Shown in pieces: positions 1-64,000 of a stretch of DNA of 64,000 bases. A program made the translations under genes and the position numbers. How positions within the stretch are numbered: the stretch's first letter is position 1; the number at the start of each line of letters is the position of its first letter. Origin of the DNA: Planktothricoides sp. SR001 (GTDB taxonomy: Bacteria; Cyanobacteriota; Cyanobacteriia; Cyanobacteriales; Laspinemataceae); the NCBI RefSeq assembly GCF_001276715.1, contig NZ_LIUQ01000038.1, forward strand, positions 1 through 64,000. Direction: 5' to 3'. The notes under the pieces are model-generated. The model did not search any database and had not been told where the DNA came from. It saw only the letters and a program-made list of their open reading frames with translations.

Positions 1-154
1 GTCGGCTGGGGATTAATCCCCACCTACCCTTTTATATTACCAGGTTTGCTTAAAATCTTGATTGCTTTAATCTCTTTTTTTCTAGGAAAAGTTTGATCAT
101 TGTCGGTTTTCGCAGCTTAGGCTAAGTTGAATTCCTAAACAAAAAGGTTAATTT

Positions 155-442
155 ATGGGAGATAAAAATATTTATTTTACGATTAGCAAACGCTCCTACA
201 ATCAAGCTGTAAAAACTTGGATTGAGCTAGATTATGCAGGCCGTATTAACGGCAATTGGGTTGATTGGCTGTTAGACGCGACGACTTTTGGCTTAGGAAG
301 TCTTTCGGACGATTCTTCCATTGAAAAAGCACAAGTCGTCAATCAACTTGCTGTGGATTGTGTCGAGGACGGTTTTGAATCTATTGATTGTTATTTTGAT
401 GCACGAATACGCGGAGAACATTATGCTTTTTTGTCTGGGTAA
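155..442 (+). CDS. Small hypothetical protein, 95 aa
   Basis: An ATG-started reading frame of 95 codons, preceded by an AAGG-containing stretch (AAAAAGGTT) 7-10 bases upstream that can serve as ribosome binding site. The product is soluble and mildly acidic, with no signal peptide or membrane segment, and it is rich in Trp and Asp (WVDWLLD around residue 36). I do not recognise the family. It stands alone, and a perfect 17-bp inverted repeat about 100 bases downstream may end its transcript. The gene could be real judging from the start context and composition, but no function can be offered. Confidence 0.5.
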   Translation: MGDKNIYFTISKRSYNQAVKTWIELDYAGRINGNWVDWLLDATTFGLGSLSDDSSIEKAQVVNQLAVDCVEDGFESIDCYFDARIRGEHYAFLSG

Positions 443-543
443 TTTGAGGTAATTTTATGCTAATTAACATTGGATTGTTAAAAAAATTAATTGGTTTTTA
501 AAAATTTTAATTGGCATTTTTACGCATTTTTAACCATTTTACA

Positions 544-589
544 ATTTTAGCATGGCTTAAGATTGGAAAAATTTAAGCCATGCTAAAAT
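544..589. terminator. Perfect 17-bp inverted repeat, possible terminator
   Basis: Arms ATTTTAGCATGGCTTAA (544-560) and its exact reverse complement (573-589) enclose a 12-base AT-rich loop. The A/T ends of the arms give a T-run on either strand, so the hairpin could terminate the upstream small gene. The remaining bases of 443-761 are AT-rich and hold only the short dispersed repeat at 645-665. Confidence 0.5.
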
Positions 590-644
590 GAATTTTTATT
601 TTAATAAAATTTAATTAAATATATTCAAGGGTGCGTTCGCTTCG

Positions 645-665
645 GCGTTGCGGATGCAACATCGC
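645..665. repeat. Dispersed 22-bp repeat, copy 1
   Basis: GCGTTGCGGATGCAACATCGC. The same word, or its reverse complement, recurs at 1934-1960, twice at 2314-2362 inside the ycf66 coding region, and twice at 32704-32751 at the edge of the kinase pseudogene. Confidence 0.8.
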
Positions 666-761
666 CATCAGGTGAGCGCGATCGCCACTTGGCCTAGTAC
701 CGTTTACTTTTAAGAGTAGCAACAACCAGGGACACAAGCCTTTTTTGAGAGCATTAAAAAC

Positions 762-983
762 TTGTATCAAACTCTAAACGTGCCAATTTTAGGCACCCCG
801 GAAGAGTTTATGTATGAAAAATCCCTGTTCTTTAATTCAGTTTATCATTTAAGCGATCGGCGTCGAAAACAACGCACCCGTCAGATTATGGATTTTTTTT
901 CACGGTCAAGAGTTCCTGGCATCCCCGGCACCTCTGACAATTTAGTACGGATTACCACCAAGGTAGCTGAAATAGTCCATTGA
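762..983 (+). CDS. Doubtful small ORF, 73 aa
   Basis: A TTG-started frame of 73 codons with no clear ribosome binding site. The product is basic in the middle (RRRKQRTRQ near residues 33-41) and has no recognisable domain. It lies 66 bases upstream of the pentapeptide-repeat gene. It might be a remnant of a larger gene or spurious; family unknown. Confidence 0.25.
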   Translation: MYQTLNVPILGTPEEFMYEKSLFFNSVYHLSDRRRKQRTRQIMDFFSRSRVPGIPGTSDNLVRITTKVAEIVH

Positions 984-1049
984 AGGCGATAAATTATAAC
1001 AATAGACCATTAAATTTAGACCGATTCTATAGTCAGAGGGTAATGTTAG

Positions 1050-1889
1050 ATGGATGTCAATGAACTAAGCGAAAGATATCAAGCAGGGGAAAGAGATTTT
1101 CGCAACTTGGATCTGGTAATGGCTCACTTACAGGGAATCAACCTTAGTGAGGCTAACTTAAGGAATTGTGATTTAAGGGAGGCAAACCTCACAGGGGCGA
1201 TTTTAACAGGGGTAAATCTGCGAGAAGCAAATCTCTCTGGAGCCAAATTAACTGCGGTAGACCTGCGTCAAGCCAACCTAATTGCCGCGAATCTCAGTAG
1301 AGCCAACTTAAGTGAAGCTAACTTAAGTGCGGTTAACCTGAGTCGAGCCAATGTGGAGCGAGCGACGTTAGAAAAAGTGAATCTTCAACACTGCATTGCT
1401 AGTGAAACGCGCTTTCGGTTGTCTAATCTTAGTGGCAGCAATTGTCGTAATGCTAACCTCAGTCGAGCGATTTTAATGGATGCTGACCTATCTGGATCGT
1501 CATTAGAATCCGCTAACCTAAGTATTGCTATCATTACAGGTGCGAATTTGACCAAAGCTAATCTGACCAATGCTATTCTCAATGGGGTTAATTTGACGAA
1601 TGCAATTCTCGTTGAGGCGGATTTGACTAGAGCAAATTTGAGTGGTTCTAATCTGAGTAAAGCCAATTTGAGTAAAGCACAACTTAGAAGCACCAATATT
1701 AGTTGGACTTCGATGCGAGGCGCGAACTTAGAAGGCTGTAGTCTCTATCGAGCGAATCTTAGTTGGTCGAATTTGACTGAAGCAAATCTGAGTCAGGCTA
1801 TTTTAATTGATACTAATCTTTATCAAGCGAATTTAAGGGATACTCAGATGATTAAAACGGTGATGCCCGATGGAATTGTGAACATATAA
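1050..1889 (+). CDS. Pentapeptide repeat protein, 279 aa
   Basis: Nearly the whole product is made of tandem A(D/N)LXX pentapeptides, for example ANLRN, ANLTG, VNLRE and ANLSG, from about residue 30 to 270. That pattern folds into the right-handed quadrilateral beta-helix of the pentapeptide family. A short non-repeat N-terminus (MDVNELSERYQAGERDF) resembles the start of another pentapeptide protein in this window at 58915-59280, so the two are related. There is no signal peptide or membrane segment, so it is probably cytoplasmic. Cyanobacteria carry many such proteins and the function of most is unknown; some in other bacteria mimic DNA and protect gyrase, but nothing here points to that. 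The ATG at 1050 is chosen because it follows GAGGGTAATG-like purine-rich sequence. Confidence 0.9.
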   Translation: MDVNELSERYQAGERDFRNLDLVMAHLQGINLSEANLRNCDLREANLTGAILTGVNLREANLSGAKLTAVDLRQANLIAANLSRANLSEANLSAVNLSRANVERATLEKVNLQHCIASETRFRLSNLSGSNCRNANLSRAILMDADLSGSSLESANLSIAIITGANLTKANLTNAILNGVNLTNAILVEADLTRANLSGSNLSKANLSKAQLRSTNISWTSMRGANLEGCSLYRANLSWSNLTEANLSQAILIDTNLYQANLRDTQMIKTVMPDGIVNI

Positions 1890-1933
1890 GCGGCCATAAC
1901 TGGTCATAACTAGCGATGATTAGAGATTATTAA

Positions 1934-1960
1934 CGATGTTGCATCCGCAACGCTTCGCGA
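1934..1960. repeat. Dispersed 22-bp repeat, copy 2
   Basis: Contains GATGTTGCATCCGCAACGC, the reverse complement of the copy at 645-665, followed by TTCGCGATCGC that overlaps a HIP1 site. It sits in the convergent spacer between the pentapeptide gene and ycf66. Confidence 0.8.
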
Positions 1961-2035
1961 TCGCACCTTCCCCCGGATCTAACGCAGATAAAATCAGCTT
2001 TTTTCTGTATATTAGACCTCTGGAAAAATCTAAAA

Positions 2036-2066
2036 AGCCCCCCTTTTTAAGGGGGGTTGGGGGGAT
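2036..2066. terminator. C6/G6 hairpin, possible bidirectional terminator
   Basis: CCCCCC (2038-2043), TTTTTAA loop, GGGGGG (2051-2056), with a second G6 run at 2059-2064. It lies between the convergent pentapeptide and ycf66 genes. A similar C/G-run hairpin occurs at 59423-59466. Confidence 0.4.
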
Positions 2067-2147
2067 CCACCATCCCGGAATGAAAGCCAGAATTGTCTAA
2101 TATTCGCTGTCACTATTGGACTTTGGTTCTGACTTTGGTTCTGACTT

Positions 2148-4403
2148 TCATTCTGACTTGGGTTCTGAAGAGTCTTTTTGCTTTTGGTTAGAGGAAGATA
2201 GATCCGTTTCTTCTGGTTTGTTTAGGTCAGAAGATGCGGCAGTGTTTTCCACAGTTGTTTCCGCAGTTGTTTCTGTGGAAACTGTCCCCTCTTCTCCTGG
2301 GGTATTTTCAGCGGATATTGCATCCGCAACGCTTCGCGATGTTGCATCCGCAACGCTTCGTGAATGCAGATTCTCCTCATCCTCCGAGGGTTCTACTTGA
2401 TTCTCCTCTGTCAGAACCTCGGTTTCTAACACCGTGGTCACTGCCGCTGCATCAACCGTTAACGCATCATCCTGAATTTCCGTGATTTCTTCGGAGGTTT
2501 CAGAATTAACTGGATTTTGAACCTCTACCACCACTTCCGCAGCTTCGGAAGTCATTGGCAAGTCTTCCACTTCCAGCACCACTTCGGCAGCTTCGGGGTT
2601 ATTTGGCAATTCTTCCACTTCCAGCACCACTTCAGCGATCTCCGTATTTTCTGGAGACTTTTGGCTTTCTGTCACCACTGGCGAAATTCGATTTACAGTC
2701 GTGGCTTCTATTTCAGATTCTGGGGTGAAATCGTCCGTTGAATCATAACTTGTCACCTCTGTTGCGGCAACTTCTGGTAATGGGTCTGATAATGAGTCAG
2801 ATTCAGTTTCCGTGACCTTCGGTTCGGCACTTTCAACGGTTGTGGCAACTGATTCTAAAGTGTCTGGACGTGCAGTTTTTGGTTCCAGATCGGGTGTTTC
2901 AACGGTTGTTTCAAGCGCTGTTTCAACGGCTGTTTCAACGGTTGCCGCTGATTCTATTTGAGATGCGTTCGCCCCTATTTCCGGGGTGTCATCTTTGCCC
3001 TCCGACTCTTTAAGATCCGTAAGATCCGGTTGAACTAGGGGTGTTTGGTCTGGTTTATCTTGCTTATCCTTTTTCCCTTTGCCAAATAGTCCTGGAATCG
3101 TACCGAATAAACCGGCGATCGGTGCCAGAATTTTGCTCGTGACACCACCGCTAGATTTGTCAGTTTTGGCTTTGGTTTTGGCTTCGGTTTTGGCTTCAGT
3201 TTTGGCTTTGGTTTTGGCTTCGGTTTTGGCTTTGGTTTTGGCTTCGGTTTTGGCTTTTGCCCCTAGTTTTTCTTTAGCGGTTTTGCCTTTAGATTTCTTG
3301 GGACTCTTCCCAGCGATCGCCTCTGACTTATCGCGATCGGACTTATCCTGCTGATCCTCAGTCTTAATTTCCGTTTTCGACTCGGTTTTCGACTCGGTTT
3401 CTCGATCCACTGCCACTAAATTATCGGCGGAAACAGGAGAAACTGGGGAAACTGCGGACTCGGTGATTGCCGCTTCCGTCCCAGACCCTAAACTATCTTC
3501 TCCCACAGCAGGGGAAGATACGGGAGGATTCTCAATGTCCCACTCTGGGTCAAAGTCCACATCTTCTTTGTCCCAATCTTCTTTTGCTTCAGTCTGGCGA
3601 TCGGTGATTTCTTCTACATTTGCCACGGCGTTCGTTTCTGCGGCATCAGCTTGACTTTCCTGCGGTGCTTCAGAGACAACAGGTTGAGCGACAGGTTGAG
3701 CGATCGCAATTTCTTCCGTTGATTCTGGTTTAGTCTCATTAGTTTCTTCCAGAGTCGCAACGGTTGTTTCAGTTGCGGCAACAGTGCTTTCCGTTGCGGT
3801 GTCCGCCTGACTTGCGATTGGAGTCTCTGGAGTAACCTCGACGACTTCAGGAGCAGCAGTTGGCTCCACCGTAGACTCTGAAAGCAAGGTTTCCGGGGTT
3901 TCTGCGGCGATTTTCTGGTCTGGTTTGCTGTCTTTCTTGCTGTCTTTCTTGCTGTCTTTCTTGCTATCTTTCTTGGCTTTAGTCTTAGTTTTCTCCGGTT
4001 GTAGCGTTTCCCCTGGGGACTTGCCTTTAAATAAGGTCGTAAAACTTCCGGTCAGTTTGGATAAAACGTTGGCGGGTTTTTGCTCTAAGTCCCGATCCGT
4101 CTTTTGATCCGTTGTTTGAACTTTGCTGGGGACTTGAGTGCGTTGTCGGGCTGGGGTGACTTCCCAACGCAAACGCATACTTTGCCAGCCAAACCAGACT
4201 AAAAGGGCGACACTAGCAGTCTGACCCAGAAGCACTGCGCCGGTAATTCTTCCAGCACAGAACCATAACACCAAGGCATAGAAAAGGCCAATGCCACTCC
4301 AGAATATATCTCCTTTACGATGGACTTCTGGAAAAAAGAAAGCAGCCATGTAGATCGCGAAGCTACCGATAACGACTGCTAAAGCTAAGATATATGCCAG
4401 CAT
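2148..4403 (-). CDS. Ycf66 family protein with very long low-complexity C-terminus, 751 aa
   Basis: The first ~95 residues match the Ycf66 N-terminal region as I know it: a start MLAYILALAVVIGSFAIYMA, then two or three hydrophobic helices (about residues 2-22, 34-52 and 54-70) ending in SMRLRWEVTPARQR. Ycf66 is a membrane protein of cyanobacteria and plastids of uncertain role. Family members are usually far shorter, a few hundred residues. The remaining ~650 residues are Glu/Thr/Ser/Lys-rich and probably disordered. They include four tandem SKKD units near residues 146-162, KAKTEAKT-type Lys/Ala/Thr repeats around residues 385-420, and repeated EVVLEVE motifs around residues 590-640. Near the C-terminus, two copies of a genomic 22-bp repeat are translated as RSVADAT/RSVADAI. 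The gene is divergent from gnd and convergent with the pentapeptide gene. Confidence 0.85.
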   Translation of the reverse strand: MLAYILALAVVIGSFAIYMAAFFFPEVHRKGDIFWSGIGLFYALVLWFCAGRITGAVLLGQTASVALLVWFGWQSMRLRWEVTPARQRTQVPSKVQTTDQKTDRDLEQKPANVLSKLTGSFTTLFKGKSPGETLQPEKTKTKAKKDSKKDSKKDSKKDSKPDQKIAAETPETLLSESTVEPTAAPEVVEVTPETPIASQADTATESTVAATETTVATLEETNETKPESTEEIAIAQPVAQPVVSEAPQESQADAAETNAVANVEEITDRQTEAKEDWDKEDVDFDPEWDIENPPVSSPAVGEDSLGSGTEAAITESAVSPVSPVSADNLVAVDRETESKTESKTEIKTEDQQDKSDRDKSEAIAGKSPKKSKGKTAKEKLGAKAKTEAKTKAKTEAKTKAKTEAKTEAKTKAKTDKSSGGVTSKILAPIAGLFGTIPGLFGKGKKDKQDKPDQTPLVQPDLTDLKESEGKDDTPEIGANASQIESAATVETAVETALETTVETPDLEPKTARPDTLESVATTVESAEPKVTETESDSLSDPLPEVAATEVTSYDSTDDFTPESEIEATTVNRISPVVTESQKSPENTEIAEVVLEVEELPNNPEAAEVVLEVEDLPMTSEAAEVVVEVQNPVNSETSEEITEIQDDALTVDAAAVTTVLETEVLTEENQVEPSEDEENLHSRSVADATSRSVADAISAENTPGEEGTVSTETTAETTVENTAASSDLNKPEETDLSSSNQKQKDSSEPKSE
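2314..2362. repeat. Dispersed 22-bp repeat, two tandem copies inside ycf66
   Basis: Two adjacent copies of TTGCATCCGCAACGCTTCG (near 2319-2337 and 2342-2360), in frame in the C-terminal region of the Ycf66 protein. The same word is intergenic elsewhere in the window. Confidence 0.85.
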
Positions 4404-4697
4404 TTTTGCGCTCCTTTCAATGGTACTGTGCTACGAAGACTCGGCGGTGTGTCCTCTCAGTGGTCAATTTTACCGTTCAGACCCCGTTCTCGATCGCGCT
4501 TTTTCCCAGAATTATTTTGATTGCCCTCTTTCTGAGGTTTTGTCCGAGAGTCTGTTATGTCAGCGATCGCTGATAAAACCCCTTTGATTCTAGGGCGATC
4601 GCCAAGTCTTAATATCTTTTTCCATTACAACCTACAGGCGATCGGGCTACTCTGATTTCTTAGAGTTCATCAAAAGAAACATCAGAATCATCACATT
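4404..4697. promoter_or_regulatory. Divergent intergenic region, ycf66 / gnd
   Basis: The 294-bp spacer must hold promoters for ycf66 (leftward) and gnd (rightward). It contains several GCGATCGC-like HIP1 sites (near 4491-4500, 4563-4570 and 4593-4600). Just before ycf66, on the minus strand, the sequence reads AAAGGAGCGCAAAA then ATG, a good ribosome binding site. No confident -35/-10 pair could be assigned. Confidence 0.4.
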
Positions 4698-6110
4698 ATG
4701 ACGAAACAGAAATTTGGTGTCATTGGTTTAGCCGTCATGGGTGAAAACCTCGCCCTGAACGTGGAACGCAATGGCTTTCCCGTAGCCGTATATAACCGGA
4801 CAGCGGAAAAAACCGATGCTTTTATGACCAACCGCGCTGGTGGTAAGCAAGTCAAAGCCACCTACTCATTAGAAGAATTTGTCGAGTCCCTGGAACGTCC
4901 TCGGCGGATTTTGATTATGGTCAAAGCCGGTAAACCCGTAGATGCGGTCATTGACCAACTCAAACCCTTACTAGACCCCGGAGACATGATTATCGACGGC
5001 GGTAACTCTCTCTATGAAGATACCGATCGCCGAGTAGCATACTTAGAATCCACCGGACTCCGCTATATCGGTATGGGAGTTTCCGGGGGCGAAGAAGGCG
5101 CACTCAATGGCCCCAGTTTAATGCCCGGAGGCACCAAAGAAGCTTACGACGAAATAGAAGCGATCGTCACCAAAATTGCCGCCCAAGTCGATGATGGCCC
5201 TTGTGTCACCTACATTGGGCCCAAAGGAGCCGGTCACTACGTCAAAATGGTGCATAACGGCATTGAATACGGCGATATGCAATTAATTGCCGAAGCCTAC
5301 GACCTCCTCAAAAACGCCTTGGGACTCGACCACAATCAACTCCATGAAGTATTTGCCGAATGGAACACCACCGACGAACTCAACTCATACTTAATTGAAA
5401 TCACCGCTGACATATTCAAACAAATCGATCCAGAAACCAACAAACCTTTAGTCGAACTAATTGTCGATGCCGCCGGACAAAAAGGCACCGGACGCTGGAC
5501 CGTGGTTAGTTCCTTAGAATTAGGCGTAGCCATTCCCACCATCGGTGCAGCGGTCAACGCCCGCATCATGTCTTCTAGCAAAGAAGAACGCATAGCCGCC
5601 AGCAAAGAACTCACCGGCCCAACCGCTAAATTTGACGGAGATGTCAAAGCGTTTATCAGCAAAATTCGCGATGCCCTATACTGCTCAAAAATTTGCTCTT
5701 ATGCTCAAGGCATGGCCTTATTAAGTATGGCATCTCAAGAATTTGGCTACGATTTAGACTTAGGTGAAATTGCCCGAATTTGGAAAGGTGGCTGTATTAT
5801 TCGCGCTGGATTTTTGAATAAAATTAAAAAAGCCTTCAGCGATAATCCTAGCCTACCCAATTTACTCTTAGCCCCAGAATTCAAACAAACAATTCTCGAC
5901 CGACAACAAGCATGGCGAGAAGTCTTAATTCTGGCCAATACCCTAGGAATTCCCGTGCCTGCTTTTAGTGCATCATTAGATTACTTTGATAGTTACCGTC
6001 GTGCCAGTTTGCCCCAAAACTTGACCCAAGCCCAGCGAGATTATTTCGGTGCCCATACTTATCAACGAATTGATCAAGAAGGCAGTTTCCACACCGAATG
6101 GGGTAAATAG
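4698..6110 (+). CDS. gnd: 6-phosphogluconate dehydrogenase, decarboxylating
   Basis: This enzyme oxidises 6-phosphogluconate to ribulose 5-phosphate plus CO2 and NADPH in the oxidative pentose phosphate pathway, the main dark route for reductant in cyanobacteria. The product has 470 residues, the normal length. Visible features are the N-terminal NADP-binding fold [15 protein letters not shown] (residues 7-21), [10 protein letters not shown], the GVSGGEEGA signature near residue 128, and the active-site segment [20 protein letters not shown] (around residues 177-196) with the catalytic Lys and Asn. The C-terminal substrate-closing tail ends GAHTYQRID...FHTEWGK. The ATG at 4698 gives the canonical N-terminus. 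The gene is transcribed alone, away from ycf66, and a strong hairpin follows 30 bases after the stop. Confidence 0.97.
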
Positions 6111-6140
6111 GGTAAATAAGGTAAATAATTAGAGTTAATA

Positions 6141-6172
6141 ATTGCCCGGACTATTGCCTTGTCCGGGCAATT
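6141..6172 (+). terminator. Hairpin after gnd
   Basis: ATTGCCCGGAC (6141-6151) pairs with GTCCGGGCAAT (6161-6171), with a 9-base loop. It lies 30 bases after the gnd stop. There is no long T-run, so rho-independent termination is likely but not certain. Confidence 0.6.
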
Positions 6173-6189
6173 CCTGGCAATTATTAATT

Positions 6190-6289
6190 ATAGCAATTGT
6201 CATAGTTATGAAGTACAAAAAAAACCTGTCATTCCCGCGCGGGAATCCAGAAAACCTCTGTACTTCATTCGGACAATAACCGCTATAAT
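6190..6289. repeat. MITE-like palindromic element, copy 1
   Basis: A ~100-bp imperfect palindrome. The outer ends are TATAGC...GCTATA, the middle arms GAAGTACA (6210-6217) and TGTACTTC (6259-6266), and the core ATTCCCGCGCGGGAAT. A second copy at 7384-7514 shares the flanks but has a longer GC-rich core. No transposase is encoded. Confidence 0.7.
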
Positions 6290-6473
6290 GATGAAGTCAC
6301 AACCAGTGCCTTGCCCTAAACCCGCAATAATTTGTGGGGGAAATTTAAAGATTTGGTAAAGTTACTCCGCATATATAGCGGTTACTGCCTAGATCCGACT
6401 AGAATTGTGCGTAATAACACGGAGGATTCCTCTGAATCACAGCAGTAGAACATCACAGAAGCGAGAAAATACG

Positions 6474-7145
6474 ATGAAAACTTTACCATCTCTAGATTTA
6501 AGAACCAGCTTAATCGCCGCCAGTGTCACCGTCGCCACTGTGGTAAGCGTTGCCCCAGCCCAAGCGATTCAACTATCCGGTAGCATGGGACTGTCCGGAA
6601 ACCTGAACATTACTAATACTAGCAACGGTTTTATCTGGAATTTTTCGCAAAATGTCCTCAACGATAAATTCGGTGATTTCCTAGGCGTCTCATTTGCGGA
6701 CAATTCTAAACCGCAAATCAGTACCCTGGAATTTAGCTGTATATCCGCACCAAGTATGTTTGGTGTGTCGATGAAGTCTTGCACCACCGACCCGATCGCC
6801 TCATTCATCGACTTCGGTATGCAAACGATTAAGGGAGTCACCGCCAATCTCAGCTTTAACCTAGATGCCGCTAATTACATGAGTTGGGGAAATAACTTCT
6901 TTAACACCACATCTGCCGCCCCTGCTATTACTGGTTCATTAATGTTTAATGGTACAACTCTTGCGGTGGGCAATTTTGCTGGTGGTAAAACCGGAAACTC
7001 GTCAACTTATCAGATGACTTTGGCGGCAGTACCAACAACTATCCCAGAACCCTCCACCACTCTGGGAATTGGTTTGACCGTAGGTTTGGCTGGCTTACTG
7101 CGACGTAAAAACTCTGCCTCAAAAAACAACAATACACCGGCTTAA
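6474..7145 (+). CDS. PEP-CTERM sorting domain protein, 223 aa (paralogue 1)
   Basis: The product has an N-terminal signal peptide (MKTLPSLDLRTSLIAAS... with AQA cleavage near residue 31). A secreted beta-rich, Gly/Asn/Thr-rich body contains SGSMGLSGNLNIT, and a C-terminal PEP-CTERM tail consists of IPEPSTTLGIG, a hydrophobic helix and LLRRKNS. Such tails direct export and anchoring or sorting by exosortase-type systems, usually linked to exopolysaccharide. The start at 6474 is preferred to an upstream GTG because the signal peptide begins there and matches the paralogue at 7952-8620. The two proteins align along their whole length (CTTDP, FISFGTQSIKG-type segments). Specific function is unknown. 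No exosortase gene lies in this window. Confidence 0.85.
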   Translation: MKTLPSLDLRTSLIAASVTVATVVSVAPAQAIQLSGSMGLSGNLNITNTSNGFIWNFSQNVLNDKFGDFLGVSFADNSKPQISTLEFSCISAPSMFGVSMKSCTTDPIASFIDFGMQTIKGVTANLSFNLDAANYMSWGNNFFNTTSAAPAITGSLMFNGTTLAVGNFAGGKTGNSSTYQMTLAAVPTTIPEPSTTLGIGLTVGLAGLLRRKNSASKNNNTPA

Positions 7146-7293
7146 TGCTGTATTAGTGCTGTATTAGTGCTGTAGTATTGCTGTATTTACCAGGGAAATT
7201 CTCCGTTGACAAACAAACAATTAACTCCGAGGAAACTTCCTCTCGATCGCCGAAGCCGAATCAGAGTTTTTTCCTCGGTAATTTTCCATCTTC

Positions 7294-7333
7294 ACAGGGG
7301 TGGTGGGTCATACTCACCACCCCTGTTTATGTT
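7294..7333 (+). terminator. Strong hairpin terminator after PEP-CTERM gene 1
   Basis: ACAGGGGTGGTGGGT (7294-7308) pairs with ACTCACCACCCCTGT (7312-7326), giving a 15-bp stem and a 3-base loop, followed by TTATGTTT. Confidence 0.7.
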
Positions 7334-7383
7334 TCGGCGGCAGTCCTGAGTGGCCGATGAATTAGACAAATTCTGCGATCGCT

Positions 7384-7514
7384 TACAGCACTTGTCAGAG
7401 TTATGAAGTGCAAAAAAAACCTGTCATTCCCGGCGATGGCGGCCTGCCCCCGCGCCGCCATCGCCGGGAATCCAGAAAACCTCTGTACTTCATCGGGATA
7501 ATAACCGCTATAAG
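7384..7514. repeat. MITE-like palindromic element, copy 2
   Basis: It has the same flanks as the element at 6190-6289 (GAAGTGCAAAAAAAACCTGTC at the left; CCAGAAAACCTCTGTACTTC and ATAACCGCTATAA at the right). Its core is enlarged to a GC-rich palindrome around CCCGGCGATGGCGGC / GCCGCCATCGCCGGG. The rest of 7515-7951 is AT-rich and contains a palindromic stretch around 7634-7690 with TCCGTAAAAATAC / GTATTTTTACGGA arms. It also contains the promoter region of the next gene. Confidence 0.7.
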
Positions 7515-7951
7515 CAAATTTTGTCACCGTCAATTTTAATTATTTTTGTTGGCAATTTTTTACTTTAAAGATGATCTAATTTGCGTAGATTTGCGGATTG
7601 GAGCATCCCGTAAATTCTCTCCCGACAAAAATATCCGCAATCCGTAAAAATACTGAAATAAAATATCCGTATTTTTACGGATTACGGTATTTTTTATCAT
7701 AGCTTCTAAGTGAAAGAAGCGGGTTACTTAGATAGTTTTTTAAAGGTAATATGAAGCGCCAAGGAAGGTTAAACGAGAAAATCCTGAAAACTCGTTGGCG
7801 AATTTTAAAGCTTTCGTAAAGTTACGCAAAAGCTATTGCCTCTCCCAAAAAGCTCCGAGTATATTCGTAAGTAATCACACAGAGAGCAATTCTTCAAGTC
7901 TCTGAGATAGATATAAATAAAAATTCTCACGAATATACCAGGAGTACAGCC

Positions 7952-8620
7952 ATGAAAACTTTATCTTCTTTAGGTCTAGGAACCAGTTTAATCGCCGCTA
8001 CCGTCACCGCCGCCACCGTCGTAGCAGTCGCCCCAGCCCAAGCCGCCAGTCTAGATGTTGGTCTACATGGTAGTGTTGGCTTATCCGGAGACTTGGACAT
8101 TAATGATACTGCCAATGGCTTTACTTGGAAATTTTCTGAGAATGTAGTTAATGATAAATTCGATGATTTTGCTGGACTATCATTTCCTGCGGACGGTTCT
8201 CTGCCTCAAATCAATGATTTGGCATTCACTTGTGGAATCGGAAACCCTACTCTTTGCACCACCGATCCTGTCACCCCATTCATTAGCTTTGGTACGCAAA
8301 GCATTAAGGGAGAAATAGCGGAGCTAACCTTTAATTTAGATGAAACTCAGTTCATTAGCTGGGAAGCCTTCGGCACTGGCACTACAGTTTCCTTCCCCTA
8401 TTTGACTGGTGCGTTTAAGTTTAATGGTACTACCTTAGCTAAGGGTCAACTGTCGGGCGGCTACACAAATTGGGGTTCAAATCAAAGTTCAACTTATCAA
8501 ATGACTTTAGCAACAGATGTACCGGAACCTTTGACTATTATGGGTAGTGGTTTAGCCTTGGGATTTGGTGGCTTATTCCAACGCAATGCCAGCAAGCGCA
8601 AAAATCAAAAATCTGCTTAA
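7952..8620 (+). CDS. PEP-CTERM sorting domain protein, 222 aa (paralogue 2)
   Basis: This is a close paralogue of the gene at 6474-7145. It has the same signal peptide pattern (MKTLSSLGLGTSLIAA... APAQA), the same central blocks (GLSGDLDIND, WKFSENVVNDKFDDF, TLCTTDP, FISFGTQSIKG, STYQMTLAT) and a C-terminal VPEPLTIMGSG helix followed by a Lys/Arg-rich tail. The start is supported by CAGGAG 8 bases upstream. The protein is probably secreted or surface-attached through PEP-CTERM sorting. The pair looks like a tandem duplication with a MITE-like repeat between the copies. Function beyond export is not visible. Confidence 0.87.
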   Translation: MKTLSSLGLGTSLIAATVTAATVVAVAPAQAASLDVGLHGSVGLSGDLDINDTANGFTWKFSENVVNDKFDDFAGLSFPADGSLPQINDLAFTCGIGNPTLCTTDPVTPFISFGTQSIKGEIAELTFNLDETQFISWEAFGTGTTVSFPYLTGAFKFNGTTLAKGQLSGGYTNWGSNQSSTYQMTLATDVPEPLTIMGSGLALGFGGLFQRNASKRKNQKSA

Positions 8621-8738
8621 TTCCTAACCGATAATGACGGGAAAGTCTCCGCTTAGGTTAGTGTGTCCAGTCGTATTCAGCAGGGACTTCCCGCAATTTA
8701 ATATCAGGTAGCATGATTATATTTAACTTTGATCGATG

Positions 8739-8782
8739 CCCCCGTATTTTAAGTTTTTCACTTAATAATACGGGGTATTTTA
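8739..8782 (+). terminator. Hairpin terminator
   Basis: CCCCGTATT (about 8740-8748) pairs with AATACGGGG (about 8767-8775), with an extra TTAAG/CTTAA pairing in the loop, followed by TATTTTAGTTT. It lies ~120 bases after PEP-CTERM gene 2. Confidence 0.7.
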
Positions 8783-8885
8783 GTTTGAGCGATCGCCCAA
8801 GATCGGCAAAACTCTGCCTAGGAAAAGTGACTCATGCTACTGTAAAAATATTCACAGATTCTCTGGGGCTGCCCATTGACTATCG

Positions 8886-9962
8886 ATGATAAATAAGATT
8901 CAGCAATTTATCGGGTTTGTGTTGTTGATGATTTTGGTGATGGGAATGACGATCGCCCCCAGTCACAGAAACCAGGCTTCTCTAAAACATCCGGTTTCTT
9001 CTCCCCCGGCAACCATTCCCACCCCTGAACTTGTGTCCGAATTTTCACCCATCAAGACAGAGGAAGCCCCAAAACCACCGGAAACATCGTCACCGATTGA
9101 TTTTCCTACGATATCTTCTAAGAGAATCTTCACCGACTTAGAGAACTTGGCTTTTGAGCGTTATTCTGAATCACAACGAGAACAAGCCCGTCAATATATT
9201 ATCGATCAGCTAGAAGCAGCGGGATGGGAAACCCAGCAGCAAGAGTTTGAGGAGGGAATTAACCTCTATGGCGATCGCCCCGGAACAGACCCCGACGCTG
9301 GGACGATTTTAGTGGCTGCCCATTATGATACGGTGGCATTTTCTCCCGGCGCCGATGATAATGCCACGGGAGTGGCTACGGTTTTAGAAATTGCTCGGTT
9401 ATTAAAAAATAGAGAAACGGCGCGATCGCTGCGAGTGGCTTTCTTTGACAAAGAAGAAAGTGGGCTTTGGGGCAGTTTGGCTTTTGCGGGCAATGAGCAA
9501 CTCCGCGCTAACTTAAAAGGGGTAATTATCGCTGACATGATTGGCTATGCTTGCCATATTCCCGGATGTCAAAGCTATCCTGTGAATATCCCGGTTACTC
9601 CCCCTAGCAACAAAGGGGATTTTATTGTGGTGATTGGGGATGCGGAAAATTTACCCTTACTGAATACCTTCAATTCTGTAAAAACTGACGCGATCGCCAG
9701 TAAAAACATTCACACCAGCCCAGTTTTAACCATACCCATTCCGTTAAAAGGTGTTTTAACCCCAGATACCTTGCGTAGTGACCATGCACCTTTCTGGTAT
9801 CAAGGGATTGGGGCGGTCTTGGTGACGGATACGGCCAACCTTCGCAATCCCCATTATCATCAGCCCACGGATGTGGTGGAAAATATTGATCGCGAGTTCT
9901 TTCTTGGTTCGGCGCAACTAATTCTCAACAGCACTACTACTTTATTAGAAAGTCACCGTTAG
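8886..9962 (+). CDS. M28 family zinc peptidase, exported or membrane-anchored, 358 aa
   Basis: This is an aminopeptidase-type M28 metallopeptidase that would hydrolyse N-terminal residues using two zinc ions. Residues 9-24 form one hydrophobic segment (signal peptide or anchor), followed by a Pro-rich linker (about 37-75). The catalytic domain shows the zinc-ligand pattern of the family: HYD at 146-148, DDN at 157-159, the DKEESG pair with E190/E191, D217 in IADMIG, and a C-terminal His in NPHYHQPTD near residue 330. SDHAPFWYQGIGAV just before it is also typical. The protein probably acts in the periplasm. The gene stands alone between hairpins. Natural substrate is unknown. Confidence 0.88.
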   Translation: MINKIQQFIGFVLLMILVMGMTIAPSHRNQASLKHPVSSPPATIPTPELVSEFSPIKTEEAPKPPETSSPIDFPTISSKRIFTDLENLAFERYSESQREQARQYIIDQLEAAGWETQQQEFEEGINLYGDRPGTDPDAGTILVAAHYDTVAFSPGADDNATGVATVLEIARLLKNRETARSLRVAFFDKEESGLWGSLAFAGNEQLRANLKGVIIADMIGYACHIPGCQSYPVNIPVTPPSNKGDFIVVIGDAENLPLLNTFNSVKTDAIASKNIHTSPVLTIPIPLKGVLTPDTLRSDHAPFWYQGIGAVLVTDTANLRNPHYHQPTDVVENIDREFFLGSAQLILNSTTTLLESHR

Positions 9963-10358
9963 AAACCGCTTTTAGCAACTGCCTTTAGAAACCGTAGAGG
10001 CGCGTTCCGCATTTCTGAGGGCAAGGGAAATTGTCTTTTATTCCCGATGCTTTCTGACTCAAGAAGACAGCCTACTCCCCACTCCCTACTACCTACTTCC
10101 TACTGCCTATTATCTGTTAAAAATTTTCCCATCTCAAATTGATCCCTTCCTAAGTAGAAGCAGTAAAGATAATCTAATGATAACGATTAGTTACATTCCC
10201 GGATTCCCCCTCAGCTTCACCCAGGCAATGATCTCTGTCACAAGGCTTAGTGAGAATGATCATTGGGGATTAAGGATTAAATTTACTTAATATTTCCCGC
10301 CAATCAAAGATAATCTAAATATAGAGAAACTTCCAGAAAAATCTCGCATCTTAGGCAA
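9963..10358. other. Intergenic region
   Basis: No gene is visible. It contains a low-complexity CTAC/CTCC-rich stretch (about 10072-10110) of the kind that recurs in this genome. AT-rich sequence follows, probably holding the promoter of the small gene at 10359. Confidence 0.5.
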
Positions 10359-10565
10359 ATGATAGTTTACGTTAATTTCTATAAACAAACCATCTCAGAA
10401 ATCTTTTATCAGATCTGGCAAACAAAACAAATCAGCGCCCGCCATCGATGGGGATTAATGTCTGCTCTCATGCAAGATTCTCTGAGCGAGGATGAGCGGG
10501 ATGCCATTGACCGACTGTTGCACGCCGTTCGGCGCGGGTGGCTGCAAGTTGAGGATGAAGCTTGA
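10359..10565 (+). CDS. Small conserved-looking cyanobacterial protein, 68 aa
   Basis: An ATG-started 68-residue product with an amphipathic, helix-rich sequence (KQTISEIFYQIWQTKQIS, then ARHRWGLMSALMQDSL, then DERDAIDRLLHAVRRGW). It has no signal peptide or membrane span. The pattern resembles short conserved hypothetical proteins common in cyanobacteria; I cannot name a function. A perfect 12-bp hairpin ~95 bases downstream is consistent with an independently transcribed small gene. Confidence 0.7.
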   Translation: MIVYVNFYKQTISEIFYQIWQTKQISARHRWGLMSALMQDSLSEDERDAIDRLLHAVRRGWLQVEDEA

Positions 10566-10658
10566 TTTCCCCCGTGGATTCATCGATTGATATCTCCTAG
10601 TTGGCTGGGTTCCTCTGTGAACGGCGAAAGTCCAGGTTTACACTTGAATAATCTAACC

Positions 10659-10703
10659 AGATCCGCGATCTCTGATTCAAGGCGATCGCGGATCTCTTTA
10701 ATT
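10659..10703 (+). terminator. Hairpin terminator
   Basis: AGATCCGCGATC (10659-10670) pairs perfectly with GATCGCGGATCT (10684-10695), followed by CTTTAATTT. The right arm includes a HIP1-like GCGATCGC. Confidence 0.65.
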
Positions 10704-10719
10704 TACTTTAATTAATTGA

Positions 10720-10885
10720 TTTAATACCGTTTCCAATTAAAAATGCAACAGTAGAATAGCGGGGCGACTACTTAGGGGAGGATGGGCAAAGCATTCCGGT
10801 ATATAGGTTAATATTTTGAGCGGATACGATCTGCCGGAATGCTTTGCCCCTACTGTTGGATGAATTTTTGTAACTGCTATAATAA
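10720..10885. repeat. MITE-like element with long inverted arms
   Basis: The inner arms GGGCAAAGCATTCCGG (10784-10799) and CCGGAATGCTTTGCCC (10834-10849) are perfectly complementary. The outer arms are imperfect: left end TAATACCGTTTCCAATTAAAAATGCAACAG, right end CTGTTGGATGAATTTTTGTAACTGCTATAAT. The element is ~165 bp with no coding capacity, in an otherwise AT-rich spacer (10566-11044). Confidence 0.7.
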
Positions 10886-11044
10886 CAAGTTGCTGACTAT
10901 TTACATTATATCAACCCTCTAAATATTAAAAAATTAGAAAAAATTATGAGACTAACTAGGCGGTTAGCTTAAAATCAGCCCACTAATGTTAAAATTTGTA
11001 AACTAAGTTAATATTAATTCCATAGACTAGGACTTTTTTAACCT

Positions 11045-11380
11045 ATGACCCCCCCGAATCCAGGCGAATCAGAATTACTCAAAAACCTACTAGAACCGTT
11101 ACTAGAGGACTTCCACTATTGGTTTGGGCGATCGCGGACTTTGCTCGAAACTGAGAAAATTGACTTTCTCGGTGCAGAAAAACAGGCGGATATGCTATCA
11201 CGAGTGCAAGCAGCATCAGAAGAAGTCAAGATTGCCAAGCAGCTTTTTCTTTTAACCAATGGTCAAGCGGGAGTGCAAATGCAGGTACTCATGCCCTGGC
11301 ATCAACTCCTAACGGAGTGCTGGCAAGTCAGCATTCGTTTTCGTCAAGAACAAGCGGCACAACAGCAATCAGAACAATAG
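11045..11380 (+). CDS. DUF2605 domain protein, 111 aa
   Basis: The product matches my recollection of the cyanobacterial DUF2605 family: a soluble helical protein starting MTPPNPGESELLKNLLEPLLEDF, with YWFGRSRTLLE and a central QVLMPWHQLLTECW block. The C-terminus is Gln-rich. It is followed after 159 bases by a DUF2973 gene, and to my knowledge these two families are commonly neighbours in cyanobacteria. Their shared function is not established. No catalytic motif is visible. Confidence 0.8.
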   Translation: MTPPNPGESELLKNLLEPLLEDFHYWFGRSRTLLETEKIDFLGAEKQADMLSRVQAASEEVKIAKQLFLLTNGQAGVQMQVLMPWHQLLTECWQVSIRFRQEQAAQQQSEQ

Positions 11381-11539
11381 GTTCAATACAATAGGTTGAA
11401 GAAAAAGCGATTTTAACCGAAAATTAAGATTAGAGTTTCGCTACATAAAAGCCCAGGGTTAGCAAAAAGCAGCTTGGCGGCGATCGCAAATCCAATTGCT
11501 CACCTGATTAAACATCAAATACACTGGAGGATAAACCCG

Positions 11540-11866
11540 ATGCTACACCTACTTTATATTCTTGCGTTTACCGGCCTAGCAATTCTGGCAGTAGGTAATT
11601 TAGTCCGCAGTCTGATTACATTAAGTGCTGAATCACAGAGAAGCTACTCCCCGACCAATTGGAACCAAAATTCTCCCTTGTCTCCCGTTGCCTCCCCCCG
11701 GTCTCGACGAGTGCCTCACCCAGAATTTTTAGACGATCAAGGGAATCTAGTGAATGAACCCTTGTTAGTAATGAAATCAATGACGGTAGAAGATGCCCGT
11801 CAGAAATTAGATGAGCTTTATAATTCTTCTCCAAGTGGCAACAGTGAACCCAAGGAACAAGCCTAG
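11540..11866 (+). CDS. DUF2973 domain membrane protein, 108 aa
   Basis: The start at 11540 is chosen over an upstream in-frame TTG because CTGGAGG lies 11 bases before it and the protein then begins with the family-typical MLHLLYILAFTGLAILAVGN. One hydrophobic helix (residues 2-20) is followed by a soluble tail with PRSRRVPHPEFLDDQGN and a helical MTVEDARQKLDELYN segment. It is probably a single-span membrane protein, co-transcribed with the DUF2605 gene upstream. A clear terminator follows the stop. Function unknown. Confidence 0.8.
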   Translation: MLHLLYILAFTGLAILAVGNLVRSLITLSAESQRSYSPTNWNQNSPLSPVASPRSRRVPHPEFLDDQGNLVNEPLLVMKSMTVEDARQKLDELYNSSPSGNSEPKEQA

Positions 11867-11888
11867 TTGGTTTAATCATAAAAACTGC

Positions 11889-11931
11889 CAAAATTAAGAC
11901 TTGAGAATCATCACTCAGGTCTTAATTTTTT
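11889..11931 (+). terminator. Rho-independent terminator
   Basis: AAATTAAGACTTGAG pairs with CTCAGGTCTTAATTT around an AATCATCA loop and runs into TTTTT at 11926-11931. It ends the DUF2605-DUF2973 unit. The following 11932-12223 is AT-rich with no visible gene and should contain the promoter of the carrier gene at 12224. Confidence 0.85.
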
Positions 11932-12223
11932 GAGAGATTCAGAACACTAGAATCCCCGGTAATTACTGATGGATTGTTATCAATTGTGATTGGCGATGAA
12001 TTGCCAATCAACCAGAATCATCGGGATTTAACCGCCCATGAGTACACGATTGATTCCCGATTAATTATTTACATCAAAGATGAAAATCCCATATAGGGTA
12101 GAGTATAACTAAGTCTAAATTATATATTTGTGTATATATATTTGGATATATTTGTATCAGCCCTGAACGAGAAAAAGGTATCTTAAATAAAAATCTAGAG
12201 GACAATTAATCACCCCTGAAACG

Positions 12224-13660
12224 ATGAAAACAAATCAGTTATCTGAACCACAACCGGACGCCCCAATAATGAACGAAACACTGCCACCAATTAATCTATT
12301 CACTATGTTCCGTCTGGGGACATTTCAGATGGGACTAGGAATGATGACCCTATTAACCTTGGGTGTGATTAATCGCGTAATGATTGATGAACTGAAAGTC
12401 CCGGCCTTAATTACCGCCGGGGCGATCGCCATGCATCAGTTTGTCGCCCCTGCCAGAGTATGGTTTGGTCAAATGTCCGATGCCAAACCCATGATGGGGA
12501 TGCACCGGACTGCATATGTTTGGCTCGGTGCATTATTATTTACCAGTCTCTCATTTGTGGCCTTGCAAGTGGTTTGGCAACTCGGTGATACTGTAGCGCT
12601 CAACGGCTGGACTCCCGCCAGCTATCCTTGGGCTGTGATACTCGCGGCGATCTTTGCCCTCTACGGATTAGCCCTGAGTATGAGTTCCACTCCTTTTGCC
12701 GCTTTACTGGTGGATATTTCTGATGATGATAACCGTTCCAAGCTGGTCAGTATTGTTTGGTCAATGCTCATGGTGGGGATTATTATTGGGGCAATTGTCA
12801 GTAGTGGTTTACTCAAGCAAATCGCTTTAGATGCCCCGATCGCGGAATTAAAAGCTTCGATTAACCGACTCTTTATCATTATTCCAGCGATCGTATTTTC
12901 CTTAGCCATCATTGCTACTTTTGGCGTAGAAAAAAAGTATTCTCGCTACGCCATCCGTTCTACGGTTGCCAACCGGGAAGATCAAATTACCTTCGGCAAA
13001 GCCTTAAAGATTTTAACCGCCAACCGCCAAACCGGGATATTTTTCTGCTTCGTCTTAATAATGACGATTAGTTTATTTATGCAAGATGCTATTCTCGAAC
13101 CTTATGGTGGCCAAGTCTTCAAAATGGAAATTGCCCAAACCACTCGCCTGAATGCATTTTTGGGCATGGGTACTTTAATGGGAATTGGGTCTACTGGTTT
13201 TTTGATTGTGCCGCGCTTGGGCAAACAAAAGACAGCTAAATATGGCTGTATCGGTGCGGCAGTTTGCTCTGGATTATTTATTATGGCCGGATTTGTCGGT
13301 CAACCGGGAATGCTCATGGGTGTCTTAGTTTTATTTGGTTTACTATCAGGCATCCTTACCGCTGGAGTCTTAAGCTTAATGTTAGATTTGACAGCAGCGG
13401 AAACAGCAGGTACATTTATTGGCGCATGGGGATTAGCTCAAGCAATTGCCAGAGGACTTTCGACGGTGTTGGGCGGTGCCATTCTGGATGCGGGTCGAAA
13501 TCTATTCACCGAACCAGTTCTGGCTTACGGCACGGTGTTTGCCACCCAAGCAGTTGGGATGCTCTTGTCAATTATCTTGCTGAACCAGGTGAATATCCAA
13601 GAGTTTCGCGATAATGCAAGGGCAACGATTATGACGATCATCGAAGGGGAACTAGACTAA
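12224..13660 (+). CDS. PucC/BCD-family major facilitator membrane carrier, 478 aa
   Basis: The product is an integral membrane protein with about 12 predicted hydrophobic helices. It has the hallmark start of the bacteriochlorophyll-delivery (BCD/PucC) branch of the MFS: NLFTMFRLGTFQMGLGMMTLLTLGVINRVMIDEL, followed by AMHQFVAPARVWFGQMSDAKPMMGMHRTAYVWLG. In purple bacteria PucC-type proteins help assemble light-harvesting complexes. The cyanobacterial relatives are thought to handle chlorophyll or carotenoid, but this is not settled. Length and motifs are normal. The gene is monocistronic, with a GC-rich repeat region directly downstream. Confidence 0.88.
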   Translation: MKTNQLSEPQPDAPIMNETLPPINLFTMFRLGTFQMGLGMMTLLTLGVINRVMIDELKVPALITAGAIAMHQFVAPARVWFGQMSDAKPMMGMHRTAYVWLGALLFTSLSFVALQVVWQLGDTVALNGWTPASYPWAVILAAIFALYGLALSMSSTPFAALLVDISDDDNRSKLVSIVWSMLMVGIIIGAIVSSGLLKQIALDAPIAELKASINRLFIIIPAIVFSLAIIATFGVEKKYSRYAIRSTVANREDQITFGKALKILTANRQTGIFFCFVLIMTISLFMQDAILEPYGGQVFKMEIAQTTRLNAFLGMGTLMGIGSTGFLIVPRLGKQKTAKYGCIGAAVCSGLFIMAGFVGQPGMLMGVLVLFGLLSGILTAGVLSLMLDLTAAETAGTFIGAWGLAQAIARGLSTVLGGAILDAGRNLFTEPVLAYGTVFATQAVGMLLSIILLNQVNIQEFRDNARATIMTIIEGELD

Positions 13661-13669
13661 AGCCACTGC

Positions 13670-13790
13670 GCTTCCCCGCCCCTCGCCCCCCGCCCCCCGT
13701 CCCCCGTCCCCCGTCCCCCGTCTTCACGGGGGCAGGCTTCCCCCGTCTGCACGGGGGGCTGGCTGCATGGGGGCAGGCTTGGGGTGCCCC
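13670..13790. repeat. C/G-rich low-complexity repeat
   Basis: Tandem GTCCCCC units (about 13690-13722) are followed by CACGGGGGCAGGCTTCCCCCGTCTGCACGGGGG, which can form alternative hairpins. It lies right after the PucC-like gene and may help end transcription. The rest of 13791-13957 shows no gene. Confidence 0.6.
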
Positions 13791-13957
13791 CAAGTAGAGC
13801 AACTGGCGCCAAGTGGCGTATTGTTTGGCCATCTCTAATGGGTTTAATGTGGATGATCTGGCTGAGAAATCCACTGCGATAAACTGACTGTTTACACAGA
13901 TTGCATTACATTTTGCATCACCTACAAGCATTACATTTGACCATTGACCACTGACTA

Positions 13958-14773
13958 ATGAAAGATTTTTGGGATCAAGTCTTAAATTTTGCCAAGACCA
14001 CCTGTAACAAAGTGGGCAGTGAACTGCTTGCGGATTTTGGCCAGGTTCAGCCTTCGGAAAAGAAAGATGGGAGTTTAATTACCCAATCAGATAAATGGGC
14101 TGATGAAGAATTGTGCAAGGCGATCGCATTTCATTTTCCCGATCATGGGATTTTGAGCGAGGAAAGCCAGCGGATATTCCCTAATTCCGAATGGTGTTGG
14201 GTCGTCGATCCGCTTGATGGCACCACCAACTTTGCCCGTGGCATTCCCCTGTGGGGGATTTCTTTGGGATTACTTTATCGTGGCATTCCCGTGTTTGGTT
14301 ACATCTATATGCCCCCATTGGGAACTTCTTTTCATGGCTTTTGGTATGGCCAAACAGATCTAAAAGGGCCTAGGGGTGCGTTTCGCAATAATCGCCCGAT
14401 CGAAACTTGCGCTGATGAACCGACTCACAATCACTTTTTTAATTTTTGTTCTCGCAGTATTCCGATAGTCCAGCATCCTTTTCCCTGCAAAATTCGCTTA
14501 TTAGGCGTCGCGAGTTACAATTTTCTCTGCGTGGCCGCCGGTTCAACTATTGGCGGAGTCGAAGCAACCCCCAAAGTTTGGGATATTTGTGGGGCTTATC
14601 CAATTGTCCAAGCGGCAGGAGGAGTGTGGCAACCTTTGGATAATGCCCAGATTTTTCCCCTGAAACCGGGTCACGATTATAGCGATCGCAATTTTCCGAC
14701 ATTAGTTGTGGCTAAACCAGAATTAGTGCGAATTTTTCAACCCTTTGTCCCATGGGCAAAATTTAACCCCTGA
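13958..14773 (+). CDS. Inositol monophosphatase family protein, 271 aa
   Basis: A Mg2+/Li+-sensitive phosphatase fold that would dephosphorylate a sugar or inositol phosphate. Family signatures are present: ILSEES with metal-binding E68/E69, WVVDPLDGTTNFARG with D84 and D87 (metal ligands), and the C-terminal motif WDICGAYPIVQAAGG near residue 206. Length is typical. Cyanobacterial members include inositol monophosphatase and histidinol-phosphatase-like enzymes, and I cannot tell the substrate from sequence alone. The gene appears monocistronic. Confidence 0.88.
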   Translation: MKDFWDQVLNFAKTTCNKVGSELLADFGQVQPSEKKDGSLITQSDKWADEELCKAIAFHFPDHGILSEESQRIFPNSEWCWVVDPLDGTTNFARGIPLWGISLGLLYRGIPVFGYIYMPPLGTSFHGFWYGQTDLKGPRGAFRNNRPIETCADEPTHNHFFNFCSRSIPIVQHPFPCKIRLLGVASYNFLCVAAGSTIGGVEATPKVWDICGAYPIVQAAGGVWQPLDNAQIFPLKPGHDYSDRNFPTLVVAKPELVRIFQPFVPWAKFNP

Positions 14774-14808
14774 AGGCTGTTTTTCTTGACAATTAATTGG
14801 ACTTACAC

Positions 14809-14846
14809 CGCTCTCAGATTTAAACCAAAAATAAATCTGGGAGCGA
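14809..14846. terminator. Hairpin after the phosphatase gene
   Basis: CGCTCTCAGATTTA (14809-14822) pairs with TAAATCTGGGAGCG (14832-14845). The stem is 14 bp with one mismatch and has no T-run. The rest of 14847-15265 is AT-rich without a convincing gene. Confidence 0.5.
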
Positions 14847-15265
14847 GAGTAGCAGTAAAACTCAGTCAGCTTCTAGGGTTTGATGAGTAAGTCCTCTGTT
14901 GATTAAAACCAAGTTTTTTCGCCGGAAAATTATCAATTTCTATTCATCGCCATTTATCCTACCATTATCCTACCAAATTCGACGCAATTAACCCCTGATT
15001 GATGGTTTATCCCATACCTGACGGATCTACAATTCGGTATTCAAAGGGTATAAAAAAATTCCGGATCGGGATTTTGAGGGGTATCCGTTGCCAGCTTCCC
15101 ATCATTTTCAAATCTTTTCAAACCATTTTGAATTTGATCGCCACTACATCTGACTTATGCGCTAATTACGCTATTGATTGCGTGTTTGCCGCAACCGACA
15201 AGGAAAAATATATGAGAGATTAGAATCAGCAGAGCTTGGACTGGTGAGGAAGGAGTGCAATCGGT

Positions 15266-16393
15266 ATGATATTGGTTGAAGAAAAGCTGACACAAGATTG
15301 GCGATCGCGCCTGTTGCGGGAGGCTCCAGAATATCAAAGCAGTTATGATGGGATGATCCGCTGGCTGTTAGGCGAAAACCCAGAACGGCTGAATCACTTG
15401 AACGATCAAGAGCTTTTGGTGATTTCTCAGGGGATGGATTACCGCTGGAGAATTTTACAACAGCGTTATTTGGGCGTACCCATGACCCAAGGGTATAACC
15501 AGTTAATTCGTCGCTTGGCCAGTTTATTTTTAGTTCGCAATAAGATCCGCACTTGGGTGGCTTTGAGTCGCGATCGCCAGCGCACGGTGGTAGACGTGAT
15601 CCAAGAAGTTGTCCAAGAACTTTGTCAGCGCGATCGCTATATGCAAAAACAAGTAACCTGGATCGGTCAATGCACGGAAGATTCCCGGTTACGCAATGCC
15701 TTATTACTGGCAAGCCTCGAAGAATATTGTCTGCGTCCAGTCCGCAACCAGCCCCTCTTGACCTATCGCTTTTTTAACTATCTGCGCCAGTCGGGACGCG
15801 CTGGACTCACCCATGTACCCGATACCGAGTTAATTCGCTTAGTCTCCCAAGAGATTACCACCGATGACAGTGATGACCCTGTAAGCCTCCTGGATGAACA
15901 AGCGATCGCCCAATATGAAGATCGACAAGCCTGGGAAGAACAACAGCGTCTGCGTCAAGCGGTCTGTGAAGAATTTGCCGATTATTTAGCCAAAAAAGTC
16001 GATCCGATGGCGGCTAAATGGCTGCATCTGTATTTGCAAGGTCGTTCCCAAGAGGCGATCGCCCAAGAACTCAACCTGCCGATCAAACAAATTTATCGTT
16101 TACGGGAAAAAATCAGCTACCATGCCATGCGGATTTTTAGCCTGAAAATTCAACCAGAGTTAGTCACCAACTGGCTGCAAACCTCTCTAACCGAACATAG
16201 CCTGGGTTTGACCCCAACTCAATGGCAGAAATATCTAGATAGTCTCACCCCGATCCAACGGCAGGTCTTATCCCAGTTAAAAGCCGGTCAACCCATCAAG
16301 GCGATCGCGACTTCTTTACATCTAAAAACTTCTCAAGTATTGACCGAATGGACTCAACTGTATTTAACCGCCCAATCCGTAAGAAATTCCTGA
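15266..16393 (+). CDS. HetZ-related protein, 375 aa
   Basis: The product is soluble, helical and basic. Its blocks match, to my recollection, a HetZ-related cyanobacterial family: LTQDWRSRLL near the start, QRYLGVPMTQGYNQLIRRL, FLVRNKIRTWVALSRDRQR, LLLASLEEYCLRPVRNQPLL, TDDSDDPVSLLDEQA, and a C-terminal helix-turn-helix-like segment GRSQEAIAQELNLPIKQIYRLREKISYHA. A second sigma-4-like segment lies at about residues 335-365. HetZ itself acts in heterocyst differentiation. This relative also occurs in non-heterocystous strains, so a general transcriptional or DNA-binding role is an inference. The ATG at 15266 follows a GGAAGGAG-like site. Confidence 0.65.
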   Translation: MILVEEKLTQDWRSRLLREAPEYQSSYDGMIRWLLGENPERLNHLNDQELLVISQGMDYRWRILQQRYLGVPMTQGYNQLIRRLASLFLVRNKIRTWVALSRDRQRTVVDVIQEVVQELCQRDRYMQKQVTWIGQCTEDSRLRNALLLASLEEYCLRPVRNQPLLTYRFFNYLRQSGRAGLTHVPDTELIRLVSQEITTDDSDDPVSLLDEQAIAQYEDRQAWEEQQRLRQAVCEEFADYLAKKVDPMAAKWLHLYLQGRSQEAIAQELNLPIKQIYRLREKISYHAMRIFSLKIQPELVTNWLQTSLTEHSLGLTPTQWQKYLDSLTPIQRQVLSQLKAGQPIKAIATSLHLKTSQVLTEWTQLYLTAQSVRNS

Positions 16394-16440
16394 TCGGGAA
16401 AATTGGTTCTTGATACACTAAGTAAACCCGATCACTTTTT
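16391..16440 (+). terminator. Terminator overlapping the HetZ-related gene's stop
   Basis: TGATCGGG (from 16391) pairs with CCCGATCA (16427-16434), followed by CTTTTT. The loop is long. A second hairpin, TCCGATTCCTG / CAGGATCGGA, follows at 16463-16490. No convincing gene is seen in 16441-16727. Confidence 0.5.
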
Positions 16441-16727
16441 ATGGGATGCGGGTACATCCATGTCCGATTCCTGATGAATCCAGGATCGGAACCCTGTTCC
16501 AAACCTCGCTGATTCTCCTGACGTGGCGATCGTAGGCGTGAGACTTAACCTGAAAAGCCTCACGAATATGTCAGTCCAATCTCTCTACCCTCTGACCGAC
16601 TCCCTAGCATTCAACATCCTTGGGTCGGAGGTATATCATCGCAAATTTTATCCTGAGAAAATAAAGCCAGCGGTATATACCTGCGATTGGTGTCACCGAA
16701 AGTTTTGCCTCAGTTGAATTTAAAATC

Positions 16728-17873
16728 ATGCCATCTATGCCTATACCATCCCCATCTCCAAGTGACGGGTCTGCCCGAATTGATTCTCAGCAAATATTCC
16801 AGTTGATTGATAGCATCCTGCCGTTTGAAGTCTGTCTTTACTATCAAGTCCTGCCTTTATCGATCCAGGGGAGTCGCCTCCATCTTGGTATGGTCGATCC
16901 TAAAGATGTCTCTGCCCTTGATTATGTGCGACGAATTTTGAGCTATGTAAATTGTTCCTTGGTGCCAAAATCTTTAGAATCCAAAGTGCATAGTGACACC
17001 CTTTCCGCTTATTTAAAATATTCTCATTCTCGCCATGCTGCGGTATCGAGCGCTGCTGCCGCCAAACCCAGTCCGAGCAAATATGCTAAAGAGCAGGAAA
17101 GCGAACCTCCAGTTAATCAAAATAATGAATCGGCTTTAGTTTATAATCCGGCGGGGAATTTGGTGCGGACTGAACAACAAATAGCCGCCGCCCGTCGCCT
17201 CAACAAGCCGCCGGAAATAAAAGTTCCTCCTGGGGTCTCCCCATCCCTGAATGAATTGCCAGTTTTAACGGTGCATTCCGTTCATTTAGGTAAGGATCTT
17301 GAGTCACTGGCGCATTTACCACCCAATCAACTCCTGCAAGAATTATTAGCCAGAGTTTTACAAGGAGGAATTGGTCGCTTATACTTCGAGCGACAAATGC
17401 AAAAAGGCCGAATTCTTTGGAGTCAAAATGGGGTGGTGCAATCGGTATTATCTAATATGTCTGAACCTTTATTTCAAAGTACCCTGAATGAATTTAAGCG
17501 CTTAGTTAATTTAAGTTTAATGCCGGTCAAAGAACCGAAACAAGTGGAAATTTTACGTTCTTATCAAAATGCGGATTTATTATTACGCTTAAGGATTATG
17601 CCTGGGGTGAATGGGGAAGAAGCGACTCTGCAAGTTTTACGGGGAGCAGCTTTAAAATTCTATCAACAGCAACAAATTGTGGCTTTGAGTCGAGATGCTT
17701 TACGATTAGCCCATCAACTTGAATATAAAATTAACCAACTAGAGCGAAATGCTCGGAATAATCCCGATCTTATGCCCAGAGAATTAGACTCTTTACCCGT
17801 GCTGAATCAGCTTCTTCAAAAAGTAGAAAATCAAGTCAATTTTCTGCGGTCTTTACAATATAAAAAGCTGTGA
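16728..17873 (+). CDS. PilB/GspE N-terminal-like domain protein, 381 aa
   Basis: Residues ~20-105 resemble the N-terminal domain of type II secretion / type IV pilus ATPases (QQIFQLIDSILPFEVCLYYQVLPL, LGMVDPKDVSALDYVRRILSYVNCSLV, with the DP-AL-YV pattern of that domain). A Ser/Ala/Pro-rich linker follows. The C-terminal ~200 residues (from PVLTVHSVHLG) contain no Walker A P-loop, so this is not a motor ATPase. An adaptor or regulatory role in pilus or secretion systems is a guess. It may bind a nucleotide second messenger, since related MshE-N domains bind c-di-GMP, but the key residues were not verified. It is convergent with aroF. Confidence 0.6.
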   Translation: MPSMPIPSPSPSDGSARIDSQQIFQLIDSILPFEVCLYYQVLPLSIQGSRLHLGMVDPKDVSALDYVRRILSYVNCSLVPKSLESKVHSDTLSAYLKYSHSRHAAVSSAAAAKPSPSKYAKEQESEPPVNQNNESALVYNPAGNLVRTEQQIAAARRLNKPPEIKVPPGVSPSLNELPVLTVHSVHLGKDLESLAHLPPNQLLQELLARVLQGGIGRLYFERQMQKGRILWSQNGVVQSVLSNMSEPLFQSTLNEFKRLVNLSLMPVKEPKQVEILRSYQNADLLLRLRIMPGVNGEEATLQVLRGAALKFYQQQQIVALSRDALRLAHQLEYKINQLERNARNNPDLMPRELDSLPVLNQLLQKVENQVNFLRSLQYKKL

Positions 17874-17918
17874 ATTAAAGATATTTGAATGGGATAGAAT
17901 AATATGGTGTAAAAATAA

Positions 17919-17941
17919 GGACACGGGCTTTTTCCGTGTCC
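17919..17941. terminator. Bidirectional hairpin between convergent genes
   Basis: GGACACGG pairs with CCGTGTCC around a GCTTTTT loop. A near-identical hairpin occurs at 59654-59676, so it is also a dispersed repeat. It lies between the PilB-N-like gene (+) and aroF (-). Confidence 0.65.
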
Positions 17942-18000
17942 GTGAATCTGGTAAAATTACCAAATTAATTGCTGAAATTAGCCATTTCAGCCCTAGAAAA

Positions 18001-19065
18001 TTAGGCTAAAACTGGTGTTTTTTGCTGCGGCCAACGCCCCACCGCTTTGCCAATTACAGACAGGTCTTGCATCAGTTTGTCAAATTTTGCTGGGGTTAAA
18101 GATTGTGGGCCATCGGATAGGGCTTTATTGGGCGTTGGATGCACTTCGATCATTAAAGCATCCGTTCCCGCCGCGATCGCTGCCATTGCCATTGAAGGCA
18201 CATATTCCCACTTACCAGTTCCATGACTGGGGTCAATGCAAATCGGCAGGTGAGTGAGCGATCGCAACACCGGAATCACCGACAAATCCAAAGTATTGCG
18301 CGTATAGTCCCGGTCAAAGGTGCGAATCCCCCGTTCACACAAAATCACCTGGGAATTTCCGGCGGCCAAAATATACTCAGCGGCCATCAACCACTCCTCA
18401 ATCGTCGCTGACATCCCTCGTTTCAGCAACACGGGTTTATTTTGACTGCCCACTTTTTTCAGCAACGCGAAATTCTGCATATTTCGCGCCCCCACCTGGA
18501 TCACATCTGCTACTTCCGCAATCTTTTCTAGATCCGCTGCATCCATCACTTCCGTAATAATCCCCAGACCACTGGCGTCTCTTGCCGCTGCCAGTAAACC
18601 GAGGGCACTTTCTCCATGTCCTTGAAACGCATAAGGGGAAGTGCGGGGTTTATAGGCACCCCCCCGGAGAAACTGGGCACCGGCAGCCTTGACTCGCAGT
18701 GCCGTCTCCACAATCATTTCCTCATTTTCCACGGAACAAGGCCCAGCGATTGTCACCAAAGGCTGATTTTCGCCAAAAATCACCGACCCGGCGGGGGTAG
18801 GCACCACTACATCGCTGGCTTCCCCTTGGCGAAACTCACGACTCGCTCGTTTAAACGGCTGTTCGACTCGCAAAACTTGCTCGATCCAAGGACTAATTTC
18901 TTGGAGAACTTCTCGGTCTAGGTCAACGGTATCTCCCACCAGACCAATCACCACTTTGTAGCGACCAACAATATTTTCTGGTGTTAGTCCCCATTTGGTT
19001 CTCAGTTCTTCATTAATCCGATCAATCTCCGCTGGTGGAGTCCCGACTTTTGTGACGATAATCAT
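18001..19065 (-). CDS. aroF: 3-deoxy-7-phosphoheptulonate synthase (DAHP synthase)
   Basis: Catalyses the first step of the shikimate pathway, condensing phosphoenolpyruvate and erythrose 4-phosphate to DAHP. The product is 354 aa when started at the ATG at 19065 (MIIVTKVGTPPAEID), which is the family-typical N-terminus; an in-frame extension to 19146 looks spurious. This is the type I-beta architecture, with a ~90-residue N-terminal ferredoxin-like domain followed by the TIM barrel. Visible motifs are GPCSVEN, FLRGGAYKPRTSPYAFQG, VGARNMQNF, KRGM, ILCERGIRTF, DPSHGTGK and MIEVHP, which supply phosphate- and metal-binding residues. The gene is transcribed leftward; the next leftward gene upstream, PAM68, ends ~250 bases away. 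Confidence 0.95.
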   Translation of the reverse strand: MIIVTKVGTPPAEIDRINEELRTKWGLTPENIVGRYKVVIGLVGDTVDLDREVLQEISPWIEQVLRVEQPFKRASREFRQGEASDVVVPTPAGSVIFGENQPLVTIAGPCSVENEEMIVETALRVKAAGAQFLRGGAYKPRTSPYAFQGHGESALGLLAAARDASGLGIITEVMDAADLEKIAEVADVIQVGARNMQNFALLKKVGSQNKPVLLKRGMSATIEEWLMAAEYILAAGNSQVILCERGIRTFDRDYTRNTLDLSVIPVLRSLTHLPICIDPSHGTGKWEYVPSMAMAAIAAGTDALMIEVHPTPNKALSDGPQSLTPAKFDKLMQDLSVIGKAVGRWPQQKTPVLA

Positions 19066-19315
19066 AAATTTCTCAATTTTTGTGTTGCTACGTCCTTTGT
19101 CATCTATTTTATCGATCGCAGCCCTAATAAACGAAGACTTACGCATGGTATCGGCTGATCCGCAGGGGGCGGTATGTTTTTACCACCTCATCAGATTCAG
19201 CAACGGTCAAACCCTGATGCGTAAGTCTTGTATATCTTTATTTGACGGTTAGATGTTGAGTGTTGACGATTGACTCTGCCAACCCAACATTTACTGGTGA
19301 TTTGACTGATGACAA

Positions 19316-19810
19316 CTAATTTTGTTGACGTTTTTCTTTTGCCGTCCGCCATGCTTGGGTCATTCGTCCCAAATTTGTGGTAAATTCGCTCCACCCTACC
19401 AGGCTTCCAGATATTTCAGGATCCCAAGACGCCGACAAAACGCCATAGCTTAACCCTAAGACGCCCAAGCCAAAAAAGCCCAAACTCACCAACACCACCG
19501 CTGTATTCGGTAGCTCAAAAATTTCATTGATCGTAATCCAATAGCTAACGATAAACGTAGCCATCCCCAAAGCGGAAGGTATTCCACATAAAATCGCCAT
19601 CCGGCGGATCATGCGATTGCTGACAACTTCCGGGATTGCCCTGTCCTCTTTGGCGATCGCCTTACTGGGTGGGTTGTTGGTGGCTTCTGCTTTGGCAGTG
19701 GGACGTGATGGTTGATTTTGCTCTGTTGCCCGATCAGCGGCTTTTTTGGCTGATTTTTTTCGTTTACCGGGTTCAAAGGGTAAGCGATCGCGTGTTGATT
19801 CCGACGACAT
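19316..19810 (-). CDS. PAM68 family photosystem II assembly protein, 164 aa
   Basis: The N-terminal ~60 residues are basic, hydrophilic and rich in Lys/Ala/Pro (PFEPGKRKKSAKKA). Two transmembrane helices follow (about residues 73-93 and 102-124, separated by ITINEIFELPNTA), then a conserved soluble tail ASWDPEISGSLVGWSEFTTNLGRMTQAWR. This is the PAM68 (formerly DUF3464) pattern; PAM68 proteins assist early photosystem II assembly and CP47 pigment insertion in thylakoids. It lies 23 bases downstream of rpsO on the same strand, so the two are probably co-transcribed. Confidence 0.9.
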   Translation of the reverse strand: MSSESTRDRLPFEPGKRKKSAKKAADRATEQNQPSRPTAKAEATNNPPSKAIAKEDRAIPEVVSNRMIRRMAILCGIPSALGMATFIVSYWITINEIFELPNTAVVLVSLGFFGLGVLGLSYGVLSASWDPEISGSLVGWSEFTTNLGRMTQAWRTAKEKRQQN

Positions 19811-19833
19811 AAGTTTTGTTACTGTTTAACCAC

Positions 19834-20103
19834 TTAACCACGAATGCCGAGGCGGGCAATCAGTGCCTGATACCGCGCCCGGTCTTCGTTTAGTATATAG
19901 GACAGCAACCGCTTTCTCTGGCCAATCACTTTTAGAAGTCCTCGACGGCAAGCGTAATCTTTGGGATTATTTTCTAGGTGTTGGCTGAGTTGTTTGACTC
20001 TTTCGGTGAGAATGGCAACCTGCAAATCAGCGGATCCGGTGTCCGTTTCATGCTTTTGGTATTCGTTGATGATTTGTTGTTTGACTGGTTGTGGCAAACC
20101 CAT
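19834..20103 (-). CDS. rpsO: 30S ribosomal protein S15
   Basis: The 89-residue product has the S15 signature: helical start [16 protein letters not shown], the conserved [22 protein letters not shown] block, [29 protein letters not shown], and the C-terminal [13 protein letters not shown]. It binds 16S rRNA in the central domain of the small subunit. The start is an ATG preceded by a purine-poor leader. It is the first gene of a probable rpsO-PAM68 unit downstream of ruvA, from which it is separated by a 460-bp repeat-filled spacer. Confidence 0.97.
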   Translation of the reverse strand: [89 protein letters not shown]

Positions 20104-20222
20104 TGATTTTTTTTGATTTTTCTAAAACAGCAATTTTTAATCATAGCAAATTCTTTTCGATTGGGTCTAGGGGTTTTCATCTATTTGCCTGATTTTTTTG
20201 TGAAAGCGCGGTTTTGGGGTGT

Positions 20223-20246
20223 GGGGCCGCCATCGGTGTGGGGTGT
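20223..20246. repeat. Dispersed 24-bp G-rich word
   Basis: GGGGCCGCCATCGGTGTGGG plus GTGT. The identical 24-bp word is found at 63163-63186 in another intergenic region. Confidence 0.8.
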
Positions 20247-20295
20247 AGGGGGAAGAGAGGGTGTAGCCCTTCGGCAGGCTCAGGGTAAGAGGTGT

Positions 20296-20356
20296 AGTGA
20301 ATAGTGAATAGTGAATAGTGAATAGTGAATAATGAATAGTGAATAGTGAATAGTGA
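20296..20356. repeat. Heptanucleotide tandem repeat (AGTGAAT)n
   Basis: About 8.7 copies of AGTGAAT, one with a G-to-A change (AATGAAT). Such heptamer arrays are the short tandemly repeated repetitive (STRR) type known in cyanobacteria. They lie in the ruvA-rpsO spacer. Confidence 0.9.
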
Positions 20357-20424
20357 TATTTCTTTTGTACGGGCGTCCTTGCGAAGCCCATGCCGTCAGG
20401 CTATATGGCCATTCGCCCCTACGA

Positions 20425-20556
20425 CTTTTCACTTTTCAATGCATCACTTTTCAATGCATCACTTTCCCCCCCCACACCCCAACCAACAACCAACCAACAA
20501 CCAACCAACAACAATCAACAATCAACAATCAACAATCAACAATCAACAATCAACAA
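20425..20556. repeat. Tandem arrays: CACTTTTCAATGCAT, AACCAACAACC and AATCAAC
   Basis: Three consecutive short arrays: a 15-mer repeated twice (about 20429-20462), an 11-mer AACCAACAACC about three times (20481-20512), and a 7-mer AATCAAC about six times (20512-20556). There is no gene here although open frames exist. Confidence 0.85.
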
Positions 20557-20563
20557 ATGACAA

Positions 20564-21193
20564 TTATTGACTGAGAAGCGCGATCGCCTGTCTAATCCAC
20601 TCATCCGCATCGGTATCCGCCGATAAATGCGGATCTCGGCTGAGACTGGTCAGAGTAGCCATGACTTCACTGGGGGTATATCCCAAAGCGAGTAAGGTCA
20701 TTTCTATATCCTCTTGGAGGGCTGGGTTTAGCCCTGGAGTGGCTGTGGTCGATAAACCCGATCGCTGATGCCATTCTGCCAGCTTGGTTCTGAGTTCCAA
20801 GGCAATGCGTTCAGCGGTTTTTTTGCCCACCCCAGGGGTTTGAATTAGCACTTTGGTGTTGCCGGTGACGATCGCCTGCACTAAGTCCGTCATGCCCAAG
20901 GTATCCAGGAGGGCGATCGCCAACTGAGAACCAATCCCACTCACACTGATTAACTGGCGATATAAGTCCCGTTCCGCTACTGATGCAAAGCCATATAATA
21001 TCCACTGGTCTTCCCGAACTTGTAAGTGGGTAAATACTTGAATAGGTTGCCCGACGCTCGTGGGCAACTGCTGCATCATCCGAGGCGGAATTTGCAAGTC
21101 ATAACCGATATGATTCACTTCTACGGTGAGAATAACTCGACAAGGAGCGATTTTTTGCACGCCGACGACTGTGCCTTTGAGATAGCTTAACAT
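20564..21193 (-). CDS. ruvA: Holliday junction branch migration protein RuvA
   Basis: RuvA binds Holliday junctions and loads the RuvB helicase for recombination and repair. The 209-residue product has the OB-fold start MLSYLKGTVVGVQKIAPCRVILTVEVNHIGYDL, then FTHLQVREDQWILYGF. Two helix-hairpin-helix motifs follow (SGIGSQLAIALLDTL and TPGVGKKTAERIALELRTKL), and the C-terminal RuvB-interacting domain contains EDIEMTLLALGYTPSEV. Length is standard. The adjacent rpsO-PAM68 pair lies downstream on the same strand. Confidence 0.96.
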   Translation of the reverse strand: MLSYLKGTVVGVQKIAPCRVILTVEVNHIGYDLQIPPRMMQQLPTSVGQPIQVFTHLQVREDQWILYGFASVAERDLYRQLISVSGIGSQLAIALLDTLGMTDLVQAIVTGNTKVLIQTPGVGKKTAERIALELRTKLAEWHQRSGLSTTATPGLNPALQEDIEMTLLALGYTPSEVMATLTSLSRDPHLSADTDADEWIRQAIALLSQ

Positions 21194-21210
21194 TTTTTGA
21201 TTAGTTATTA

Positions 21211-21250
21211 AATATTAGTTATTAGTTATTGGTTATTAGTTATTGGTTGT
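21211..21250. repeat. Heptanucleotide tandem repeat (TTATTAGT/TTATTGGT type)
   Basis: Alternating TATTAGT and TATTGGT heptamers just upstream of ruvA. They are followed by TTGTTGGGTAGGGATTCTTT, a phrase that also follows the heptamer array at 36944-36978. Confidence 0.75.
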
Positions 21251-21470
21251 TGGGTAGGGATTCTTTGGTTGTTGGTTGTTTGTTATTTATGGTTCTTTAT
21301 TAGGGTTAGGGTTGGGAAATTGTCTCAGAAATCCCTAGAATTCCTTGACAATTTTAACCATAAGAGAAGTCAGGTACTCAAGCATCGTTGCGCCTATCTC
21401 AATGGGGCTTTTGGTGCCTAAATTATCTAAGTATTTCTACTTATAGATTAATTTAATGGAGATGCTCCCG

Positions 21471-21614
21471 AAGCAACCAAGCAAAGAAACCAAGAAACCG
21501 GGTTGCTATCAGCCATAAGGTTTGGTGACAAAGATGGTATTAAGTCTTTGGTAGGGTGCGTTAGTAGGGGTAAAATTTAGGGTTCAAATTAATTATCTTC
21601 ATTCCCGAATAGAC
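21471..21614. repeat. Degenerate copies of the two island repeat families
   Basis: An AAGCAACCAAGCAAAGAAACC...CCGGGTT unit is followed by TTTGGTAGGGTGCGTTAGTAGGGG...ATTAATTATCTTCATTCCCG. Both families are described at 23513-27530. Confidence 0.7.
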
Positions 21615-21640
21615 GCTTTTTTTTATTCAGCTTTTTTTAT

Positions 21641-23020
21641 TCAAAATTGGTACGGTCTCAATACAGGTGACATTCCATAAAGATGATCGGTTTTTTCTAT
21701 CCAATAACGACGGCAAAGAGATTGTAGGATATCCAGTAAATCGGCATATGGCATCGGGGCAATTTCTAATAGTTTGACCAGGGCGATCGCCTCATTTTCT
21801 TTAGCTAATAGGGATAAAAGTTGCTTTTCTGGTTCCGATAGGTAAGCCAACGGTTGCTGTAAAATATCTTTCAAATCTTGGGGAAATAATAAAGGCTGAT
21901 TTTGTAACACTTCAGTCACAGTTAAGCCTAATTCAACCATAAAATTCGCCACAGTTTTTAACCATAACGGGTTGCCTTGATAATGATCAATGAATCGGGA
22001 GCCGTTTGCTTCGGGTTCTAATCCTTGTTCGGCGATAATTTGGTGAGCGGATGCAGTGTCTAACCCGGTCAAGATTAAGTTAGGGGTATTTGGGTGTTTA
22101 ATTTGAGCAATTTCTCGCGGGTATTCCCAACCAATTAAGAGAAAACAAGTTTGATGCGATCGCTCTTTAATTTGTTTAAAGAAACTGCGATAATCCTCAT
22201 ATTTTGGTTGATAATGACCGGCCAATTCACCCCGCATAAACAGGTAATGGATATCATCTAAAATAATTAAACAGCGATGATTTTGTAAAAATTTCATCAG
22301 GTTCATCAGGGGTAGCGGTGAAGTTTGATTATCCCCCTCGGTAAAAATTTCGGTTAAATTATTTTGCAATTGGGCAAGGGTCGGGCAAGTTTCCAGACTA
22401 CGCCAAATCACATATTCAAATTCATGTTTAATTTCTTCTACAAGTTTTATCCCCAGGGCGGTTTTGCCCATCCCTATCATGCCAGTAATGGTTAAAAGTT
22501 GTGCTTTTTCTGTGAGGATTTCCTTTTTGAGTAGTTCCAGTTCAGCAGTCCGATTATAGAAGCTGCCTAACTTGGGCATTTCACTTAAATCGTGATGGAA
22601 AGTTGGGGTTTGTTGGGGGTTAGATGTTGTTTTATTTTGTGGGTTTTGGTTAGTTGTATCTGGTGGTTGTCTGGCTTCTCCGCAGATATTAATATTCCTA
22701 ATTTGCACAGAATCTTGAGCAACATTTGATGAAAATAAGGCAAATTGCAGCCTCTCCATTGTCGATCTAAAATTAGATTTAGTAACTTTAGTAACTTCCT
22801 CAGTAACTTCTTCCTCTAACTCCTTTGAAAGTATCTGCCATAATTTTGCTCCAACATCCCGAACATAACTCTCATTACAGTGCTTTTCTTGGGCAATTTC
22901 GCTGTATTTCTTACCTTGCAGAGTTCCCCGTGCGATCGCCTGTTGCAAGTCATCAAGGTGTTGCCCGGTCTTAGCAAACACCAGAGCGTCAGCCATTTTT
23001 AGCACTTCATCAAGATTCAT
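21641..23020 (-). CDS. STAND ATPase: vMAP-type HTH plus NB-ARC, 459 aa
   Basis: Residues 1-90 match the N-terminal helix-turn-helix found on many cyanobacterial signalling proteins (LDEVLKMADALVFAKTGQHLDDLQ, LQGKKYSEIAQEKHCNESYVRDVG, ending TKSNFRSTMERL). After a Gln/Asn/Thr-rich linker comes an NB-ARC-type ATPase with P-loop GMIGMGKT (180-187), a Walker B-like CLIILDDIHYL near residue 250 and a winged-helix region (SEPEKQLLSLLAKENEAIALV). It ends at LYGMSPVLRPYQF with no WD40, TPR or other sensor repeats, whereas many relatives carry long C-terminal repeats. The family couples ATP-driven oligomerisation to signalling or defence. The trigger here is unknown. Confidence 0.8.
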   Translation of the reverse strand: MNLDEVLKMADALVFAKTGQHLDDLQQAIARGTLQGKKYSEIAQEKHCNESYVRDVGAKLWQILSKELEEEVTEEVTKVTKSNFRSTMERLQFALFSSNVAQDSVQIRNINICGEARQPPDTTNQNPQNKTTSNPQQTPTFHHDLSEMPKLGSFYNRTAELELLKKEILTEKAQLLTITGMIGMGKTALGIKLVEEIKHEFEYVIWRSLETCPTLAQLQNNLTEIFTEGDNQTSPLPLMNLMKFLQNHRCLIILDDIHYLFMRGELAGHYQPKYEDYRSFFKQIKERSHQTCFLLIGWEYPREIAQIKHPNTPNLILTGLDTASAHQIIAEQGLEPEANGSRFIDHYQGNPLWLKTVANFMVELGLTVTEVLQNQPLLFPQDLKDILQQPLAYLSEPEKQLLSLLAKENEAIALVKLLEIAPMPYADLLDILQSLCRRYWIEKTDHLYGMSPVLRPYQF

Positions 23021-23230
23021 GGATTCGGGTAGATTTCGGGATTTTCCGTATTATAGCCAACATTTCCTAGCATTTTCCAACAAATTCTGGCATTTTCCAA
23101 CAGTTTTGACGCGGTGGAGTTGGGGTTGCCGACAAAATTGCCAACAAAATCGAGCATTTTAGCCTAGACAACGCTTTGATTTAGCAACGATCATAGGAGA
23201 GGTATTCAAGCACATATTTCTTAGTAAAGT

Positions 23231-23473
23231 ATGTTTATACTTGCCACAATTAACATTTTTGCAGTTTTATGGTCATCTTTCGTCTGGGGAGTTGCAGGAG
23301 TTGGGGCAGGACTTTTAGCTGTTATACCCGTTGGCGGCATCTTCGAGGCTTTGACTGGTGATCGTGAAGCCGCAAATCGATGGACTACATTTGTCGTTTG
23401 TGCGATTATTCTAATTGCTATCATATCTGGTGGAATGCAAGAACTCAACGAGCAGATTTATCAATCTCGGTAA
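23231..23473 (+). CDS. Small membrane protein, 80 aa
   Basis: The product has two hydrophobic segments, about residues 2-34 (with a Gly-rich WGVAGVGAGLLAVIPVGGIF stretch) and 50-67. It starts at an ATG after TTAGTAAAGT. Its last codons (IYQSR, stop) fall in a sequence that recurs in repeats of this island (ATTTATAAATCTCGGTAAAAATC near 25440), so the C-terminus may have been reshaped. I do not recognise the family. Confidence 0.5.
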   Translation: MFILATINIFAVLWSSFVWGVAGVGAGLLAVIPVGGIFEALTGDREAANRWTTFVVCAIILIAIISGGMQELNEQIYQSR

Positions 23474-23512
23474 AAATCTAAAGTTTGTCGCCGCCTAACG
23501 CACCCTACCAAT

Positions 23513-23740
23513 AAAGAAACCGGGTTTCTGTGAGCATTAAGGTGAGGTGACAGAGATGGTCTAAAGAAACCCGGTTTCTCTGTTGCCCCAAGCAAGCAAA
23601 GAAACCGGGTTTCTATCAGCATTTTGGTTGGGTGACAAAGATGGTCTGAAGAAACCCGGTTTCTCTGTTGCCCTCAGCAAGCAACCAAGCAAAAAAACCG
23701 GGTTAGAAACCGGGTTTCTTGGTTGGGTGACAGAGATTTG
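23513..23740. repeat. Palindromic AGAAACC(G/C)GGTTTCT repeat cluster
   Basis: Three ~80-bp units in tandem. Each has the near-self-complementary 15-mer AGAAACCGGGTTTCT at the left, a spacer like ATCAGCATTTTGGTTGGGTGACAAAGATGGTCT, and AGAAACCCGGTTTCT at the right, with GCAACCAAGC/GTTGCC flanks. The family recurs at 24443-24552, 25100-25662, 26401-26490, 27246-27530 and 48755-48806. Confidence 0.9.
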
Positions 23741-23822
23741 GTGTCAATTACCGAGTTTCTGAATTAAGTTGATCGCTGATGCTATAATCAAATAATCATA
23801 TCTATAACGATCAATAACTAAG

Positions 23823-24050
23823 ATGTCGCCCGCTAAAGAAATCTCAATTTCCTTACCAACATCCCTAGTACAATTTATTGAGAACTATAAAACCGCCAAA
23901 GGATGTCAATCCCCTGACCAAGTGATTCAATTAGCTTTAGAATTATTGAGAAATCAAGAACTAGAATCCGCTTACAGAGAAGCATCTAGTGAAATTGATT
24001 CCGCTTGGGATATTACAATTGCCGATGGATTAACCGATGAAACGTGGTGA
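23823..24050 (+). CDS. Antitoxin, ribbon-helix-helix type (MazE-like), 75 aa
   Basis: A short protein with a beta-strand plus two-helix DNA-binding start (EISISLPTSLVQFIENYKTAKGCQSPDQVIQLALELL), as in CopG/ParD-like antitoxins, and an acidic C-terminal tail (SEIDSAWDITIADGLTDETW) that would bind and block the toxin. Its last 14 bases overlap the start of the MazF toxin gene, the classical antitoxin-first arrangement with translational coupling. It probably represses its own promoter. The upstream ~80 bases are AT-rich. Confidence 0.85.
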   Translation: MSPAKEISISLPTSLVQFIENYKTAKGCQSPDQVIQLALELLRNQELESAYREASSEIDSAWDITIADGLTDETW

Positions 24051-24375
24051 AATTTACTATGCTAATCTCAGTCCGGCGGTTGGATCGGAAATGGATAAAC
24101 GCCGCCCCGTGCTTATAGTAAGTAACGATGCAAATAACCGCGCAGCGGATACAGTGACAATTCTACCCATTACCTCTAATGTGACTCGCGTTTACCCTTT
24201 TGAAGTGTTAATCAATCCGGAGGATAGCGGTTTATCCAAGCCTTCCAAGGTGCAAGCGCAGCAGGTGCGAACTATTTCTAAACAAAGGATCGGTGGGGAT
24301 GCAGTGGGTTTTTTGAGTCAGGAAGTTATGCAAATAGTAGAGACTGCCCTCAAACTCCACTTAAAGCTAGATTAA
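24037..24375 (+). CDS. mazF: MazF/PemK-type endoribonuclease toxin, 112 aa
   Basis: An mRNA-cleaving toxin of the MazF/PemK fold. Family hallmarks are the start KRGEIYYANLSPAVGSEMDKRRPVLIVSND, with the conserved Arg in KRRPVLIVS, then TVTILPITSN and a Ser/Lys-containing SKPSKVQAQQVRTISKQRIG segment. The length is normal and the reading frame intact, so it should be active. The start overlaps the antitoxin stop (ATGAAACGTGGTGA). The symbol refers to the family; the target sequence cannot be deduced. Confidence 0.92.
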   Translation: MKRGEIYYANLSPAVGSEMDKRRPVLIVSNDANNRAADTVTILPITSNVTRVYPFEVLINPEDSGLSKPSKVQAQQVRTISKQRIGGDAVGFLSQEVMQIVETALKLHLKLD

Positions 24376-24442
24376 ATTTCCTCACGATCGCCATTGATTC
24401 ATTCACCTTTATTTGTGGTTAAAAAAGCGCGATCGCGCCAAA

Positions 24443-24552
24443 ATCAACCAAGTAAAGAAACCGGGTTTCTATCAGCATTTTGGTTGGGTGACAAAGATGG
24501 TCTAAAGAAACCCGGTTTCTGACGCCATCAGCAAGCAACTAAGCAAAGAAAC
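24443..24552. repeat. Palindromic repeat unit that truncates a VapC gene
   Basis: One AGAAACCGGGTTTCT...AGAAACCCGGTTTCT unit with its flanks. Its right edge (about 24552) coincides with the point where the VapC homology at 24553-24753 stops. Confidence 0.8.
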
Positions 24553-24753
24553 TTGTAGTGCTAAATCAATCCAGACTTGTACATCCATTGATAGCCCGAG
24601 TCTATCTTTGGCAATGAGCATTGCTACTTCCCAGCAACTAATCGCACAAATCCCAATCTGGTCTGCTCCCTGAATGATTTCTCCGGCGTGAGGAGCTAGT
24701 TTGTCGGATTCATTGACCCACCAAAGCCAAGCATGAGTATCGAGAATAATCAT
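24502..24753 (-). pseudogene. Truncated VapC-like PIN toxin
   Basis: The frame begins at ATG 24753 (MIILDTHAWLWWVNESDKL), a typical VapC start with the first catalytic Asp at residue 4. It continues through ISCWEVAMLIAKDRL with the conserved Glu. PIN homology ends after ~67 residues at WIDLALQ. The final 16 residues (VSLLSCLLMASETGFL) are translated from the palindromic repeat. The C-terminal half, with the remaining acidic residues, is missing, and no matching remnant is visible beyond the repeat. The toxin is therefore expected to be inactive. Its start overlaps the antitoxin stop by 4 bases (ATGA). Confidence 0.8.
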
Positions 24754-24968
24754 TCGTCTGTTTCCCAAGGCTCATCAATGGGAGAAATCAGGTCATCCTC
24801 AAAAATAATACTTCCTTTGAGGGGGTTGTTTTCAATATCAATAGATGACGGTGTGCTTTCCTGGTTTTCTAACACAATGACGCAGATGGTTTTTCCTTCC
24901 CATTGGGAGGAGTATTGAGACGGAATGTTAATGATGCCGTTGTGAAGAATCGTTTTAAATGAAATCAT
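24750..24968 (-). CDS. Putative antitoxin partner of the truncated VapC, 72 aa
   Basis: A 72-residue protein with a beta-rich start (SFKTILHNGIINIPSQYSSQWEGKTICVIVLEN), a likely DNA-binding or dimerisation domain, and a very acidic tail (IIFEDDLISPIDEPWETDE) expected to cover a toxin. Its stop overlaps the vapC start in ATGA, the classic operon arrangement. I cannot place it firmly in a named antitoxin superfamily. It is intact although its toxin is truncated. Confidence 0.7.
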   Translation of the reverse strand: MISFKTILHNGIINIPSQYSSQWEGKTICVIVLENQESTPSSIDIENNPLKGSIIFEDDLISPIDEPWETDE

Positions 24969-25010
24969 AGGTTAACAGAATTAAGGATGTGTATCTAGTT
25001 TAACCACCTC

Positions 25011-25662
25011 TTTGGTAGGGTGCGTGTTTGCGGGGCAAAATTTATGGCTCAAATTAATTATTTTCATTCCCGCCGTAACGCACCAATAGCCAAAAAGGTA
25101 CTCAAGCAACCAAGCAAAGAAACCGGGTTTCTATGAGCATTTTGGTGGGGTGACAAAGATGGTCTGAAGAAACCCGGTTTCTCTGTTGCCCCCAAGCAAC
25201 CAAGCAAAGAAACCGGGTTTCTAGTAGGGGCCAATGCGAGAACGCCCCTACTAGGTTGGGTGACAAATATGGTCTAAAGAAACCCGGTTTCTGGATAGAG
25301 GCGATCGCCTACAGTCTTTGGTAATCTTTGGTAGTCTTTGGTAGGGTGCGTTAGTCGGGGGTAAATTTATGCCTCCAATTAACCATCTCCATTCCAGACG
25401 TAACGCACCTTTATTGCTAAATATTGGTGCGTTACGGCGGATTTATAAATCTCGGTAAAAATCTCAATTTTTTCGCCGCAAACACGCACCCTACAATAAA
25501 GAAACCGGGTTTCTGCGATAATGTTGATTGGGTGACAGAGATTTGGGTAAGAAACCCGGTTTCTCTGTTGCCCCCAAGCAACCAAGCAACCAAGCAAAGA
25601 AGCCGGGTTTCTATGAACCCTCTGGTGGGGTGACAAAGACGGTCTAAAGAAACCCGGTTTCT
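25011..25662. repeat. Mosaic of two palindromic repeat families
   Basis: Copies of family A (AGAAACC(G/C)GGTTTCT units at about 25119-25175, 25209-25292, 25500-25563 and 25598-25662) alternate with family B. Family B copies lie at 25011-25085, 25339-25408 and 25424-25495; they start TTTGGTAGGGTGCGT and end CGTAACGCACC, with a conserved interior ATTAATTATCTTCATTCCCG. Open frames exist here but they lie wholly in repeats. No gene is supported between 24968 and 25672. Confidence 0.88.
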
Positions 25663-25671
25663 GGGATTTTT

Positions 25672-26047
25672 CTAACCATCAACAACTACCAAATCTACCC
25701 TGCAGCGAGTTGCGGCTTCTGCCAAGCGGCGATCGAGTGTTGCAATTGGCAATTTTAATCGTATGGCTAACTCTAAATATGCCGCATCATAAGCCGCTAA
25801 ACCTTCTTTTCTTGCCAGATCAAATGTTGAAGAGAACGCCTTGCTATCCGTTGCTTCCTCAACGTGAATTAACAAAGATTGTAACAAAGCGATCGCTAAT
25901 TGTGATTGCTCCTGAGTCATACGGTTGCGTCGTTCCGCCACCAGTAGAGTATTCGCGACTTCTAGTGACCAAATTGCCGGTACAATCGTTATTTTCATCG
26001 ACTAAGCACCAACTAATTGCGATCGAACAATCTAAGACAAAATGCAT
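25672..26047 (-). pseudogene. VapC-like PIN toxin broken by a deletion and frameshift
   Basis: The N-terminal piece starts at ATG 26047 with MHFVLDCSIAISWCLVDEN (first catalytic Asp at residue 6), then loses frame near 25990. The C-terminal piece, in another frame, reads VPAIWSLEVANTLLVAERRNRM and continues to GLAAYDAAYLELAIRLKLPIATLDRRL, with the conserved Glu and two Asp of PIN nucleases. About 15 residues between the pieces are missing compared with normal length (~140 aa; my estimate). Neither piece alone would be an active nuclease. It is directly downstream of an intact antitoxin gene. Confidence 0.82.
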
Positions 26048-26319
26048 TAAAATCTCCGCCCTTCATCAATCATTTCTCGAATAAAATTTGGTGACAACGC
26101 CACTTGTTGCTGCAATTTTCGCATTTGCTCAATGGCTTGTTGAATTGATTCTTTAGTGGTCAACTTCCCCCAGGCATTATACTTGGATTTAGTTTCTTCA
26201 GATAATAACGGCTGTACTACTAATACTACTTCAACCGCAGTATTTTTTAAATTAGCTGGCATCGTAATTTGGAGAATACCATCGGTTACCACATGAGAAT
26301 TCAGCTTAATTGTTTCCAT
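26047..26319 (-). CDS. Putative VapB-type antitoxin, 90 aa
   Basis: The product starts METIKLNSHVVTDGILQITMPANLKNTAVEVVLVV, a swapped-hairpin-like beta domain often seen in antitoxins. It ends in a helical tail TKESIQQAIEQMRKLQQQVALSPNFIREMIDEGRRF. Its stop codon overlaps the start of the PIN toxin frame (TAATG), so the two formed one operon. It remains intact although the toxin is frameshifted. Assignment to VapB rests on context and shape, not a verified profile match. Confidence 0.75.
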   Translation of the reverse strand: METIKLNSHVVTDGILQITMPANLKNTAVEVVLVVQPLLSEETKSKYNAWGKLTTKESIQQAIEQMRKLQQQVALSPNFIREMIDEGRRF

Positions 26320-26400
26320 CTCTTTTGCTCCAGAAAAACCTATTCTATTTTATCTCAAATTAGTCTAAATTTACCAGGATATTGAGAATTCATCTTACAA

Positions 26401-26490
26401 CCAAAGAAACCGGGTTAAAAACCGGGTAACTTTGACGAAACCCGGTTTCTTGTTTCGGTGACAAAGATGGTCTAAAGAAACCCGGTTTCT
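26401..26490. repeat. Palindromic repeat family A copy
   Basis: AGAAACCGGGTTAAAAACCGGG, then CGAAACCCGGTTTCTTG, GGTGACAAAGATGGTCT and AGAAACCCGGTTTCT. The left half is rearranged relative to other copies. Confidence 0.85.
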
Positions 26491-26518
26491 GGATAGAGGC
26501 GATCGCCTTGCAATCATA

Positions 26519-26854
26519 TCAAATATATTCAATTCTTCCGCTCATTTCTTCAGGGGTATAGACTTCATAAATTAAAATCAAACTACGGATAATCTCCCCA
26601 ACGGAACGAGAATTAGGCGCACAATAGACAATCCCAGGATAATTGGTGATATCACTGGCCATAATTAGAAAATCATCATCATGGGTGACTATCACCCGCT
26701 GCTCTTCACGAATAAATGCCAGATGTAATTCATCACTTTGAGTCCGCAACCCTGCATCTACTGTTGTGGTTACATCTATGCCATAACGACGTAAACCCCG
26801 CGCAATATTAGGGTCAATATGCTCGTCCAAATGAAACCGAATTTTCTCACTCAC
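26519..26854 (-). CDS. DUF5615 PIN-like toxin, 111 aa
   Basis: A Mut7-C/DUF5615-like small PIN-fold protein. The start is IRFHLDEHIDPNIARGLRRYGIDV with acidic residues at the putative metal site (DEH), then TTVDAGLRTQSDELHLAFIREEQRVIVTHDDDFL, where the HDDDF block is typical of the family. It overlaps the upstream DUF433 gene by 8 bases, which is the usual DUF433-DUF5615 pair. The frame is intact. The pair is predicted to be a toxin-antitoxin module, but the biochemical activity of this family is not firmly known to me. Confidence 0.85.
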   Translation of the reverse strand: MSEKIRFHLDEHIDPNIARGLRRYGIDVTTTVDAGLRTQSDELHLAFIREEQRVIVTHDDDFLIMASDITNYPGIVYCAPNSRSVGEIIRSLILIYEVYTPEEMSGRIEYI

Positions 26855-27167
26855 CTCTAATTGCCCTCAACTTTTCTTGTAACGGAGATGGGGGACTATT
26901 GCGCTTTAATTCTTCTACCCGCATTCGACTTTCAGCGGTATGACGATCGATTTCCGAGCGATGATCGTAATAATAAGTCATTGCTGCATGAACCGATGCC
27001 AGGGATAAATCATATTTGCCCGCAATTTCTTCTAGAGAAATTCCCATTTTTAGATACATTTCAGCGATATGTGCTACGGCAATTCTATGACCGGCAATGC
27101 GGGGCTTACCACCAAGGACTCCCGGCGTAATTTCAATATGTTCTGTGATGATTGCTGGCTGAGGCAT
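26847..27167 (-). CDS. DUF433 antitoxin-like protein, 106 aa
   Basis: Shows the DUF433 signature: ITPGVLGGKPRIAGHRIAVAHIAEMYLKMG, then SLEEIAGKYDLSLASVHAAMTYYYDHRSEID, a winged-helix DNA-binding fold related to VapB-like antitoxins. The C-terminal tail is basic. It is the promoter-proximal gene of a two-gene unit with the DUF5615 protein (8-base overlap), which supports translational coupling and an autoregulating antitoxin role (inference). Confidence 0.88.
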   Translation of the reverse strand: MPQPAIITEHIEITPGVLGGKPRIAGHRIAVAHIAEMYLKMGISLEEIAGKYDLSLASVHAAMTYYYDHRSEIDRHTAESRMRVEELKRNSPPSPLQEKLRAIRGE

Positions 27168-27245
27168 TTTATTGAAAATCTCTTATTTGCTAATGTTTAA
27201 GCTACTTAATCCTAGCATAAACAAATGAAGGGCGATCGCACCGAA

Positions 27246-27530
27246 ATCAACCAAGCAAAGAAACCGGGTTAGAAACCGGGTTTCTTTGACGAAACCCGGT
27301 TTCTTGGTTCGGTGACAGAGATGGTCTAAAGAAACCCGGTTTCTCAAGCCTACGTCTTTGGTAGTCTTTGGTAGGGTGCGTGTTTGCGGGGCAAAATTTA
27401 TGGCTCAAATTAATTATCTTCATTCCCGCCGTAACGCACCAATAGCCAAAAATGTGCTCAAGCAAACAAACCGGGTTTCTATCAGCATTTTGGTTAGGTG
27501 ACAGAGATGGTCTAAAGAAACCCGGTTTCT
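27246..27530. repeat. Repeat mosaic (families A, B, A)
   Basis: A family A unit at 27246-27345, a family B unit at about 27357-27440, and another A unit at 27450-27530. It fills the spacer between the DUF433 gene and the methyltransferase, where no gene is seen. Confidence 0.88.
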
Positions 27531-27547
27531 AAGTATTTTTCCTATGC

Positions 27548-28774
27548 TTAACCTTGAGCCGGTGAAAGTAAAATAATTTGTCGTTTTTGCAGACTCCGCA
27601 CCCCATCCAAATCTAGGTCAACTTTGGCTAATATTTCGGCGATAGTCTTTTTGGTGTCACCAGAAGAATTAGCGGTTTCACAAGCTTGGAGAAATTCAAA
27701 TTCTGCCGGGGAAAAATCGACGATTTGGTAGTTATAGTCAAAGACTTGTGTGCTTGGCCATCCATGTAAACAAGGACTGATTTCGGGATAGGCTGCTTTT
27801 AATGCCTCATCATTAGACCAGTCAGCGATCGCTAATGGGGGACGAGTCAGGAAAAACTCATAGTGAGTTACTTCTGGATCGAGTAATTCAATCAGTCGAT
27901 ACCGTTGGCGATCGCTCAACTGTTTTGCCCGTTCCATTAACTCTGGTTCCTTGCCCAAAAGTCGCTCTAAATTCCAATAATCTACATTAGAAAACCCTAA
28001 AAACTCTAATCCTGATGCATCAATAAATTCAAATAAAGTGTCAATATTGTAGTCAATTTCTTGAGGATGCACATACATATCCGCAAAACTGGCATCCCGG
28101 TGATTTTCCATTGCCCAACGTTCTTTTTCCCGTTTCAAAATCCGGTTATTTTCTGGTAATGCGGCAAAAATTTGCCGCCCAATTTTCACCCCTTCTTGAT
28201 AGGTTTCGCCTGTGGGTCGATCGAGGCTAGAATTTTGTTGTAACAGCCCGATCGCTTTCTGCATCAGTTGAATTTCCCAGCGACCTAACTCTGCATAGAC
28301 AAAAATATGAAATAAACCCCCCTGCGCCAACTTAGACGCCAAAGCTTTAATCCCCCGAATTGGATCGGGTAAATGATGCAGTACCCCGACACAATTAATT
28401 AAATCAAATTCTCCCTCCAGTTGACCCACATCATAAATACTTAAATGATGAAATGTCACCCGGTCTGCCCCAGAACGTTGACAGCGTTCTTGGGCTACCT
28501 CCAATGCCCCGCTACTTAAATCAATAGCGGTGATATGGGCTTCCGGGTTGAGGTGAACTAAATAATCGGTTCCCACCCCAGTACCACAACCGGCATCAAG
28601 AATCCGAATGGCCTGATTTTTTGGTTTTTGTCCGGTGCAAAAACTATAAGCAACCGGCCAATTCCAGCGCCAGTTATATCCCGGTGGGGGTTCATCTAAG
28701 AGGGTTTCTGGGGGAAACGGGTAAGTATCATAAAGTTGTTGGACTGCCTGACTAATGTTACTTTCAGAATTCAT
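27548..28774 (-). CDS. Class I SAM-dependent methyltransferase, 408 aa
   Basis: The SAM-binding Rossmann domain is clear: ILDAGCGTGVGTDYL (motif I, near residue 58), AIDLSSGALEVAQERC, FDLINCVGVLHHLPDP (motif IV) and the post-motif GGLFHIFVYAELGR. The N-terminus begins with an AVQQLYDTYPFPPETLLDEPPPGYNWRWNW-like block, and the C-terminal half (~150 residues) has no recognised domain. The substrate is unknown. The gene is monocistronic, flanked by repeats downstream and by the apcE promoter region upstream (divergent). Confidence 0.85.
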   Translation of the reverse strand: MNSESNISQAVQQLYDTYPFPPETLLDEPPPGYNWRWNWPVAYSFCTGQKPKNQAIRILDAGCGTGVGTDYLVHLNPEAHITAIDLSSGALEVAQERCQRSGADRVTFHHLSIYDVGQLEGEFDLINCVGVLHHLPDPIRGIKALASKLAQGGLFHIFVYAELGRWEIQLMQKAIGLLQQNSSLDRPTGETYQEGVKIGRQIFAALPENNRILKREKERWAMENHRDASFADMYVHPQEIDYNIDTLFEFIDASGLEFLGFSNVDYWNLERLLGKEPELMERAKQLSDRQRYRLIELLDPEVTHYEFFLTRPPLAIADWSNDEALKAAYPEISPCLHGWPSTQVFDYNYQIVDFSPAEFEFLQACETANSSGDTKKTIAEILAKVDLDLDGVRSLQKRQIILLSPAQG

Positions 28775-32623
<3,849 letters not shown>

Positions 32624-32655
32624 CTTCTGATTTCACCTTTCATTTCTAATGTTTA

Positions 32656-32690
32656 ACCCCTGGTCTGTTGATGAGACTGGGGGTTTTTTG
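32656..32690 (+). terminator. Rho-independent terminator of apcE
   Basis: CCCCTGGTCT pairs with AGACTGGGGG (two central mismatches) around GTTGATG, followed directly by TTTTTT (32684-32689). Confidence 0.9.
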
Positions 32691-32703
32691 ATGCGATCGC
32701 TCT

Positions 32704-32751
32704 CGCGTTGCGGATGCAATATCGCGTCAGCGTTGCGGATGCAATATCGCG
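32704..32751. repeat. Dispersed 22-bp repeat, tandem copies at a pseudogene edge
   Basis: Two copies of CGCGTTGCGGATGCAATATCGC-like sequence, separated by GTCAG. Recognisable kinase-domain coding sequence begins immediately after (from about 32755), without its N-terminal lobe. Confidence 0.85.
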
Positions 32752-35700
32752 CAAAATCTCTCCCTCCCCGGCGTCGTCAAAGTAGATAGCCTGGAATACC
32801 ATCAACAAAAGCCTTTTTTGGTGTTTCAGGACATTGGGGGCATCTCCTTAAAGAAATATCTGGCAGGTCGTCCTCTACCTTTACTTAAATTCTTGGCGAT
32901 CGCCATTCAAATTACCAAGATTGTTGGCGAAATTCACGGTGGCAACATTATTCACAAAGATATTAATCCCAGTAATATTATCATCAACCCCTCTACCAAT
33001 GAGGTGAAAATAATTGATTTTGGCATTGCCACCCAACTGAGTCGAGAAAATCCCACAGTTAAAAATCCCCATGTTTTAGAGGGAACTTTATCTTATATTT
33101 CCCCAGAACAAACTGGCAGGATGAACCGGGTAATTGATTATCGCAGTGACTTTTACTCTCTTGGGGTTACTTTTTACGAACTCCTCACGGGAAAACTGCC
33201 ATTTACCAGCCAAGATCCACTGGAATTAGTCCACTGTCATTTAGCCACCCAACCCCCATCTCCTCTATTTGTCCCGAAATTACCTCAAATTTAGCTAACA
33301 TTGTGCTGAAATTGATGGCGAAAATGCGGAAGAACGTTATCAAAGTGCTTGGGGTTTCCTGACGGATTTACAAGAATGTCAAAGGCAGTTTAATGCCCTT
33401 GGTTTTATTGAACCCTTTGCTTTGGGAGCGTGGTATTTTGCCGATCAATTCCAGATTCCCCAAAAACTCTATGGCAGAGAAGCGGAAATTGCTGAGTTAA
33501 TTAGTGCCTTTGAACGAGTTAGCAGTAGTCTGGGCAAAGAACCGGCGATCGCTCATGGATACGGGGTAATTCTCTCCAATTAAATAATGCTTATTAGCGG
33601 ATATTCCGGTATCGGCAAATCAGCGTTAGTGGCAGAACTTCACAAAGCCATTATCGCCAAACGGGGCTATTTTATTAGTGGTAAATTCGATCAATTGCCA
33701 ACTCATATTCCCTACTCAGCCTTAATCAATGCTTTTAGAGAATTAATCGAACAAATCTTAACAGAAAGTGAAGAGCAACTACAAGAATGGCGAGAAAAAA
33801 TATTCTCCGCATTAGGGAATGGCAAATTATTATTGATGTGATTCCTGAATTAGAGTTAATTATTAGTTCTCAGCCTGCGGTGGCTGAAGTCGGGCTGGTG
33901 GAAGCCCAAAATCGATTTAATTAATCTTTTATTTAAATATTTTATTTATCCGATCTTTCTGTAACCCAGAACATCCCTTATTCTTATTCTTGGATGATTT
34001 GCAATTGTCAGACTTAGCGAGTTTAATTTTTACTGATTAAAGGCTTGTATTTGCCTGAAATTTTAAATAAATTAAATGATTATTTATCTTTTGCATTAAC
34101 TAGCAAAAATCAATTAGGTTAGGTATTGATGTCTTATTCGCGATTAAAAAATTTATCATTTCCTTCGTGGGAGTTGATGCCGAGGAAATTGACAGCACAA
34201 TTGAAAGGGATAAGGATATTAGCGATCGCGAATTTGTTAATCGCTGTAAATCTTCTGAATCTTTGTTTGCTTTGACCATTTATTATATCTGTCAAATGCA
34301 ACTCTGTTGTATCACTCAGGATTTTGCCCAAGGCATCCTATATATCAACCCAACCAAAAAAATCTTAACCAGTATCTTGGGATTTACTTTATCCTCAGAA
34401 TATTACTATTATGCTTCCTTACTGATGTTAAATCAGCCCAATTGGTATCTTTATCTGAATGAAATCAATAAAAATCAGCAAACGATGAGCCAATGGGTGA
34501 AAAGTTGTCCAAAAAATTTCCAACATAAGTTGCTGCTGATCGAAGCGGAACAAGCGCGGAGAAACGAAAATATTCTCGCAGCAATGGATTTATACGATCG
34601 CGCGATCGCCTTAGCGAAAGAAAACGAATTTCTCCAAGATCATGCATTAGCCAATCAAATGGCTGGTTATTTTTATCTGGGTTTAGGGAAAGAACACTTT
34701 GCCAAAATTTACCTCAGCCAGAGTTACTCTTCTTACGATCGCTGGGGGGCGAAAAACAAATTAAAACAACTGGAAGCCAACTACTCTCAATATATCCTCC
34801 AAATTGGTAATTTCCCTGAGTTTAACACCACAACAATTTCATCTTATCCTGGGGATAATAATGCTAATGCTTTTTTAGATTATGCGGCATTGGCGAAAAA
34901 TTATCAAATTATTTATCGGTGTTTATAAGTAGAATAAATTTTGAAAAATTTAATGACAATTTTTATTAAAATTGCCGGAACCAAAAGGGGTTATTTAATC
35001 TTGAAATTCGGTGACAAAAGTTATGTAAAATTAGATAACTGGAAAATCGAAGCTATTGGAGAAGTGCCAGGAGATGAGCAAACGGCTATATTGAATAATT
35101 GACTTAAAAAATCAGCTTTTTAACTCAATTATTCAATATGTTATTCGCACTAAAAAACCTTTGGTTTATCAGAATGCTAGTCAAGAAATTAGCCAAAGTA
35201 ACGACTCTTACTTTAAAACCCATCAACCCAAATCAATCCTCTGTATTCCCCTATTAAATCAACGACGGTTAATTGCCTTAGTGTATCTAGAAAATAATTT
35301 GGCTACTGGGGTGTTTACCACGAAACCCATGGAAATATTGCAAATGATATCCACCCAGGCAGCGATTTCTTTAGAAACTTCTCGGCTTTATGCTTCCTTA
35401 GAAGAAAAAGTGCAGCAACGGACTGAGGAATTAGAACAAAAAAATCAGAAGTTATCCCAAACCTTAGAGGAATTGCAGCGCACCCAAGTCCGATTGATTC
35501 AATCGGAAAAAATGTCTGGATTGGGACGAATAGTTGGCGGAATTGCCCATGAAATTAATAACCCCATTAATTTTATTTCTGGCAATGTGATTTATGCCCA
35601 GAATTATTTTGATGAGTTACTATATCTGATTCATGCTTATGGAGAGGAATTGCCCCATCCCAGTCCCATGATTCAAGAGAAAATTGAAGAGATGGATTTG

Positions 35701-36315
35701 GACTATCTGCGAGTTGATGTGAAAGAGTTATTGACTTCTATGAAATATGGCTGCGATCGCATTGCCAAGATTGTCCAAGGATTACGCACTTTCTCCCGGT
35801 TAGATGAAGCTGAAATCAAACCCGTGGATATTCATGTCAGTATCGAGAGTAGTTTAATGTTATTGCAAAGTCGGATTAACGGTGAAGCAAATTTGCGCCA
35901 AGTAACCGTGGAGAAAAATTATGGCAATTTACCCAACGTGATTTGCTATGGCGCATAATTAAATCAGGTATTTTTCAATCTTTTGACTAATGCGATCGAT
36001 GCTTTAGCGGAAGTGCGATCGCTTTCTGAGTCTGCCCCTAAAATCGAGATTATTACCGAAAGAACTTCTCAAGACACTGTGAGAATTTTGATTCGAGATA
36101 ATGGGGTGGGTATTCCAGAAGCGATTAAAGGCAAAATATTCGATCCCTTTTTTACCACCAAACCCGTCGGACAAGGGACAGGGTTAGGACTCTCCACCAG
36201 CTACCAAATTATCGTCGAACAACATGGAGGGCAATTAACTTATGAAAGTCAAACCAATCAAGGCACCGAGTTTATCATAGAGATTCCCATTGCCCCCAAA
36301 ATTTCATCTATATAG
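32752..36315 (+). pseudogene. Decayed multidomain Ser/Thr kinase - AAA ATPase - GAF - histidine kinase
   Basis: Fragments in several frames reproduce one large signalling protein. A kinase domain lacking its N-lobe (about 32755-33294) has HKDINPSNI (catalytic loop), KIIDFGIA (DFG) and SPEQTGRMNR. Then come NALGFIEPFALGAWYF and GREAEIAEL, an AAA P-loop GYSGIGKSALV at ~33600, and a helical TPR-like region (34167-34928). Next are GAF remnants, and a histidine kinase with H-box GGIAHEINNP at ~35540. The HATPase contains NLLTNAIDA and GTGLGLST. The protein is broken by frameshifts near 33290 and 33340, a stop at 33580, further indels around 33830-34140 with loss of much of the ATPase domain, indels near 34930-35150, and a lone stop at 35956-35958 (GCATAATTAAAT) where relatives have Gln. 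Intact relatives are around 1800 residues or more (from memory). Confidence 0.88.
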
Positions 36316-36393
36316 GTGAACATAATAAGTAGACGGGCAGAAATAAATGCACCACAGACCCCATTAGAGGAAAGAGGAAAGAGGATGCATAGG

Positions 36394-36426
36394 AAAGAGT
36401 AAAGAGTAAAGAGTAAAGAGTAAAGA
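36394..36426. repeat. Heptanucleotide tandem repeat (AAAGAGT)n
   Basis: Four copies of AAAGAGT followed by AAAGATA, in the spacer between the pseudogene and the DUF2237 gene. Confidence 0.85.
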
Positions 36427-36580
36427 TATTCTCTCTCCTCTCTCCTACGAACCTCTCTCCTTCCTACAGGCGGGAATCCAAAGCCTATCGGCGGGGAACG
36501 AAAAGTGCAATTAATTATGTTCACCTACTTAGACTAATAGGTTTAAACCAATCCATCCAACCATCACATCGGAATTACTT

Positions 36581-36943
36581 ATGGCTGAAGCAAAAAATGT
36601 CTTAGGCGAAACCCTGGAAACTTGCTGTACCAATCCCGTCACCGGATTTTATCGCGACGGCTGTTGCAAAACCGGCCCGATGGATTTTGGCAGCCATGTC
36701 ATCTGTGCCCAAGTCACCGAGGAATTCCTCGAATTTACCAAATCTCGTGGCAACGATTTATCCACCCCCATGCCTGCCTATCAATTTCCGGGACTGAAAC
36801 CGGGCGATCGCTGGTGTTTATGTGCCAGCCGCTGGCAAGAAGCCCTGGAAGCTGGAGTGGCGCCCCCGGTCATTCTCTCTGCCACCCATGAAAAAGCCCT
36901 AGAATTTGTTTCTCTGGAAGATTTGCGAAAATATGCAATTTAA
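36581..36943 (+). CDS. DUF2237 family protein, 120 aa
   Basis: The product shows the DUF2237 pattern: NVLGETLETCCTNPVTGFYRDGCCKTG near the start, HVICAQVTEEFLEFTKSRGNDLSTP, FPGLKPGDRWCLCASRWQEAL, and VILSATHEKALEFV at the end. Several conserved Cys residues (pairs at about 15-16 and 28-29, and WCLC near 78) suggest metal or redox function, which is not established. Full length. It sits between the pseudogene and apcA; the long spacer to apcA suggests separate transcription. Confidence 0.9.
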   Translation: MAEAKNVLGETLETCCTNPVTGFYRDGCCKTGPMDFGSHVICAQVTEEFLEFTKSRGNDLSTPMPAYQFPGLKPGDRWCLCASRWQEALEAGVAPPVILSATHEKALEFVSLEDLRKYAI

Positions 36944-36978
36944 TTGTTAATTGTTATTTGTTATTTGTTATTTGTTGT
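36944..36978. repeat. Heptanucleotide tandem repeat (TTGTTAT)n
   Basis: TTGTTAA, three TTGTTAT copies, then TTGTTGT, starting one base after the DUF2237 stop. It is followed by GGGTAGGGATTCTTTTGTTG, also seen upstream of ruvA. Confidence 0.85.
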
Positions 36979-37427
36979 TGGGTAGGGATTCTTTTGTTGC
37001 TTGTTATTCGTTGTTTGTGATTGGGGGGAGGAATTGTCCCATAACGAATCACCAATCACATTACATCCAAGAGGTAGCAACACATAAGTCCCTGAAACTC
37101 TTGTAATGAAAGCATAAGAGGTTAATCATGGGGTGGGTGAATCGGCCAAAAATTAACGGATTTGTAAAAAAATATTAAGCAAATCGCTCAAGTGTTAACC
37201 TAATGCTGCAAAATAGCGATACTTACAAAACTGAAGTCAAAGAAAAACTGAATTGAGTTTCTTTGGGTGACGTTATCCCGTACAATATTGTCGGGAGCAG
37301 CAGAGAGGCTCAAATATGAGTCTTTAAGTAAAAAAACTTAAAGAATCTCCGCTTTCTCACCCAAACCCACAATCCAGATCAATCTTTGACCTATCTGGAC
37401 ATCATTCTCTTTTGGAGGAAGTAATTA
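36979..37427 (+). promoter_or_regulatory. Promoter and leader region of apcABC
   Basis: About 450 bases without a gene. The end carries TTTTGGAGGAAGTAATTA then ATG, a strong ribosome binding site (GGAGG) for apcA. The AT-rich stretch around 37150-37260 and the leader to 37427 are where the allophycocyanin promoter is expected; no -10/-35 pair can be fixed by eye. Confidence 0.5.
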
Positions 37428-37913
37428 ATGAGTATCGTCACGAAATCCATCGTGAATGCCGATGCTGAAGCTCGTTACCTGAGCCCAGGCGAATTAGATC
37501 GGATCAAGAGCTTTGTCACCACCGGCGAAAAGCGCCTCCGCATCGTTCAAATTCTCAGTGAATCTCGTGAACGCATCGTCAAGACCGCTGGCGATCGTCT
37601 GTTCCAAAAACGTCCCGACGTGGTGTCTCCTGGTGGAAACGCCTACGGCGAGCAAATGACCGCCACCTGCCTGCGTGACCTGGACTACTACCTGCGTCTC
37701 GTCACCTACGGAATCATCGCTGGTGATGTGACCCCCATCGAAGAAATCGGCATCGTTGGTGTTCGTGAAATGTACAAATCTCTGGGCACCCCCATTGATG
37801 CAGTGGCACAAGGCGTCCGTGAAATGAAGGAAGCTGCTTCCTCCTTGCTTTCTGCCGAAGATGCTGCCGAAGCTTCTTCCTACTTTGACTATGTAATTGG
37901 TGCTATGTCCTAA
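37428..37913 (+). CDS. apcA: Allophycocyanin alpha subunit
   Basis: Encodes the 161-residue alpha chain of allophycocyanin, which pairs with ApcB into (alpha-beta)3 discs of the phycobilisome core and passes excitation energy towards chlorophyll. The bilin-attachment Cys is at residue 81 in [18 protein letters not shown]. The start [20 protein letters not shown] and C-terminus [12 protein letters not shown] are typical. GGAGG precedes the start. Codon use looks biased to strongly expressed C-ending codons. It is the first gene of the apcA-apcB-apcC cluster, 89 bases before apcB. Confidence 0.98.
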
Positions 37914-38002
37914 GAGTTAATCCTCTGATTAATTCTTTAATTCTTTCCGCACCTTTTAGCCAATTGTCACCAGATTAAGCAGTTTAAGGAATCATCAAAA
38001 CA

Positions 38003-38488
38003 ATGCAAGACGCAATTACCGCTGTAATTAACTCCTCCGACGTCCAAGGTAAGTACCTCGATAGCTCTTCCTTGGCCAAGCTCAAGTCTTACTTCGCAAC
38101 CGGCGAACTGCGCGTTCGTGCTGCAACCACCATCAGCGCCAATGCCGCTACCATCGTCAAGGAAGCTGTGGCCAAGTCCTTACTGTACAGTGATGTCACC
38201 CGTCCCGGTGGCAACATGTACACCACCCGTCGTTATGCTGCTTGCATTCGCGACTTGGACTACTACCTGCGCTACGCCACATACGCTATGTTAGCTGGCG
38301 ATCCTTCCATCCTGGATGAGCGCGTGCTCAACGGTCTGAAGGAAACCTACAACTCCCTGGGTGTACCAATCGGTTCTACCGTGCAAGCCATCCAAGCCAT
38401 GAAAGAAGTCACCGCTTCTCTGGTCGGCCCTGACGCTGGCAAAGAAATGGGTGTTTACTTCGACTACATTAGCTCTGGTTTGAGCTAG
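38003..38488 (+). CDS. apcB: Allophycocyanin beta subunit
   Basis: Encodes the 161-residue beta chain. Cys81 in [22 protein letters not shown] binds phycocyanobilin, and Asn71 in [10 protein letters not shown] is the residue methylated in phycobiliprotein beta subunits. The start [20 protein letters not shown] is canonical, with AAGGA upstream. It is separated from apcC by a 212-bp spacer that contains a large hairpin, likely to lower read-through into apcC. Confidence 0.98.
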
Positions 38489-38546
38489 TATAGCCACCCT
38501 GACAGGGAAATGCTACAAATCATAGCATTGTCTTGAGTCTATTGAG

Positions 38547-38645
38547 GTCAGGGAAGTCAAGAGTGAGTTCTAGCTGGTCGAGGGCTTATCTACAAGATGA
38601 GTTTTGACGAGTTAGGATTGACTCTCGACTCCCTGCCTTTAATTT
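38547..38645 (+). promoter_or_regulatory. Large hairpin between apcB and apcC (attenuator or processing site)
   Basis: The arm GGTCAGGGAAGTCAAGAGT (about 38547-38564) pairs, with few mismatches, with ACTCTCGACTCCCTGCC (38621-38637). TTTAATTTT follows. Its position suggests partial termination or 3'-end stabilisation of an abundant apcAB mRNA. Confidence 0.6.
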
Positions 38646-38700
38646 TGATAATCTCAATTGACATTTACAATTTTCTCAATTAAATCAGGAGAAAAAACTC

Positions 38701-38904
38701 ATGCGTATGTTCAAGGTGACGGCTTGCGTCCCAAGTCAAACTCGTATTCGTACCCAACGAGAATTGCAAAACACCTACTTCACCAAGCTAGTGCCTTATG
38801 ATAACTGGTTTAGTGAACAGCAAAGAATTATGAAAATGGGTGGCAAAATTATTAAGGTTAAATTGGTCACTGGTACGCCCGGAACCAACACTGGGCTGCT
38901 GTAA
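38701..38904 (+). CDS. apcC: Allophycocyanin-associated core linker ApcC (L-C, ~7.8 kDa)
   Basis: A 67-residue basic linker of the CpcD-like fold that caps the core cylinders inside the allophycocyanin trimer. The sequence MRMFKVTACVPSQTRIRTQRE..., with NTYFTKLVPYDNWFSEQQRI and a C-terminal GGKIIKVKLVTGTPGTNTGL, is typical. CAGGAG lies 10-15 bases upstream of ATG. It is the last gene of the apc cluster. Confidence 0.97.
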   Translation: MRMFKVTACVPSQTRIRTQRELQNTYFTKLVPYDNWFSEQQRIMKMGGKIIKVKLVTGTPGTNTGLL

Positions 38905-40010
38905 TTAACATTCAGCGATATGAATTTCGATGACTGAATCGACCCAACACAAATATTTAGAACTGTGTGTAGTATAGATTCAGGCTCAGGTGGGAAAACC
39001 TCTGCTGTTTCAGGGATGGGATGGATAGAAACACGGTGGGTTTCAATTCTCTTAAGCTAAGGTTATTTTCCTTGAAAAAGCAGAGGATATCTCACTTAGT
39101 TGTGTTTTTCAATGTGTTTTTCAATGTGTTTTTCAATCCGGTTTTTCCCTCTCCATAGTTCTCCCTCCAGCATTTTTCAGTATTGCTTGTTTAAGACTCA
39201 AAACTAATTAGATTATCTTGAGATTTTCGGGTGTTCATCGCATTTCAGGTCAGCTTGAACCACCGAATGATTTTCAGTATTTGGCCAGTATTTGATAGCA
39301 TTCCCTAGGGTGGGCTTTTGTAAGCATTCAGGTATCAGCTTTCAGTTTTCAGTGGTGATGCCGCGATCGCTGTTGTTACAGGCTATGGCCAGGATACATT
39401 GCCAAGAGAAGACTGGAACTAAGAACTAAAGTGTTCGGCTGCGTTGATTTACACTGACGATCGCTTATGCTGCCTCTTTCCTAGGTGTCCTATTTACTCT
39501 TTGAATGGCTAATGGCTAATGGCTAATGGCTAATGGCTAATGGCTAATGGCTAATGTCAAATCTATTTGTAATAATTTTGGCAGTAAAAAAATAAATTTT
39601 TCAGAAATTTGCTCTAGGGATCTCAATAAATTTATAAAAGGGGTTATAATCAAAAAAGAGGGCTTGACATCCGGCCATCGGATCTGGAAGTAGAAACGAT
39701 GAGACTTGGATAACTGTAAGACAAAAACTTACCAAGGGTAAGTTGAGTGGGTAATTTGCTTCTGTCACCCAGAAAGCACAGAAATAACCGTCAGTCAAGA
39801 TAGTCTTACCCGGTCAAATCAACGCATATGACGACGGAAAAAGTCGGCAAATAGATGTTGATCGTCTATGGAGCAGCCGGGGGCTAGTTTGACTAAGCAT
39901 GGCGGTGAGAAGCGATCGCATTAAACACAGCCATCCTGGGAAAATCAAGTGACTTTCTTACAGGACTAAATAAGTCCCATTTCTTTTTCTAGTCATGGGT
40001 CTATTTTGCT
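38905..40010. other. Long gene-free spacer after apcC
   Basis: 1.1 kb without a convincing gene. It contains a long-loop inverted repeat (CCTCTGCTGTTTCAGGG at ~38999-39015 against CCTTGAAAAAGCAGAGG at ~39070-39086) and three tandem copies of GTGTTTTTCAAT (39110-39140). It also contains the heptamer array at 39503-39555 and AT-rich sequence. A small RNA could hide here but no known one is recognised. Confidence 0.5.
39503..39555. repeat. Heptanucleotide tandem repeat (ATGGCTA)n
   Basis: Seven to eight perfect copies of ATGGCTA in the spacer downstream of apcC. Confidence 0.92.
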
Positions 40011-40472
40011 ATGGGAATTTTTCGGGGAATGATCGTCGGTTTGTTGATTTTATGGCTGACCTTACCACTGCCCTTATTCCTTTCACCAGAAATGGTTGGG
40101 GATGAGTTCACCGATCAACCAACGGTGAGTGTCTTGCTGAACCAGCAAAAGGCGAAATCACCTCGTATGGGATTTTGGCATCAAATTAACAACAAAGCCA
40201 AGATTTTTGCGTGGATCAAGCCAACTCAATTGATGAGTCGGGTCGTGTTTGATGATCTGCTAAAAACAGAGAAATATATTGAATTAGCCTTGTTCCATTT
40301 ATGGAACAGTTTGGTTAAACCCACCCGTCAAATTTTATGGCAAATGACTAGCCAAATGCAAAGGTCTTTAATGAAAAATCTAGCGGGGGCTTATTCTCGG
40401 AGTAAATTTGTTCTATCTTTTGAGGATTTAATCCATCAAACTGAGATTGTTTTAGACCCAGAAATTAGTTAA
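40011..40472 (+). CDS. Hypothetical protein with N-terminal signal or anchor, 153 aa
   Basis: The first ~25 residues (MGIFRGMIVGLLILWLTLPLPLFL) form a signal peptide or membrane anchor. The rest is helical and basic with no recognised domain (NKAKIFAWIKPTQLMSRVVFDDLL, TEKYIELALFHLWNSLVKPTRQILWQMTSQMQ). It starts at ATG 40011 without an obvious ribosome binding site. It converges on ktrA, with a perfect hairpin between them. Family not recognised. Confidence 0.6.
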   Translation: MGIFRGMIVGLLILWLTLPLPLFLSPEMVGDEFTDQPTVSVLLNQQKAKSPRMGFWHQINNKAKIFAWIKPTQLMSRVVFDDLLKTEKYIELALFHLWNSLVKPTRQILWQMTSQMQRSLMKNLAGAYSRSKFVLSFEDLIHQTEIVLDPEIS

Positions 40473-40480
40473 AAAATAGG

Positions 40481-40507
40481 TGTAGGGTGGGCATTGCCCA
40501 CCCTACA
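40481..40507. terminator. Perfect bidirectional hairpin between convergent genes
   Basis: TGTAGGGTGGGCA and TGCCCACCCTACA are exact complements flanking one T. Preceded by AAAAAATA, so it works with a T-run for the leftward gene. A GGTGGGCATTGTCCACC relative occurs at 48072-48090. Confidence 0.75.
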
Positions 40508-40512
40508 GTTAA

Positions 40513-41211
40513 CTACAAGGGGATGCGATCAATATCTTTATTGGCTCCAATCACTACCATCATCGTTCCTTTTTCCATGCGTTTATTCGGCGGCGGATTA
40601 ATTTCAAACTTCTCATCAGAACCCACCGCCAGCACATTAATGCCAAACCGATTTCTCAGTTCTAATTCTGCGATGGTTTTCCCGTTAAATTGGGCAGGAA
40701 CTAGCATTTCCACAATACTATGATTGGGGTCGAGTTCAAACTGATCTAAAAGTCTAGGTTTAGTCAGACTGCGGGCGAGTTCACATCCCATTTCTCTTTC
40801 GGGAAAAACTACATGATCGGCGCCGACTTTATTCAGCAGTTTCATGTGAATTTCTGAGGAGGCTTTGGCCACGACGTGCTTGACGCCCAACTCTTTTAAG
40901 TTCAAAGTGGTAATAATACTTTGGGCGAGATAATTCCCAATGGCTACAATCACCACATCAAAATCAGAAAGTCCTGCCTCCTCCAGGGCGATCGGATCGG
41001 TAGTATCTAGTTGAATTGCATGGGAGGATATTTGCTCTTTTAACGCTTGGTTAACACTCGTTTCATTGTTATCAATTGCCAGCACTTCATATCCCAAACT
41101 ATGTAATGTGGAAGAGACAGCGCGACCAAAACGACCTAACCCAATCACCGCAAATTGCTTGTTGTCGGTGCGGAGATTACGCAGAAAACTTAGAGACGAT
41201 AAGTTGACCAT
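40513..41211 (-). CDS. ktrA: Potassium uptake regulatory subunit KtrA (TrkA family)
   Basis: A cytosolic RCK-type subunit that binds nucleotide and gates the KtrB channel-like transporter. An RCK-N Rossmann domain starts at FAVIGLGRFGRAV (GLGRFG, residues 24-29) with acidic AIDNNE after the second strand. It continues through LDTTDPIALEEAGLSDFDVVIVAIG and ends near HVVFPEREMGCELARSL. An RCK-C domain follows (SIVEMLVPAQFNGKTIAEL, GTMMVVIGANKDI). Total length of 232 aa is normal. It is 51 bases downstream of ktrB on the same strand, so they form one operon. Confidence 0.92.
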   Translation of the reverse strand: MVNLSSLSFLRNLRTDNKQFAVIGLGRFGRAVSSTLHSLGYEVLAIDNNETSVNQALKEQISSHAIQLDTTDPIALEEAGLSDFDVVIVAIGNYLAQSIITTLNLKELGVKHVVAKASSEIHMKLLNKVGADHVVFPEREMGCELARSLTKPRLLDQFELDPNHSIVEMLVPAQFNGKTIAELELRNRFGINVLAVGSDEKFEINPPPNKRMEKGTMMVVIGANKDIDRIPL

Positions 41212-41262
41212 TAATGCTCCTATTAATTCTCTATGGTAAATGGCAACAAATTCAATGCTTGA

Positions 41263-42597
41263 TTAACCAACTAATAGTTCTTCGTCGGGGTAACGAAGAG
41301 TTGTGGGCTGGGGTTCTCCCAGAATTGCATTCATCAGCAACAATGGACCGACTCGACCTATATACATGGTCAAAACCAAAACCAGTTTGGCAAAGGGAGT
41401 CAAACTGGCAGTAATTCCCGTAGATAAGCCCACTGTTGCAAAAGCAGAAACGACTTCAAACAAAATTTGAATCGCGGGAATTTCAGGGTCACTAATGCAA
41501 ATCATCATAGTAGCGGCGAACACGGTAAACATCGCGGTCATAATCAGTCCGACAGCTTTCAGGACTAATTCTATGGGAATTTGCCGCTGAAAAGACAGCA
41601 CTTGTTGACGGCCTTGGACAACAGTTTGCGCTGTGTTCAGTAATACTCGAAAGGTGGTGGTTTTAATCCCGCCGCCGGTACTGCCCGGAGAAGCCCCGAT
41701 AAACATTAACACAATGCTGAGACATAAACCTGCGGTGGTCATTTTGCCAATATCAATGCTATTAAATCCAGCGGTACGGGTGGTGACAGATTGAAACCAA
41801 GCTGCTAATATTTTTTCGCCAAAGGTCAAACTGGCTAGGGTATTTGGATTGCTGAATTCTATGATGAAAAAGATCAGAGTACCGAAAATTAGCAGAAAAA
41901 TTGTGGTGGTGGTGGCAATTTTGAAATGAAGGGAAAATATGACTCGTTGGGAACGGCCTTGTAGCCGATCGCGCATCCAGTAAAATAATTCCATCATTAC
42001 TTGATAGCCGATGCCGCCCAAAATAATTAACAAGGTAATTGCCAGGTTAATTAAAGGATTTCCTACATATTGGACTAGGTTATCATAAAATAAACCAAAT
42101 CCCGCATTATTAAAAGCGCTGACACTATGAAATATTGACAACCACAGCCCATAAGCTTGACCATAATTGGGGATGAAGACTAGCATCAGTAAAAAAATGC
42201 CGGTAATTTCCACAATCAGAGTGGCGGCAATAATGGATTTAACCAACTGCAAAACTCCCGCCATTCCCGGTTTATCCAAAGATTGTTGAATGGCCAGCTT
42301 TTCTCGTAACCGAAATTTGCGACCCAGTAACAATAGCAAAAAACTTGAGGCGGTCATGTAACCTAAGCCACCCAACTGAATCAGCAATACAATAATAAAC
42401 TGTCCAAATCCTGTATAATATGTGCCCGTGTCTTTCACAACTAACCCGGTGACACAGACGGCGGAAGTGGAAGTAAATAAAGCAGTGATGACATCACTAA
42501 AACCGGGTTCTGTGGTTGACCAAGGCAATAGTAGTAAAATCGTACCAACGCTGATGATTGCCAGAAAACCTAGGCAAATCGTTCTGGATACTGTCAT
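41263..42597 (-). CDS. ktrB: Potassium uptake membrane subunit KtrB (TrkH family)
   Basis: The membrane component of the Na+-dependent Ktr potassium uptake system, 444 aa. It has four M1-P-M2-like repeats with selectivity-filter glycines: TSAVCVTGLVVKD (~residue 45), NAGFGLF (~165), TRTAGFNSIDIG (~275) and VGLSTGIT (~390). The GASPGSTGGGIKT segment near residue 303 forms the gating loop in M2C. About eight to ten hydrophobic helices are evident. Encoded upstream of ktrA. Potassium uptake supports osmotic adaptation; the third subunit known from Synechocystis (KtrE) is not in this window. Confidence 0.94.
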   Translation of the reverse strand: MTVSRTICLGFLAIISVGTILLLLPWSTTEPGFSDVITALFTSTSAVCVTGLVVKDTGTYYTGFGQFIIVLLIQLGGLGYMTASSFLLLLLGRKFRLREKLAIQQSLDKPGMAGVLQLVKSIIAATLIVEITGIFLLMLVFIPNYGQAYGLWLSIFHSVSAFNNAGFGLFYDNLVQYVGNPLINLAITLLIILGGIGYQVMMELFYWMRDRLQGRSQRVIFSLHFKIATTTTIFLLIFGTLIFFIIEFSNPNTLASLTFGEKILAAWFQSVTTRTAGFNSIDIGKMTTAGLCLSIVLMFIGASPGSTGGGIKTTTFRVLLNTAQTVVQGRQQVLSFQRQIPIELVLKAVGLIMTAMFTVFAATMMICISDPEIPAIQILFEVVSAFATVGLSTGITASLTPFAKLVLVLTMYIGRVGPLLLMNAILGEPQPTTLRYPDEELLVG

Positions 42598-43241
42598 AAG
42601 ATAAAATGTAATGTTTTCATCGGGTTAACATGAATCGACTTAGGCTGGGATTGACCTAAATCACTCATGGGTCTAATAATGTCAGTTATTGTGACATAAT
42701 TTGACTCCTGAGACACAGAAAATCACAAATCCCCGCATATTGGGTCAGGGAACCTCAAAACTTGAGATTTTTTTGCTTTTATCAATTTTAGTGGTAAAAT
42801 TTATGACAGAAATCTTAATTAGGCTTGAATTAGGCTTGAATTAGGCTTTGATTAGGCTTGAATTAGACAGAATTAGGCAGTTAGGCAGAATTAGGCAGAA
42901 TTACTATTTGAGCGATCGGGTATCAACCATCAATGATATATCAATGATCTATTTTGTCAACTCAGATTCAGATTGATTTGATTGAATTAAATTTATTTAT
43001 CTTTGATAAAAGAGTCAAATTATTACCATGATAATTACTAATTTTTGGCTCGCTATTTTATCGCTATTATTTTTAATAACTCGCTGACTATATGGGTTTT
43101 ATGCGCCAACCGAAAATTTTTAATCATCCTGAATATTTTGCAGGCTGCTACTGGGCGGTTAGGTGTTGATGAGTTTATTTGTTGTTGGTTATTTGTTGTG
43201 AGTTGTTGGTTGGCTTTTGGGGGTTGACTGTTGGCGATCGC
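42598..43241. other. Repeat-rich intergenic region
   Basis: No convincing gene. AT-rich upstream region of ktrB, a tandem array at 42815-42903, then AT-rich sequence with GTTGTTGG-type low complexity (43175-43215). Confidence 0.5.
42815..42903. repeat. Tandem repeat (AATTAGGCTTG / AATTAGGCAG)
   Basis: Four AATTAGGCTTG-like 11-mers grade into three AATTAGGCAG-like 10-mers, in the spacer between ktrB and nth. Confidence 0.85.
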
Positions 43242-43895
43242 TCATTCATTTTTAGAGGGACAAAGTTCCGCCAAATCACAGCGATCGCACATAGGTTTTC
43301 TAGCTTGACAAACAGCCCGTCCGTGATAAATTAAGCGAATTGACCAATTTTCCCAATCTTCTTGGGGAATTAATCTAATTAAATCTTTTTCAATTCTTAC
43401 CGGGTCTTGATGAGTGGTTAAGGCCAAACGATTACTTAAACGTTTGACATGAGTATCAACCGTAACTCCCTGATTAATACCATAAGCATTGGCTAATACC
43501 ACATTAGCCGTTTTCCGGGCGACTCCCGGTAATTCTAACAATAATTCCATGCGTTTAGGGACTTGACCTTTAAATTTTTCCACAATTTTTTGACAAGCCC
43601 CTTGAATATTTTTCGCTTTATTACGATAAAAGCCCGTTGAACGGACTAAATTTTCGATTTCTGCGATATCAGCTTCGGCAAAAGCTTGGGCATCAGGAAA
43701 CCGTTGAAATAATGCGGGGGTTACTTTATTGACTCGTTCATCGGTACATTGGGCGGATAGAATTGTGGCGACTAATAATTGTAGAGGAGTTTCATAGTTT
43801 AGGCTGCATTTCGCATCGGGATAAAGGCGCTTTAAGCGAATCAATATTTCAATAGCCCGTTGTTCTTTGGCTGCCCATTTTCGAGTAATACTCAT
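43242..43895 (-). CDS. nth: Endonuclease III
   Basis: A DNA glycosylase/AP lyase that removes oxidised pyrimidines in base excision repair. The 217-aa form starts at ATG 43895 (MSITRKWAAKEQRAIEIL); an in-frame extension upstream to 43976 overlaps repeat sequence and is not favoured. The helix-hairpin-helix ELPGVARKTANVVL carries catalytic Lys128, and TVDTHVKR carries Asp147. The C-terminal [4Fe-4S] motif is CQARKPMCDRCDLAELC (C-x6-C-x2-C-x5-C). All are intact. Confidence 0.96.
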   Translation of the reverse strand: MSITRKWAAKEQRAIEILIRLKRLYPDAKCSLNYETPLQLLVATILSAQCTDERVNKVTPALFQRFPDAQAFAEADIAEIENLVRSTGFYRNKAKNIQGACQKIVEKFKGQVPKRMELLLELPGVARKTANVVLANAYGINQGVTVDTHVKRLSNRLALTTHQDPVRIEKDLIRLIPQEDWENWSIRLIYHGRAVCQARKPMCDRCDLAELCPSKNE

Positions 43896-44040
43896 AGAAT
43901 CTATTAAATGAATGATTGAATTTAGCTTGATTCGTGGCTTGATTCGTAGGTTGGGTTGAGGAACGAAACCCCACATTATTCTTCGTTTTGGGTTTCCTTC
44001 GTCAACCCAACCTACATTTTTAAGCCTACTACTACAACAG

Positions 44041-44157
44041 GAGTGCTGATTGGTGCGTTACGGCTGGTCAGCCTAACCCACCCTACCACTACTACCACGG
44101 GATTGCTGGTTGGTGCGTTACGGCTGGTCAGCCTAACGCACCCTACCACTACCACGG
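44041..44157. repeat. Duplicated palindromic repeat (GGTGCGTTACGGCTGGTCAG)
   Basis: Two copies about 60 bp apart, each GGTGCGTTACGGCTGGTCAG followed by CCTAACGCACC (or CCTAACCCACC), a self-complementary element with inner GGCTG/CAGCC. It is flanked by ACTACTACCACGG. Related to family B of the toxin-antitoxin island through GGTGCGTTACGG. Confidence 0.85.
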
Positions 44158-44169
44158 AATTTATTCTGG

Positions 44170-45258
44170 TTATTCTTGGAATAACTGCTGGACAAAATCC
44201 AGTTGCGTTGTATCCCGAATAATTAGGAAAATTCCTAGACCCAATAATAGCATTAACCCGGTTTGCATCACGCCATCTTGAATATGGGTGGGTAAGGGTT
44301 TGCCTCGTAAGGCTTCTATTAGGAGAAACGCTAATTGTCCGCCATCAAGGGCAGGTAAGGGCAGTATATTCAGAATCGCTAAGTTAATACTAATTAGCGA
44401 GGCAAATTGGAATAAGTTGGCCGCATTATCTTTGGCAATATTGGCACCGATCGCCACAATTGCTACGGGGCCTGCGACTTGTTCAGCGGTTTCCCCAAAG
44501 TTGCTAATTAGCTTACCAAATCCGTTGAGGGTAAACATGGTGAGGCGCTGAAATTCATTCGCCCCAGAGACAAAAGCATCAATAATATTTGCGGCTTTAT
44601 GTCTGAAAACTTCCCGGTTTTGGGCTAACTGAACCCCAATAATTCCTTTGCCGTTTTGATCGTTGGGGATAATGGTTATGGGATAGGTTTTTTCATCCCT
44701 TTGAATTATCAGAGAAAGTTCTTGGTTGGGATGATTTTGGATTTCTTGAATGAACAGTTGCATGGCTTCTTCGGAAGCCTCAAGTTTTTGATTGTTGACT
44801 TGAAGCACAATATCTTTTGTTTGCAGTCCAGCCCGATAAGCGGCAGAGTCTTGGGACATGATTTCCGCCACAATTACTCCCGGTTGGTAGTTAAATTCTG
44901 GGATGCCAACAATGCCAACCTGACCGACTAATAGCACATAGGCAAAGATTAAGTTGGCAATCACCCCGGCACTAATGACGATCGCCCGGTCAAGAATTGG
45001 CCGGTTGCGGAGTAAATTTGGGTCATCCAGGGGAATTTCGCTGTCCGGGTCGTCGTCGGGAAATCCCACATAACCCCCCAGGGGAATGCCTCGGATGGCG
45101 TATTCGGTTTCGGGGCCTTGGTATTTCCACAATACGGGGCCAAAGCCGATGGAAAAACGATTCGCATGAATGCCTTGGAGTCTAGCGGCTAGGAAATGTC
45201 CTAGTTCATGGACGAAAATGAGTAGGGCAAGAACCGCGATCGCTGCCAATATAGACAT
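44170..45258 (-). CDS. rseP: Site-2 protease, RseP/RIP family
   Basis: A membrane-embedded zinc metalloprotease that cleaves transmembrane regulators (anti-sigma factors, signal remnants). HELGH at residues 17-21 lies in the first transmembrane helix and holds the zinc ligands. One PDZ domain follows at about residues 110-200 (VIVAEIMSQDSAAYRAGLQTKDIVLQVN). The second catalytic motif NILPLPALDGGQ, near residue 300, supplies the Asp. The C-terminal helix is MLLLGLGIFLII. Length 362 aa matches the single-PDZ cyanobacterial form. The symbol denotes the family; the substrate is unknown. Confidence 0.93.
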   Translation of the reverse strand: MSILAAIAVLALLIFVHELGHFLAARLQGIHANRFSIGFGPVLWKYQGPETEYAIRGIPLGGYVGFPDDDPDSEIPLDDPNLLRNRPILDRAIVISAGVIANLIFAYVLLVGQVGIVGIPEFNYQPGVIVAEIMSQDSAAYRAGLQTKDIVLQVNNQKLEASEEAMQLFIQEIQNHPNQELSLIIQRDEKTYPITIIPNDQNGKGIIGVQLAQNREVFRHKAANIIDAFVSGANEFQRLTMFTLNGFGKLISNFGETAEQVAGPVAIVAIGANIAKDNAANLFQFASLISINLAILNILPLPALDGGQLAFLLIEALRGKPLPTHIQDGVMQTGLMLLLGLGIFLIIRDTTQLDFVQQLFQE

Positions 45259-45818
45259 AGAGAAATTACAGGTTTATTTTTACTTTGTTCTATTTTACGG
45301 GTTTATGTTCAGGTCTGTGTGCCTCTGGGAAAATTTCTGACCGATCTGTCAATTCCGATCCCGGAATCGAAATATTCGGGCAATTTAAGTTAACCGATCG
45401 CCCATTCGTAATTTTTCCCGCCAATGATTTATTGGTTAAAACTATAGATAATTTATTGATTAAAATATTGTAGGGGCGAAGCATGGCCGCAGATAGCTTA
45501 TTGCTTAAAATATTAATTGGACTGCGGTCATGCAACGCCGCCCTGACTGCGGTCATGCAACGCCGCCCTGACTGCGGTCATGCAACGCCGCCCTGACTGC
45601 GGTCATGCAACGCCGCCCTGACTGTGGTCATGTTTCGCCCCAAGAGGAGATAATTTATTGGGTAAAATATTGTAAGGGCGAAGCATGACCGCATATAAGT
45701 TATTGATTAGACCCATGAATTGACTGCGGTCATGCTTCGCCCCTACGAATTTTTATGGTTTGTGTTGGGTTTCGTGCCTCAACCCAACCTACAATTTTAA
45801 TTGGATTATGCCACTATT
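45259..45818. other. Repeat-rich intergenic region
   Basis: No gene is visible. It contains AT-rich TTATTGATTAAAATATTGTAGGGGCGAAGCATG modules (about 45449-45485 and 45650-45690), the 25-bp tandem array at 45521-45640, and GGGTTTCGTGCCTCAACCCAACCTAC (45760-45792), which resembles sequence near 43950-44012. Confidence 0.55.
45521..45640. repeat. 25-bp tandem repeat, four full copies plus a partial
   Basis: The unit ACTGCGGTCATGCAACGCCG plus CCCTG starts at 45521, 45546, 45571 and 45596, with a diverged fifth start at 45621 (ACTGTGGTCATGTTTCGCCC). There are no spacers between units, so it is not a CRISPR array. A related module lies at 45722-45746. Confidence 0.93.
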
Positions 45819-46691
45819 ATGAAATTACTTGTAAAAGTTTGCTGGAAAGTTTGCTGGAAAGTTTGCTGGAAAGTTTGCTTAGTCTTGATGCTGGTGTTGT
45901 GGGGTAATGACTCAGCGATCGCCGGTGTTTTGGGCGATCGCATTGCCCAATTTCCCCATTGGGAAAGTAAACCCCCGGTTGAGATAGCCCAAGGAGATTT
46001 ACGCTATCCTGAATGGATGGCTGGAACTTGGGAAGTCAGCAGTACCTTGGTTGATTTAGTCGCCCCTTTAGCCCCCAAATTAATCACGCCCGGATTTGAA
46101 AGTAATCGTCAGTATTTGCATCAACCAATCAAGTTTTTAGTTAAGTTTGGCGAACCGACTTATCGGCAAAATTCATCTAAGGGTAAAAAGGTTACATTGG
46201 TGCCGATTCCTTTAGTAAAAAATCAGGATTTTCGGGAAACTTTGGTCGTCGCAGATCGCGCTTTTAATGGGTTGAATATTGCCCAAGCGTATTTAGGGAA
46301 TGATAGCATATTGTCGGTGAAAGTCGATCCGGAAAATCCCAATCGGCAAATTACGGGACTGCGAGGCGATCGCCAATTGGTTTCTGTGGTCACAGGACGG
46401 TTAAGTGAAACTATTGCCCCGGATGAATTTGTGGCTACAGAAATTACCCAACAAATTTTTCATGGTCAAACGGATATTTATTTAAATGAAGTGGAAACTA
46501 CGACCCGTTATCAGTTCCAAAATTCCGGGGCGATTCCGCAAAGCGGATCGCGAACGCGAATCGCTGCTGACCAAATTACGGCGATTTATTTATCTCCCCA
46601 AGACCCAGATTATTTTAATGCCGCAGGTCATCCGGTGGCTTTGTATCGTTATCAGTTGGAATTATTGCCAGTTCCGACGGTTTCTCCATAA
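45819..46691 (+). CDS. Exported DUF6816-like protein with KVCW repeats in the signal region, 290 aa
   Basis: Started at ATG 45819 rather than the upstream in-frame TTG at 45801. The N-terminus is MKLLVKVCWKVCWKVCWKVC, then a hydrophobic stretch LVLMLVLWG and SAIAG, so it is a signal peptide carrying a 12-bp tandem duplication. The mature part begins near GVLGDRIAQFPHWESKPPVEIAQGDLRYPEWMAGTWEVSSTLVDLVAPLAPKL. I associate this with a cyanobacterial domain annotated DUF6816 (from memory). It resembles a lipocalin-like beta barrel: G-W motif MAGTWEVSST, then strands. Probably periplasmic or lumenal; function unknown. Downstream genes form a separate toxin-antitoxin unit. Confidence 0.7.
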   Translation: MKLLVKVCWKVCWKVCWKVCLVLMLVLWGNDSAIAGVLGDRIAQFPHWESKPPVEIAQGDLRYPEWMAGTWEVSSTLVDLVAPLAPKLITPGFESNRQYLHQPIKFLVKFGEPTYRQNSSKGKKVTLVPIPLVKNQDFRETLVVADRAFNGLNIAQAYLGNDSILSVKVDPENPNRQITGLRGDRQLVSVVTGRLSETIAPDEFVATEITQQIFHGQTDIYLNEVETTTRYQFQNSGAIPQSGSRTRIAADQITAIYLSPQDPDYFNAAGHPVALYRYQLELLPVPTVSP

Positions 46692-46811
46692 ATGTTTTAC
46701 CAGAGAGGTTTTACCAGAGATGTTTTAACCCAGAGGCGATCGATCATAATCACGTTATATAATAAAAGCATAATTGCCAGCAAAATGCCAGCAAAATAGG
46801 AGAATTAACCG

Positions 46812-47312
46812 ATGACTGAAGTAAATATTGAACCCATTGTTGCCGATGAAAACGAAAAAGCTGATTTAGCCAAATTAGCACAAATATTAAATATGCTGAA
46901 TAATGGTCACTCCGATCGCAAATTACAAATCCTGGATGGAGAAACCGGAGAAACCATCCCAATGCCTCAGTGTATCTTGCAGTTACTTCGCCAAGTTGTC
47001 CATCAATTTAACCAGGGAAAAGGGGTAGTTATAGAAACATTTCATCAGCCATTAACCATCAATGAAGCTGCCTATTTACTGAATTTTTCCCGGCAACATA
47101 TGGTAGAAATACTCCAAAATGGTGAGATTCCGAGTACCGGAGAAGGAGTTAATCGTAAAATTCAGTTTGATCATCTAATTGATTATCAGAAAAATTGGGC
47201 AAAATTGCGGCATAAAAATATTAGAGACATTGCCCAGATGAGCCATGATGCCGGTCTTTATTTTCTGGGATCTGAGTTAAGCGAACCAACCGCTAAAATA
47301 TCAGCAGAATAA
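46812..47312 (+). CDS. Antitoxin with excisionase-like HTH, 166 aa
   Basis: The central-to-C-terminal part has the excisionase/MerR-like fold seen in antitoxins paired with PIN toxins: PLTINEAAYLLNFSRQHMVEILQNGEIPSTGEGVNRKIQFDHLIDYQ. The N-terminal ~65 residues are acidic and helical. The start follows AGGAGAATTAACCG, a good ribosome binding site. The PIN toxin gene 22 bases downstream is broken, whereas this gene is intact. It probably repressed its own operon. Confidence 0.8.
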   Translation: MTEVNIEPIVADENEKADLAKLAQILNMLNNGHSDRKLQILDGETGETIPMPQCILQLLRQVVHQFNQGKGVVIETFHQPLTINEAAYLLNFSRQHMVEILQNGEIPSTGEGVNRKIQFDHLIDYQKNWAKLRHKNIRDIAQMSHDAGLYFLGSELSEPTAKISAE

Positions 47313-47334
47313 ACGCTTAATAGGAAATAGATTG

Positions 47335-47915
47335 ATGAAATCAGGTTTATTCAAAGTGGTCTTAGACGCTTGTATTTTATTTAAATCGTCCCTGCGAGAT
47401 ACTTTACTGCGTGCAGCGGAAAAAGGCATATATGATGTTTTGTTTATTGGAGTGAGACAATTCTTGAAGAAGTAAATCGGAATCTGCTCAAAACCGATAA
47501 GATGAATAGCCAGCAAGTACAGCGACTTTTATCGGCTATGCGCCAATTTTTCCCCAATGCTACAGTTAAGGGTTTTTAATTTCTGATTCCAGAGATGAAA
47601 AATGACCCAAAAGACCGCCATATCCTCGCGGCAGCAGTGATGGCTGAAGCTGATATTATTGTGACGAGCAATCTCAAAGATTTTCCCGCATCAGCTTTAT
47701 CAATTTATGAAATTGAAGCTTGGTCAGCGGATCAATTTTTAATTTGTTTATTTAATGAAAATCCGCAGATTATGACGCAAATTATTATAGAACAAGCAAA
47801 ACAGCTTCGTCAACCCCCAATTAGCGTCAGTGATGTGTTAAATGCTTTGGCAGTTGATGCGCCAAATTTTGTGGAATTGGTTCGATTTCATTTGCCGGAT
47901 TTGTATAACGATTAA
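47335..47915 (+). pseudogene. PIN-domain toxin broken by a frameshift and a stop
   Basis: The frame opens MKSGLFKVVLDACILFKSSLRDTLL, a PIN start with the catalytic Asp in VVLDAC. Frame is lost at about 47447-47453, where a missing base or so turns WSETILEEVNRNL into the next frame. A second lesion is the TAA at 47577-47579 (GGGTTTTTAA), just before FLIPEMKNDPKDRHILAAAVMAEADIIVTSNLKDFP. That block contains the remaining Asp residues of the PIN active site. The C-terminal ~75 residues continue intact to 47915. Without suppression no full-length toxin can be made. Confidence 0.85.
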
Positions 47916-47957
47916 GTTGATTCTATTCGTGTTTTTATTTTTAATGAGAAAAGGTTA

Positions 47958-48095
47958 AAGGATGATATAATCTTTCATCCTTGTTTATGGTCGGGGTTTG
48001 CTTTGGTGGGCAATTGGCGGTAATTTTTTAATTTAAAATTCTATGGGCATAGATCATTAAAATTTTCTTATGGTGGGCATTGTCCACCCTTTTTC
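47958..48095. terminator. Two hairpins after the broken toxin gene
   Basis: AAGGATGA / TCATCCTT (47959-47982) lies after the toxin remnant. GGTGGGCATTGTCCACCCTTTTT (48072-48095) is a T-tailed hairpin. The rest of 47916-48271 is AT-rich with no gene and should contain the promoter of the Dnd island's first gene. Confidence 0.5.
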
Positions 48096-48271
48096 ATGGG
48101 AAAACGCCATTGCTATCCGTATAATTCCATGATTTCTCCGTAAAAATACGGGATAGCTGTGTTAACTTTTTTTTGCGGCGATTTTGTGTCGATCGCTAAA
48201 AAATATGAGATAATGATCTATAGCGCTTTTTTATTGTTAATCATAGCCGTTAATTATAGCCTAACCGTTTT

Positions 48272-48742
48272 ATGAGTGCTCTGAAAATTAGGATTGCTAA
48301 AGATAAAGCTGAGTTGATTAAATCCTTAACTACTTCAGAAAATAATAACTCTCCCTTTCCCACCTATGCGGATGTGATGGTGTTTGCTGCGGCTTTGGGG
48401 GCAAAACGCAAGAAGCGATCGCCTTTGGGACAAATTTCTAAAAAAGATCCCGGCCCAATTAACTTGGATATTTTTGTCACCCGTGGGTACGATGTCGCCA
48501 TCAAATTATTGGCGATCGCCGAAACCAAAGACGCGAAAATTCTGGGGACTCTAGACCAAACAATGGTGGAAAAACGGCTGGAGATTTTTGAAGAATATGC
48601 CAATGGGGGGTTAGAAATTTTGCGGGATGAATTGCGCGGCGCCGTGGACTACACCGAGCAAATCATGTTAATGCTGATTTCTGAGCGGTTTAAGCAGGAA
48701 GATACCGGGCAGTTTTCTTTTGATTTGAGTAAGTTTTTGTAA
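48272..48742 (+). CDS. Dnd system-associated protein 4 homologue, 156 aa
   Basis: The product matches my recollection of the DNA phosphorothioation-associated protein 4 family: MSALKIRIAKDKAELIKSL, then PFPTYADVMVFAAALGAKRKKRSPLGQISKKDPGPI, and the C-terminal EEYANGGLEILRDELRGAVDYTEQIMLML. It is soluble and helical, with no catalytic motif known to me. The family occurs in phosphorothioation gene clusters, which fits the dndB/C/D genes a few kilobases downstream. It is the first gene on this side of the island, with a DGQHR-domain gene directly after it. Confidence 0.8.
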   Translation: MSALKIRIAKDKAELIKSLTTSENNNSPFPTYADVMVFAAALGAKRKKRSPLGQISKKDPGPINLDIFVTRGYDVAIKLLAIAETKDAKILGTLDQTMVEKRLEIFEEYANGGLEILRDELRGAVDYTEQIMLMLISERFKQEDTGQFSFDLSKFL

Positions 48743-48754
48743 AGAAACGTCAGG

Positions 48755-48806
48755 AAAGCCCAGAAACCGGGTTTCTTGGTTTCCCGAAAAGAAACCCGGT
48801 TTCTTT
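48755..48806. repeat. Palindromic repeat family A copy inside the Dnd island
   Basis: AGAAACCGGGTTTCT (48762-48776) and AGAAACCCGGTTTCT (48790-48804), only ~14 bases apart, placed between the Dnd-associated gene and the first DGQHR gene. The longer frame of the next gene would start inside this repeat. Confidence 0.85.
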
Positions 48807-48856
48807 CTCTAACAACAGATTTGTTTATCGATCTATATATAGGAGTCAACGAAAAA

Positions 48857-51046
48857 ATGCTAGGTCCATCAATCCAAGATTGGGAAGTTAAAACTCAAGG
48901 AACTTATGGCGAATTCCATACCCTTGCCGGAAAAGTCTCTTATTTAATGACTAAAGCCAAGCTAAAAGCAGATACTACTCCCGAAGGCATTCTGACTAAA
49001 TATTTAGCCCCAGTGCGCGAAGTTCTCAATATTGACGATCTGGATTTTAACCAATTGCTGCAACGGGATCTGGATGATTACCGGGTAGCCACAGATTTAG
49101 TCGATTATTTGCTTAAACCCAATTTTGGCGGTCCGGCATTTTATACGCCGATTCTTGCAGCAGTATTACCGTTTGATGGGCCAAATCCAATCGATAGTTA
49201 TCCTGAAAATCTAGATATTTCAGTTACCCAGGTTGATGGAAATACCTGGGAACAAACGCAATATGGAGAGGCATTTCGGGTGTTAAAATTCTGGGATAAG
49301 AATAATCAAATGCTGCATAAAACTCCCCTAGGTCGCTTAGATTTTAATACTAAGCACGTTAAACTGGTGGTGATTGATGGGCAACATCGGGCAATGGCAT
49401 TGTTAGCGATTCGTCGCACTATCGATCGCAATTGGGATGCGGGGACTGGTGGCGCTTATCGTTATTTTTATGAGAAACGAATTAACGAGTTATTAAATAA
49501 TCCGCCCCCTGATTTGTTGGAAAATATCGAATTTCCGGTCTGTATTTGTTGGTTTCCACACCCTACCTCTGACAATTCATTATGGCCAAATCCTCATAAA
49601 GCGGCGCGGAAGCTTTTTGTGGATGTAAATAAGAATGCGCGAACCCCCAGTAAATCTCGATTGATTTTGCTTTCGGATTCCGAGTTAACGTCTATTTTTG
49701 TCAGGGAATTTTTAAATCATCTCCGCACAAAAGATGCGCGGTTTCCTTTGCACGCCATTGAATACGATTATCCCCATGAACAAGGGGAAGGAGTGCCAGT
49801 TCGCAAGACGGCTTTAGCCAGCATTTTGATGCTCAATAGTGCTATAAAATGGGCATTACGCGGCCCAGATAAGTATATTAAAGATGTGAGTAAAACGATT
49901 CAAGGAACCGCGAAAAAAAGTGACAAAGACCGGCGACTTCAGTATGAATTAGAAATTAATAAATGGCTGGATTCAGAAATCGTCGATGAAGGAATGAATG
50001 GCCCGATCGCCTTTGTGAGAAATGATTTAACGAATGAGAATTTTCCCAAGACACAGTTAAAAACATTAATTGAAAAGTTTTGGGATGGCTGGGGCAGTGT
50101 GATTATGAATATTTTTTCTGAATTTTTTCCGTTTAAATGTCACATTGAAGCTTTGAAGGACTTACAAAATAACTGGACGGCTGGGGCGGCTCATGCTATT
50201 TTGGCAAATGATGCGATGTTCAAAGGGTTAGGGATTTACTGGACTCTTAAAGAAGATCACGAGCAATGGTTAAAAAATAATCAAACGGCTCGCTTGGATG
50301 GTGGTACAGTTCAAGATAAAACTGAAACCGTAAAAGCTTGGGAAATTATTCAATATAAAGAAAAAGAGTTTGAGCAGGAACGTGCCAAGAAATTATTTAA
50401 CCGGAAACGAGAAATTAATGATGAATTATTGAAAACTGCCGACAATATTTACAAGTGGCTGTTTACTCAGGCTTTTTTATCTGGTGCGGTCTTAACTTTG
50501 GCGAGTCTAAAACACGATTTAGGGTATGATGCCAAGACTTTTAAAGAACGGGCTGAAGTTTGGATCCGGTCTTGGAATTTGGCCTTAGAATTATCATTAG
50601 ATCGGATTAAGATATTCGATCGCCAACAAGACTATGCTTTTTTAGACTTTACCACACTATCTCCCGCTGATGCGGTCTATTTCCGGTATCTCTTATTAGA
50701 GTTTATGCAAGTTTCTCGAAGCGAGGAATTTACCCCGGAAGAAAAAGAGGCGATCGCCCGTCTTTTAAGTCAAGCAAGAAAATTGTATTTAGACGCTTTG
50801 GTAAAAGACGAAGAAAAAACCCTGAAAAAGAATTATCCCAGTATGACTTCTAAAGTTTGCCAACAAAAAGCCAATGTTAAGGCTAAAAACCGGATGAGTA
50901 AATTTTGTCGGAAATGGTTTGGCATTACTTCACAGCAATTTAGTGACTGGTTAGAGAATTTTGATAGACCATTAAATCAGGAAATTTCCACTTTAAACGA
51001 AAGTGAATATTCATATGAAGAGTCTGATTTTGATGATGATAATTGA
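48857..51046 (+). CDS. Large DGQHR-domain protein (DndB-related), 729 aa
   Basis: DGQHR at residues 174-178, inside KLVVIDGQHRAMALLAIRR, is the signature of the DndB superfamily. Before it lies a ~170-residue region (YGEFHTLAGKVSYLM). After it come CICWFPHPTSDNSLWPNPHKAARKLFVDVNKNARTPSKSRL-type blocks and a long C-terminal half of ~450 residues with no recognised domain. The end is acidic (EYSYEESDFDDDN). ATG 48857 (MLGPSIQDWEVK) is preferred because TAGGAGT lies 11-17 bases upstream and the in-frame extension to 48776 runs into a palindromic repeat. It is about twice the size of DndB and may be a regulator or a distinct partner; not a classical DndB. Confidence 0.82.
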   Translation: MLGPSIQDWEVKTQGTYGEFHTLAGKVSYLMTKAKLKADTTPEGILTKYLAPVREVLNIDDLDFNQLLQRDLDDYRVATDLVDYLLKPNFGGPAFYTPILAAVLPFDGPNPIDSYPENLDISVTQVDGNTWEQTQYGEAFRVLKFWDKNNQMLHKTPLGRLDFNTKHVKLVVIDGQHRAMALLAIRRTIDRNWDAGTGGAYRYFYEKRINELLNNPPPDLLENIEFPVCICWFPHPTSDNSLWPNPHKAARKLFVDVNKNARTPSKSRLILLSDSELTSIFVREFLNHLRTKDARFPLHAIEYDYPHEQGEGVPVRKTALASILMLNSAIKWALRGPDKYIKDVSKTIQGTAKKSDKDRRLQYELEINKWLDSEIVDEGMNGPIAFVRNDLTNENFPKTQLKTLIEKFWDGWGSVIMNIFSEFFPFKCHIEALKDLQNNWTAGAAHAILANDAMFKGLGIYWTLKEDHEQWLKNNQTARLDGGTVQDKTETVKAWEIIQYKEKEFEQERAKKLFNRKREINDELLKTADNIYKWLFTQAFLSGAVLTLASLKHDLGYDAKTFKERAEVWIRSWNLALELSLDRIKIFDRQQDYAFLDFTTLSPADAVYFRYLLLEFMQVSRSEEFTPEEKEAIARLLSQARKLYLDALVKDEEKTLKKNYPSMTSKVCQQKANVKAKNRMSKFCRKWFGITSQQFSDWLENFDRPLNQEISTLNESEYSYEESDFDDDN

Positions 51047-51088
51047 GGTTTAATGGGGCGGGTAAAAATTGGCAACTCCTAGGCAGTT

Positions 51089-51355
51089 GGCAGCGGATAG
51101 TTGGCAAGGGATGGGTTGACTGTTTTAGTCATAAATAGTGGTTGGCAACCGATGGGATAATGGTTTTTCTCTCTGTGTCCTTTGTGTCTCTGTGGTAAAA
51201 AAAATCACATTTTATTTTTTGATCGGCAGCGGATAGTTGCCAACGGATAGATTAACTGTTTTAGTCATAAATAGTGATTGGCAACCGATGGGATAATGGT
51301 TTTTCTCTCTGTGTCCTTTGTGTCTCTGTGGTAAAAAAATCACCTTTTATTTTTC
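51089..51355. repeat. Direct duplication of ~130 bp
   Basis: Segments 51089-51220 and 51225-51355 are nearly identical: GGCAGCGGATAGTTG..., ACTGTTTTAGTCATAAATAG, ACCGATGGGATAATGGTTTT, TCTGTGTCCTTTGTGTCTCT. They lie between two convergent DGQHR genes. No gene is supported in 51047-51389. Confidence 0.9.
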
Positions 51356-51389
51356 CATTACCCCATCAGTTATCCCATCCGTTGCCAAA

Positions 51390-52991
51390 TTACCCCAAAA
51401 TAGGAGGCAAAACGATTTTTTTCTGCTCCACAAATTTACCATCAAAGTTCATGGCTTGACTGCCAAAAGTACGAGCGATCGCCACTTCTTTCCGCAGATT
51501 AGCTCGCTCATAATTGTCAGTAATTCCCCCTAAAAGATACACCAGCAACTTGGCCGCTAAATCACGACCAGCCACTAACACCCGCTTGCGATTTGGGTCG
51601 TATAATATCCCATACCAAATAGACTGGGGATGTTCCATGCCACTAAAACCGCCGTCTGTATCAAACCGGCTAAGTTTTTCAAATAAACTCTCCAGAGAAA
51701 ATCCTTTTTCATAGACTAAAATACCCATCGCTTGAGCAAAAGCAACCTGACCCACGGGACGGAAAAGAAAATTCCCCTCACCGCCGCTTTTTTCATGGCT
51801 AAATCGGCGCATTTTTGGAGTTTCGGCTTCATATTCTAAACGTTCATAACTTAATAACTTGCTTAAATGGTCGAAAAGCTGACTAAATTCAGCCACTCCA
51901 GCTTCTAGTTCTTCATCTTCGGGACGCATGGGAATTAACCCTTTATTGTCTGAAGTTTGCCAAGTGGGAAAACGAGCAGATAAGTAACGCTCAGACATAT
52001 CTTTGAGCGCTTGTAAAGTGGTTAAAACTGTGGATTTGCTGGCGACCGTAGCACTATCCCAATTAACGCGAGGTTTGCGATATTTAGTTTCTTTAAATAA
52101 AGGATGTTGGACGGCAATTTTCCGAGCCACAATGGAAAAACCATCATCTTCATTTAGTACCGCTAATTGGCCTTTGCTGAGGTTAACGGCCATGAGGTTA
52201 ACATGGACAAAAATAGACCTAACTCGCAAGCGGGCTTCTTCGCGAGTTTCCCCTTTCACGACGGCGGGGATAAATTCAATGCCGATTTTTTCATAGGCTA
52301 AAGTTTGGACATGGTTGGGTTCAACTTGATATTGCTTTTGTAGGTCTTCAATGGTGATGGGATTACCGATCGCCTTTTTCTGTTTGTTATAGCGTTGAAT
52401 TTTGCCGGTTTTAATTAGTTGCATTAACCCTTGAACGCCCATGAGTCGGTGTTGGCCATCTAGGGCAAAAATAGAGACTTTTTCAGTAATGTCTAATAGT
52501 CCTACGGTGCCATCTTTATCTAATGGGGTGAAATCGGCGGCGGATTGGCGGGCGCGTCCTTGTTCGTCCCATTCGTCCGCGTGGGGGTCGTCTACCCAAC
52601 TGGCGCTGAGGACAACCAGGACGGCGGGGAATTTGTGGGCTTTGCGGGCGACCAGATACAGGCTGAGGGGCGCTTGTCTAGACCAGTCGAGGGGTCGTTG
52701 CAAGATATCGTCGATGGTTTCCTCGTCCCGGATTACGTTGTCGGTTTCCGGGTCAAATTTTTTGCGGAATAGGGGCAGTTGCGAGGCAAAACGGACTCGA
52801 CTGTCTAGCCATTCTAAGGTCACGGATCCAATGAAGGCTTCGGTGTTGCCCATGTGAGTCTGCTGGACTAGGAGGCGATCGCTTCTGGACAAATGGCGAT
52901 CTAATAGCAGGGCTAGGGCTTCTCGGTCTTGCTGATCCTGTTCCAGTATTTGCTTGGCAATGTTCGGAGGTTGTTTGGGGTCGCTGTTCAT
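51390..52991 (-). CDS. DGQHR-domain protein, 533 aa (second DndB relative)
   Basis: DGQHR at residues 178-182 within KVSIFALDGQHRLMGVQGLMQL. The N-terminus is helical and charged (IAKQILEQDQQDREALALLLDRH). After the signature come FIPAVVKGETREEARLRVRSIFVHVNLMAVNLSKGQLAVLNEDDGFSIVARK, which resembles the central part of DGQHR proteins, and a C-terminal alpha-rich region. It differs clearly from the other two DGQHR proteins here in length and flanking sequence. It is on the same strand as dndB and starts 203 bases after its stop, so it may be co-transcribed. Function inferred only from family and neighbourhood. Confidence 0.85.
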   Translation of the reverse strand: MNSDPKQPPNIAKQILEQDQQDREALALLLDRHLSRSDRLLVQQTHMGNTEAFIGSVTLEWLDSRVRFASQLPLFRKKFDPETDNVIRDEETIDDILQRPLDWSRQAPLSLYLVARKAHKFPAVLVVLSASWVDDPHADEWDEQGRARQSAADFTPLDKDGTVGLLDITEKVSIFALDGQHRLMGVQGLMQLIKTGKIQRYNKQKKAIGNPITIEDLQKQYQVEPNHVQTLAYEKIGIEFIPAVVKGETREEARLRVRSIFVHVNLMAVNLSKGQLAVLNEDDGFSIVARKIAVQHPLFKETKYRKPRVNWDSATVASKSTVLTTLQALKDMSERYLSARFPTWQTSDNKGLIPMRPEDEELEAGVAEFSQLFDHLSKLLSYERLEYEAETPKMRRFSHEKSGGEGNFLFRPVGQVAFAQAMGILVYEKGFSLESLFEKLSRFDTDGGFSGMEHPQSIWYGILYDPNRKRVLVAGRDLAAKLLVYLLGGITDNYERANLRKEVAIARTFGSQAMNFDGKFVEQKKIVLPPILG

Positions 52992-53194
52992 GGTTGCTGA
53001 GGAGCAATTTTTGTAAAGTTTTTGAAAATCGCTGGTTAATATGCTACGATACTTTTGCAGTTTTTAAAAAATAATGCGGTCTAGATAAAAACTACCTAGG
53101 ACGCCGATGCCTAATGCACATTTTTGTTTTTTTGTCAATATTTTAGGGTGCAACTATGTTCCAGAGTAGAGAGAAAAATTTAGTGGGCGATCGA

Positions 53195-54349
53195 TTACAT
53201 CCATCTTAATTCGCTTTTAGCTGCTTTAACTGCATCTGAGATTGCACCAGCACCCCATGCTATGTTTAAAGTTGTTTGGTTATTTTTTGTATTCAGTCTC
53301 ACGACATTTCTATGCCAAATAGGATTATTTCTCGACCAATCTAATTTAGCAATCTGTAAAACCTTAGAAAAATTAAAGCAATCCTGATTTTCCTCATAGG
53401 CACAATATAACAAACGGCCTAAAATTTCTAGTCCAACACTGACTCCTAGCAAACAAGTTTGTTTAAATTCCTTAATTTCTTCAACCGTCAGCTTTTCCAC
53501 GCTTGTTTGAGAAATATATTGAGTTTGTTGAGATGCTGAGAAAAAATAGTTAAAGCATTCAGATAATTTTTGTGAATATCGATCAATGTCAAAGCCATCT
53601 AAGCTATCATCTGATTGATCCGTTAAAGCAGAACTGGCTGCTCTGGCTATATAATTCGATGTGTAGATTAATTTACTATTTTTGTTAGGTTGTTTGCTGA
53701 CCTTATCTGTTTTACCGCGAAACATAGAAACTTGCTCTATTAAATTTTTAGTTATTCCACTCCTAGCAGATGATGGACTAAATGACAGCAGCAATGAGCG
53801 ATCGACAGGTTTTGCTTCAGCTAAATCTTTAAAATCTGTTTGACATTGGTGAAACCGATCCTCTAAAATAACAGTTATTGGTAAATTTTGGTCGTAAATT
53901 AGATGGTGTTGACCATTTTTAATCAATTCTGTAATAGCCTTTAGTCTATGTTGTCCATCAGTTAAATCTAATTTAATTGCTTGCGGAACCCGAACAATGC
54001 AAAATCCTCTATCTAGTTCATTGACTGTAATCATCTCTGGTGCTACATTCGCCGTGAATGTACCGAGTATCCAAGATTTATTTGAGATTACACGCTCAAT
54101 AATATATTGCTTAATCTCATCAGCATGACCAGGAATTTCTGGACGATCTTTACCTGATTCGGGATTGTTGGCTGTAGCAGGTTTTGCTTGCAATAAATTG
54201 GGCAAATCTAAAGCAGGAACATTAATTTGTAACAGAGTTCGTTTACCGTGATGAAAAATCAATCCGGGATAACACCGTTCATTATCTTTAGAGGTAAAAT
54301 ATAATTCCATGACAGATTGAAGATTTTCGGTTATGGCTGAATTACTCAA
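53195..54349 (-). CDS. dndB: DNA phosphorothioation regulator-type protein DndB, 384 aa
   Basis: The DGQHR motif is at residues 131-135 (KLDLTDGQHRLKAITELI). Length (384 aa) and the N-terminal LIFHHGKRTLLQINVPALDLPNLL fit DndB, which in studied systems represses dnd transcription and modulates modification. It is divergent from dndC, with a short spacer (94 bases to the preferred dndC start) that probably holds both promoters, a natural arrangement for a regulator. An internal Met at residue 14 (MELYFTSKDNE) is an alternative start. Downstream on the same strand is a second DGQHR gene. Confidence 0.85.
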   Translation of the reverse strand: MSNSAITENLQSVMELYFTSKDNERCYPGLIFHHGKRTLLQINVPALDLPNLLQAKPATANNPESGKDRPEIPGHADEIKQYIIERVISNKSWILGTFTANVAPEMITVNELDRGFCIVRVPQAIKLDLTDGQHRLKAITELIKNGQHHLIYDQNLPITVILEDRFHQCQTDFKDLAEAKPVDRSLLLSFSPSSARSGITKNLIEQVSMFRGKTDKVSKQPNKNSKLIYTSNYIARAASSALTDQSDDSLDGFDIDRYSQKLSECFNYFFSASQQTQYISQTSVEKLTVEEIKEFKQTCLLGVSVGLEILGRLLYCAYEENQDCFNFSKVLQIAKLDWSRNNPIWHRNVVRLNTKNNQTTLNIAWGAGAISDAVKAAKSELRWM

Positions 54350-54442
54350 AACTTAAGAATATTATATCATATTTTATTTTTGAATAATTACATAACAGTA
54401 TATTTATCATCAAAGGGCATCAAAGGGGGGCTATTCAAAAGA
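54350..54442. promoter_or_regulatory. Divergent dndB/dndC promoter region
   Basis: 93 bases, strongly AT-rich with ATATTATATCATATTTTATTT (54359-54379). It separates the oppositely transcribed dndB and dndC genes and is the likely operator for DndB-type control. AAAGGGGGG lies 14-20 bases before the preferred dndC start. Confidence 0.5.
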
Positions 54443-56011
54443 ATGATCGCAAATCAAATTTCACTATTTCCATCCCGAACAGTTAGTCAATTAGTTGAAG
54501 ATATTGAAAAGCTGAGTCAAGAAATTAAGTATTTATACTGCTTGGATGAGATTCCTTGGGTAATCGGTTATTCTGGGGGAAAAGATTCTACGGCAACTTT
54601 ACAGTTGATTTGGAATGCGATCGCCGAATTGCCTCAAGACAAACGCCAAAAAACTATTTATGTGATTACGACGGATACTTTGGTAGAAAATCCGATTGTT
54701 GCTGCTTGGGTGAAAAAGTCTCTAGAAAAAATTAAACTCACGGCACAAAAAGAAAATTTACCTTTCGAGCCGCATTTATTGCAGCCAGAAGTGTCTCTTA
54801 CTTATTGGGTTGGTTTAATTGGCAAAGGTTATCCGGCTCCTCGTGTGAAATTTAGATGGTGTACTGGACGATTAAAAATTGATCCATCTAATCGATTTGT
54901 TCGTAACATTGTTAGAGATAATGGAGAGGTGATTCTAGTTTTAGGAACTCGTAAAGCTGAAAGTTCAGCACGAGCTAAAAGAATGATAAAACTTGAAGAA
55001 AAGCGAGTGCGCGATCGCCTGAGTCCTAATGCAAATCTTCTGAATTCTTTAGTTTATAGCCCAATTGAAGATTGGCGGACTGATGAAGTTTGGCTATATC
55101 TAATGCAATGGGAAAATCCCTGGGGACATAGCAATAAAGATTTATTCGCCATGTATCGAGGAGCCACTGCGGATAATGAATGTCCGTTAGTAGTAGATAC
55201 TTCAACCCCTAGTTGTGGTAGTTCACGGTTTGGTTGCTGGGTTTGCACCCTGGTAGATAGCGATAAATCTTTAAACGCTATGATCCAAAATGACGAAGAA
55301 AAAGAATGGCTACAGCCTCTCGTTGATTTTCGTCTCGAATTAGATGTTATGAAGGATTACGATAAAAGAGACTTTCGCCGAATTTGGGGTACGGTTCAAC
55401 TCTTTGAACGGAATATTGATGGCAAAATTTCTGTAGAACCTATTCCAGGGCCATATACTAAAGAATATCGAGAATATTTGCTCAGGAAACTGCTGGAAGC
55501 GCAAACAGAAATTCGGCGAACTGCCCCGGAGGAAATGAGGGATATTACCCTGATTTCTGATGACGAACTCAGCGAAATTCGCCGGATTTGGCTGGAAGAA
55601 AAGCACGAGTTAGATGACAGTTTGCCGAAAATCTATGAAGAAGTCACCGGGCAACCTTTTAATGACCCGCGAGTAGGAGTTGCCAAAAAACTATTAGGCA
55701 GCGATGAATGGGAAATTCTTCAGGAAATTTGTGCTGAAGATTCGATGTATTTAGAACTGATGTCAAAACTGATTGGCACCGAATCCCACTATTACGTTAA
55801 ACGACGCGGCATTTTTGAAGCGTTGGATGGTTGCTTTGAAAGTAGTTCCCGTGATGAAAAAGACGCGGTAGGAACTGCTTATTATCAGCGGGATTTAAAG
55901 GTTGCCGCTGGGGGTGGGGGTATTGATGAGGTGAAACAGCTTGAGTTAAACCCTTGGTCGGACGTTAAATATGGGCAGCAAGGAGTGGATGCGGTGGATG
56001 GTGATGATTGA
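54443..56011 (+). CDS. dndC: DNA phosphorothioation sulfurtransferase DndC, 522 aa
   Basis: A PAPS-reductase-like ATP pyrophosphatase that activates DNA for sulfur insertion. The PP-loop SGGKDS is at residues 44-49 (WVIGYSGGKDSTATLQLIW). Cysteines at about residues 247-268 (DNECPLV, STPSCGSSRFGCWVC) are placed to hold an Fe-S cluster. FRWCTGRLKI with Cys near residue 142 and LGTRKAESSARAKRM are also typical. ATG 54443 (MIANQISLFPSRT) is preferred over an upstream TTG at 54380. It lies 56 bases upstream of dndD on the same strand. Sulfur would come from a cysteine desulfurase (DndA or IscS), which is not encoded here. Confidence 0.93.
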   Translation: MIANQISLFPSRTVSQLVEDIEKLSQEIKYLYCLDEIPWVIGYSGGKDSTATLQLIWNAIAELPQDKRQKTIYVITTDTLVENPIVAAWVKKSLEKIKLTAQKENLPFEPHLLQPEVSLTYWVGLIGKGYPAPRVKFRWCTGRLKIDPSNRFVRNIVRDNGEVILVLGTRKAESSARAKRMIKLEEKRVRDRLSPNANLLNSLVYSPIEDWRTDEVWLYLMQWENPWGHSNKDLFAMYRGATADNECPLVVDTSTPSCGSSRFGCWVCTLVDSDKSLNAMIQNDEEKEWLQPLVDFRLELDVMKDYDKRDFRRIWGTVQLFERNIDGKISVEPIPGPYTKEYREYLLRKLLEAQTEIRRTAPEEMRDITLISDDELSEIRRIWLEEKHELDDSLPKIYEEVTGQPFNDPRVGVAKKLLGSDEWEILQEICAEDSMYLELMSKLIGTESHYYVKRRGIFEALDGCFESSSRDEKDAVGTAYYQRDLKVAAGGGGIDEVKQLELNPWSDVKYGQQGVDAVDGDD

Positions 56012-56067
56012 TTTGAACAACAGATAGATAACGGATTCGCAACCCATAACCACATATATAATCAACC

Positions 56068-58071
56068 ATGATTCTCACTGAACTTGTCTTAGAAAATTTT
56101 GGCCCTTATGTGGGCAAACAAATCATTAACTTTCACCCGGAAGCCGAAGCTGGAGAAACCCGCCCGATTATCCTATTTGGCGGCATGAATGGGGGCGGAA
56201 AAACTACCCTGATGGATGCAATTCGCCTCGCTTTATATGGGTCACGGGCGCAATGTTCCACGCGGGGAAATTTGAGTTATGGTGATTTTCTCTCTCAATG
56301 TGTGAATCGCCAATCTCCGTTTACGGATAAAAGCCGTTTGGAGTTGGCTTTTAAACATATCGATCGCAATCGCTGGGTGGAATTAAGAATTGTCCGCTAT
56401 TGGACAAAAAACCCCAAAGACGGCAAAGATACGTTAGGGATTTTAGAGTGGAATGAAAGTCAGCAAGATTACTGGAAAGACGATTATCTAACGGAAACTT
56501 GGGACGAGTATATTGAAAATCTGCTGCCCCTGGGAATTTCTAACCTATTCTTATTTGATGGGGAACAGGTGAAAGAGTTAGCAGAACAAGAGGTTCCCCC
56601 CTCGACGGTGGTCAAAGCGATCGAGTCCCTGCTGGGCTTGGAATTAATCGAAAGGCTATCTATTGATATTGATATTCTCGTCAAGCGGAAACAAAAGAAG
56701 CTGGCGAATTTCCAACAAAAAATTAGTTTAGATGAAATTGACATCAAGCTGAAAAAATATCAGGCTGAGTTAGCGGAGGCACAAGCGGAGGAAGCTACCC
56801 TAAAAACTCAGTTGGAAAAAGCCGAAAAAAAAGCCAAAGAAGCCAGCGATCGCTTTCTCTCGGAAGGGGGTAAAATTGCCTCAAGAGAAGCAGACCTGGA
56901 AAGACAAAAAGCCGATTTAGAGGGGCAAATTGAGCGATCGCGCCAATATTTACGAGAATTAGCCGCCGAAAAATTACCCTTAGCATTAATTCAACCATTG
57001 CTAATAGCGGCCCGTACCCAAGGGGAAAGAGAAACCAAGCGACAACAGGCAAAAAATGCTCAAGCTTTAGTCCAAGCAACGGGCGATCGCCTCTTAGAGT
57101 ATATCAAAAACTTAAAATTAAAAGCCGACCAAATCAAAAAAATTGACCAATTTTTAGCGGACGAAAACCAACAACTATTAGATCAAATTGGTGCCGAAAA
57201 AGATGCCTGGTTAGCAGCGGACGAAAAAGCCTTAGAAACTCTGGGCATTGTGGTGCAATCTGACTTAGGCGATCGCATCAAATCCGCCCAACAAACTCGC
57301 GCCGAAATTGACCAGCTAGAACTGCAACTCAACGCCATAGAAAAACAACTGGCAGTTGCCCCACCGCCGGAAATCTATGAACAGTTAAAAAACGCGGTAC
57401 AAAAGACCCAAACCGCCTTAATCAAAGCCAGAATTAACTATGAAAACGCCCAGCATCTCGTTGTCCAACTAGAACGAGAAATTAACAAAGCCAAAAAAGA
57501 ATTAATCAATTATGTAGACAACACCATTGAACGCCAACAAGATGAACATACAATTAAAACAGCGGCCAGAGTCCAAGACACCCTAAAACTATTTCGGGAA
57601 AAATTAACCATCAAAAAACTCAGTAAACTCGAAAAAGAAGTCACCGACTGTTTCCGCTATTTACTCCATAAATTAGATTTAGTTCACCGGGTAGCCATTG
57701 ACACCAAAGACTTTAGCCTTTCTCTCTACGATCTCCAGGGAGAACCCGTGCCCAAACATCGAATTTCTGCCGGGGAAAAACAACTATTAGCGATCGCCTT
57801 TCTCTGGGGACTTGCCCGGGTTTCGGGACGGGAACTTCCGGTAGCCATTGACACCCCATTAGGTCGTCTCGACTCCGAACACCGGCAAAACTTAATTGAA
57901 CGTTATTTTCCCGCCGCTTCTCATCAAGTAATTCTCCTATCTACCGATACAGAATTAGGCAAAGAGGAAGTGAAAAAACTCCGCAAACAAAAGGCGATCG
58001 CCCGGGAATATCTCCTAAAATATAATGGAGAAACCCGCCAAACCAACATTGAACCCGGTTATTTTTGGTAA
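56068..58071 (+). CDS. dndD: DNA phosphorothioation SMC-like ATPase DndD, 667 aa
   Basis: An SMC/Rad50-like ATPase that works with DndC in DNA sulfur modification. The N-terminal P-loop GGMNGGGKTT (residues 38-47) follows LENFGPYVGKQIINF. A long coiled coil spans about residues 200-520 (AELAEAQAEEATLKTQLEKAEKKA...). The C-terminal ABC signature HRISAGEKQLLAIAFLWGLAR and Walker B PVAIDTPLGRLDSEHRQNL complete the nucleotide site. Length is normal. It follows dndC in the same operon and is followed 86 bases later by a ThiF-like gene. Confidence 0.93.
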   Translation: MILTELVLENFGPYVGKQIINFHPEAEAGETRPIILFGGMNGGGKTTLMDAIRLALYGSRAQCSTRGNLSYGDFLSQCVNRQSPFTDKSRLELAFKHIDRNRWVELRIVRYWTKNPKDGKDTLGILEWNESQQDYWKDDYLTETWDEYIENLLPLGISNLFLFDGEQVKELAEQEVPPSTVVKAIESLLGLELIERLSIDIDILVKRKQKKLANFQQKISLDEIDIKLKKYQAELAEAQAEEATLKTQLEKAEKKAKEASDRFLSEGGKIASREADLERQKADLEGQIERSRQYLRELAAEKLPLALIQPLLIAARTQGERETKRQQAKNAQALVQATGDRLLEYIKNLKLKADQIKKIDQFLADENQQLLDQIGAEKDAWLAADEKALETLGIVVQSDLGDRIKSAQQTRAEIDQLELQLNAIEKQLAVAPPPEIYEQLKNAVQKTQTALIKARINYENAQHLVVQLEREINKAKKELINYVDNTIERQQDEHTIKTAARVQDTLKLFREKLTIKKLSKLEKEVTDCFRYLLHKLDLVHRVAIDTKDFSLSLYDLQGEPVPKHRISAGEKQLLAIAFLWGLARVSGRELPVAIDTPLGRLDSEHRQNLIERYFPAASHQVILLSTDTELGKEEVKKLRKQKAIAREYLLKYNGETRQTNIEPGYFW

Positions 58072-58157
58072 ACAAAGGTAAGCTAAAAATAGCTGGGCAA
58101 TGCACATATAGCGATCGATATTTTTGCCGGTGATTTACCATAGAAAAAACTAAAAAA

Positions 58158-58805
58158 ATGTCTATATTTTTTCACGAACAAATCTATAGAACATCAGAAG
58201 TCATGGCAAAACTAAAAACATTGCCCGTGACAGTGTGCGGCGCCGGGGCACTAGGGGCTAATCTTACGGAAAGTTTAGCCCGCAGTGGCTTTAGTCAACT
58301 CAAAACCATCGATCGCGATCGCATAGAAGAACGCAACCTATCCACCCAACCCTATTATCGCTCAGATATTGGCGCATTCAAAGCCAAAATCTTAGCCAAT
58401 AGTCTTTATCGGGCTTTAGGGGTAAAACTGGAAATTGAAGCCAAAGAATTAACCCCCCAAAATGCCAAGCAACTTATTAGTAAACCGGGATTAGTCATTG
58501 ATACCTTTGACAATAGCATTAGCCGCCAAGCGGTCAAAGATTACTGCACCACCAACAACATTCCTTGTTTGCATCTGGGAATGGCCAGTGACTATGCCGA
58601 AATCATCTGGAACCAAGATTATCGCGTCCCCTCACCCACCAACGATGACATTTGTGAATATCCCTTAGCCAGAAATTTAGTCACCCTAACAGTGGCCGTT
58701 GCTTGTGAAGTCATCATCAACTTTACCGCCACCGAAAAACAGCAGAGTTTTACTGTCACATTAGGAGATTTTGCCATTAAACCGTTTCTCGCGGCTCAGT
58801 CCTGA
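58158..58805 (+). CDS. ThiF/E1-like adenylyltransferase family protein, 215 aa
   Basis: A Rossmann nucleotide-binding fold of the ThiF/MoeB/E1 family, which adenylates the C-terminus of small beta-grasp proteins or similar substrates. GAGALG (28-33) follows PVTVCGAGALGANLTESLARSG. The Asp/Arg block is IDRDRIEERNLSTQPY (51-66), corresponding to the DxDxVExSNLNRQ pattern. Lys77 lies in GAFKAKI and DTFDN at 115-119 matches the late Asp-Asn motif. It lacks the zinc CxxC pairs and a rhodanese domain and is shorter than MoeB. It lies 86 bases downstream of dndD, probably in the same transcript. Its partner and role in the Dnd context are unknown; the family's link to sulfur transfer makes a connection plausible. 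Confidence 0.8.
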   Translation: MSIFFHEQIYRTSEVMAKLKTLPVTVCGAGALGANLTESLARSGFSQLKTIDRDRIEERNLSTQPYYRSDIGAFKAKILANSLYRALGVKLEIEAKELTPQNAKQLISKPGLVIDTFDNSISRQAVKDYCTTNNIPCLHLGMASDYAEIIWNQDYRVPSPTNDDICEYPLARNLVTLTVAVACEVIINFTATEKQQSFTVTLGDFAIKPFLAAQS

Positions 58806-58914
58806 CCAATTATGTGCCACTTAAGCAAGTGGCTAGTTTTACCAGCGCAACCGCTAAATTTCTCCATAAACTAGAGTGGTTAAATAAATTAATCAATTGG
58901 AGATCGACTGCAAT

Positions 58915-59280
58915 ATGCAACCGGAAGAACTGCTAAAACGATATCAATCTGGAGAGAGAAATTTTAGTTCTATTTCTCTCCATCAAGGACAACTGAGCGA
59001 TGCTAATTTAGCCAAAATTATTCTCGAAAAAGTAGATTTAGCCGATGCAGATTTAGAAAATGCCAACCTAAGTGGCGCCAACCTCCGGGATGCCAATTTA
59101 AGCGGGGCTTGGTTATTTGCTGCTAACCTTAAAGGAGCGATACTAAAAGGAGCCAATTTAAGCGGCGCTTTTCTGGGTTTAGCAGACCTGAGAGGGGCTG
59201 ATTTAAGTCAAGCCAATTTAGAAGGAGCTTATTTAAAAACTGCCAACCTTGAAGGAGCAATTTTAAAAGAGCAATCTTAG
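58915..59280 (+). CDS. Short pentapeptide repeat protein, 121 aa
   Basis: The start ATG 58915 ([17 protein letters not shown]) is preferred over a TTG at 58897. That N-terminus resembles the one of the pentapeptide protein at 1050-1889. Residues ~30-118 are A(D/N)LXX repeats ([35 protein letters not shown]), about 17-18 units forming a beta-helix. No signal peptide. It is 109 bases downstream of the ThiF-like gene, so association with the Dnd island is possible but unproven. Function unknown. Confidence 0.85.
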
Positions 59281-60021
59281 CCGATAGTTATATCTAGTAA
59301 ATTGATAAATTGTTATACTTTCAATGTTTTTAAAATTTTGATAATTTTTGATAATTTTAATTGCTCATGTAGTAAAAAATGTGATGAATTCTAAATTATA
59401 TCTCTTGCCAAATAACCGATAGATCCCCCAAACCCCCTTTTGAAGGGGGGCTAGGGGGGTGGGGGCTTTGTACGAATTTTGCATTCTTGTCTATTGGATA
59501 TGCTGTTTTTTTTGTAAACAGTAACTACGAGCAAACATATAATAATTAACATAGTTCTCTTATAATCCGGGGCTAATTTTTAGCTAATTTTTCACCGGAT
59601 CTAAACTTATCTTTATTCAGAGTAACAGCCCGCAAAAAATTGAATATTTACCGGGGACACGGCATTGCCGTGTCCCATATTTTTCGCTGTCTTGTAGGAT
59701 ATCTTGTGGGGAATATCGACGGCCTAATTTTGCCCTGGTTTAAATTTGGCCAAAGCTTCGGGATTGGCTGAAGCTTTGGCCGTATGTTCTGTTATGCCAA
59801 AAATCATCGGTATGGTTCTGAGTAAAATCTCTTCAAGTCCAAAGCAATCACCCAAACATTGCCAAATATGAGGCTTGGAACCGAAGCCGAAGCACTTAAG
59901 TCAACTGGGACACCCCTCAGTCCGGGCTGATTTCAGGTGAAAAAAACTCAACCGATCCCCAAATTTGGGTAAACTTAACCAAATGTTACACTTTAAAACT
60001 GCCAGAGGGAATTACTACTTG
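59281..60021. other. Intergenic region with two hairpins
   Basis: No gene is supported. It contains a C/G-run hairpin at 59423-59466 (CCCCCAAACCCCCTTTTGAAGG...), similar to 2036-2066. The perfect hairpin at 59654-59676 (GGGACACGGCA / TGCCGTGTCCC) is followed by ATATTTTT. AT-rich sequence leads to the next gene. Confidence 0.55.
59654..59676 (+). terminator. Perfect GGGACACGGCA hairpin
   Basis: Arms of 11 bp flank a single T, followed by ATATTTTTCG. Same motif as the hairpin at 17919-17941, so it is also a dispersed repeat. Confidence 0.6.
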
Positions 60022-61803
60022 ATGAATTGGATAAGCCAAATGTTCAGAAGAATGCCTAAAATTAAACCCTTGTCATCCTTGATCCGTCTTGTGATTGGGA
60101 TTTTCCAAGACCTTTGGATATTGCAACAACGGGTTTTTCATCGCGGGAAAAAGTCCCCATTCACGTTCCCATTGGCGATCGCCGGTTGTTTGGTCCTGGT
60201 TGCCATGACCGTGACTCAAGTCTATGCCTATCCAATTCGGATCGATCTGCCAGAAAATTCTGGACCCCCATCTCCTTCTTATTCTGATTGGCAGTTTCAA
60301 CCGCAAAATCAACCACCCTTGCCAACAGAGAATAATCCGCAAAATCAGCCACAAAATCAACCACAAAATCAACCACAAAATCAGCCACCGTTCCCCACTC
60401 AGAATAATGATATGTTTACGCGAGTGAGCGTGGAACATCAGCGGGAGTTTCGCGGCACTTGGGTAGCATCAGTCGCCAACATTGACTGGCCGTCCAGTCC
60501 CGACCTAACCGTAGACCAGCAAAAAGCCGAACTGGTGCAAATTCTTGACCGGATTCAAGCTTTAAATATGAATGCGTTGGTCTTACAAGTTAGACCCGCA
60601 GGAGATGCTTTTTATGCCTCGGAACTCGAACCTTGGAGTTATTGGTTAACCGGACAACAAGGCAAAGCCCCCGTCCCCTTTTATGACCCCTTAGAATTTG
60701 CGATCGCCGAAAGTCATAAACGGAATATAGAACTCCATGCTTGGTTCAATCCTTACCGGGCAAGAAACGCCACCAGCTATACCTTAGCGCCCAATAATAT
60801 GGCCAAACTTTATCCAGAATATGCCTATTCTTATGGCCAATTAATTTGGATGGATCCGGGGGCGAAAGAAGTCCAAGACCAAACCTACAATGTGATTATG
60901 GACGTAGTGCGTCGCTATGATGTCGATGCCATTCATATTGATGACTATTTCTATCCCTATCCTGAAGCAGGAGTTCCCTTTCCTGACAACAAAACTTATA
61001 ACGCTTATCGGAATTCTGGGGGGACTCTTTCTCTGGCAGACTGGCGACGCCAAAATGTCAATCTGATGATTGAAAGAATCTGGCGAGGAATTAAAGCGGA
61101 AAAACCTCATGTCAAATTTGGCATTAGTCCTTTTGGCATTTACCGCCCTGGAAAAGCACCGGGAATCGTCGGTTTAGATCAATACGAAAGCCTCTATGCC
61201 GATGTGAAATTATGGTTAGAAAAAGGTTGGTTAGACTACCTAGCCCCGCAACTCTACTGGCGCATCGATCCGCCGCAACAAAGTTATCCTGTATTGCTCA
61301 AATGGTGGGTTGAAAATAATCCTCTGCGTCGGCATATTTATGCCGGTAATTTTCTCAGTAAACTCGATGGAAATTCTTGGCCAATTTCTGAATTTGAAAG
61401 ACAAGTGCAAATTTCCCGTCAAGAAGCTGACAAACTTTCCCTGGGTAATATTTTATACAGTGCCAAAGTGCTCAACCAAAATTGGCTAGGAGTGAATGAA
61501 AGATTCAAAACAAATCTTTATGCTCAACCGGCATTACCACCAACAATGCCCTGGTTAGATGCGATTCCCCCCGAACCTCCCACGGGAATTCAGGTCAGTT
61601 TTGGGCAAATTAGTTGGAATCCAGCTACCTCTAATGACATTCGTTCTTGGACTTTGTATCAGCAGCAAGGAAATAGTTGGAAATTAGCCATAATTCTGCC
61701 AGCAAATATCAACAATGTGAGCGTTTCCCCCGGAAATTATGCCTTATGTGCGGTGGATAATATGGCCAATGAAAGTGTCGGTCTAGTCATTGAAGCCCGT
61801 TAA
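60022..61803 (+). CDS. Glycoside hydrolase-like GHL10 (DUF187) exported protein, 593 aa
   Basis: Start at ATG 60022 (MNWISQMFRRMPK) is a choice; in-frame starts at 59983 (ATG) and 59965 (TTG) are possible. A hydrophobic segment (FPLAIAGCLVLVAMTVTQVYA, about residues 50-70) acts as signal or anchor. A Pro/Gln/Asn-rich linker with tandem PQNQ units follows. The catalytic domain starts at EFRGTWVASVANIDWPSS and continues with MNALVLQVRPAGDAFYAS, HAWFNPYRA, DAIHIDDYFYPYP (acidic catalytic candidates), FGISPFGIYRPG and YLAPQLYWRI. This is the GHL10 TIM barrel, thought to act on peptidoglycan or polysaccharide. A C-terminal fibronectin-like domain (~90 residues) ends the protein. Confidence 0.88.
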   Translation: MNWISQMFRRMPKIKPLSSLIRLVIGIFQDLWILQQRVFHRGKKSPFTFPLAIAGCLVLVAMTVTQVYAYPIRIDLPENSGPPSPSYSDWQFQPQNQPPLPTENNPQNQPQNQPQNQPQNQPPFPTQNNDMFTRVSVEHQREFRGTWVASVANIDWPSSPDLTVDQQKAELVQILDRIQALNMNALVLQVRPAGDAFYASELEPWSYWLTGQQGKAPVPFYDPLEFAIAESHKRNIELHAWFNPYRARNATSYTLAPNNMAKLYPEYAYSYGQLIWMDPGAKEVQDQTYNVIMDVVRRYDVDAIHIDDYFYPYPEAGVPFPDNKTYNAYRNSGGTLSLADWRRQNVNLMIERIWRGIKAEKPHVKFGISPFGIYRPGKAPGIVGLDQYESLYADVKLWLEKGWLDYLAPQLYWRIDPPQQSYPVLLKWWVENNPLRRHIYAGNFLSKLDGNSWPISEFERQVQISRQEADKLSLGNILYSAKVLNQNWLGVNERFKTNLYAQPALPPTMPWLDAIPPEPPTGIQVSFGQISWNPATSNDIRSWTLYQQQGNSWKLAIILPANINNVSVSPGNYALCAVDNMANESVGLVIEAR

Positions 61804-61879
61804 AATTAGGCGATGATGATTGACGCCGATTGACGCCGATTGTCTAATTGATTTGCTTTAATTAGTTTAATTGGTTTAA

Positions 61880-61912
61880 ACAGGGGCAATCTGAAAATTG
61901 CCCTTGTTTTTA
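61880..61912 (+). terminator. Rho-independent terminator
   Basis: ACAGGGGCAAT pairs with ATTGCCCTTGT (one mismatch) around CTGAAA, followed by TTTTTA. The rest of 61913-62238 is AT-rich with short repeats and no gene. Confidence 0.85.
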
Positions 61913-62238
61913 TCTGCATCCGCTAAGGCGTAATCAAACAGAGAAATATGGAGATTTTTAAAAAAAATTGTCTTAAACTTTCTGAAAATATACACCGACG
62001 GAGTAAATTTCGTTTATCATCTAAATCAATTTACTATTTAAGCCAGCAATTAGCGGTCAGAGATTAGCCGTCAGCTATTCGCTGCCCGTTGAGTGAGTCA
62101 GAATTCATATTGCTTCTGGATGCCTGGGGTACTCAAGTGAAATTCTGTGCTATCACCGATCTGGATGATTTAGCGGCAAGCTGACGGCTTACAGCAGAAA
62201 GCTGACAACCTTTTGACAACCTATTCCATCAACAAGTA

Positions 62239-63156
62239 ATGATTTCAACGATGATAGCTTCTATTGATGATATTGCTAAACAAGCTCGCCAAGGCAGTGT
62301 GGCAGCGATTATACAAGTGCTTAATGAAAAGTTAGCGGCTTCTGGGGTGAGAACCCGTGCAGTGTTGGCCGAAGGGGTGTTACAAATTCTTTGTGAGGCT
62401 CGCACCGAGGCAGCTTTAGAGCAATCGACGGTAGTCAACGAAATTCGTGAGATTCTGGAGTCTCTGTCACCTAGGAATATTCACCACGTCAATATTAATA
62501 GTCGATTGGTGCGCGAGCAACAGCTTCTTTGGTTGGAAGAAATTATGCGAGATCCCCAGAATCAATTATTGTGGTCAGAAAAAATTATTTTACGCAAGCC
62601 CAATGTTTTTAAGCGTTTACTGGAAGATATCCGCACTGAGCAAACAGACCCTCGTCAATTGCTTTTGAGTTTGACCACTTCTTCGGCAGTGGCAGAGCAA
62701 AAACGCCAACAACGTCAATTTTTGAATTCTCTAATGATGGGGGCTGGTTTGGCTTTTTTGGTTAGTGTCGGGATTGGCTGGTATTTGTATCAAGGTCAAA
62801 ATCGCCAACCAGTCGCAACTCCGCCCCAGGAAACTCAACCGCCGACCAGTTCTGAAGCGACGGTTTCGCCTACTGCCGCCGAGCCAACGGCCAATTATAC
62901 AGAGAATTTTGCTCAAGCGGTGCGGTTGGCAGAACAAGCTTCTAGCCAAGGAAAGAATGCCCAAACTGCTGAGGATTGGTTGGCGATCGCGGCTTTGTGG
63001 GATCAAGCCTCTAAACTTATGGCATCCGTTCCCCCGGATCATAGTCGATATGAGACAGCGAAAAATCGCGCCGCCCTTTATCGTCAATATAGCCAGTCTA
63101 CCCAGGAAAAAGCCGAGGCTTTAAACCGGGAATGGGGAACGGGGAATGGGGAATAG
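62239..63156 (+). CDS. Hypothetical membrane protein, 305 aa
   Basis: A soluble N-terminal region of ~165 residues (DDIAKQARQGSVAAIIQVLNEKLAASGVRTRAVLAEGVLQI at the start) precedes one transmembrane helix (about 172-190, LMMGAGLAFLVSVGIGWYLY). A Pro/Thr/Ser linker and a helical C-terminal module follow (AQAVRLAEQASSQGKNAQTAEDWLAIAALWDQASKLMASVPPDH...). Similar W-x2-A / VP-x-H modules occur in various cyanobacterial proteins. The last residues (NREWGTGNGE) come from a G-rich repeat at the 3' end. Function unknown. ATG 62239 is used; a second Met at residue 5 is possible. Confidence 0.75.
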   Translation: MISTMIASIDDIAKQARQGSVAAIIQVLNEKLAASGVRTRAVLAEGVLQILCEARTEAALEQSTVVNEIREILESLSPRNIHHVNINSRLVREQQLLWLEEIMRDPQNQLLWSEKIILRKPNVFKRLLEDIRTEQTDPRQLLLSLTTSSAVAEQKRQQRQFLNSLMMGAGLAFLVSVGIGWYLYQGQNRQPVATPPQETQPPTSSEATVSPTAAEPTANYTENFAQAVRLAEQASSQGKNAQTAEDWLAIAALWDQASKLMASVPPDHSRYETAKNRAALYRQYSQSTQEKAEALNREWGTGNGE

Positions 63157-63370
63157 GCTTTTGGGGCCGCCATCGGTGTGGGGTGTGGGGTGTGGGGTGT
63201 GGGGTGTGGGGGAGCAGGGCAGATGAGGAGCAGGGGAGCCGCCAATCGAGCAGGGGAGCATAAGGGCGCAAGCATTGCGCCCCTACTCATCTCCTCTGCC
63301 CCTCATCTGCCCTGCCCCTCATCTGCCCTGCCCCTCATCTGCCCTGCTCCTCATCTCCTCTGCTCCGGAA
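63130..63370. repeat. G/C-rich low-complexity repeats
   Basis: GGGAATGGGGAACGGGG (63128-63155), the 24-bp word at 63163-63186 shared with 20223-20246, tandem GTGTGGG units (63175-63210), and tandem TCATCTGCCCTGCCCC units (63303-63355). The array overlaps the end of the upstream gene. Confidence 0.85.
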
Positions 63371-63391
63371 GCCCCGGAAGGTCGTTAACCA

Positions 63392-64000
63392 ATGAGATTA
63401 AATCGCCGTCAGTTTTTAGTTTTGGCGGGAATGATCGGTGGTTGCACCGTTGCCAAGATAGGCGATCGCACCTCTGACTCTTCTGATGCCTCCATCCCTT
63501 CCCCTGGCGAAAAGCCGCTGAACCCGGCGCCCCCTGGTGTATTTGCACCTCCGCGCGGGGATTTGCGGCTAGTTGTGATTAGCGATTTCAACAGTGCTTA
63601 TGGGTCTACTACTTATGAACCGGAAGTGGAGCGGGCGATCGCGCTGATTCCCGACTGGCAACCGGACTTAGTCATTGCCGGTGGGGACATGGTAGCCGGA
63701 CAAAAGTTATCTTTAACCAGAGAAAATCTTCAGGCTCTATGGCAAGCTTTCGATCGGCACATTGCCGCCAAACTCCGTCAAGCCAATCTTCCTTTTGGCT
63801 TCACCATTGGCAACCACGATGGTTCCGGCGCCCTTGATGCCAACGGTCAACTCAAATTTCACCTAGACCGAGAAATTGCGGCAGCCTACTGGCAAGATCC
63901 CGAACATGACCCAGGCTTAAACTGGATCGATCGCACTCATTTTCCTTTTTACTATAGTTTTCGGCTAACTCCTGCCGCTGCCAACGACGAGGAAGTATTC
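63392..64000 (+). CDS. Metallophosphoesterase with lipoprotein/Tat-like signal, N-terminal part
   Basis: The frame is open from ATG 63392 to the window edge (203 codons seen). The N-terminus MRLNRRQFLVLAGMIGGCTV has the twin-arginine pattern (NRRQFL) and a GGC lipobox-like Cys at about residue 18, suggesting export and lipid anchoring. Calcineurin-like phosphoesterase motifs follow: LVVISDFNSAYG (near residue 63), VIAGGDMV and TIGNHDGSG, which hold the metal-binding Asp, Asn and His residues. The rest lies beyond the window. Substrate unknown. The gene starts ~20 bases after a tandem repeat, so its promoter may lie within or before repetitive DNA. Confidence 0.85.
   Translation, partial: MRLNRRQFLVLAGMIGGCTVAKIGDRTSDSSDASIPSPGEKPLNPAPPGVFAPPRGDLRLVVISDFNSAYGSTTYEPEVERAIALIPDWQPDLVIAGGDMVAGQKLSLTRENLQALWQAFDRHIAAKLRQANLPFGFTIGNHDGSGALDANGQLKFHLDREIAAAYWQDPEHDPGLNWIDRTHFPFYYSFRLTPAAANDEEVF

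What the first reader, a model, noticed from the sequence alone, without database searches (positions are those of the whole stretch)
48272..58805. Dnd island with three unrelated-length DGQHR proteins
Classical phosphorothioation loci have one DGQHR protein, DndB. Here a 384-aa dndB-like gene, a 533-aa one and a 729-aa one surround dndC-dndD, together with a Dnd-associated protein 4 homologue. The DGQHR motif is intact in all three (131-135, 178-182 and 174-178), but the flanking domains differ. The large C-terminal halves of the two longer proteins have no domain I can recognise. They could be layered regulators, or components of an undescribed sulfur-dependent defence or nucleotide-sensing module.
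Basis: partly seen in the sequence, partly recalled or inferred. Interest (0 to 1): 0.75.

Follow-up and report, generated by a model that had tools for sequence, protein, structure and literature searches.

The report
Long DGQHR protein of DNA-sulfur systems
In a cyanobacterial gene cluster that marks DNA with sulfur, one large protein turns out to belong to a widespread, apparently undescribed family found beside both known types of sulfur-marking genes, usually next to a probable DNA-cutting enzyme, which suggests that it senses the sulfur mark in an antiviral defence.

Summary
In detail: three intact DGQHR genes (729, 533, 384 aa) lie with dndC, dndD and TIGR04062. Two of them are ordinary. 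In 94 cyanobacterial dndC loci the 533-aa gene is present in 65 and a DndB-family gene in 34. TIGR04062 (56 of 94) is probably PbeD. The 729-aa gene is the find. It belongs to an unnamed family. Of 80 relatives in bacterial genomes, 35 lie within 10 kb of dnd genes, 33 of ssp genes and 12 of neither (several on short contigs). The tree separates Dnd-type from Ssp-type members almost cleanly. In 56 of 80 loci a GIY-YIG-like protein is encoded directly upstream; an actinobacterial group has a GHKL ATPase instead. In cyanobacterial Ssp operons it sits just after sspD, where two other loci carry an SspE-like protein, and never together with it. Its predicted N-terminal domain best resembles SspE (weakly, Z 5.5); its helical C-terminal half matches nothing known. 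Best reading: an NTP-driven phosphorothioate-sensing effector subunit, with the nuclease encoded separately. The window's genome lacks the GIY-YIG partner, and DndE, PbeA and PbeC lie on other contigs, so this copy may be atypical. All functions are inferred.

The parts
48272..48742 (+). dnd_assoc_4 (TIGR04062); by position and size the counterpart of PbeD, which Rakesh 2024 (PMC10853773) calls the DndE cognate of the PbeC ATPase
   Evidence: follows PbeA-PbeC in many loci; no PADLOC PbeD hit, so the PbeD name is inference
48857..51046 (+). Long DGQHR protein (729 aa; a TTG at 48776 would give 756 aa, but relatives begin at the 48857 ATG). N-terminal DGQHR/ParB-like NTPase domain about 1-290, all-helical C-terminal domain about 390-704
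51089..51354 (.). Two 130-nt direct repeats between the convergent genes; fragments of a repeat scattered over the genome (55 matches). Probably unrelated to function
51390..52991 (-). 533-aa DGQHR protein; standard neighbour of cyanobacterial dndC
53195..54349 (-). 384-aa DndB-family protein, a subfamily apart from the TIGR03233 equivalog; divergent from dndC
54380..56011 (+). dndC, PT sulfurtransferase (first ATG at 54443)
56068..58071 (+). dndD ABC-type ATPase

Best explanation
The 729-aa protein is the Dnd-type member of a family of PT-system effector subunits. Its N-terminal DGQHR domain (ParB/sulfiredoxin-type NTPase fold) probably reads the PT state of DNA and turns it into NTP binding or hydrolysis, as the DGQQR domain does in SspE and DndI. 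The helical C-terminal domain passes the signal on or carries DNA and partner contacts. In most relatives the cutting is done by a separate GIY-YIG-like nuclease encoded just upstream, so the pair would act as a split SspE/DndI: restrain or release on PT-marked self DNA, attack unmarked invader DNA. In this genome the GIY-YIG gene is absent; the protein follows a PbeD-like gene and may work with PbeA/PbeC (contig C140) or alone. The 533-aa and 384-aa proteins are most likely DndB-type regulators of the divergent dndCD operon. Shown: gene content, family linkage, genomic slot, fold prediction, purifying selection. Inferred: PT sensing, NTPase activity, cutting, every partner interaction.
For: 68 of 80 relatives are within 10 kb of dnd (35) or ssp (33) genes; 9 of 12 hits in 386 cyanobacterial genomes sit in ssp loci and 3, the window included, in dnd loci. 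The system type follows the tree: 38-row Dnd clade with SH-aLRT 100, 11 label changes against 36 in shuffles (quick tree). In cyanobacterial ssp operons the gene comes straight after sspD, with or without the small GIY-YIG-like gene between; 2 of 13 loci without it have a DGQQR SspE/GmrSD-like gene next to sspD; none of 22 has both. In dnd islands it lies between TIGR04062 and the 533-aa gene, where others carry PT-dependent HNH-enzyme relatives (17 of 52) or an SspE-like protein. GIY-YIG-like gene upstream in 56 of 80. QR, DGQHR and FxxxN motifs conserved. The only two PDB matches with Z of 5 or more are SspE. dN/dS 0.185/0.507 against the nearest relative. SspE and DndI precedents: PMC11662687, PMC9646914 (the latter from its abstract).
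Against: No HNH or other nuclease domain in the protein. Profile comparison with six DGQQR SspE/GmrSD-like proteins gives no real match (probability 4.8%), and Z 5.5 is weak. The GIY-YIG match is below Pfam's cut-off (14-20 of 22.6 bits). The window's genome has no such partner (with positive controls), and its nearest relative L180 has neither this gene nor dndC nearby. DndB, the best-studied relative, is a repressor in Salmonella (PMC4507180).
Confidence: 0.5

Rival explanations
1. The long protein is a DndB-like regulator: its NTPase fold senses ATP and represses dnd/ssp genes or limits PT insertion, and the helical half is for DNA binding or oligomerisation.
For: N-terminal profile match to DndB (86%) and to the 533-aa protein (97%); RefSeq names its relatives DndB; DndB is an ATP-modulated repressor (PMC4507180, PMC10853773).
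Against: Most Dnd-type loci (31 of 35) already have a true DndB; it takes the SspE slot in ssp operons; it is coupled to a nuclease-like gene.
Confidence: 0.25
2. It helps the modification step itself, for example as an NTP-driven factor that loads or licenses DndC/DndD/DndE or SspB/C/D on DNA.
For: It occurs with both modification machineries, and in cyanobacterial ssp operons it lies within the modification operon.
Against: About 9 of 22 cyanobacterial ssp loci and 3 of 94 dnd loci have it, so modification does not need it; SspE, which takes the same position, has been shown to be an effector (PMC9646914, abstract).
Confidence: 0.12
3. In this genome the gene is a remnant: the GIY-YIG partner is lost, dndE and pbeA/pbeC are displaced, and the protein no longer works.
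For: No GIY-YIG-like gene in the genome; the neighbouring PIN gene is broken; L180 keeps the gene without a dnd locus nearby.
Against: Open frame with all motifs; N-terminal dN/dS 0.088/0.377 and whole gene 0.185/0.507 against L180; DndE, PbeA and PbeC families are still in the genome.
Confidence: 0.13

Closest known systems
SspE (Ssp PT system effector) and DndI (IscS-DndBCDE-DndI)
   Same: Encoded with PT modification genes; N-terminal DGQ(H/Q)R NTPase domain of the ParB superfamily; in ssp operons the same position after sspD; best PDB match of the N-terminal domain is SspE (Z 5.5)
   Different: No HNH (DUF1524) domain; DGQHR instead of DGQQR; large unrelated helical C-terminal domain; a GIY-YIG-like gene in trans; no sequence-profile match to the SspE/GmrSD set tested
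DndB (TIGR03233) and the DGQHR domain family (TIGR03187 / PF14072)
   Same: QR, DGQHR and FxxxN motifs; N-terminal profile match; RefSeq calls several relatives DndB
   Different: About twice the length; below all curated cut-offs; coexists with a true DndB in 31 of 35 Dnd-type loci; also in ssp loci
TIGR04172 DGQHR_dnd_1 (PMC3226654)
   Same: Named earlier as an extra DGQHR protein restricted to PT loci
   Different: 381-position family; the long protein does not match it
PbeABCD (PMC6459918; reinterpreted in PMC10853773)
   Same: Dnd-coupled defence cassette; its A, C and D-type genes are often beside the long protein, and the window has the D-type gene
   Different: The long DGQHR protein is not one of the Pbe proteins; in the window's genome pbeA/pbeC are on another contig

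Membership tests
DndB equivalog (TIGR03233) | Score over the curated cut-off of 328 bits | tested here: not met
   729-aa: not listed; 533-aa: 18 bits; 384-aa: 66 bits. A 370-aa protein in L109 scores 392
DGQHR domain (TIGR03187) | Score over 58.85 bits | tested here: not met
   For the 729-aa protein 28.2 bits; the 533-aa (176) and 384-aa (65.8) proteins pass
DGQHR domain (TIGR03187) | QR pair, DGQHR pentapeptide and FxxxN motif (as described in PMC4619093) | tested here: met
   Q69-R70, D174-R178, F254xxxN258, invariant in all 60 aligned family members
SspE / DndI (GmrSD type) | N-terminal ParB-like NTPase fold related to SspE | tested here: inconclusive
   VIA Z 5.5 (7drr) and 5.4 (6jiv), the only rows at 5 or more; hhalign against six DGQQR proteins 4.8%
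SspE / DndI (GmrSD type) | C-terminal DUF1524 HNH nuclease domain | tested here: not met
   No such hit among 60 family members in Pfam or NCBIfam
SspE / DndI (GmrSD type) | NTPase activity that responds to PT-DNA | not testable with these tools
   Needs purified protein
GIY-YIG nuclease (the partner gene) | Over Pfam PF01541 cut-off and GIY...YIG...R...E residues | tested here: inconclusive
   Motif residues invariant, Pfam 14-16.6 bits (20.1 in G101) against 22.6, best PDB rows UvrC GIY-YIG at E 0.13
Canonical Dnd modification module | dndC, dndD and dndE in one operon | tested here: not met
   dndC-dndD here; dndE (134.7 bits) on contig C112
PbeABCD | pbeA-pbeC-pbeD cassette beside dnd genes | tested here: not met
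   Only the D-type gene is in the window; pbeA (662 bits, TIGR04095) and a PbeC-type ATPase gene are together on C140

The most novel reading that the evidence does not exclude
The long DGQHR protein and its GIY-YIG-like partner form a two-gene PT-sensing restriction module, with sensor and nuclease on separate proteins, that replaces SspE/DndI and works with both the double-strand (Dnd) and the single-strand (Ssp) PT marks.
Probability: 0.42. Interest if true: 0.72.

Novelty: new variant of a known kind. Interest (0 to 1): 0.58.

Why it matters
PT-based defence has several known effectors (DndFGH, PbeABCD, SspE, DndI, SspFGH), yet many dnd and ssp loci have no obvious one. A large family now lumped with DndB by automatic annotation would supply an effector for many of them, in Streptomyces and relatives, Proteobacteria and cyanobacteria. 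It would also be a case of one sensor family serving both PT chemistries, which makes the question of how DGQ(H/Q)R NTPases read sulfur directly testable by comparison.

Tried and rejected
Foldseek of the full model and of the C-terminal half against PDB gave nothing at E <= 0.001, and the C-terminal half had no VIA row at Z 5 or more, best 4.3; this does not show a new fold. Sequence search of the family profile in PDB: only chance rows. The ThiF-like gene 58158-58805 as a dnd component: rejected, none of the surveyed cyanobacterial dnd loci has it. Phage origin: no match in phages. The 130-nt repeat as an operator: rejected, it belongs to a repeat scattered over the genome. First guess that the long family is a Dnd speciality of cyanobacteria: rejected, most cyanobacterial members are in ssp loci. 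First guess that the neighbouring ~700-aa ATPase was a duplicate DndD: it is PbeC-type. Literature: searches for DGQHR, and for GIY-YIG with phosphorothioate, found no description of this family or pair, but only open-licence papers are held and supplements were not readable.

Full report
WHAT IS THERE. The dndC and dndD genes score 685 and 642 bits. TIGR04062 scores 183.5. The three DGQHR proteins carry the motif at the stated residues. The 384-aa protein is in Pfam DndB (248 bits) but far under the DndB equivalog (66 of 328 bits). The 533-aa protein passes the DGQHR model (176 bits). The 729-aa protein passes nothing (28 bits). Its true start is most likely the ATG at 48857: relatives begin there, and the extra 27 residues of the longer reading are not conserved.

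HOW COMMON IS THE ARRANGEMENT. In 386 genomes of the phylum, 94 have dndC over the cut-off. Of these 94 loci, 65 have the 533-aa gene, 56 TIGR04062, 48 dndE and 34 a DndB-family gene within 9 kb of dndC. Usual order: PbeA-type helicase (TIGR04095), PbeC-type ATPase, TIGR04062, an exchangeable gene, the 533-aa gene on the other strand, sometimes a DndB-family gene, dndC, dndD, dndE, TIGR04096. So two of the three DGQHR genes are routine. Six of 94 loci have three DGQHR proteins, with different membership.

THE EXCHANGEABLE POSITION. Between TIGR04062 and the 533-aa gene, 52 loci carry, among others, a relative of PT-dependent HNH enzymes (17, plus 2 with an AIPR gene), a DndB-family gene (10), the long DGQHR protein (3) or an SspE/GmrSD-like DGQQR protein (1). 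HNH relatives and DndB-family genes avoid each other over the 94 loci (33, 34, both 3; Fisher p = 4e-5).

THE LONG PROTEIN IS A PT-LINKED FAMILY. A search of genome contigs with an alignment gave 116 relatives; the best 80 were fetched. Within 10 kb, 35 have dnd genes, 33 have ssp genes, and 12 have neither, several of these on short contigs. The search used conserved peptides and kept the best hits, so this is not a census. Closest in kind are full-length relatives at 35-38% identity in Streptomyces, Amycolatopsis, Mycobacterium, Geomonas and Burkholderiales, next to dndA-E. Cyanobacterial ssp-linked relatives are more distant (21-27% over the alignment). A quick ML tree separates a Dnd clade (38 rows, SH-aLRT 100) from the ssp-linked rows; 11 label changes are needed against 36 in shuffled labels. 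RefSeq calls the ssp-linked members DndB.

IT SITS WHERE SspE SITS. Of 22 strong sspD loci in the cyanobacterial set, 9 have the long protein straight after sspD, in 6 of these with the GIY-YIG-like gene between. Of the 13 others, 2 have a DGQQR SspE-like protein there and 2 a shorter DGQHR protein. None has both.

THE PARTNER. In 56 of 80 loci a frame of about 200-350 codons lies directly upstream, usually overlapping the start of the long gene's frame. It has invariant G-Y-A-W-Y, P-Y-G, R, H and E residues in the order of GIY-YIG nucleases. Pfam GIY-YIG is found at the same place but under its cut-off, and the best PDB rows are the GIY-YIG domain of UvrC, at E 0.13. An actinobacterial group has a GHKL-type ATPase there instead (69 bits). 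The window has neither, and the whole genome has no GIY-YIG-like match, while four control genomes do. In L186 (Cyanobacteria bacterium FACHB-502) the order is pbeA-pbeC-TIGR04062-GIY-YIG-like-long DGQHR-dndB-dndC-dndD-dndE, so the window looks like a reduced form of that operon.

STRUCTURE. The AlphaFold model of the whole protein is good (pLDDT 88.3, pTM 0.87), and that of the C-terminal part alone better (94.1, 0.92). The N-terminal domain's only matches at Z 5 or more are two SspE entries (5.5 and 5.4, 147-151 residues at 3.5-3.7 A). That is weak, and a profile comparison with six SspE/GmrSD-like proteins failed, while DndB and the 533-aa protein match by profile. The helical C-terminal half has no clear match.

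THE HOST GENOME. DndE is on contig C112, PbeA- and PbeC-type genes on C140. The PT machinery is thus present in full but dispersed, apart from the cysteine desulfurase, which was not searched for. The long gene evolves under constraint (dN 0.185, dS 0.507 against L180; N-terminal part 0.088/0.377, C-terminal part 0.248/0.645).

MECHANISM. SspE and DndI show the logic: a DGQQR NTPase senses PT in host DNA and controls an HNH nuclease (PMC11662687; PMC9646914, abstract). The long family has the sensor-type domain, the same genomic positions and a separate probable nuclease. I therefore read it as the sensor half of a split effector, at 0.5. Regulator, modification helper and remnant are the rivals. 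No activity has been tested.

KNOWN OR NEW. Extra DGQHR proteins in PT loci (TIGR04172), TIGR04062 itself (PMC3226654), URI/GIY-YIG genes near dnd loci, and PbeD as a DndE cognate (PMC10853773) are known. I found no account of the long family, of its pairing with a GIY-YIG-like gene, or of its sharing between Dnd and Ssp. The literature held is partial.

Noticed in passing
94 cyanobacterial dndC loci, e.g. L085, L089, L119, L128: Relatives of PT-dependent HNH restriction enzymes (NF045808, below cut-off) sit in 33 of 94 dnd loci, almost never together with a DndB-family gene (3 shared, p = 4e-5). An enzyme that cuts PT-DNA beside the genes that make PT is a paradox; HNH genes with a PT-binding domain in Dnd loci are known (PMC10853773), the mutual exclusion I did not find described.
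   Followed up: partly
window 46812-47915 and L180 7800-8968: An HTH-PIN gene pair directly upstream of TIGR04062 in both. The PIN gene is intact in L180 and broken in the window by a frame change and a stop.
   Followed up: yes
window 58158-58805: A ThiF/E1-like gene lies where cyanobacterial dnd loci usually have dndE; it is not found in the other dnd loci surveyed.
   Followed up: partly
window 48200-48219 and 54356-54375: A similar AT-rich 20-mer (85% complementary) lies upstream of TIGR04062 and in the dndC/dndB-like divergent region; perhaps a shared promoter or operator.
   Followed up: no
L086 (G340) slot gene, 801 aa: An SspE/GmrSD-like protein (DGQQR, PF03235 80.7 bits) in the exchangeable position of a cyanobacterial dnd island, that is a DndI-like gene in cyanobacteria.
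   Followed up: partly
L014 and L018: Mixed loci with ssp genes, the long DGQHR protein, an HNH gene and a BrxL (392 bits in L014), like a BREX type 4 / Ssp hybrid; in L018 the BrxL gene is interrupted by a stretch that carries an integrase-like gene.
   Followed up: no
L093 and L104: An AIPR abortive-infection gene (PF10592, 115 bits) added beside the HNH gene in two dnd islands.
   Followed up: no
window 51089-51354: Two 130-nt tandem copies that belong to a repeat with 55 partial matches over the genome.
   Followed up: yes
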